Part shown: positions 1-25,143 of the stretch, piece by piece
Layout of the letters: each line of letters begins with the position of its first letter
How positions within the stretch are numbered: position 1 is the first letter of the stretch
Virus record (IMG/VR): IMGVR_UViG_3300030116_001247
Span: 1-25,143 of that record
DNA length: 25,143 nt
Reading direction: 5' to 3' (one strand)
DNA from: a virus
The notes under the pieces: model-generated
What the model was told of the DNA's origin: nothing
Seen by the model: the letters and a program-made list of their open reading frames with translations, nothing else
Database searches by the model: none
Position numbers and translations under genes: made by a program

Positions 1-224
1 GAACTGTACTCATAAAGTCTCTGTGCAAGATCAAAGTCAGTCTCACCTTTATAAGTAGCCCCAAAAACACTAGCCCTCGCAAAAGCTTCTTGAGCATGAG
101 TCTCTTCCTCCCAAAAATATCTATCCTTTAATGTATCTAAACTAAACTTGTCTAGTTTCTTTTCCTTATCGTAGTCTATAACTATACCTAAGTAAGGTTT
201 CTTACCTACTTTATCTTCCACCAT
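1..224 (-). CDS. Ribonucleotide reductase large (alpha) subunit, N-terminal part
   Basis: The gene starts at 224 and runs off the left edge, so only about 74 residues are visible. They include a helical segment (WEEETHAQEAFARASVFG, then FDLAQRLYEYSS) that resembles the start of phage ribonucleotide reductase alpha subunits, just before their usual substrate-site region. The enzyme reduces ribonucleotides to deoxyribonucleotides for phage DNA synthesis. The start has a good ribosome site (AAGGAG about 6 bases upstream) and overlaps the preceding gene by 14 bases. Class I versus cobalamin-dependent class II cannot be decided because the catalytic region is outside the window. Confidence 0.75.
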   Translation of the reverse strand, partial: MVEDKVGKKPYLGIVIDYDKEKKLDKFSLDTLKDRYFWEEETHAQEAFARASVFGATYKGETDFDLAQRLYEYS

Positions 225-489
225 TACTTTTCTCCTTGTCATTTAAATGTAATGCAATAAGTGCATAGTGTATAATTTTAAGTAAGTCTTTATCTGATTT
301 ACCATTCTTCTTACCATATCTCATGGCATACTTCATAATATTTCCTATACAAAAACCTTCACCATGACCTGCATCTATAATCATATCAGTTGCTTGATAC
401 TTTGAATGAGCGTAGTGCTGTGTATAAGTACTATCAATATATTGTTTAACACCATTTAAATTTATATGTTCATCAAATTTATATTCCAT
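211..489 (-). CDS. DUF3310-like small phage protein
   Basis: This 92-residue protein carries the pattern CIGNIMKYAMRYGKKNGKSD followed by a DLLKIIHYAL helix. That matches the core of the DUF3310 family, small phage proteins of unknown role often found among replication or nucleotide genes. The N-terminal half is variable. It overlaps endonuclease I upstream by 11 bases and the reductase downstream by 14 bases, so it is translated within the same tight operon. The family assignment is by motif memory only. No catalytic residues can be named. Confidence 0.7.
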   Translation of the reverse strand: MEYKFDEHINLNGVKQYIDSTYTQHYAHSKYQATDMIIDAGHGEGFCIGNIMKYAMRYGKKNGKSDKDLLKIIHYALIALHLNDKEKSNGGR

Positions 490-922
490 ATTCTGCTATC
501 CATTCTTTCGGTAAATTATATTCTGTGTACCATTTAAATCCGTTAGACTCTGCCCATTCTGCATGACTACGTTTAGTACCATCCTTTCTTTTCTTAGCTG
601 CCGGCATAGCAGCATCAGGTTTAGAAAATATAAAGACAAGTTCTTGATTATCTTTTAAACTCTTTCTAATCCAAACGTATTTACTATACTCTGCATAATC
701 CCAAAACCTACCTTTTGCTTCTAGTAAATATTCTGTGCCATCTATTGTTCTTTTAAAATCAGGTTCATAAGTATGTTCTACTGTGTACTCTATCTTATCA
801 CCATGATGTTCCCAATCCTGTAGAGGTTCGGTATGTAATTTATATTCCCAATTAGAATCATATCCTTGGGGTACTCCTTTCTCTACAGGTCTAGGTTTTC
901 TAGGTTTTCTATAACCACTCAT
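479..922 (-). CDS. T7-type endonuclease I (Holliday junction resolvase)
   Basis: This 147-residue protein is close in length to T7 gp3 (149 residues). The resolvase catalytic set is visible: E26 in NWEYK, D55 in YEPDF, and E68 and K70 in LEAKGRF. The spacing matches T7 E20, D55, E65 and K67. The enzyme cuts branched DNA such as Holliday junctions and is needed in T7-like phages for recombination, debranching before packaging and host DNA breakdown. The N-terminus is basic (RKPRKPRP). It overlaps its upstream neighbour by one base and sits in the recombination and replication cluster with the exonuclease and polymerase. Confidence 0.93.
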   Translation of the reverse strand: MSGYRKPRKPRPVEKGVPQGYDSNWEYKLHTEPLQDWEHHGDKIEYTVEHTYEPDFKRTIDGTEYLLEAKGRFWDYAEYSKYVWIRKSLKDNQELVFIFSKPDAAMPAAKKRKDGTKRSHAEWAESNGFKWYTEYNLPKEWIAEYGI

Positions 923-1131
923 TAATGTATGCTCACGTTTTCAGGTATTCCTGTTAGTTTATTATCTATAAGTTCTGCTAATCTATCTAAAACTATATAG
1001 TCAACTTCATCTATAGAACCTCCTGCATAAAGATAACTACCTAAAACTACAATCATAGTAGCTAAATCTTGTTGCATTAAATCATGTTCATTCATCTCTG
1101 AGTAGTTGTTCAAATCGAATTGATCTGACAT
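922..1131 (-). CDS. Small hypothetical protein (69 residues)
   Basis: This small acidic protein has a hydrophobic central stretch (MIVVLGSYLYAGG) that is too short and interrupted to call a membrane helix confidently. The start at 1131 is chosen for the AAGGAG site about 8 bases upstream. It overlaps the upstream gene by 44 bases and ends one base into endonuclease I, so it is translated as part of the operon. I do not recognise the family and assign no function. Confidence 0.7.
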   Translation of the reverse strand: MSDQFDLNNYSEMNEHDLMQQDLATMIVVLGSYLYAGGSIDEVDYIVLDRLAELIDNKLTGIPENVSIH

Positions 1132-1363
1132 CCTTGTTCTCCTTTTTTACTATCTGTTTTATTTTCTTTACAAACCATTTAAAACTATACGCTGATAGTA
1201 AAAACTTTCTATTTGCAAATACATGTCCTTCTTTCGGAAGATAATCTTTAAAGTTTTTTTCGTTTATGTCTTTAGCTTGTTCAGGAGTAACCATATCTTT
1301 TAGCCAATCTAATAACATTACTTTTGCATGTCTTCTTATTTCTTTAGATTTTTTACCATTCAT
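1088..1363 (-). CDS. Basic hypothetical protein (91 residues)
   Basis: This lysine-rich, mostly helical protein begins MNGKKSKEIRRHAK and ends with a helix containing VKKIKQIVKKENKD. Its start overlaps the exonuclease stop in an ATGA junction, which indicates translational coupling. Small basic proteins of this type occur among replication genes of marine phages, but I recognise no domain and see no catalytic motif. DNA binding would be only a guess from charge. Confidence 0.7.
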   Translation of the reverse strand: MNGKKSKEIRRHAKVMLLDWLKDMVTPEQAKDINEKNFKDYLPKEGHVFANRKFLLSAYSFKWFVKKIKQIVKKENKDVRSIRFEQLLRDE

Positions 1364-2223
1364 TTTCTAGTTATCTCTTTTACGTTAGGTTCTTTAACAA
1401 CCTTAGTTAAATACATTAATCCTTTGGAATATTGAAACACTCTTAATCCCTGACCATCGTTTGCATCTTTGTGACATTCGTTCTTATGTCTACAATAAGT
1501 ACAACCTCTAGGAAGTTTCATGTTTCCTGACTTGCCTTCAGGTATAGTAGTATAGCACAGATCAGGAGGTGTGTCAAGACGTAAAGCTTTTTTAACCTCT
1601 CTTATTCTATTTTTAGCATTAGGTTTATCAAAGAAACTAGGTCTATGTAAAGTTAGTTCACCACTTTCCTTGTTCATTACAAGAAAGCCACCTGCTTTTG
1701 TTTTCTCTGCTTCTTCATATCCTGATAGTTGAGCAAGATAACCAAACGGATCATCCTCTGCTAACGTACCATTCTGAAACTTACGGAATGCAAAACTAGA
1801 TGCAGTTTTTATATCTATAACTTCACCATCAATTTTACAATCCATGTGACCATGTACATTACTAACCTTAACTGGTTTCTGTTCATCGGAAACTTCATGT
1901 CCTGAAAGTTTTACCAAAAACAAAACAAGTTCTTCTAGTAAATGACCATACAAAAACTTGATAAACAAATGAGGCTCTATCTTTTGAGTATCCTCTGTCT
2001 CAGACTTCATATCAAACCAAAGCTGACGTAAAGGTTTACCTATGTTAGACATTCTAAGAGTCTCTTTATCTCTAGGTGTAGGATTAGCCCAATGACGTAG
2101 TGCTTCTTTCATAGAGTTACCAAACTCTTCTAGTACCTCTTCACTTACATCAAGAGACTCTCCTTCACCTAAGACAGATAAAGTATTATATATGTCTTCT
2201 ACTAATGTATCTAATTTTTTCAT
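1360..2223 (-). CDS. RecB/Cas4-like PD-(D/E)XK exonuclease with probable Fe-S cluster
   Basis: This 287-residue nuclease shows the PD-(D/E)XK core: a GHLLEE helix near residues 93-98, D128 in GHMDCK, then D137 and K139 in EVIDIKTA, followed by a GYLAQLSGY helix near 161-169. The C-terminal part has C241-x2-C244-x5-C250 and a further Cys at 223. The C-x2-C-x5-C spacing is the one used for the 4Fe-4S cluster in Cas4, AddB and Dna2 type nucleases. The likely role is 5' to 3' end resection in phage recombination and host DNA degradation, parallel to T7 gp6. The start overlaps the preceding stop (ATGA). The Fe-S assignment is inferred from spacing and is of interest because the phage also encodes IscU. 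Confidence 0.85.
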   Translation of the reverse strand: MKKLDTLVEDIYNTLSVLGEGESLDVSEEVLEEFGNSMKEALRHWANPTPRDKETLRMSNIGKPLRQLWFDMKSETEDTQKIEPHLFIKFLYGHLLEELVLFLVKLSGHEVSDEQKPVKVSNVHGHMDCKIDGEVIDIKTASSFAFRKFQNGTLAEDDPFGYLAQLSGYEEAEKTKAGGFLVMNKESGELTLHRPSFFDKPNAKNRIREVKKALRLDTPPDLCYTTIPEGKSGNMKLPRGCTYCRHKNECHKDANDGQGLRVFQYSKGLMYLTKVVKEPNVKEITRK

Positions 2224-2726
2224 AGTGTTATCGGTAAGTCCTCTATTATTTTTTGAACAGTATCTCTGTCTGTTTTAAACCATTCTCCATTGTGTTCTTT
2301 CACAACCTTTTTAAGTTTTCTCATGGTTAAAGTTTCTGCTTCTCTTCTATCTTTAAATCTTCTTGAATACAATAACCTATAATCTCTATGAGGGCTACCT
2401 GTTTGATACTGATTACATCTATCTTCTGCATCTACTGCCATACCAACTTTAAGCCACCCATCAAAAGATGGATTTGATATTACATATACATAACCTTCGG
2501 TAGTAGATTCATATCCTTTTAAAGAAGAAAAGGCTGCACCTTCAAAAGTTTTAAATCTTCCTGCTTTATGTAAAGGATGAGACTTAGGTATGTATTTACC
2601 ATTAACAAACATCCTTGTATTATTTTTATTTTCATGAGACTTTACTCTTCGTCTACCATCTGCTTGTCCAACGTACCACCATTCACCATCTTCATATCTT
2701 ATGTTTTTTGTTTTAATGTGTCTCAC
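2220..2726 (-). CDS. GIY-YIG (T5orf172/MUG113-type) nuclease, probable homing endonuclease
   Basis: I choose a GTG start at 2726 because GGAGG lies 7 bases upstream. Longer versions starting at 2756 or 2786 would lie inside the polymerase gene. The 168-residue product has a GIY-YIG-superfamily core: GYVYVISNP (residues 78-86), KVGMAVDAEDRCNQYQ (93-108), a probable catalytic Glu at E129 or E131, and EWF (148-150). The N-terminal segment (HPLHKAGRFKTFEGAAF) probably contacts DNA. The gene overlaps the DNA polymerase end by 14 bases. DNA polymerase genes are common insertion sites for free-standing homing nucleases. Confidence 0.75.
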   Translation of the reverse strand: MRHIKTKNIRYEDGEWWYVGQADGRRRVKSHENKNNTRMFVNGKYIPKSHPLHKAGRFKTFEGAAFSSLKGYESTTEGYVYVISNPSFDGWLKVGMAVDAEDRCNQYQTGSPHRDYRLLYSRRFKDRREAETLTMRKLKKVVKEHNGEWFKTDRDTVQKIIEDLPITL

Positions 2727-4467
2727 TCCAGTTCCTCCCAACTTTGTATTCGCCATCCATAGGACAACGAAGATTATAAAATTCACCTGCTCTTTTTATA
2801 CACTCTATAGCTAGAGTACCAATGTGATCCGCTAAATCTTCACGTACTTCCATCTGCCATTCATCGTGTATGTTAGCTACAAACTTTGCATCAAAGGTAT
2901 TTAGTTTTATAAGAGAGTCTAGCAACGCTAATCCCTTCTTCATTATAACTGCTCCTCCTCCTTGTAGTAAACTATTCAGTGCGGCATGTTCGCTCCTTAT
3001 AAATATCTTTCGACCATCTAATCCTTTGAGGTAACCTTTTTTAGATGCTCTTGATACTTTATCTCTAAGAGCCTTAAATGATGGGTTACTATCAAAGAAA
3101 TGTTGTCTAAGTCTTTTGCCATCTTCTCTACTTCCTCTAACCACGCTCCCAAGTTTTGCATCTCCTGCTCCGTATATGAGGGCATAGATGAATGTCTTTG
3201 CCTGATCTCTTGATTCAAGTCCTGCAGCTTTTTGATTAGCGGTGTGTATATCTCCGTTAATGATTTCATTTGTATATTCCTCATCATCCATATAATGAGC
3301 AAGCATTCTAAGTTCTAAACCACTTGCATCTATTCCTACTAAGTTGTAACCATCTTCAACAGTCCAACACTCTCTGCACTCTTTACCATATAAACTTTTT
3401 AAACTAGGTACTTGTGCTAGGTTAGGTTTATTGTGAGCCATACGACCAGTGATCGTACCATTAGGTATCACAAAACCATGTACCCGTTCATCAGAACGTA
3501 AAGCCTTAATCCAAGAATCAATTTGTGCAACACGCTTTTGTAAAGTTAAATACTCTCCGATAAGTTGTGCTTCAGGTATATTAGTTATATTAATTAATAT
3601 ACTTTCATCTACAATCGGTTGTCCAGTAGGAGTAAACCTTTTTGGTTTCCATCCAAACTCTTGTAAGTATTCTCCAATTTGTTTACGTGATCCAAGATTA
3701 AATTCTTGAAGACGTTTACGCATAAACGGATTTACATTTTGAGTCTTAATACATTTGTTGTACTCTTCCTCTGTTAGTCCACGCTTAGATAGTTCACCAT
3801 TCTTTTTTATATACGGAGTAACAAGCTTGTCGTCAACCATCTTAGGTTTAAATACTTTATGTACCTCATCCTCTGACGCTTGCATTTTCTCTCGAAGTTC
3901 TGCAAGTAATAGTTCTCCTTTTCTAATATCAAACTTAAAACCATTCCATTCTTGTTGACGTAATGGTAACGCCACTTGATGTTCAAGTTCCACACTATCT
4001 TTAGAAAACCCTTTACCTTCTATCTGTAAAGCTTTGAATACTTTCGTATTTAGTTTTACATCACGAATGCAATATTCTAACATCTTCTCTGAGTATTGAT
4101 CGTACTCTTCGAAGTCTATCTTAGGATAGCCTAACTTATATCCCCAAGGTTCTAGCCCATGTCCACCTTCACGGATGGGATAGAAAAGTCTAGAGGTAAT
4201 TAAAGTATCTATTACTTTGACATTCTTCTTTTTAAAACTAGTTAGCTTTTCCAACATAGGAATGTCGAACCCTATAATATTATGCCCTATTAAAGTTTTT
4301 GCATTTTGTAAGAGTTCGACTCCCTTATCTAGTTCCCAAGGAGGGAAACTAAATACCTCCTCGGTGTCCACATCTTGAGCAACAATACAGTGTAAGGTGT
4401 CAACAGTATCTAAACCAATATCATTGTCACCTACTCTGTTTGTTTCTATATCAAATACTAAATCCAT
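2713..4467 (-). CDS. Family A DNA polymerase with 3'-5' exonuclease (T7 gp5-like)
   Basis: This is the replicative polymerase, 584 residues from the ATG at 4467, which has GGAG 8 bases upstream and directly follows the helicase stop. The exonuclease domain shows D6/E8 (VFDIETN), D68 (GHNIIGFD) and Y132/D136 (YCIRD). The polymerase domain shows TGRMAH (340-345), motif A with D380 (GIDASGLELR), motif B R420 to Y432 (RDQAKTFIYALIYGAG) and motif C HDE at 534-536. The motif B position equivalent to E. coli F762 is Tyr428, as in T7. The length is shorter than T7 gp5 (704), and I see no obvious thioredoxin-binding insert. It works with the neighbouring primase-helicase and SSB. Confidence 0.96.
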   Translation of the reverse strand: MDLVFDIETNRVGDNDIGLDTVDTLHCIVAQDVDTEEVFSFPPWELDKGVELLQNAKTLIGHNIIGFDIPMLEKLTSFKKKNVKVIDTLITSRLFYPIREGGHGLEPWGYKLGYPKIDFEEYDQYSEKMLEYCIRDVKLNTKVFKALQIEGKGFSKDSVELEHQVALPLRQQEWNGFKFDIRKGELLLAELREKMQASEDEVHKVFKPKMVDDKLVTPYIKKNGELSKRGLTEEEYNKCIKTQNVNPFMRKRLQEFNLGSRKQIGEYLQEFGWKPKRFTPTGQPIVDESILINITNIPEAQLIGEYLTLQKRVAQIDSWIKALRSDERVHGFVIPNGTITGRMAHNKPNLAQVPSLKSLYGKECRECWTVEDGYNLVGIDASGLELRMLAHYMDDEEYTNEIINGDIHTANQKAAGLESRDQAKTFIYALIYGAGDAKLGSVVRGSREDGKRLRQHFFDSNPSFKALRDKVSRASKKGYLKGLDGRKIFIRSEHAALNSLLQGGGAVIMKKGLALLDSLIKLNTFDAKFVANIHDEWQMEVREDLADHIGTLAIECIKRAGEFYNLRCPMDGEYKVGRNWSETH

Positions 4468-4468
4468 A

Positions 4469-6151
4469 TTATAACTCCAAGGCTGAGAAGTCTGCATCCT
4501 CCTCTTCATAAGATTCTTTCTCAAACTCCTGCAACCTTCCTGTTTCTCTATCGTATAATAAATGAGTTGCCATACCTACATCACCAGTGTATCTAGATTT
4601 AAGTACTCTAACTCTAGTTGTATTGGATTCATTTATATCATCTGATTGTTGATTCCTTTCCAAGGCTATCACACAATCGCTCAGTTGGGCTATTGACTGA
4701 CTACCTCTAAGGTGACTAAGGCTAACTTCAATTCCATTCTCATGTCCTTTATCGCCACTAGTCCTGCGTAAGTGAGATACTAGGATAACTCCTGCTCCTG
4801 TCTCTTCAACTATACTTCTTAATCTAGTCATTATATTATCAATAGCCCTACGTTCATCTCCTTCAGATACTGCTGATACTAACATGTGTAAGTGATCCAC
4901 CACTACCCATTTACATCCACATGCTATGATCATAAATCTTAGCTTAGTAAATATCTCATCAATATCATTAGTACCAAAGTGAGCATGAACCCATACTCTA
5001 TTTTTATTATCGCCATCATATAGTAGATCAAAGAATTTGTCAAGTTCTTCTTCGGAAAACTTTTCTCGTTCTTGATCTATGTACAATCTAGCATTAGCTT
5101 CTATTGAAAGAATACCATCAATGGTTCTTCTCCAGTCTTCTTCCAATGCAATCACTCCTACATTATCTGTAGTGTTTTTTATAAGGTGATGTTCAAGTTC
5201 TCTAGTGACTGAAGACTTTCCTAGTCCAGTACCACCTGTCAACGTGACCAACTCGCCTTGTCTTAAACCATATAGTTTTTTATTCAATCCCTCCCAAGGA
5301 TAAGGTAAACTTTCCTTCTTAGGTCTATTGAAAAACTTTTTCTTTTCCTCCGATACATTTATAACACCGCTAGGTGTATATGTCTTAGCACTCCACCATG
5401 CTTCCATAAAGTCCTTGTGCTTGTTAGCTACTAACATATCGTTAGCATCTTTAAAGCCATTAGGTAGAGTCATGATCTTAGCTTTACTAGGTTGAAATAA
5501 CCTAGCAACTTTCTTAGCTGCATCTGCCCCACTCTTATCTTTATCAAAACAAATGATAATATTCTCAAAACTTTCTAAGAACTCTAAACTATCTTTGATG
5601 TCACGCTCTGCTCCCGCCGCACCACGCTTGATTGATACTGCAGCCCATTTACTACCCATCAATTCATATGCCGCCATCGCATCACACTCACCTTCAGTTA
5701 TAGTAATATACTTACCACCTTTATTGAATAGTTGCTCACCAAACAAAGCAGTCTCATCAAATGATCCTTTCAGATAGAAGTCTTTGTTCTCAACCTTTCT
5801 AGTTTTAGTTGCAGCTAACTCATGTCCATTATAATATGGATAGTGATGCTCGATAGGTTTACCATCAGCACCATGTACAACTTTAACTCCATACTTCTTT
5901 GCAGTATCTTCAGATATCCTTCGATCTGTTAATGCGGCATAAGAACCTTCAGAGTTTGCAGGTTGCATTGGTTTAACCTTACGTTCTACAGTAGGCTGTG
6001 TAATATTAGATACATTTGATTCCTTATTAGGGGCAGGATGAAACGTACCACAAGTTGCATAAAAACATTTACTTGATCCATCCCTGTTTACTGATAAATG
6101 ATTCTTACCACAGGTAGGACATTTCTGATTATGTTTTATAAAATTTGACAT
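4469..6151 (-). CDS. Primase-helicase (T7 gp4-like)
   Basis: This 560-residue bifunctional replication protein has an N-terminal zinc finger with C11, C14, C29 and C34. A TOPRIM primase domain follows, with E153-G-E (ITEGECDA) and D203/D205 (CFDKDKSG). The DnaB/RecA helicase domain has Walker A GGTGLGKSS (306-314), a probable catalytic Glu near 337, Walker B VVVDH (416-420) and LVSHLRR (457-463). It should unwind the fork and lay primers for the adjacent polymerase. The acidic C-terminal tail (EEEDADFSALEL) matches the T7 logic of polymerase contact. The start at 6151 lies downstream of a long, potentially structured leader. Confidence 0.96.
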   Translation of the reverse strand: MSNFIKHNQKCPTCGKNHLSVNRDGSSKCFYATCGTFHPAPNKESNVSNITQPTVERKVKPMQPANSEGSYAALTDRRISEDTAKKYGVKVVHGADGKPIEHHYPYYNGHELAATKTRKVENKDFYLKGSFDETALFGEQLFNKGGKYITITEGECDAMAAYELMGSKWAAVSIKRGAAGAERDIKDSLEFLESFENIIICFDKDKSGADAAKKVARLFQPSKAKIMTLPNGFKDANDMLVANKHKDFMEAWWSAKTYTPSGVINVSEEKKKFFNRPKKESLPYPWEGLNKKLYGLRQGELVTLTGGTGLGKSSVTRELEHHLIKNTTDNVGVIALEEDWRRTIDGILSIEANARLYIDQEREKFSEEELDKFFDLLYDGDNKNRVWVHAHFGTNDIDEIFTKLRFMIIACGCKWVVVDHLHMLVSAVSEGDERRAIDNIMTRLRSIVEETGAGVILVSHLRRTSGDKGHENGIEVSLSHLRGSQSIAQLSDCVIALERNQQSDDINESNTTRVRVLKSRYTGDVGMATHLLYDRETGRLQEFEKESYEEEDADFSALEL

Positions 6152-6373
6152 ATAATTACCCTCACATTGTTAATAAAAGTGTATAGCTAGGTAGTGCATG
6201 GCGGTTTAGTTCTTATTTACTTTCAGCCTTAACCTCTCTTATGTTTCCACGTACAGGATTTTACAAAGACTCGCTCCCACCTAGCTACACTGATAGTTTT
6301 TTGTGGAGGTCTATCAACCTGCTCCTACTTTAAGATTATACTCACACGCTAGGAACTGGAGAGTTTAGGCACA
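6152..6373 (-). other. Potentially structured leader between two replication genes
   Basis: These 222 bases hold no gene. In the minus-strand RNA a long stem can form between 6279-6291 and 6178-6192: 13 base pairs with a 2-base bulge. It encloses about 86 bases that hold two shorter possible stems (TCTTTGT with ACATAAGA, and GGTTAAG with CTAAACC). Directly upstream is another hairpin, TGATAG (6311-6316) with CTATCA (6291-6296), whose loop carries CCTCC. The multibranch shape may be a regulatory RNA element or an origin-related structure for the primase-helicase. It matches no riboswitch class that I recognise. Confidence 0.45.
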
Positions 6374-6631
6374 CTAGTTTTCGATAGGAGAGTCAACTAG
6401 TTCCTCGACATCCTCTTCGGAGTCTTGTCCTTCGCTATTAACTATCTCAACAATTCTATTTGAAAAGAAATTAATACCTGCTTGTACCTCTTCAATATCT
6501 AGTGTTAGATTTACCTTCTTTTGATTAAGTCTTTGCAACCTACCAAAGATTCCTTGTCCTTCTTCAGGCAAGTCTTCTATATTAATTTGCACATCATCAA
6601 TCGTTATAAAAGGTTTTACTTCTTCATTCAT
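6374..6631 (-). CDS. DUF6447-like small phage protein
   Basis: This 85-residue protein begins with a short strand and Asp-rich segment (FITIDDVQINIEDLPEEGQ), followed by a long amphipathic helix (IFGRLQRLNQKKVNLTLDIE). The order, ITIDG-like strand, LS/LPEE, then a helix reaching a small aromatic patch, resembles the DUF6447 family of small phage and bacterial proteins of unknown function. It starts 2 bases after the SSB stop, so the two are co-translated. The acidic C-terminus is probably disordered. A role beside SSB is inferred only from position. Confidence 0.65.
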   Translation of the reverse strand: MNEEVKPFITIDDVQINIEDLPEEGQGIFGRLQRLNQKKVNLTLDIEEVQAGINFFSNRIVEIVNSEGQDSEEDVEELVDSPIEN

Positions 6632-6633
6632 AT

Positions 6634-7194
6634 TTAAAACTCCTCAACTTCTGCCATGCTTACAGCAGAAAAACCAACATCAGGATTATATTCCTGTAGT
6701 TGTACTACTTGAAGTCCTGCTAAATCCAAACCTTTAAACTTACCAAAGGTAGGATGAGTAGTCTCCCATTCCTTGTACATAACAATAACATCAGAACCAT
6801 TACCAACTGCAATGTCAATGCTGTTGTTTTCTTTATCCTTTAGTTGCGGTACATCGTTATCAGTTTCTTCCATGATCCACTTACCCGACTCATCCGTTAC
6901 GTTATTACCTTCAATATCTTTTTTAGGTCTTTTAATCCTAGCTTTTCTTTTGAAGAAGAGAAACTTTTCATTTGTTTCTTTATCTGTTTTTACAGAATGT
7001 TTGAATCCTCTGTCTTCAAAACTTGCAATTATACTATCTGAATCAGAATTAATTACCTCACCAAAGTTATTAACTACTATAGGATTATAGATAGATGCTT
7101 GATAAGTAGGTTCAAACGTAGTATTAGGTGTCAATATACTTGCCCACTTAACTTCTCCACGCATAAACTGCGTACCCTTATTAATATCACTCAT
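6634..7194 (-). CDS. Single-stranded DNA-binding protein (T7 gp2.5-like)
   Basis: This 186-residue protein has a beta-rich body (GEVKWASILTPNTTFEPTYQ, DVIVMYKEWETTH, KGLDLAGLQVVQLQEY). It ends in an acidic tail closing with Phe (AEVEEF), which is the arrangement of T7 gp2.5-type SSBs. In that family the tail contacts the polymerase and helicase. Its position directly upstream of the primase-helicase supports the role. It is the first gene after the strong promoter at 7226-7254, and an AGGAGG ribosome site precedes the start. OB-fold membership is inferred from the pattern, not computed. Confidence 0.85.
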   Translation of the reverse strand: MSDINKGTQFMRGEVKWASILTPNTTFEPTYQASIYNPIVVNNFGEVINSDSDSIIASFEDRGFKHSVKTDKETNEKFLFFKRKARIKRPKKDIEGNNVTDESGKWIMEETDNDVPQLKDKENNSIDIAVGNGSDVIVMYKEWETTHPTFGKFKGLDLAGLQVVQLQEYNPDVGFSAVSMAEVEEF

Positions 7195-7225
7195 ATTTTA
7201 TTCCTCCTGTTGTGATTGTTTGTGT

Positions 7226-7254
7226 AATATATCATAGTTCTTTCTCCAAGTCAA
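7226..7254 (-). promoter_or_regulatory. Sigma70-like promoter for the SSB-primase-polymerase operon
   Basis: On the minus strand, TTGACT (7254-7249), a 17-base spacer and TATATT (7231-7226) are present. The -35 box lies in a longer shared sequence, CTTGACTTGGAGAA, which recurs in the promoter at 9933-9961. It lies 32 bases before the SSB start and directly after a GC-rich hairpin. It should be read by host RNA polymerase. Confidence 0.85.
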
Positions 7255-7281
7255 GGGGTTTTTATGAATCTTCAGAACCCC
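7255..7281 (-). terminator. GC-rich hairpin abutting the SSB promoter, possible terminator
   Basis: GGGGTT (7281-7276) and AACCCC (7260-7255) can pair around a 15-base loop on the minus strand, with the -35 box starting immediately after. No U-tract follows, so intrinsic termination is uncertain. It may instead separate the upstream small-gene transcript from the replication transcript. A weaker hairpin, CCGC/GCGG, lies at 7291-7310. The rest of the 7195-7366 gap holds no gene. Confidence 0.4.
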
Positions 7282-7366
7282 ATAACTGAACCGCCAATAT
7301 AGGAAAGCGGATACGTAGTGATATGTGATATAGTGAGGGCTAGATCGACTGACGTATGATTCATGT

Positions 7367-7579
7367 TTATACTTCCCTCAAGTACTCATTATAAATATCT
7401 CCTATAAATAAATCCAATGATTGAGCATCTAAAAATTTTAGAATATAATCACTGCCATCTAATCTTAGTTCATGTCCTAGTTTCATTTCATACAATGCAC
7501 TAAGTATATTGTAATCTGATCCTAGTTTATGGTACTGATCTTTATTTAATATTATTTCTCTATCGTTTAACTTTATCAT
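7367..7579 (-). CDS. Hypothetical protein (70 residues), near-leaderless
   Basis: The start at 7579 (MIKLNDREIIL) is preferred to 7597 because the promoter at 7589-7616 predicts an RNA 5' end only about 3 bases before it. The product is a small mixed alpha/beta protein ending in an amphipathic helix (LDLFIGDIYNEYLREV). I recognise no family. It is the last gene before the SSB promoter region, and its own promoter allows expression separate from the genes upstream. Confidence 0.6.
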   Translation of the reverse strand: MIKLNDREIILNKDQYHKLGSDYNILSALYEMKLGHELRLDGSDYILKFLDAQSLDLFIGDIYNEYLREV

Positions 7580-7588
7580 TATATCCTC

Positions 7589-7616
7589 ACTATACACTAA
7601 TTAAAATAAAAGTCAA
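7589..7616 (-). promoter_or_regulatory. Sigma70-like promoter, near-leaderless
   Basis: On the minus strand, TTGACT (7616-7611), a 16-base spacer and TATAGT (7594-7589) are present. The expected RNA start falls near 7582, only 3 bases before the ATG at 7579, so the transcript would be almost leaderless. The promoter overlaps the end of the upstream gene. Confidence 0.65.
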
Positions 7617-7786
7617 GTTCTTTTTTTAATTAGTTTTAATTTTTTTCTCCATTTACTTTTTTTGTAAACCTCCATAGTTCCATCTGCATATCTAACTTCA
7701 AACAGCCCATTGTTTGCATGAAGAGATGAGATAGTATCTTTATTGACTTGATCTGCATACATTTTATGTACATCATACTCAGTCAT
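7613..7786 (-). CDS. Small basic hypothetical protein (57 residues)
   Basis: The ATG at 7786 overlaps the preceding stop in an ATGA junction, which is why I prefer it to an upstream ATG at 7798. The product has a short helical N-terminus (MTEYDVHKMYADQ) and a strand pair (LFEVRYADGTMEVY). It ends with a very basic tail (KKSKWRKKLKLIKKRT) that could bind nucleic acid. No family is recognised. Confidence 0.65.
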   Translation of the reverse strand: MTEYDVHKMYADQVNKDTISSLHANNGLFEVRYADGTMEVYKKSKWRKKLKLIKKRT

Positions 7787-8268
7787 TTTACCCACCACTC
7801 AGGTTTATCTCTGCCCTTTTCCCACTTAGCATAATGCTTTTCGTTTATACAATAATCTCTATACGCTTTTATAGGATCATCGTTCTTGTACTCATCAGGC
7901 ATAGCTTGTGCTACTGGTGTCATATCATTTAGTTTTATATTGTCAGGTGCAGCATACAAAGGCAACGCAAGTTTAGATATACTTGCATGAACCTTACCAT
8001 ATCTAAATTTATATTCAGAACCTAACGCAAGAAAATGTTGATACAACCACTTATAATTTTCACTAGATTCTCTAGCCCATATAGTACAAGGATGATTCCA
8101 GTATGCTCTTTTGTATAAGCCTGTCTCATCTGCATATTCATCACCATCTAATTCTCGATGAGCAGTACACAACATCTGTGCTGTTTCCAATGGCATCTTC
8201 ACTAACATCTTATCAGGCTGTGCTTGTGCTGATTTAATTGGACAATCATAAAAGTAAAATATATTCAT
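7783..8268 (-). CDS. Conserved phage protein of unknown function (161 residues)
   Basis: The protein begins MNIFYFYDCPIKSAQAQPDK, followed by a VKMPLETAQMLCTAHRELDG core, then NHPCTIWARES, YKWLYQHF and QAMPDEYK. This whole pattern is one I recall as widespread in tailed phages. It is usually left as hypothetical and occasionally labelled a pyrimidine-dimer glycosylase, a label I cannot support from the sequence. Conserved His, Asp and Glu residues (TAHRELDGDE) suggest an enzyme. It lies in an operon with ATGA overlaps at both ends. Confidence 0.75.
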   Translation of the reverse strand: MNIFYFYDCPIKSAQAQPDKMLVKMPLETAQMLCTAHRELDGDEYADETGLYKRAYWNHPCTIWARESSENYKWLYQHFLALGSEYKFRYGKVHASISKLALPLYAAPDNIKLNDMTPVAQAMPDEYKNDDPIKAYRDYCINEKHYAKWEKGRDKPEWWVK

Positions 8269-8768
8269 ACGTCTTCTATCTCATCTAATTCTAATTGTAA
8301 TGTTGATCTACGTTCTTCAAATACAGATTCACAATCATAGAATGCACTCTCTAAATTGTGCTGTGCCTCTCGTACAGATTCTAACATATACTCCATGTCA
8401 TTGTCAAGTCCTAATGTTTCTGCTAAACTACTTAGTTTACACATGATATCTCCAATAGGATAACTTAGTCCTTTAGCTTCTTTAGTGATCTCTCTAGATT
8501 CTATTATAGCATCGTCAAGTTTATCTATTTTGTTTTGTATAAGATTAGGTGTATTGAATACTCCATTCCATTTTGTTACAGACTTAAAATTAAATTTTCT
8601 ATACTCATCTAGAGCTACGTCAACACCTTCAAACCCATCGAAGTCTCCGTAAAAACTTACAGGTTTTATGTATCTTGTTATGTCTTTATCTTTGTATGTA
8701 AATTTAACTGCACCTTTTTCTTTGATAGCAGTAATAACATCTAGTGTTGCTGTTGATATGTCAATCAT
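8265..8768 (-). CDS. Hypothetical protein with possible WYL-like N-terminal domain
   Basis: The start at 8768 follows AGGAGG and lies 2 bases after the preceding stop. Of the 167 residues, the first half has a beta pattern (AVKFTYKDKDITRYIKPVSF, then YRKFNFKSV) like the WYL fold: aromatic/Tyr strand, Arg-x-Ile-x-Pro, and a terminal R-x-F strand. WYL domains bind ligands or single-stranded DNA in bacterial regulators. The second half is helical and acidic (LESVREAQHNLESAF), probably coiled. The WYL resemblance is by eye and tentative. Confidence 0.65.
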   Translation of the reverse strand: MIDISTATLDVITAIKEKGAVKFTYKDKDITRYIKPVSFYGDFDGFEGVDVALDEYRKFNFKSVTKWNGVFNTPNLIQNKIDKLDDAIIESREITKEAKGLSYPIGDIMCKLSSLAETLGLDNDMEYMLESVREAQHNLESAFYDCESVFEERRSTLQLELDEIEDV

Positions 8769-8769
8769 T

Positions 8770-9039
8770 TTAATTTTCCTCCTTATTATATAACTCAATC
8801 AAATCCCAATCTACTTGACCATCCTCACCATAATCTGTACCATCATACGTGACTTTGTAATTAACTCCTTCATTTGTTGTGCCTGTAGATTCATCACCTT
8901 CTTTGGTAATACAAACTTCACAAATAGCTTCAACGATAGCCATGTATTCATCATCAGTAAATGGTTTATCAGTTTCGATTGTGAAGTTTCTAACATCTAC
9001 AGTCTGCTCTGTTACAAAGTATTTATATTTAGTTTTCAT
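8770..9039 (-). CDS. Acidic hypothetical protein (89 residues)
   Basis: This is a small acidic protein with a predicted beta-hairpin start (YKYFVTEQTVDVRNFTIE), a central helix (DDEYMAIVEAICEVC) and a C-terminal VDWDLIELYNKEEN segment. The spacing and acidic surface are reminiscent of small phage inhibitor or DNA-mimic proteins, but no family is recognised and that idea is speculative. The start overlaps the stop of the upstream 49-residue gene by 4 bases, so the two are coupled. Confidence 0.7.
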   Translation of the reverse strand: MKTKYKYFVTEQTVDVRNFTIETDKPFTDDEYMAIVEAICEVCITKEGDESTGTTNEGVNYKVTYDGTDYGEDGQVDWDLIELYNKEEN

Positions 9040-9185
9040 TTTCCTTGCCCTCTATATTTTTTGTAGGTCTGTTTAGTTCTCTTTGGCATTGTAGAAGTGC
9101 CTACATTCCTTCGACCTTGCCAAGTCTTTTTACCACGTACCCCTGTCTTCGAGGTATGTTGTATGTTCTGTGTTGCTTTTCTCAT
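9036..9185 (-). CDS. Very basic small protein (49 residues)
   Basis: The frame runs MRKATQNIQHTSKTGVRGKK, then TWQGRRNVG, and ends KRTKQTYKKYRGQGK. It begins in an ATGA overlap with the gene upstream and ends in a TGA that overlaps the ATG of the gene downstream. These two coupled junctions argue that it is real despite its size. It is rich in Lys, Arg, Thr and Gln, with no membrane segment. Nucleic acid binding is a guess from charge. Confidence 0.6.
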   Translation of the reverse strand: MRKATQNIQHTSKTGVRGKKTWQGRRNVGTSTMPKRTKQTYKKYRGQGK

Positions 9186-9325
9186 GAATAAAATTCTCTC
9201 ATTCTATTTACATAACTCATCGCAAACAAATCCCAAGATGCAGGTGAGTATTCTTTTTGTTGTGCTATCTCTAGCCCCTCCTCGTACCATCTCTCTTCTA
9301 GTTCTTGTTGTATTAAGTTGCTCAT
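9182..9325 (-). CDS. Small hypothetical protein (47 residues)
   Basis: The frame begins MSNLIQQELEERWYEEGLEI and ends SWDLFAMSYVNRMREFYS, a short, mostly helical protein. It has GAGGA 5 bases before the ATG, a 4-base overlap with the preceding stop and another with the next start. The pattern LEERWYEEG resembles other small phage proteins, but no family is assigned. Confidence 0.6.
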   Translation of the reverse strand: MSNLIQQELEERWYEEGLEIAQQKEYSPASWDLFAMSYVNRMREFYS

Positions 9326-9564
9326 TTATTCCTCCTCACTTTGTATATGCCTGTCAACTTTTGTTTCTTAGGATGTTCAGATAACATAACTGATTCCCAT
9401 ATTTCTTTTTGAAGTCTAACAGATTCGTTCTTATCTGTCAAGCCCTGTATCTTTACATCATTTAATTTAGGCTTCCAAGTCTTGTGGTATTGTTTTATTT
9501 GATCACTCCAATACCACTCAACCATCGTACCATTATCATCGTACTCAAAGATAGGTTTATACAT
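9322..9564 (-). CDS. Hypothetical protein (80 residues)
   Basis: This is a small tryptophan- and lysine-rich protein (MVEWYWSDQIKQYHKTWKPK) with a basic C-terminus (KLTGIYKVRRNK). Its start shares one base with the stop of the upstream coiled-coil gene (TAATG), and its stop overlaps the next start, so it sits in a run of coupled genes behind the promoter at 9933-9961. No family is recognised. Confidence 0.7.
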   Translation of the reverse strand: MYKPIFEYDDNGTMVEWYWSDQIKQYHKTWKPKLNDVKIQGLTDKNESVRLQKEIWESVMLSEHPKKQKLTGIYKVRRNK

Positions 9565-9818
9565 TAGCCCTCTCTTAAAGACTCAATCATATCTTTCAAA
9601 CTTTCGATCTCAGATTTTAAATCTTCAATCTCACATTCAAGATTACTGTTTAAATCATTTGCATGTTGTATCGCAACATCATGATTACCATCAATCCTTT
9701 CGTCAATGTCTTGTATGTTGACATTTAAATCAGAAACAGGATCAGAATATTCAATCACCTCTTCAATGAAAGATTGTAATCCCGAAACTAACACATGTTC
9801 ATTAGCTGTTTTTTCCAT
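9564..9818 (-). CDS. Acidic coiled-coil protein (84 residues)
   Basis: This is the first gene after the promoter at 9933-9961. Residues from about 50 onward form clear heptads (NLECEIEDLKSEIESLKDMI), giving a short acidic coiled coil that probably dimerises. The N-terminus (SGLQSFIEEVIEY) is also helical. GGAGG lies about 7 bases before the ATG. No family is recognised; it could be an adaptor or inhibitor, but nothing in the sequence shows the partner. Confidence 0.7.
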   Translation of the reverse strand: MEKTANEHVLVSGLQSFIEEVIEYSDPVSDLNVNIQDIDERIDGNHDVAIQHANDLNSNLECEIEDLKSEIESLKDMIESLREG

Positions 9819-9829
9819 ATAGCCCTCCT

Positions 9830-9932
9830 ATTTAATTTTATATTAGTATTATAAGTTATATTTATAATAGATATATATTATAAATAATATTTATATTAAT
9901 AAATATATTTATATATTATATAATATAATATC
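9830..9932 (-). promoter_or_regulatory. Nearly pure A/T leader downstream of a promoter
   Basis: About 100 consecutive bases contain only three G/C positions, all G on the plus strand and none in the last two thirds. The tract consists of overlapping TATAAT- and ATATTTATA-like units. It lies between the -10 box at 9933-9938 and the ribosome site of the gene at 9818, so it should be transcribed as an untranslated leader. It would melt easily and may also act as a DNA-unwinding element. The 9819-9998 gap holds no gene. Confidence 0.6.
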
Positions 9933-9961
9933 ATTATAACATTTTTCGTTCTCCAAGTCAA
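9933..9961 (-). promoter_or_regulatory. Sigma70-like promoter for the 9818-7613 gene run
   Basis: On the minus strand, TTGACT (9961-9956), a 17-base spacer and a perfect TATAAT (9938-9933) are present. The context CTTGACTTGGAGAA is shared base for base with the promoter at 7226-7254. It should drive the string of coupled small genes from 9818 leftward. Confidence 0.85.
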
Positions 9962-9962
9962 G

Positions 9963-9987
9963 TGCTAGTTTTTATAAGGAACTAGCA
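9963..9987 (-). terminator. Perfect 8-bp hairpin between the DUF932 gene and a promoter
   Basis: TGCTAGTT (9987-9980) and AACTAGCA (9970-9963) pair perfectly around a 9-base loop. The hairpin lies 11 bases after the DUF932 stop and abuts the -35 region of the next promoter. There is no following U-run, so it may be a weak terminator or an RNA 3'-end stabiliser. The same hairpin-then-promoter layout occurs at 7226-7281. Confidence 0.5.
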
Positions 9988-9998
9988 AACCTTCCTCA

Positions 9999-10937
9999 CT
10001 ATGCGGCTAAAGTCAACAGATTTTTAGATGCCTGTCTAACTTTATCCTGCCTAGCAACCTGTATCGCAGCAATATTTTTCTGTGCTGTAGATTTAGTTGC
10101 CTCAGCATGAGTAGCCCAATGAGTCATTGTATTGTATACAGCCCATGCTGTGCTACCCAACGCTTTTCTCTCATCGTTAGTATACTGTGTCCATAGATTC
10201 ATAAGAGTTCTATTCCTATAAACTTCAGGCTCTAACAGTAAACTATCTACTGTGCTAGTCATAGCCTTAACAGGAGTAACAAACTTACATCCCGCTACAT
10301 CAGCAAAAGTCTTAAACGCTTGATTATCTGTAACAGATGTATTCTGCCATCTAATCCATCTTTCCGACTCATTCTGATATACATCAATAGCCTTTGACAA
10401 CTTCCTAGCCGCATGATCCATGTTAAGTCCTGCAGTATGTCTCGCTTTAAACATTGCAAAACTATCTAGAAATACTTGCCCATTCAGGCATATCATTCTA
10501 ACCGCACCTACTTCTACATGGAAACACCATGAGCCATCAAAACTATTCCTAGTTGAGATTTGCAATGCTGTCTCTTCCTTGCCTTGCCCGATTGAATGAG
10601 CAGGTAAAGTATAGACTGCATACGCTCTAGCACCATCGTGACTCACTTGTATATCTCTAGTGACTCCAGTTGTATCTAGATCAGAATTAGCAATGATTCT
10701 CTCTACAGTTCTAAATGCATCGGGATGCTGTGCAACCTCATAATTTTGCCCAACTATACCGACTGACTCATTGTTATCATCTCTGACTAGTACCTTTTTA
10801 TTTGGTACAACTTGAATCTCATCATTAGCATCTATGTATTTAACTGGTCTTGTATAAACATTAAAACCTGCTGAACCATAGTCACCTAAGTCATTTAAAA
10901 CATCATACGTATTATTTATTGATATTACATTAGTCAT
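9999..10937 (-). CDS. DUF932-family phage protein
   Basis: This 312-residue protein has hallmarks I associate with the DUF932 (LGT-TIGR03299) family: KVLVRDDNNESVGIVGQNYE near the start, YAVYTLPAH, LQISTRNSFDGSWCFHVEVG, RMICLNGQVF, KARHTAGLN and a C-terminal AVYNTMTHWATH helix. The family is common on phages and plasmids. Its function is unknown, although it is sometimes linked to plasmid and phage replication or host defence islands. It is the largest gene in the accessory section. It follows a 46-residue gene with which it overlaps by 8 bases, downstream of the promoter at 11103-11130. Confidence 0.88.
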   Translation of the reverse strand: MTNVISINNTYDVLNDLGDYGSAGFNVYTRPVKYIDANDEIQVVPNKKVLVRDDNNESVGIVGQNYEVAQHPDAFRTVERIIANSDLDTTGVTRDIQVSHDGARAYAVYTLPAHSIGQGKEETALQISTRNSFDGSWCFHVEVGAVRMICLNGQVFLDSFAMFKARHTAGLNMDHAARKLSKAIDVYQNESERWIRWQNTSVTDNQAFKTFADVAGCKFVTPVKAMTSTVDSLLLEPEVYRNRTLMNLWTQYTNDERKALGSTAWAVYNTMTHWATHAEATKSTAQKNIAAIQVARQDKVRQASKNLLTLAA

Positions 10938-11070
10938 TATTTTTTACCTCACTTTTATTATTATTATTATTATTATTTTTGCTAACATCTTCTGCTAACT
11001 CCTTCCAATTTATATGATCATCTTCGAAAATTATATTATCAAAGTCTTCAAATAAATCTCTACCTTTCAT
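10930..11070 (-). CDS. Small acidic protein with poly-Asn tract (46 residues)
   Basis: The frame begins MKGRDLFEDFDNIIFEDDHI, continues NWKELAEDVSK, then has seven Asn from an (AAT) triplet repeat before a KSEVKNND end. An AGGAG site sits 10 bases upstream of the ATG. It overlaps the DUF932 start by 8 bases, so the two are probably coupled. The triplet repeat could change length by slippage without breaking the frame. No family is recognised. Confidence 0.65.
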   Translation of the reverse strand: MKGRDLFEDFDNIIFEDDHINWKELAEDVSKNNNNNNNKSEVKNND

Positions 11071-11102
11071 ATTTTTTCTCCTATATAATTTAACATATGC
11101 CT

Positions 11103-11130
11103 ATTATGCATATCTAATTTTAAATGTCAA
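11103..11130 (-). promoter_or_regulatory. Sigma70-like promoter upstream of the DUF932 pair
   Basis: On the minus strand, a perfect TTGACA (11130-11125), a 16-base spacer and CATAAT (11108-11103) are present. The expected start near 11096 gives a leader of about 26 bases with AGGAG before the ATG at 11070. An alternative -10, TAATAG, lies 2 bases further on. Confidence 0.65.
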
Positions 11131-11137
11131 GTTTTTT

Positions 11138-11446
11138 TTATTTTATTTTATTTAGCACCTCCGATTTTAATCTTATTATTTCTTCATTTAAAAGTCTTAT
11201 AACTTTTTCGAATTTATCTCGTTCTTCAACTGCATCATTTTTCTGATCTTGCATAGTTAAGAATGCCTTATAATAGCTATTCGCATCATACGCTCGATCT
11301 ACAAATAACAATACACCACTCACAAACCCACCAAGATAGGCACAAATACCCAATATAAAACTAAACAGAGTATCATCCAATGCACCTAGCCCTATAATAG
11401 ATATTATTCCTAAAAACATAAACAACATTATTCCAAATATTCTCAT
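11138..11446 (-). CDS. Small membrane protein with coiled-coil tail (102 residues)
   Basis: Two hydrophobic segments are visible: residues about 4-22 (FGIMLFMFLGIISIIGLG) and about 28-50 (LFSFILGICAYLGGFVSGVL). They are followed by a charged helical tail with heptad-like spacing (VIRLLNEEIIRLKSEV). This predicts two membrane helices with a cytoplasmic coiled coil. The start overlaps the upstream stop (ATGA). Its place among early accessory genes rather than lysis or virion genes makes a holin role unlikely. It could modify the host envelope or exclude other phages, but nothing specific shows this. Confidence 0.7.
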   Translation of the reverse strand: MRIFGIMLFMFLGIISIIGLGALDDTLFSFILGICAYLGGFVSGVLLFVDRAYDANSYYKAFLTMQDQKNDAVEERDKFEKVIRLLNEEIIRLKSEVLNKIK

Positions 11447-11718
11447 TTATTTTCCTCCTCATCTCTAATTTTTTCAAAGAACCATATAGAAAATTCTTGT
11501 CTAACAGTCCTTAAATAGTCATATCTACTACCAAAATCTAAAGTAACTCCTTCATCGTGGTATTCTGTTAAGTCTTCCATATCATCATGAATTTTTTGAG
11601 AGATTTTTTTATAGTCTCTTTCTAAAATTAATTCAGGCTGTTTTAAAACTCTAACATTCCATCTATTTAATTCAGCTATATAATCATCTAAATATCCTAA
11701 GTTATCGCTAATCATCAT
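11443..11718 (-). CDS. Hypothetical protein (91 residues)
   Basis: The start at 11718 (ATGATGATTAGC) is preferred to 11733 because GGAG lies just upstream of it. The product is charged and helical (DYIAELNRWNVRVLKQPELI) with a C-terminal RTVRQEFSIWFFEKIRDEEE segment. It overlaps the zinc-finger gene by 11 bases and the membrane protein gene by 4 bases, so all three are probably translated in series. No family is recognised. Confidence 0.65.
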   Translation of the reverse strand: MMISDNLGYLDDYIAELNRWNVRVLKQPELILERDYKKISQKIHDDMEDLTEYHDEGVTLDFGSRYDYLRTVRQEFSIWFFEKIRDEEENK

Positions 11719-11818
11719 ATTTTTTCTCCTCACTTAGTTCTAATATAACATCCCTGCAAGTTTCGCAGTATGTTCCCTCAGTTTCTACTGGTGTTCTACA
11801 CCATACGCATTTTTCCAT
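11708..11818 (-). CDS. Tiny zinc-ribbon protein (36 residues)
   Basis: The frame reads MEKCVWCRTPVETEGTYCET, then CRDVILELSEEKK, with paired C4-x2-C7 and C18-x2-C21. That is a compact four-cysteine zinc site separated by 10 residues, as in zinc-ribbon knuckles. GGAG lies about 7 bases before the ATG. Such mini zinc ribbons in phages can bind nucleic acid or host polymerase or ribosome components. The precise role is unknown. It overlaps the next gene by 11 bases. Confidence 0.65.
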   Translation of the reverse strand: MEKCVWCRTPVETEGTYCETCRDVILELSEEKKYDD

Positions 11819-11841
11819 ATTTTCTCCTAGTTTTTTTCTAA

Positions 11842-12030
11842 TTATAATAATACCTCTGTATAATATTCTGCTAAATAATCTTTTACTTTTACCTCAAGCG
11901 TGTAATCTTTTGCTTTTGGAAAAATTCTTTTAACTTTTTCTAGTGCTTGATCGTGGCTCTTTGCCTTTAGTTGCACAACTACAATACCATCTTCTCTAGA
12001 AACACCAACATATACATTAAATAACATCAT
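11842..12030 (-). CDS. Hypothetical protein (62 residues)
   Basis: This small alpha/beta protein has strand FNVYVGVSREDGIVVVQLKA, helix HDQALEKVKRIFP, strand YTLEVKVKDY and a final helix. This is a ferredoxin-like or dsRBD-like order, but it is too short to assign. AGGAG precedes the ATG pair at 12030 and 12027. It follows the pseudoknot repeat at 12055-12083. Confidence 0.65.
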   Translation of the reverse strand: MMLFNVYVGVSREDGIVVVQLKAKSHDQALEKVKRIFPKAKDYTLEVKVKDYLAEYYTEVLL

Positions 12031-12054
12031 TTTTTTCTCCTATATTAAATTAAA

Positions 12055-12083
12055 TAAGCAGTTTTAAATCTTGCTCAGGATAT
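12055..12083 (-). repeat. Pseudoknot-like intergenic repeat, copy A
   Basis: On the minus strand this copy reads ATATC C TGAGCA A GATTT AAAAC TGCTTA. The second helix pairs TGAGCA with TGCTTA, with a G-U pair at its second position. The first helix is shorter here (ATC with GAT). It starts 4 bases after the stop at 12088. No ribozyme follows this copy. Confidence 0.75.
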
Positions 12084-12087
12084 TTTT

Positions 12088-12339
12088 TTAACTTTTTAGA
12101 TATGCTTTATCAGTCCACCCTTTACCAGAACGCACTCGCTCTGTTAGTTTACTATATAAATTCTCAGTTAAAGTTTCACTTAATAACACTAAATGTTTAG
12201 TATGAAAATTTTCATTATCTATGTCATTATTATATAGAGTGCTTATAAGTTCATGTTGCGTGATAATATCAAAAAGTATATTCCTTTCTTTTTCATCTGC
12301 ACATGTAATTTCTATTTTATATTCTTTTCTTTTTTTCAT
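12088..12339 (-). CDS. Hypothetical protein (83 residues)
   Basis: This basic protein (MKKRKEYKIEITCADEKERN, then ILFDIITQHE) has an N-terminal strand and helix pattern and ends with ERVRSGKGWTDKAYLKS. It is bracketed by repeat copies B (with hammerhead 2) upstream and A downstream. Cleavage by the ribozyme would leave this gene at the 5' end of a new mRNA with a 5' hydroxyl about 70 bases upstream. AGGA lies 10 bases before the ATG. No family is recognised. Confidence 0.65.
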   Translation of the reverse strand: MKKRKEYKIEITCADEKERNILFDIITQHELISTLYNNDIDNENFHTKHLVLLSETLTENLYSKLTERVRSGKGWTDKAYLKS

Positions 12340-12364
12340 TTTTATATTCCTATATTATTGTACA

Positions 12365-12415
12365 TACTGTTTCTGCTTTTGCGTCTTCAGGTTAGATACA
12401 CATCTAACGACAGTA
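12365..12415 (-). ncRNA. Hammerhead ribozyme 2 (type III), candidate
   Basis: In minus-strand RNA, stem III pairs UACUGU (12415-12410) with ACAGUA (12370-12365). GUC ends at C17 (12409), the predicted cleavage site. Stem I is 7 perfect pairs, GUUAGAU with AUCUAAC, closed by a GUGU loop. Then follow core CUGAAGA (12390-12384), a short stem II (CGC-AAAA-GCA) and GAAA (12373-12370). All invariant core bases are present. The weak point is stem II: the first pair is C-A, leaving two good pairs. The element lies between the Gp88-like gene and the gene at 12339, directly after repeat B. Confidence 0.75.
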
Positions 12416-12443
12416 AGCAGTTTTAAATCGTGCTTAGGATTTA
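12414..12443 (-). repeat. Pseudoknot-like intergenic repeat, copy B
   Basis: On the minus strand this copy reads AAATC C TAAGCA C GATTT AAAAC TGCTTA. The second helix is TAAGCA with TGCTTA. Relative to copies C and D, both members of one pair have changed (G-C to A-U), a compensatory change. Its last two bases are shared with stem III of hammerhead 2. It lies 17 bases after the stop of the Gp88-like gene. Confidence 0.8.
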
Positions 12444-12459
12444 TTCTATTATCCATATT

Positions 12460-13119
12460 TTAAGACACTTGTAAAGCACTAATTAAATTATTTTCTTTCA
12501 GTACTTTTTTCATCCTCTGACCATGAGCAACATACGCCACTATTGGAACATCTTTATTCCAACAACTGCGACACGTTCCGCACTTGCCATCGTTCAAGTA
12601 TGCCTTGCAAATCTCCGCAACTGTAGGTGTATCATCATAAGGAATTATAGTTGATGTATTCACACCTTCTATAATTTCACCATTTACACCATCACTTGAG
12701 AGCCTTACAACAACATTATCAAGCTTGTTTAGTTCCTCAATAACTGTTCTAAACTTCTTAAATTTGTGCATTCTTGTCGGTATCCAGTGCCTTGTCCAAG
12801 GTGTAGCCTTGCAAACTTCTAGAATCTTTTCAGCTAGTCTCAGATCATACATATCGCCACTATCGAACCATCTAAAATAACGATCATTATCTAATTCAGC
12901 CACCATATCAGCAACCCATTCATCACGTTTCCAGTCTTCTTTGTTATGGATGCGTGGTGCTTTTACATTTGGAAAATTATAATTTCCTGTTGTTGCATAA
13001 CATCCCTTACATGCATCAACCAACTCACCATCTGAGCCTATCGATGCGGGGCAAGTATCTATTGCTTGAAGACTCCACGATCTACAAGGCATCTTGCCCG
13101 CTTTACTTAATTTAATCAT
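12460..13119 (-). CDS. Gp88-like phage protein with cysteine clusters
   Basis: The 219-residue protein starts at 13119, where GGGAG lies 8 bases upstream. Visible motifs are MPCRSWSLQAIDTCPASIGS, DACKGCYATTGNYNFPNVKA, YFRWFDSGDMYDLRLAEKIL, TPWTRHWIPTRMHKF and KCGTCRSCW. This pattern matches a phage and plasmid family I know as Gp88 (unknown function). The cysteine sets (CPAS, CKGCY, CGTCRSC) and the SGDM segment after a Trp-Phe strand recall Fe-S or radical-SAM-like barrels. This is inference, as no canonical CxxxCxxC is present. It is the main gene on the segment between the two hammerheads. Confidence 0.75.
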   Translation of the reverse strand: MIKLSKAGKMPCRSWSLQAIDTCPASIGSDGELVDACKGCYATTGNYNFPNVKAPRIHNKEDWKRDEWVADMVAELDNDRYFRWFDSGDMYDLRLAEKILEVCKATPWTRHWIPTRMHKFKKFRTVIEELNKLDNVVVRLSSDGVNGEIIEGVNTSTIIPYDDTPTVAEICKAYLNDGKCGTCRSCWNKDVPIVAYVAHGQRMKKVLKENNLISALQVS

Positions 13120-13121
13120 TT

Positions 13122-13334
13122 TTATAACTCCCATTCATAATTTAAATTGGTAAATCCAACCATAAAAATTCCGCAAGCAATAGCTAAATCTTTAAAATCT
13201 CTATCATAATTAAAATAAAATTTTAGATTATGAAATTGCAAGTATAAATCTATAGCGTAATTTTTAACAATAATCTGACAACCATATATTTTTTCATCTG
13301 GTGTCTGATCTGGTAATTTTGTTATTTTAATCAT
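13122..13334 (-). CDS. Hypothetical protein (70 residues)
   Basis: This is a small, strand-rich protein (YGCQIIVKNYAIDLYLQFHN) with an aromatic C-terminal half (DLAIACGIFMVGFTNLNYEW). GAGGAG from the end of the preceding micro-ORF serves as its ribosome site, so it is coupled to that 23-residue frame. It precedes the Gp88-like gene by 2 bases. No family is recognised. Confidence 0.65.
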   Translation of the reverse strand: MIKITKLPDQTPDEKIYGCQIIVKNYAIDLYLQFHNLKFYFNYDRDFKDLAIACGIFMVGFTNLNYEWEL

Positions 13335-13339
13335 CTTTG

Positions 13340-13411
13340 TTACTCCTCATAATTTGGCATTTCTGCATTTAAATAATAATTATCTACTATTTGATCTAAT
13401 GTATCAAACAT
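13340..13411 (-). CDS. Micro-ORF of 23 residues after hammerhead 1
   Basis: The frame is MFDTLDQIVDNYYLNAEMPN followed by YEE. It has a strong AGGAG site 8 bases before the ATG, 18 bases downstream of hammerhead 1. Its last two codons (GAGGAG) form the ribosome site of the next gene, 5 bases away. It may be a leader peptide that couples translation of the downstream pair to the ribozyme-processed 5' end. It is too short to assign a function, and reality rests on the ribosome site and position. Confidence 0.5.
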   Translation of the reverse strand: MFDTLDQIVDNYYLNAEMPNYEE

Positions 13412-13428
13412 TTTTTTCTCCTATATTT

Positions 13429-13485
13429 TTCTGTTTCGCATGTCCGTTAAGACGCTCATCAGTATGGTTCATTCCATATACAGAA
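13429..13485 (-). ncRNA. Hammerhead ribozyme 1 (type III)
   Basis: In minus-strand RNA, stem III pairs UUCUGU (13485-13480) with ACAGAA (13434-13429). GUA ends at A17 (13479), the predicted cleavage site. Stem I is UAUGG with CCAUA around loop AAUGAA. The core CUGAUGA (13462-13456) follows. Stem II is GCGUC with GAC-AU-GC (5 pairs, 2-base bulge) around UUAACG, followed by GAAA (13437-13434). Every invariant core position (C3 U4 G5 A6, G8 A9, G12 A13 A14, A15.1-U16.1, H17) is satisfied. Both end loops could make the usual stem I to stem II contact. It lies between repeat C and the 23-residue frame. Confidence 0.9.
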
Positions 13486-13490
13486 TAATA

Positions 13491-13520
13491 TGAGCAGTTT
13501 TAAATCTTGCTCAGGATTTT
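13491..13520 (-). repeat. Pseudoknot-like intergenic repeat, copy C
   Basis: On the minus strand this copy reads AAATC C TGAGCA A GATTT AAAAC TGCTCA. Helix 1 is AAATC with GATTT (5 pairs). Helix 2 is TGAGCA with TGCTCA (6 pairs). The connecting loops of 1, 1 and 5 bases suit an H-type pseudoknot. Its first helix base is 4 bases past the stop at 13524. Hammerhead 1 starts 5 bases after it. Confidence 0.82.
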
Positions 13521-13523
13521 ATA

Positions 13524-13790
13524 TTAGCTAACTATTTTAAGTAACCTTCTAATTTGATTTTCATAAATTCTTAAAATTTCCTTACGTTCTCTCAATGTCA
13601 TTTTCTTTAGATCATGTAAATCTACAGAAGTATAGAAAAAAGCATTATCTAAATTTTCATCGTTCATTAAATCATCATCAGTTTCTAGTAATCCCGATTG
13701 TTGTTCTAACCATATCGAGATCATACTTTCCAGTGCGATATTTACGTATTGTTTCGCTGTAAGTTTCCCTTCACCTTCTCTAGTTATCAT
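13524..13790 (-). CDS. Hypothetical protein (88 residues)
   Basis: This mostly helical protein has an acidic middle (LLETDDDLMNDENLDNAFFY) and a basic C-terminal helix (RERKEILRIYENQIRRLLKI). It is bracketed by repeat copies D and C, each sitting in the short gap beside the gene. AGGAG lies about 10 bases before the ATG. No family is recognised. Confidence 0.65.
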   Translation of the reverse strand: MITREGEGKLTAKQYVNIALESMISIWLEQQSGLLETDDDLMNDENLDNAFFYTSVDLHDLKKMTLRERKEILRIYENQIRRLLKIVS

Positions 13791-13817
13791 TTTTATATTC
13801 TCCTATATTAAATAAAA

Positions 13818-13847
13818 TGAGCAGTTTTAAATCTTGCTCAGGATTTT
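13818..13847 (-). repeat. Pseudoknot-like intergenic repeat, copy D
   Basis: This copy is identical to copy C over the 30-base core. It begins 4 bases after the TAG stop at 13851. No hammerhead follows; the next gene's AGGAG site lies directly downstream. Confidence 0.82.
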
Positions 13848-13850
13848 ATA

Positions 13851-14186
13851 CTAACCTCTGATTCTTCCGTAGCCGTTGGACTGTTGGAAATTGTTGTAAA
13901 ATTGCCCTCGAATATCTTTCTTAATTTCATTTGAAAAACTGGATTTTAATTTCTCAACTTTTCTAAGAGATCGCCTCATCCTTCTAAGATCGTTAGGAGT
14001 AGCCCCGAATCTGTAGCAATCTTTTTGATGTTGGAAAACTCCGACAAGTAGCCACACGTTAGAACCATCTTTTCCGATCCCGTGCAAAACATAAAGATTC
14101 TTAAATTTATCTTTTGCTGTTTGCCCCTTCTGATACTTGCGGGCTTGTCCTTCTGTTTGAAGGTCTATACATTTCACGTATTGCAT
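13851..14186 (-). CDS. Basic hypothetical protein, first gene of the leftward arm (111 residues)
   Basis: This is the first gene downstream of the leftward promoter at 14738-14766, behind a leader of about 545 bases. It is strongly basic (RKYQKGQTAKDKFKNLYVLH, then RRMRRSLRKVEKLKSSF) with a small beta-hairpin core (NVWLLVGVFQHQKDCYRFG). The charge and first-gene position suggest an early nucleic-acid-binding or host-takeover factor, but no family is recognised. AGGAG lies upstream of the ATG. Confidence 0.7.
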   Translation of the reverse strand: MQYVKCIDLQTEGQARKYQKGQTAKDKFKNLYVLHGIGKDGSNVWLLVGVFQHQKDCYRFGATPNDLRRMRRSLRKVEKLKSSFSNEIKKDIRGQFYNNFQQSNGYGRIRG

Positions 14187-14427
14187 TTTTTTCTCCTATA
14201 TTTGTTAAACATTAATACGTGAGATGCATTTTATAGAAGTAAATATAAATTGCAATACCTAGAATAAAAATAATTTTAAGGCAGCTATCACCACTAAAAA
14301 GAACCCATTAAAAGAATAGCCCTAGCAGCTAAATAGAGAGCCATACAGCCACAATATTTATATTTGAAAAGGTATTAAAAGGGAGGTTAGTGAATAACTC
14401 TCTAACGCTTTGATTTTATAAAGCTTT

Positions 14428-14812
14428 GTCTAGTCCTTGCTTAGTCTAAAGGAATAAATACTAGACATAACTAAACGGGGATTCTGTTTACTAGACAAGG
14501 GATCAGATGAAACTAGACAAATCTTTTTTAGTTTCTGGCGGGGCTTTGCTTAGTTTTGTTTAGTTTTGTTTAGCGGGGGGCAGGATGCACGGGTAGGGTG
14601 GTGGTGGTGTGTACTAAATCTTATACATTTTGAGCTAAAATAGATGTTTACTAGACAGGACCTTGGCGGTATCCCTGTGTAGTTTAGAAACCCTCACTAT
14701 ATATTATATATACTAGCCTCCCTCGGGGTACTATATCATTGTACAGAATAATCTCATACTTGTCAAGACCTTTTTAGTTTTTTTATTTCTTGACAAGATC
14801 GTATACTAGACC
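14428..14812. repeat. TACTAGACA repeat family, possible operators or iterons
   Basis: Direct copies occur at 14459-14467, 14489-14497 and 14649-14657 (TACTAGACA), 14511-14519 (AACTAGACA) and 14804-14812 (TACTAGACC). An inverted partial copy TGTCTAGT lies at 14428-14435. The last direct copy lies inside the rightward promoter spacer, so a protein bound there would block that promoter. Confidence 0.6.
14738..14766 (-). promoter_or_regulatory. Leftward sigma70-like promoter
   Basis: On the minus strand, a perfect TTGACA (14766-14761), a 17-base spacer and TACAAT (14743-14738) are present. It reads into the leftward arm through a long leader toward the gene at 14186. The -35 flank TTGACAAG is shared with the opposing promoter. 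Confidence 0.85.
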
Positions 14813-14818
14813 TATAAT
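14790..14818 (+). promoter_or_regulatory. Rightward consensus sigma70 promoter, leaderless
   Basis: A perfect TTGACA (14790-14795), a 17-base spacer and a perfect TATAAT (14813-14818) are present. The expected RNA start falls on the A of the ATG at 14825, so the first gene would be made from a leaderless mRNA. No ribosome site is present upstream of that ATG, which fits. Confidence 0.92.
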
Positions 14819-14824
14819 AAGCCT

Positions 14825-15298
14825 ATGAGTTATCTTCCACAAACTACAGATAAAAAGAATAAGGTTCTTACGGAGAAACAACAATCTTTTCTGGACAATT
14901 TGATCCAGACAGGAGGTGATCCTAAGAAAGCAGCCGAGCTTGCAGGATACTCAGGCAATTATCATCAAGTTATAAAAAGTCTTAGACAAGAAGTGATTGA
15001 ATTAGCCTCGGATGTACTAGCTCGTTCTGCCCCTCAAGCAGCTTTTAAGCTTGTAGACATCATGAATAGTGATGCACCTATACCACAAGTCAGCAATAAG
15101 CTGACGGCTGCCCAAACTATTTTGGATCGTGTAGGTGTGACTAAGAATGATAAATTAGATGTAACTCATACTGCTGCCGGAGGTATCTTTATACTTCCTG
15201 AAAAAGCACCTATTGAAGTAGAAGCACAGGATATAGAGTATGAAGAAACTGGAAGCCGACAATATAGCATGGCAGACCATAATGAAGAAGAGGAATAA
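14825..15298 (+). CDS. Terminase small subunit
   Basis: The 157-residue protein begins its folded part with LTEKQQSFLDNLIQTGGDPK and KAAELAGYS, a helix-turn-helix pattern typical of phage small terminases that recognise the packaging site. A helical oligomerisation region (ASDVLARSAPQAAFKLVDIM) and an acidic disordered C-terminus (IEYEETGSRQY to EEEE) follow. It sits first in the packaging module, with the large terminase about 3 kb downstream instead of adjacent, separated by small basic genes and IscU. It is predicted to be translated from a leaderless mRNA. Confidence 0.85.
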   Translation: MSYLPQTTDKKNKVLTEKQQSFLDNLIQTGGDPKKAAELAGYSGNYHQVIKSLRQEVIELASDVLARSAPQAAFKLVDIMNSDAPIPQVSNKLTAAQTILDRVGVTKNDKLDVTHTAAGGIFILPEKAPIEVEAQDIEYEETGSRQYSMADHNEEEE

Positions 15299-15501
15299 TG
15301 CCAAAAAGAAAAAAAACAACAACAAAGAAAAAGAAGTCCACAGTAAACAAGGCAGGTAACTATACTAAGCCGGGAATGCGTAAAAGACTTTTTGAAAAAA
15401 TAAAAGCAGGAAGTAAAGGCGGTAGACCCGGACAATGGAGTGCTAGAAAAGCACAGATGCTTGCAAAAGAATATAAGGCAAAAGGTGGAGGATACAAATA
15501 A
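15298..15501 (+). CDS. Basic small protein of a type recurrent in marine phages (67 residues)
   Basis: The start shares a base with the small terminase stop (TAATG). The N-terminus is a lysine-rich tail (PKRKKTTTKKKKST), followed by a compact module NYTKPGMRKRLFEKIKAGSK, GGRPGQWSARKAQMLAKEYK and AKGGGY. I recall this module from many marine phage genomes, possibly within DUF5872, but no function is known. The high charge suggests binding to packaged DNA. It opens a run of similar genes. Confidence 0.75.
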   Translation: MPKRKKTTTKKKKSTVNKAGNYTKPGMRKRLFEKIKAGSKGGRPGQWSARKAQMLAKEYKAKGGGYK

Positions 15502-15607
15502 AAAGCTACTTAGTAAACCTTTATGGTATATGGTATTCTTACCTACACTACCACCAGTACTCGGAGCAATATTCATATTACTAATTATTTATAATTTACA
15601 GTCATGA
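15485..15607 (+). CDS. Single-pass membrane mini-protein, GTG start (40 residues)
   Basis: From GTG at 15485 the frame reads MEDTNKKLLSKPLWYMVFLP, then TLPPVLGAIFILLIIYN. It has a charged N-terminus and one clear hydrophobic helix. AAGG lies 5 bases before the GTG. It overlaps the gene before it by 17 bases, and its TGA overlaps the next ATG (ATGA), supporting translation. An internal ATG at 15530 would give just the membrane helix. A small holin or spanin-like role is possible but unproven. Confidence 0.5.
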   Translation: MEDTNKKLLSKPLWYMVFLPTLPPVLGAIFILLIIYNLQS

Positions 15608-15900
15608 CTAGAAAGAAAAAAGACCCGAAGAAAGGAACGGGTAAAAAACCCAAGGGTAGTGGTAGAAGATTATATACAGACGAGAATCCAAAGGATACTG
15701 TATCAATTAAATTTGCAACCCCTGCAGATGCTAGGGCTACAGTAGCTAAAGTAAAACGAATTAAAAAACCATTTGCACGTAAGATACAGATATTGACAGT
15801 ATTAGAACAACGTGCTAAAGTAGCAGGAAAAGCTACACAGGCTCAGATAGCTAAAAAAGGTAAAGAGGCTATCAGAAAACAACATGGTCGTAAGACTTAA
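15604..15900 (+). CDS. Basic small protein (98 residues), marine-phage type
   Basis: The protein starts TRKKKDPKKGTGKKPKGSGR and RLYTDENPKDT, continues VSIKFATPADARATVAKVKR, and ends IRKQHGRKT. About a third of the residues are Lys or Arg. The motif GTGKKPKGSGRRLYTDENP is one I recall from many marine phage genomes without known function. The disordered basic head and the helical middle suggest a DNA- or RNA-binding protein, perhaps packaged with the genome. It follows the membrane mini-protein by ATGA overlap. Confidence 0.78.
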   Translation: MTRKKKDPKKGTGKKPKGSGRRLYTDENPKDTVSIKFATPADARATVAKVKRIKKPFARKIQILTVLEQRAKVAGKATQAQIAKKGKEAIRKQHGRKT

Positions 15901-15925
15901 TATTAACTAACGTAAGGAAAATATA

Positions 15926-16069
15926 ATGCCACATACACCAACACATAAAAAAAGAAAGAGCATGAGTAAAGGCGGAGGAAGAAAAGGAAGAAAAAGCTAC
16001 GCTAGAGGCGGTGCTAATGGAGCTAAGAAAAAGAAAAGCATGGCAAAGGGTGGTCGCAAAAAGAAATAA
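15926..16069 (+). CDS. Protamine-like basic mini-protein (47 residues)
   Basis: The frame reads MPHTPTHKKRKSMSKGGGRK, then GRKSYARGGANGAKKKKSMA and KGGRKKK. About 40% is Lys or Arg, with two SMxKGG units, and it is otherwise Gly, Ala and Ser. The composition is like protamines or histone H1 tails, and the protein is surely disordered without DNA. AAGGA lies 9 bases before the ATG. It is probably a nucleic acid condensing factor, but this is inferred only from composition. Confidence 0.7.
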   Translation: MPHTPTHKKRKSMSKGGGRKGRKSYARGGANGAKKKKSMAKGGRKKK

Positions 16070-16072
16070 GTA

Positions 16073-16756
16073 ATGTCTTATTTAATGAGTAATATCCCAC
16101 ATTTTCCGTGTTGGGTAAGAAGGGAGTTTACGCATAATCATCTAAAGTATCATGGAGAGTTTTTACATGCTTTAGCAATAGCAGTAAACACAATTCCAGA
16201 TCGTTCTTTAAGTTTCCAAGTAGTATTTACAGGAAATGAAATGGATAGAGATGATTGGGAAGAAGGTAATATTCATGGCGGTGCTATGTGGGCTAGAATG
16301 CCTATACAAGGTTTAGTAGCTGACATACCGATGGATGAATGGGCAGAACCAATGGAAAATCATTTGGTGCAGCCTTGGGATTGTGAATCTAGAACACACT
16401 CAGTTGTTGTTTTAGATAGAACAAGTTCATCACCTTGGATTGCAAAAATAGGTAGTGAGTTTTATACAGCAAGATATATGTTTACTGTAGACTATACAGA
16501 TAATAGTATTGCTGATGATCCTGCACAACATAAACAATCTCACGTATTATATATTACAGAAGATTGTCCTTGGAAAGGAAATATAATAGCATTACCTAAT
16601 AATAGAGTTAGAGTTACTAACCCTGCATTATGGGCAACAGGTGAAGGACCACCAGACTTTATACCTTCGCAGTGGTTACATTCTGCAGAAGGTCATGAAA
16701 GTTATATGAACCCTGATTTAACTTTTAATAATTTATACAGTGATAAGGATAAGTAA
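16073..16756 (+). CDS. Conserved hypothetical protein (227 residues)
   Basis: This is the only sizeable non-basic protein among the small basic genes. It is rich in aromatic residues (PHFPCWVRREFTHNHLKYHG, CESRTHSVVVLDRTSSSPWI, WKGNIIALPNNRVRVTNPAL) with a beta-rich pattern. It begins 3 bases after the preceding stop; an ATG 5 codons in is also possible. It ends one base into the next gene (TAATG). I do not recognise the family. A virion or assembly role is suggested only by position. Confidence 0.75.
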   Translation: MSYLMSNIPHFPCWVRREFTHNHLKYHGEFLHALAIAVNTIPDRSLSFQVVFTGNEMDRDDWEEGNIHGGAMWARMPIQGLVADIPMDEWAEPMENHLVQPWDCESRTHSVVVLDRTSSSPWIAKIGSEFYTARYMFTVDYTDNSIADDPAQHKQSHVLYITEDCPWKGNIIALPNNRVRVTNPALWATGEGPPDFIPSQWLHSAEGHESYMNPDLTFNNLYSDKDK

Positions 16757-17010
16757 TGGCACTTAAAAAATCTCAAAAGTCTTTAAAAAAATGGACTAAA
16801 CAAAAATGGAGAACTCCAAGTGGAAAGAAGTCTTCAGAGACTGGTGAGGTTTATGCTCCTGCTGCTAAGATTAGAAAACTTAAATCAACTGCAGCCGGCA
16901 GACGTAAGTTAGCTGCTGCTAATAAAAAGAAAAGAGAAGCCACTGCAAAAGGCAAACAACATGCTAAACATGGCTTACATCGTAAAACTAAAAAGAAAAA
17001 AAGGAAATAA
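16756..17010 (+). CDS. Very basic small protein (84 residues), DUF5872-like
   Basis: The N-terminal module SLKKWTKQKWRTPSGKKSSE, with TGEVYAPAAKI after it, resembles small basic proteins seen in marine phages and large algal viruses (DUF5872 by memory). The rest is Lys, Arg and Ala (RRKLAAANKKKREATAKGKQ) ending in KTKKKKRK. I count 32 Lys or Arg in 84 residues. Function is unknown. It is coupled to its upstream gene by a one-base overlap. Confidence 0.75.
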   Translation: MALKKSQKSLKKWTKQKWRTPSGKKSSETGEVYAPAAKIRKLKSTAAGRRKLAAANKKKREATAKGKQHAKHGLHRKTKKKKRK

Positions 17011-17013
17011 AAT

Positions 17014-17139
17014 ATGGATATATTTGTTTTTATAATTGTATTATTAGTTATTCTTGGTGTTGGATTAAAGAAATTTAAACCTGAGACTTACAATAATATA
17101 AAACATAATATTAAAAATATTACTAAAGAACCATTTTAA
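17014..17139 (+). CDS. Membrane mini-protein (41 residues)
   Basis: The frame begins MDIFVFIIVLLVILGVGLKK, one N-terminal membrane helix, followed by a basic polar tail (FKPETYNNIKHNIKNITK). AAGGAAA lies about 6-9 bases before the ATG. It sits 3 bases after the preceding gene. It may be a signal-anchored small protein or a second holin-like candidate; the sequence alone does not say. Confidence 0.6.
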   Translation: MDIFVFIIVLLVILGVGLKKFKPETYNNIKHNIKNITKEPF

Positions 17140-17143
17140 CCTT

Positions 17144-17230
17144 ATGAAACAACAAAACCAAAAGGTTAAAACTAAACAGTACTTAACTAAGTTACGCAAG
17201 CAACAACAGTTAAGAAAACATAATCAATAA
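17144..17230 (+). CDS. Possible basic micro-protein (28 residues)
   Basis: The frame is MKQQNQKVKTKQYLTKLRKQ followed by QQLRKHNQ, all Lys, Arg and Gln with one short amphipathic helix. It fills the gap between two better-supported genes (4 bases after one, 1 base before the next) and shares their basic composition. No good ribosome site is present, so it is uncertain. Confidence 0.4.
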   Translation: MKQQNQKVKTKQYLTKLRKQQQLRKHNQ

Positions 17231-17231
17231 A

Positions 17232-17546
17232 ATGAGAATAGAATATAAAAAAGGTGGTAAAAGTAAACGTGATCCTAGACTTGCTAGAGCAGGTGTTAGT
17301 GGTTATAATAAACCTAAACGTACTCCTAATCATCCTAAGAAGTCTCATATTGTTGTAGCAAAAGAAGGAGACAAAGTTAAAACAATTCGTTTTGGACAAC
17401 AAGGTGCAAAGACTGCAGGTAAACCTAAAGCAGGTGAGTCTAGAAAAACAAAAATGAAAAGAAAATCTTTTAAAGCTAGACACAGAAAAAATATTGCCAA
17501 GGGAAAAATGTCAGCAGCGTATTGGGCTAACAGAGTTAAATGGTAG
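17232..17546 (+). CDS. Basic conserved protein (104 residues), marine-phage type
   Basis: Visible segments are YKKGGKSKRDPRLARAGVSG, SHIVVAKEGDKVKTIRFGQQ and KRKSFKARHRKNIAKGKMSA, closing AYWANRVKW. The block EGDKVKTIRFGQQG followed by RRKSFKARH-type and AYWAN endings is a pattern I recall from many marine phage genomes, without known function. Several Arg, His and Lys residues line an amphipathic helix. It belongs to the run of basic genes before IscU. Confidence 0.78.
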   Translation: MRIEYKKGGKSKRDPRLARAGVSGYNKPKRTPNHPKKSHIVVAKEGDKVKTIRFGQQGAKTAGKPKAGESRKTKMKRKSFKARHRKNIAKGKMSAAYWANRVKW

Positions 17547-17547
17547 T

Positions 17548-17694
17548 ATGCCACAGTTAGGAAGTAATGAAAAACCAGTTCTTATGACAAATAAGAAGAA
17601 TGGTGGTCGTATTGGTAAAGGTTCTAGACTTAGAAAACAAACAGTGTCTAGAAAAGAGTTTGAAGATAATTGGGATAGAATATTTAAAAAATAA
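17548..17694 (+). CDS. Small basic hypothetical protein (48 residues)
   Basis: The frame starts at the ATG at 17548, 1 base after the previous stop, and reads MPQLGSNEKPVLMTNKKNGG, then RIGKGSRLRKQTVSRKEFED and NWDRIFKK. Its stop shares a base with the IscU start (TAATG), so it is coupled to IscU. The C-terminal EFEDNWDRIF is a short amphipathic helix. No family is recognised. Confidence 0.65.
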   Translation: MPQLGSNEKPVLMTNKKNGGRIGKGSRLRKQTVSRKEFEDNWDRIFKK

Positions 17695-18110
17695 TGGCAT
17701 ATTCACAACAAGTTGTTGACAGATTTAAAAGCGTACTGAATGAACCTGAAAAACATGCAGTAGGTAGGTTTGATCCAAATGATCCTAATGTAGCTACAGG
17801 TATGACAGGTTCTCCTGCGTGTGGCGATGTAATGAGATTACAACTAAAACTTGATGGAGATATTATAGAAGATGTTAAGTTTAAAACATATGGTTGTGGT
17901 TCAGCCATAGCTTCAAGCACTATGTTTGTGGAAATGCTAAAAGGTAAAACAGTTGAAGAGGCTAAACAAATAAAAGATAAAGATATAGCAAAAGCTTTAG
18001 AACTACCTCCTATTAAATTACATTGTAGTGTTTTAGCAGAAGCAAGCATTGTAAAAGCTATTGAAGATTGGGAAAATAAAATCTCACATAGGACACATAA
18101 TCAAAGATGA
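17694..18110 (+). CDS. iscU: IscU-type iron-sulfur cluster scaffold protein
   Basis: This 138-residue protein is IscU-like along its length. It contains MAYSQQVVDRF, DPNDPNVATGMTGSPACGDV, KFKTYGCGSAIASS and LPPIKLHCSVLAE. The cluster ligands C43, D45, C68, H110 and C111 are all kept, and so is the LPPIK (104-108) segment that HscA recognises in bacterial IscU. IscU receives sulfur from IscS, assembles 2Fe-2S clusters and passes them on with HscA and HscB. With no iscS, hscA or hscB visible here, it would need host partners. It sits inside the head/packaging operon, coupled to genes on both sides (TAATG and ATGA). Confidence 0.95.
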   Translation: MAYSQQVVDRFKSVLNEPEKHAVGRFDPNDPNVATGMTGSPACGDVMRLQLKLDGDIIEDVKFKTYGCGSAIASSTMFVEMLKGKTVEEAKQIKDKDIAKALELPPIKLHCSVLAEASIVKAIEDWENKISHRTHNQR

Positions 18111-18406
18111 AAGAAGGATATATAAAAAGAAAAACTTCTACAGTGCCTTTTGGTTATGAGCCTAGTGATATAGAAGGTTATCTTAAACCTGTTCCAGAAC
18201 AACTAGAGGCTTTACAAATTGTAGAAGACTTAATAATAAGTGAATCTATAAGTTTAAGAGATGCTTGTGACTGGATAGAATTTAAAACTAAACGTGGTAT
18301 TACAGCAGCAGGTTTAAAGAAACACATAGATAAAAAGTATGGAACACGACAACAAAGACTTGAAAGATTGGGAACAGAATCCACATCTTTACTTGACAGA
18401 TTCTGA
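18107..18406 (+). CDS. Small helix-turn-helix-like protein upstream of the large terminase
   Basis: The 99-residue protein shows PVPEQLEALQIVEDLIISES, then SLRDACDWIEFKTKRGITAA and GLKKHIDKKYG. I recall this PIPEQ-EAL plus W-x-K-T-x-R-x-I-T/S-x-x-G-L-K-K pattern from small phage genes just before terL. The second half looks like a resolvase-type helix-turn-helix, so it could recognise DNA and assist packaging. It overlaps the IscU end by 4 bases and the terminase start by 68 bases. Confidence 0.7.
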   Translation: MKEGYIKRKTSTVPFGYEPSDIEGYLKPVPEQLEALQIVEDLIISESISLRDACDWIEFKTKRGITAAGLKKHIDKKYGTRQQRLERLGTESTSLLDRF

Positions 18407-20054
18407 GGGAAGCTTTATACTAAAGAATGATGGTACACCTCGTAAGAAAGGAGGTAGACCTAAAGGAAGTAAGTCTAAATATTTTTATTCACATGAGCAA
18501 AAAGCAAAACAGGCAGCTAAAAGGGCAGTTTCCAAAAAACAAAAAGCAATTAAAAAGATTGAAAAGCAACTTGAGTCAAAGAGAAAAGCTCTTAGACAGA
18601 CGAATGATGTCCTCGGTAAACTCGAAAATAAATCGTCAAAGTCGTCAAAATCGGGGAAGATAGTAACTCAAGAAGAACTTACTGTACTTCCAAAAGCTTT
18701 ACAAAATGAAATAGACTCTGGAACAAATGTAGTCTTTCATCCGAATCAAGGACCACAAACAGAGTTTTTAGCTGCAGACGAAAAAGATGTATTGTATGGT
18801 GGTGCTGCCGGTGGTGGTAAATCATACGCTATGTTGGTTGATCCATTAAGGTATGCACATCGCAAAGCACACAGAGCCTTAATACTTAGAAGGTCTATGC
18901 CAGAGTTACGAGAACTCATAGACAAATCTAGAGAATTATACCCACAAGCATTTCCCGGATGTAAATTTAGGGAAGTTGAAAAAGTGTGGAACTTTCCAAG
19001 TGGAGCAAAAATAGAGTTTGGTTTTTTAGAAAGAGATGCAGATGTATATAGATATCAAGGACAAGCATACTCATGGATAGGTTTTGATGAAATAACTCAC
19101 TTACCTACAGAATTTGGTTGGAACTATTTAGCCTCACGTCTTAGAACAACAGACCCTGAAATTAAAACGTATTTACGATGTACTGCTAACCCCGGTGGTA
19201 TAGGAGCATCTTGGGTAAAGAAAAGATATGTAGATGCATTTGCTCCTAATGAATCTTTTATAGGAGGAGATGGACTAACCCGTAAATTTATTCCTGCTAG
19301 ACTAAGCGATAACCCATACCTTGCAGAAGATGGAGTGTATGAAACTATGCTTATGTCTTTACCACCTGTACAACGTAAACAATTATTAGAAGGTAATTGG
19401 GATATAAATGAAGGTGCTGCATTTGTAGAATTTGATCCGGCTGTACATATTGTTAGTCCATTTCAAATTCCTATTACATGGGAACGTATAAAAGGTATTG
19501 ACTATGGCTATGCTTCAGAAAGTGCTTGTATATGGGGAGCAGTAGATAGAACAGATGGAACACTTATTATCTATCGTGAATTGTATCGAAAAGGCTTGAC
19601 AGGTGAGGATTTAGGCTCTATAATAACAGAAATGGAAATGGAAGACCCTTTTTCTGTTTCTGGTGTATTAGATACTGCGGCATGGGCAAGAACTGGTACA
19701 ACCGGACCAACAGTAGGAGAGTCGCTCGTTAGGCAAGGACACAAGCTTAGACGAGCAGATAAAAATAGAATACAAGGTAAAATTCAGATTCACGAATATT
19801 TAAAAGTACAACCAAACGGAAGACCGAGGTTACAGATATTTAATACTTGCCCAAACTTAATAAAGGAATTACAAAGTATACCTTTAGATAAGCGTAATCC
19901 TGAAGATGTAGACACACACGCTGCGGATCATGCTTATGATGCGTTGCGTTATCTTATTATGAGTAGACCAAGAATAAATAATCCTATGGATAATCTTCGT
20001 CAATATCATAGAGAATCAATCTACAAACCAGTTGATGAAACATTTGGATATTAA
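18339..20054 (+). CDS. terL: Terminase large subunit
   Basis: This is the DNA packaging motor, 571 residues. The first 110 or so are a basic extension with an AT-hook-like core (KKGGRPKGSKSK, 36-47) and a coiled-coil stretch. The ATPase shows Walker A GGAAGGGKS (154-162), Walker B WIGFDE (246-251) and the coupling motif TANPGG (282-287). The nuclease domain has D388 (GIDYGY), D445 (LDTAAW) and D530/D534 (HAADHAYDALRY). The start lies 68 bases inside the previous gene with no clear ribosome site, so initiation may depend on coupling. The nuclease makes the headful or terminal cut. Confidence 0.95.
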   Translation: MEHDNKDLKDWEQNPHLYLTDSEGSFILKNDGTPRKKGGRPKGSKSKYFYSHEQKAKQAAKRAVSKKQKAIKKIEKQLESKRKALRQTNDVLGKLENKSSKSSKSGKIVTQEELTVLPKALQNEIDSGTNVVFHPNQGPQTEFLAADEKDVLYGGAAGGGKSYAMLVDPLRYAHRKAHRALILRRSMPELRELIDKSRELYPQAFPGCKFREVEKVWNFPSGAKIEFGFLERDADVYRYQGQAYSWIGFDEITHLPTEFGWNYLASRLRTTDPEIKTYLRCTANPGGIGASWVKKRYVDAFAPNESFIGGDGLTRKFIPARLSDNPYLAEDGVYETMLMSLPPVQRKQLLEGNWDINEGAAFVEFDPAVHIVSPFQIPITWERIKGIDYGYASESACIWGAVDRTDGTLIIYRELYRKGLTGEDLGSIITEMEMEDPFSVSGVLDTAAWARTGTTGPTVGESLVRQGHKLRRADKNRIQGKIQIHEYLKVQPNGRPRLQIFNTCPNLIKELQSIPLDKRNPEDVDTHAADHAYDALRYLIMSRPRINNPMDNLRQYHRESIYKPVDETFGY

Positions 20055-20056
20055 AT

Positions 20057-22270
20057 ATGAGAGAAGATGATAATAAACCTTTACAACCATCAGGACTTTT
20101 GGATGCTGATGCTATATACTTTGAAGAAGTAGAAGGCGAAGAGGGCTTAGAATTATCTTTAGAAGAAAGTCAAAAATTAAATTTAGCAGGTCTTATAAAG
20201 AGTAGGTTTCAAGCAGCAGAAGATGCACGTAACTCTCATGAAGATAGATGGATAACTGCTTATCAAAACTTTAGAGGAATTTATGGTAAGCGTATTAAGT
20301 TTAGAGAATCAGAAAAATCTAGAGTATTTGTTAAAGTAACAAAAACAAAAGTACTTGCAGCTTTTGGACAACTTATTGATGTTATTTTTGGTACAGGTAA
20401 ATTTCCGATAGGAATTTCCGAAACTAAAGTTCCAGAGGGAGAAGACGCAATTGCTCATTTAGATACACAAAATCCTGTTCCCGGAATTGAAACTACACCT
20501 GAAAATATTTCTCCTAACGAAAGTGAAAGTCCTTTCGATGTAGGTTATGAAGGAGATGGTAAAGTTTTAAAACCCGGTGCTACTTTTTCTGATGGTAAAT
20601 TTCAAGAAAGATTTTTAGAAGAACTAGCAAAGGAAGAAGGAAACTATACTCCCGGACCTAGCCCTTTACCACAAGATTTAGAAATAAGTCCTGCACAAAA
20701 AGCTGCAAGACGAATGGAAAAATTAATACATGATCAAATAGAAGAATCTAATGGAACATCGGAGTTGCGTAGTGCTTTATTTGAAGCAGCTATGCTAGGT
20801 ACAGGAATTATTAAAGGACCATTTAATTTTAATAAAACTTTACATAATTGGGATGAAGATGAAGCAGGAAATAGAACTTACAATCCGTTAGAAGTTAGAG
20901 TTCCTAGAATAGAATTTGTAAGTCTTTGGGATTTTTTTCCTGATCCTGCAGCCACAACAATTGAAGAATGTGAATATGTAATTCATAGACACAGACTAAA
21001 CAGAAGTCAATTTAGAGCATTAAGCAAAATGCCTTACTTTGATAAAGATGCGATTCGTGATTGTTTAATGATGGGTGGTAATTATGAAAAACGTAGTTAC
21101 GAAGATCAAATCAGAGATGAAGATGTAGACGAATATGCATTACCGCAATATGAAGTTTTAGAGTATTGGGGTGTTATGGATGCCGCTTACCTACGTGAAG
21201 TAGGAGTAGAATTAATAGACGAGATAGATGATCTTGATGAGTTACAAGCTAACATTTGGGTTAGTAATGGTAAAATACTTAGGGCAGTAGTTAATCCATT
21301 TACACCATATAGAATACCTTATCATGCATTTCCTTACGAAAAAAATCCCTATAGTTTTTTTGGTGTAGGCGTAGCAGAAAATATGCATGACTCACAACAA
21401 ATTATGAATGGTCATGCAAGAATGGCTATTGACAATTTAGCCTTGTCAGGTTCTCTAGTGTTTGATATAGATGAATCTGCTTTAGTCGGAGGACAAAGCT
21501 TTGAAGTGTATCCGGGCAAAATATTCCGAAGACAAGCCGGAATGCCCGGTCAGGCAATACACGGAGTTAAGTTTCCAAACACATCAACTGAAAATATGAT
21601 GATGTTTGATAAGTTTAGACAACTTGCTGATGAACAAACAGGTATACCAAGTTACTCACATGGTCAAACAGGAGTACAAAGTATGACTAGAACAGCATCA
21701 GGAATGTCTATGTTATTAGGTGCAGCAAGTCTTAATATAAAAACTGTTATTAAGAACTTAGACGACTTTTTACTTAAACCTTTAGGAGAAGCATACTTTC
21801 AATGGAATATGCAATTTTTAGAAAGTAAACTTGGAGTCGTAGGTGATTTAGAAGTTAATGCTACTGGTACAAATAGTTTAATGCAAAAAGAAGTAAGGTC
21901 ACAAAGACTAACCACTTTCTTACAAACTGCACAGAATCCTGCTATTGCACCATTTGTTAAGATGTCTAAATTAATTAGTGAACTTGCCTACAGTCTCGAT
22001 CTTGATCCTGATGAAATACTCAACGATCCAGAAGAGGCTGCTATAATGGCACAAATAATAGGAATGCAAAATAATGTTGGACAAGAAACAGGCTCGGAAG
22101 TTAGCCCCACTGGTCAAGAACAAGAAGGAATGGGGGGTATTGATGGAGTACCTCAACCACCTCAAGAACTTGGAGTTACAGGTACTGGCGGTGGCAACAT
22201 CGGAATTGGAAATGTTCCGCAGTCAGGGGAAGTTGAATTCTCTGGTACACCTAGAGCAGTTGGAGAGTAA
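20057..22270 (+). CDS. Portal protein
   Basis: This 737-residue protein directly follows the large terminase and precedes scaffold and capsid genes, the canonical portal position. The body has portal-like segments: AEDARNSHEDRWITAYQNFR near the start, RVFVKVTKTKVLAAFGQLID, SLWDFFPDPAATTIEECEYV and NPYSFFGVGVAENMHDSQQI. Then follow GQTGVQSMTRTASGMSMLLG and a helical C-terminal part. The large size and this motif order fit podovirus-type portals. The last 65 residues are Gly-rich and low complexity, and they overlap another reading frame. It forms the dodecameric ring at the DNA entry vertex. Confidence 0.9.
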   Translation: MREDDNKPLQPSGLLDADAIYFEEVEGEEGLELSLEESQKLNLAGLIKSRFQAAEDARNSHEDRWITAYQNFRGIYGKRIKFRESEKSRVFVKVTKTKVLAAFGQLIDVIFGTGKFPIGISETKVPEGEDAIAHLDTQNPVPGIETTPENISPNESESPFDVGYEGDGKVLKPGATFSDGKFQERFLEELAKEEGNYTPGPSPLPQDLEISPAQKAARRMEKLIHDQIEESNGTSELRSALFEAAMLGTGIIKGPFNFNKTLHNWDEDEAGNRTYNPLEVRVPRIEFVSLWDFFPDPAATTIEECEYVIHRHRLNRSQFRALSKMPYFDKDAIRDCLMMGGNYEKRSYEDQIRDEDVDEYALPQYEVLEYWGVMDAAYLREVGVELIDEIDDLDELQANIWVSNGKILRAVVNPFTPYRIPYHAFPYEKNPYSFFGVGVAENMHDSQQIMNGHARMAIDNLALSGSLVFDIDESALVGGQSFEVYPGKIFRRQAGMPGQAIHGVKFPNTSTENMMMFDKFRQLADEQTGIPSYSHGQTGVQSMTRTASGMSMLLGAASLNIKTVIKNLDDFLLKPLGEAYFQWNMQFLESKLGVVGDLEVNATGTNSLMQKEVRSQRLTTFLQTAQNPAIAPFVKMSKLISELAYSLDLDPDEILNDPEEAAIMAQIIGMQNNVGQETGSEVSPTGQEQEGMGGIDGVPQPPQELGVTGTGGGNIGIGNVPQSGEVEFSGTPRAVGE

Positions 22271-22307
22271 GGTTGACGAAGCCTTAAAAAGACAGGAAGA
22301 AATATAA
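22074..22307 (+). CDS. Probable overlapping gene in the portal 3' end (77 residues)
   Basis: A frame shifted relative to the portal begins at 22074 and continues 37 bases past the portal stop. It ends in TAATG with the next start. Its product (LVKNKKEWGVLMEYLNHLKN, EMFRSQGKLNSLVHLEQLES, KVDEALKRQEEI) looks like a genuine helical small phage protein, with the E-W-x-x-L-x-x-Y-L and Q-G-x-L-x-x-L pattern I know from small proteins beside portal genes. In contrast, the portal frame over the same DNA is low-complexity Gly-rich. AGGA lies about 10 bases upstream. A frameshift fusion to the portal is an alternative. Confidence 0.65.
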   Translation: MLDKKQARKLAPLVKNKKEWGVLMEYLNHLKNLELQVLAVATSELEMFRSQGKLNSLVHLEQLESKVDEALKRQEEI

Positions 22308-23224
22308 TGGTAAAAACTTTTGAAGATAGTATACCCGCTTTTGTTGATAAAATGGCAAAGCTTAGTATGGAAGATGTTGCACTTACAAAAAATAGAGATA
22401 AATTTATTCAAGAAGAAATTAAAGAAAAAGTAAGTGTAGGTAACAGATTATTTACAAACAGTGAATATAATACTTCATATTTTAATAAAGCTATTAAGGA
22501 ACGAAGAAGAGAACTGGCTGAAGCAGCTAATCCACTTGGAGCAAGAACAGGTAGGGCAACAATGCAAAAAGGTGGAAAGTTTCCAGATTTAACAGGAGAT
22601 GGTAAAGTTACTAGGGCTGATATACTAAAAGGTAGAGGTGTTTTTCAAGAGGGTGGAGATGTAAATACTCAAATGGAAATGATGCTAGGTACAGAGGAAG
22701 AAATGCCTATGATACCCGATGAACAAATGGAAGAGAATTATGTAGATTATGTTGTTGAACAAACATTGTCTAACGAAGATAGAAATTATTTAATAGATGC
22801 TCTCGAAAAAGACGACAGGCTAAGTCAGATATTCGATCAAGTAGTCGAGAGTGCAACTGAATTTACTGGTTCTGGTGCTGTAACAGGTCCGGGAACTGGT
22901 AAGTCCGATTCGATACCTGCAAGGTTATCGGATGGGGAATTTGTCATAACTGCTAAAGCAACTGAAGAAATCGGAGAAGACAATTTAATGTCTATGATGA
23001 AAAATGCAGAAGCTGCAGCAGATGAAAGACAAGAAATGGCTAATGGCGGTATGATGGAGGAAGACCCTATCTATGAGTCTGAACCTCAACCTACTAGGCA
23101 AGACATCAGAGTAACGAAAGAAACTGTGGGTAGTCAAGCTACTAGGCAAGAGGAAGAAGATTTAGTAGACAGCGAAATTAAAAAACGCATGATGGGTAAT
23201 TCTTCTGCTTACGTCAGAAGCTAA
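22307..23224 (+). CDS. Probable virion or tail-associated protein with EF-hand-like loop
   Basis: This 305-residue acidic, Met-rich protein is likely structural. It contains a DLTGDGKVTRADIL loop near residue 98, which fits a calcium-binding dockerin/EF-hand type D-x-D-G-x-x motif. It also has the segment GPGTGKSDSIPARLSDGEFV, a sequence type I associate with phage tail and tape-measure-like proteins. The C-terminus is disordered and charged. It sits between portal and scaffold, so a head-to-tail or internal virion role is inferred. AGGAAG lies a few bases before the ATG. Confidence 0.65.
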   Translation: MVKTFEDSIPAFVDKMAKLSMEDVALTKNRDKFIQEEIKEKVSVGNRLFTNSEYNTSYFNKAIKERRRELAEAANPLGARTGRATMQKGGKFPDLTGDGKVTRADILKGRGVFQEGGDVNTQMEMMLGTEEEMPMIPDEQMEENYVDYVVEQTLSNEDRNYLIDALEKDDRLSQIFDQVVESATEFTGSGAVTGPGTGKSDSIPARLSDGEFVITAKATEEIGEDNLMSMMKNAEAAADERQEMANGGMMEEDPIYESEPQPTRQDIRVTKETVGSQATRQEEEDLVDSEIKKRMMGNSSAYVRS

Positions 23225-23364
23225 AACCGGTAGGCTACTTACGTCAGTAACCCCTACCACATTTATAACCTTTAGCTACCTTGTTAGATCAAGCCCCTAA
23301 TTAAAAAGACGTTTTTAGAATAGGCTACCTTGAGGTAAGCACAAGCCCTAAAAGGAGAAAGAAA
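23225..23364 (+). promoter_or_regulatory. Hairpin and repeat leader before the scaffold gene
   Basis: This 140-base gap has a hairpin GGTAGG (23229-23234) with CCTACC (23253-23258) enclosing TTAC-GTCA-GTAA. Two direct repeats of GCTACCTTG (23275-23283 and 23324-23332) follow, each followed by AAGCCC and CTAA. AAAAGGAG is the scaffold ribosome site. No U-tract terminator and no convincing promoter are visible. It may be an RNA processing or stability element that raises scaffold and capsid expression. Confidence 0.5.
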
Positions 23365-24225
23365 ATGGCAGAAGTTGAAAATATACAGGAAGAATCTGTA
23401 GAACCAACGCCTAACCCGTACAATCTTAAAAAGGATTGGCATACAGATGATGTAATGCCGAAACATGGAGAAACTGCGGAAGGATTGTTTTTTGAAAAGC
23501 CACAAGCTAAATCTGAACCAGAGCCAGTACAAGCTGACACTGTTGAAGAAGATAAAGCTTATAGCCAACCAAATTACAAAAAAAGATATGATGATTTGAA
23601 AAAACATTATGATTCAAGGCTCTCTGAGTTTAAACAAAGAGAACAAGAATTGATAGCTGAAGCTACAGCAAATAGACCGGAGTATCAAGCTCCAAAAACT
23701 GCTGAAGAGTTAGAACAATTTAAAGCTGAGTATCCTGATGTTTATGAAGTTGTTGAAACTGTTGCTCACTTGCAAAGTGAAGATAAAGTTGCTGCATTGC
23801 AACAACGTCTAGATGCTTTACAAGAGCGTGAAACAGAAATACTAAAACGAGAAGCTGAAAAAGATTTGATTGCACAACATCCAGACTTTGAAGATATTCG
23901 TAACAGTGATGAGTTTCATACATGGGCAGAGTCTCAACCTGAAGAGATAAAAGATTGGATTTATAATAATCCTAATAATGCATCTCTTGCTAGTAAAGCT
24001 ATCGATCTTTTTAAGTTGGAAAACGGACTAGCTCCTGTAAAACCAAGCCAAAACAAATCTGTAAGAAGTTCTGCTGCTGATATGGTGTCTACTAAGACAA
24101 CAACAGTAGATGAGAAACAACCGAAGATTTGGACACAACAGGAAATCGCTGCTTTACCTATGGCTGAATATGATAGACTTGAAAAAGAAATCGATAAAGC
24201 TGTAGAAGAAGGCAGGGTTATTTAA
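23365..24225 (+). CDS. Capsid assembly scaffold protein
   Basis: This 286-residue protein is highly acidic and helical, with an early disordered part rich in Glu and Pro. A long coiled-coil centre follows (KKRYDDLKKHYDSRLSEFKQ, then LQQRLDALQERETEILKRE), and then a C-terminal EEIAALPMAEYDRLEKEID-like helix of the kind that contacts capsid protein in podoviral scaffolds. Position immediately before the capsid gene is decisive. Scaffolds guide procapsid assembly and leave before DNA packaging. A strong AAAAGGAG site precedes the ATG. Confidence 0.88.
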   Translation: MAEVENIQEESVEPTPNPYNLKKDWHTDDVMPKHGETAEGLFFEKPQAKSEPEPVQADTVEEDKAYSQPNYKKRYDDLKKHYDSRLSEFKQREQELIAEATANRPEYQAPKTAEELEQFKAEYPDVYEVVETVAHLQSEDKVAALQQRLDALQERETEILKREAEKDLIAQHPDFEDIRNSDEFHTWAESQPEEIKDWIYNNPNNASLASKAIDLFKLENGLAPVKPSQNKSVRSSAADMVSTKTTTVDEKQPKIWTQQEIAALPMAEYDRLEKEIDKAVEEGRVI

Positions 24226-24258
24226 TAACAAAGTTAATAATATTCTAGGAGAATAATT

Positions 24259-25143
24259 ATGGCATTTAATCAATCTGATCAATTTTTTGAGCAGTCAACT
24301 GATACTAATGGTAACTTTGGTAATTCCGTAAGTGGTCAAACTAACTCCTTCTTCTTACCGAAAGTCTATTCTAAAAAGGTTTTAAACTTTTTCAGAAAGG
24401 CTTCCGTTGCAGAAGCAATCACTAATACTGATTATGCAGGAGAAATATCCGCTTTTGGAGATACTGTAAGAATCATTAAAGAACCCGTTATCACTGTCTA
24501 TCAATATGAAAGAGGTGCTGACGTAACTAAAACAGCATTAACAGACCAAGAACTAACACTGACTGTTGATATTGCAAACGCTTTTAAATTCATCGTTGAT
24601 GATATTGAAACTTCAATGTCTCATGTGAACTTCAAAGAAGTTGCAAGTTCATCTGCTGCATATGCATTGAGAGATGCTTTTGATGCAGGTGTAATCGCAG
24701 AAATGTTTTCAGGTGTATCTTCAAGTTCACCTGATCACGTTATCGGTTCTGATAGTTCAACTGCTGATGCTACAATGACTCACGCTACAAACTCAGTAGA
24801 CCTTTTAGGTTCTGACGGAACTGGTGTTGATCCTCTAGACCTTATGGCTAGAATGGCTAGATTGTTAGACGACCAAAGCATCCCTGAAGAAGGAAGATGG
24901 TTCTTAGCACCACCTTCATTCTATGAAGAGCTTTCGGCTGCTGACTCTAAACTTCTATCCGTTGACTTCAACGCAGGTCAAGGATCATTGAGAAATGGTT
25001 TAGTATCAAGTGGTAAATTACGTGGATTTGATATGTACAAATCTAATAATGTTGCTAGTACGTCTAACGCTACTGGTAAAGTATTAGCCGGACACATATC
25101 GTCTACAGCTACTGCTCAAGCTATAACATCAACAGAAGTCCTT
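24259..25143 (+). CDS. Major capsid protein, 5' part
   Basis: The gene begins at 24259 after TAGGAG and stays open to the window edge (295 codons). The product starts MAFNQSDQFFEQSTDTNGNF, followed by NSFFLPKVYSKKVLNFFRKA, SAFGDTVRIIKEPVITVYQY, FKFIVDDIETSMSHVNFKEV, EGRWFLAPPSFYEELSAADS and an LRGFDMYKSNNV strand. This order (extended N-arm, spine helix, P-domain strands) is that of HK97-fold phage coat proteins. It directly follows the scaffold, as expected. The codon choice is similar to its neighbours. Confidence 0.93.
   Translation, partial: MAFNQSDQFFEQSTDTNGNFGNSVSGQTNSFFLPKVYSKKVLNFFRKASVAEAITNTDYAGEISAFGDTVRIIKEPVITVYQYERGADVTKTALTDQELTLTVDIANAFKFIVDDIETSMSHVNFKEVASSSAAYALRDAFDAGVIAEMFSGVSSSSPDHVIGSDSSTADATMTHATNSVDLLGSDGTGVDPLDLMARMARLLDDQSIPEEGRWFLAPPSFYEELSAADSKLLSVDFNAGQGSLRNGLVSSGKLRGFDMYKSNNVASTSNATGKVLAGHISSTATAQAITSTEVL

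Follow-up and report, generated by a model that had tools for sequence, protein, structure and literature searches.

The window, by which we mean the whole stretch of 25,143 nucleotides that was analysed, derives from a marine-type phage with hammerhead ribozymes (HHRs) between its genes. This much is shown by the sequence; that the ribozymes cut themselves is inferred. The phage setting given in the preliminary description holds, since the terminase is 66% identical to those of the Pelagibacter phages HTVC103P/104P and further phage genes are present (DNA polymerase, primase-helicase and major head protein). The features of the region are listed in Table 1. The gap containing HHR 1 is intergenic, lying between the end of the 88-aa ORF (13524) and the start of the 23-aa ORF (13411) with its good ribosome site, and the preliminary description had likewise placed the ribozyme in an intergenic gap. 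The 23-aa ORF is also found behind a hammerhead in contigs L007, L233 and L240, with M/V, Q/K and N/T changes, and this conserved frame of 23 codons is a possible micro-protein.

Table 1. Positions of the ribozymes, pseudoknots (PK) and neighbouring reading frames in the window
Feature	Position	Strand	Remarks
Pseudoknot 3	13818..13845	-	Between a 111-aa ORF (stop at 13851) and the 88-aa ORF; without ribozyme
88-aa ORF	13524..13790	-	5' of pseudoknot 1; relatives 72-100% identical
Pseudoknot 1	13491..13518	-	Between the 88-aa ORF and HHR 1; 3' edge 12 nt before the predicted cut
HHR 1, type III, triplet GUA	13429..13485	-	Supported by RF00008, a relatives-only model and covariation
23-aa ORF MFDTLDQIVDNYYLNAEMPNYEE	13340..13411	-	Directly 3' of HHR 1; ribosome site AGGAG 13422-13418
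Gene product 88 (GP88) family protein (PF17338)	12460..13134	-	5' of pseudoknot 2 and HHR 2
Pseudoknot 2	12414..12441	-	Behind the GP88-family gene, directly before HHR 2; 3' edge 5 nt before the predicted cut
HHR 2, variant core, triplet GUC	12365..12415	-	At least 90 distinct family members, stems paired
Pseudoknot 4	12055..12082	-	Behind an 83-aa ORF (stop at 12088); S1 with 3/4 pairs; without ribozyme

Read on the minus strand from 13485 to 13429, HHR 1 is UUCUGU-A-UAUGG(AAUGAA)CCAUA-CUGAUGA-GCGUCUUAACGGACAUGC-GAAA-CAGAA. Stem III pairs UUCUGU with ACAGAA (13485-13480/13434-13429), stem I has five pairs and a 6-nt loop (13478-13474/13467-13463), and CUGAUGA (13462-13456) is followed by stem II with a 2-nt AU bulge (13455-13438) and by GAAA (13437-13434). 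The core is complete (C3-A9, G12-A14, A15.1-U16.1 and H17), and the cut is predicted between A13479, which is H17, and U13478. The preliminary description had read these 57 bases as a type III hammerhead with the same stem III, a GUA triplet cleaved after 13479, a 5-pair stem I with a 6-base loop, CUGAUGA, a stem II with a 2-base bulge, GAAA and every invariant core base. All of these claims held, the cleavage site as a motif with a predicted cut.

Comparison of the window with Rfam at the gathering threshold gave no match. The covariance search with the Rfam type III model, which the preliminary description had proposed, was run permissively and RF00008 (Hammerhead_3) matched HHR 1 over the full model (1-54) with 34.2 bits (E 4.3e-6 over 181 bases), short of the gathering score of 48.5 bits. 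We regard that score as an annotation cut-off and not as a defining biological feature of hammerheads. A covariance model built from 15 relatives, with the window left out (R1), scored HHR 1 at 74.9 bits (E 5.6e-19) as the sole site in the window. A permissive type III descriptor had two matches in the real window and 14 in total across 300 dinucleotide shuffles. Because the descriptor also matches shuffled sequences, the motif of HHR 1 is by itself merely suggestive, and it is conservation and covariation that settle the matter. The minimum-energy fold is weak (z -1.4) and stem II is misfolded in it.

In contigs that share a relative of the GP88-family gene or of the 88-aa gene, the ribozyme again occupies gaps between genes of this region; its stems differ in sequence yet still pair, its core is intact, and reversed sequences gave no matches. 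A pattern fixing only part of the core and the loop found 58 stretches in IMG/VR, and 45 distinct ones among the loci examined; the invariance of the AAUNAA loop in this first family was imposed by that pattern. When 25 distinct sequences were aligned, 95.8% of the cells were paired and 7 pairs were altered on both sides, with paired changes in all three stems. The covariation score of the alignment was 0.359, whereas shuffles scored 0.132 and slid controls no more than 0.067. By sequence, covariance model and covariation in relatives HHR 1 is almost certainly a type III hammerhead, although its self-cleavage is inferred without biochemistry. The opposite reading, that HHR 1 is inactive and merely a relic or a product of chance, could appeal to the Rfam score below gathering and the modest folding energy. 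It is all but excluded by the intact core, by stems that covary and by the shared location of the ribozyme in phages that have diverged.

None of the 19 relative contigs that were scanned reaches the Rfam hammerhead gathering score, which makes the first family look under-annotated. Rfam at gathering gave nothing in 34 related contigs, and BLAST of HHR 1 against cultured phages resulted in three weak matches only. In contig L258 (1700-1780) a partial copy of the first half of the ribozyme (TTTCTGTCTCTGGAATTTT) lies directly before a complete hammerhead, suggesting a gain or loss via local duplication.

The preliminary description was also correct that a repeated structured element adjoins the ribozyme, but it did not draw out what this means. 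It missed that the element is a widespread pseudoknot forming one module with the ribozyme, that a second hammerhead is found at 12365-12415, and that some 200 distinct phage HHRs mostly share a layout.

The repeated element is an H-type pseudoknot present in four minus-strand copies, and a pattern search of the 27,063-base record found no copy beyond these four. It consists of S1 (AAUC/GAUU), a one-base L1 (C), S2 (UGAGCA/UGCUCA), a one-base L2 and L3 (UAAAAC). In pseudoknot 1, S1 is formed by 13518-13515/13506-13503, L1 is 13514 and S2 is formed by 13513-13508/13496-13491; S2 of pseudoknot 2 is UAAGCA/UGCUUA, a compensatory change relative to copy 1. At least 216 instances with 103 distinct cores were collected from all loci, compared to one in the reversed control. 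The consensus is NNUC-C-UGAGCA-N-GANN-n-AAAC-UGCUCA, a part of which is invariant only because the search patterns imposed it. S1 varies (AAUC/GAUU, AGUC/GACU, ACUC/GAGU, UGUC/GACA, CGUC/GACG, CCUC/GAGG and more) and so does S2 (UGAGCA/UGCUCA, UAAGCA/UGCUUA, UAGGCA/UGCCUA, UUGGUA/UACCAA and more).

As the rows had been selected for pairing, covariation was retested on only those pairs that the search patterns left free. For S1, 42 of 46 such pairs were paired (shuffle mean 28, maximum 36), and for S2 70 of 84 (shuffle mean 57, maximum 66). The element is thus two interleaved helices with compensatory changes in both. None of 4227 Rfam models covers it. A reading of the repeat as a DNA operator or promoter was rejected because S1 pairs with the S2 loop and covaries, and is also contradicted by the element being strand-locked behind stop codons with RNA genes directly 3' of it. 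A pseudoknot for readthrough or frameshifting would fit a position 4-8 nt after the stop, yet behind the 88-aa ORF the frame recloses inside the pseudoknot (UAA UAU AAA AUC CUG AGC AAG AUU UAA).

The pseudoknot is found in the cultured phages Cyanophage S-RIM4, Synechococcus phage S-EIVl, Paracoccus phages ParMal1 and ParKuw1 and Mycobacterium phage Labelle, and in the complete genomes of three gut Heliusvirales phages. A relaxed pattern gave only two matches in about 85,000 bacterial and archaeal species genomes, both in Patescibacteria-type MAGs, so it is essentially a phage element. Where enough upstream sequence was available, an open frame of at least 50 codons ended within 80 nt upstream in 189 of 212 pseudoknots. 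The distance from the stop codon to S1 was never less than 4 nt, and was 4-8 nt in 104 of the 189. In 55 instances a tRNA follows within 160 nt downstream (tRNA-Asp in 52), starting 3-13 nt behind the pseudoknot; the remaining ones are followed by a gene with its ribosome site, by a hammerhead or by a promoter-like region. In contigs L113, L125 and L158 and about 50 other loci, large and mostly environmental phage contigs, the pseudoknot follows the end of a gene and precedes a phage tRNA-Asp(GTC) gene.

Two further settings of the pseudoknot were observed. In the three gut Heliusvirales phages the DUF2800 RNA motif (RF02960) is directly 3' of it, and no hammerhead was found there. The RF02960 matches (L281:427-583, L282:427-583 and L288:327-484) begin at the edge of the pseudoknot, which may therefore belong to the motif, or accompany it, without having been recognised as such. 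On viral contig L195 (6520) it lies between genes that we take, from their translations, to be AhpD-like and guaB-like. This contig could be an example of unusual cargo or a mislabelled bacterial contig.

HHR 2, from 12415 to 12365, is UACUGUC-GUUAGAU(GUGU)AUCUAAC-CUGAAGA-C-GC(AAAA)GC-A-GAAACAGUA. It has the hammerhead core and a predicted cut after C12409, and Rfam gave no hammerhead match at the site. Position 10.1/11.1 is C.A, neither a Watson-Crick nor a wobble pair, and this mismatch next to the core might slow cleavage. We regard HHR 2 as a hammerhead-like variant, for which activity is at most inferred because there are no cleavage data.

Relatives of HHR 2 were collected with a pattern in which the AUGUGUAU loop, CUGANGA and GAAACAG were fixed and the rest was free, so the invariance of the loop was imposed by the search. 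The loci examined gave at least 90 distinct matches. Several properties not demanded by the pattern are nevertheless present: position 16.1 is U in 90/90, no member has G at H17, stem I is complete in 89/90 and stem III has at least four pairs in 88/90. Position 10.1/11.1 is U.U in 45 members, A.A in 5 and C.A in 1, and a regular pair in only 18/90, while about 21/90 (ends U..C or A..C) have an extra base before a regular stem II. The triplet follows the subtype, being GUC in 21/21 of the inserted type and mostly GUA in the mismatch type. Stems of the mismatch type are 100% paired and covary strongly. In the survey by Perreault et al. 2011 (PMC3088659), matches mispaired at 10.1-11.1 were dropped from the final alignments unless activity had been measured. 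This rule covers most of the second family and may explain why the AUGUGUAU family was not catalogued. It is possible that the family is uncatalogued altogether, and a description outside the open-access literature that was searched is not excluded.

The 4.0 Mb of loci contain 204 distinct hammerheads, compared to 4 in the reversed control. Most of these some 200 phage HHRs share the order stop codon, pseudoknot or stable hairpin, HHR, ribosome site and next gene, an arrangement seen again and again in uncultured phages. In the first family (43 distinct HHRs) the pseudoknot is directly upstream in 12 and a hairpin with z < -2 in 24 more; of the other 7, most seem to have one a little further upstream. 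In the second family the median z of the upstream folding is -2.9, compared to -0.3 at random sites. For the 192 HHRs analysed without a pseudoknot, the upstream median is z -3.6 with 72% below -2, whereas 1852 stop-codon regions without HHR in the same contigs have a median of -0.4 with 16% below -2 (p 5e-47). This and other p-values are too optimistic because the contigs are partly related and the collections fragmentary, but the contrast is large. In contig L396 four successive genes (ATPase-like, unknown, HNH-endonuclease-like and unknown) are each separated by an upstream structure and a hammerhead, with up to five HHRs. The hairpins before the hammerheads in L208, L212, L249 and L086:4148 share the loop C(C/U)AAUAA (GAGAGCGACCCAAUAAGUCGCUCUC, GGGAGCAGUCUAAUAAACUGCUUCCU), possibly a second recurrent 3'-end element.

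The structures are close to the cut. From the last paired base of hairpins with z < -2 the median distance is 8 nt and the minimum 5, and among 19 distinct pairs of pseudoknot and HHR it is 4-5 nt in 16, including HHR 2 with 5 nt, and 12 nt in 3, including HHR 1. Only 9 of 93 stable upstream hairpins have six or more U in the next 9 nt, and pseudoknot 1 is followed by UAUUAUUCU without a U-run of the intrinsic-terminator type. With U-runs this rare, most of the upstream hairpins are not intrinsic terminators.

The motifs, their conservation and covariation and the order of stop codon, structure, ribozyme, ribosome site and gene are shown. Their likely explanation is that the HHRs cut polycistronic phage RNA just behind exchangeable structures that protect 3' ends; the cleavage, the blocking of exonucleases and the effect on expression are all inferred. 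Situated in the leader 5' of a small phage gene, HHR 1 would cleave itself and so cut a polycistronic minus-strand transcript after A13479, as HHR 2 would after C12409. The 3' end of the upstream RNA would then fall a few nucleotides behind a compact fold, a pseudoknot here and often a plain stable hairpin in relatives, and the mRNA of the 88-aa ORF would gain a 3' end generated by HHR 1. RNase R, PNPase and exonucleases like them require a single-stranded 3' tail several nucleotides long. From its position only, the fold is inferred to block 3'-to-5' exonucleases, while the downstream RNA would begin with a 5'-OH and a structured leader. A single long transcript of the phage would thereby be divided into separate, end-protected mRNAs. 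The observed order, with 4 to 12 nt from structure to cut, is what is expected if the ribozyme sets a guarded upstream 3' end.

There are points against this explanation. The 12-nt tail left by HHR 1 is in principle long enough for some exonucleases, and half of the pseudoknots in the window (3 and 4) lack a ribozyme, which means that the element has to act alone or use other ends. In addition, the closest cultured relatives HTVC103P and HTVC115P (terminases about 66% identical to that of the window) lack both elements where scanned, with no convincing HHR and no pseudoknot in the stretches of HTVC103P and HTVC115P (first 50 kb) that were searched. Within the favoured explanation, the pseudoknot itself would be a general phage 3'-end element that is also used where 3' ends arise otherwise, for example beside tRNAs; cleavage there by RNase P would leave 3-13 nt of tail after the pseudoknot.

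A different view is that the HHR mainly serves the downstream mRNA and that the upstream structure is incidental: a 5'-OH with a structured leader would escape 5'-monophosphate-dependent RNase E, or the ribosome site would be freed. A ribosome site and start codon do follow the HHR in 64 of 85 cases. However, the structure is found far too often, and too near the cut, to be a by-product, and pseudoknots also follow stop codons where no hammerhead is present, so this view is unlikely. We consider it very unlikely that the pseudoknot binds a ligand or a protein and thereby switches the ribozyme or translation, as an aptazyme or riboswitch would. In favour of a switch are the loop bases and much of S2, conserved beyond what pairing needs (partly imposed by the search patterns), and the overlap of S2 with the outer part of ribozyme stem III in many pairs. 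Against it, the pseudoknot is also found before tRNAs, promoters and other RNAs that offer no common target for a switch. Moreover, unrelated hairpins take its place before the same hammerhead, and this exchange suggests a mechanical role and not a specific ligand sensor.

Less probable still is that successive HHRs excise the RNA between them and that an RtcB-like ligase joins the 5'-OH and 2',3'-cyclic phosphate ends into a circular mRNA. The window has two co-directional HHRs, with about 1.07 kb and three genes between their cuts (13478-12409), and L396 has up to five. But some contigs have only a single HHR, structures protecting a 3' end would serve no purpose, and Perreault et al. sought circles arising from tandem phage hammerheads without finding any (PMC3088659).

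Compared to known systems, HHR 1 resembles RF00008 in being open at stem III, in the core CUGANGA...GAAA, in the NUH triplet and in the full-length model match. Its family differs in the score below gathering, the conserved AAUNAA loop of stem I, the AU bulge in stem II and, within phage operons, the constant placement after a 3' structure. The phage and prophage HHRs of Perreault et al. 2011 (PMC3088659) are likewise intergenic, often several per phage, and flank single genes. Cutting into operon- or gene-length mRNAs was proposed there and cleavage was shown in several cases, but an upstream pseudoknot or hairpin is not described in the relevant sections. Neither the pseudoknot nor the pairing of structure and HHR was described in the open-access literature searched, most subscription papers being outside reach. 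Our additions are the structure, whose guarding role is inferred, the pseudoknot family and the variant core. The HDV-like theta ribozymes of gut phages (PMC10879173) are also self-cleaving phage ribozymes, but they have a different fold and are linked to tRNA-based recoding, and no hammerhead is mentioned in the text of that paper.

The role of phage hammerheads has been open since their discovery, and cutting into gene-length mRNAs has been suggested mainly from position. The short interval of 4-12 nt between a 3'-end structure and the cut points to a specific mechanism that can be tested. The pseudoknot, which is absent from Rfam, can be tested in the laboratory because cultured phages of Synechococcus, Paracoccus and Mycobacterium carry it. 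If the AUGUGUAU family is active, the range of sequences known to work in this much-studied ribozyme would widen. A bolder reading, which may as readily prove wrong as right, is that many phage lineages share a dedicated RNA-based 3'-end system. Its pseudoknot roadblock would be interchangeable with hairpins, and its cutter would be whichever is at hand: a hammerhead, including the family with a mismatch or insert at 10.1/11.1, RNase P at a tRNA, or termination.
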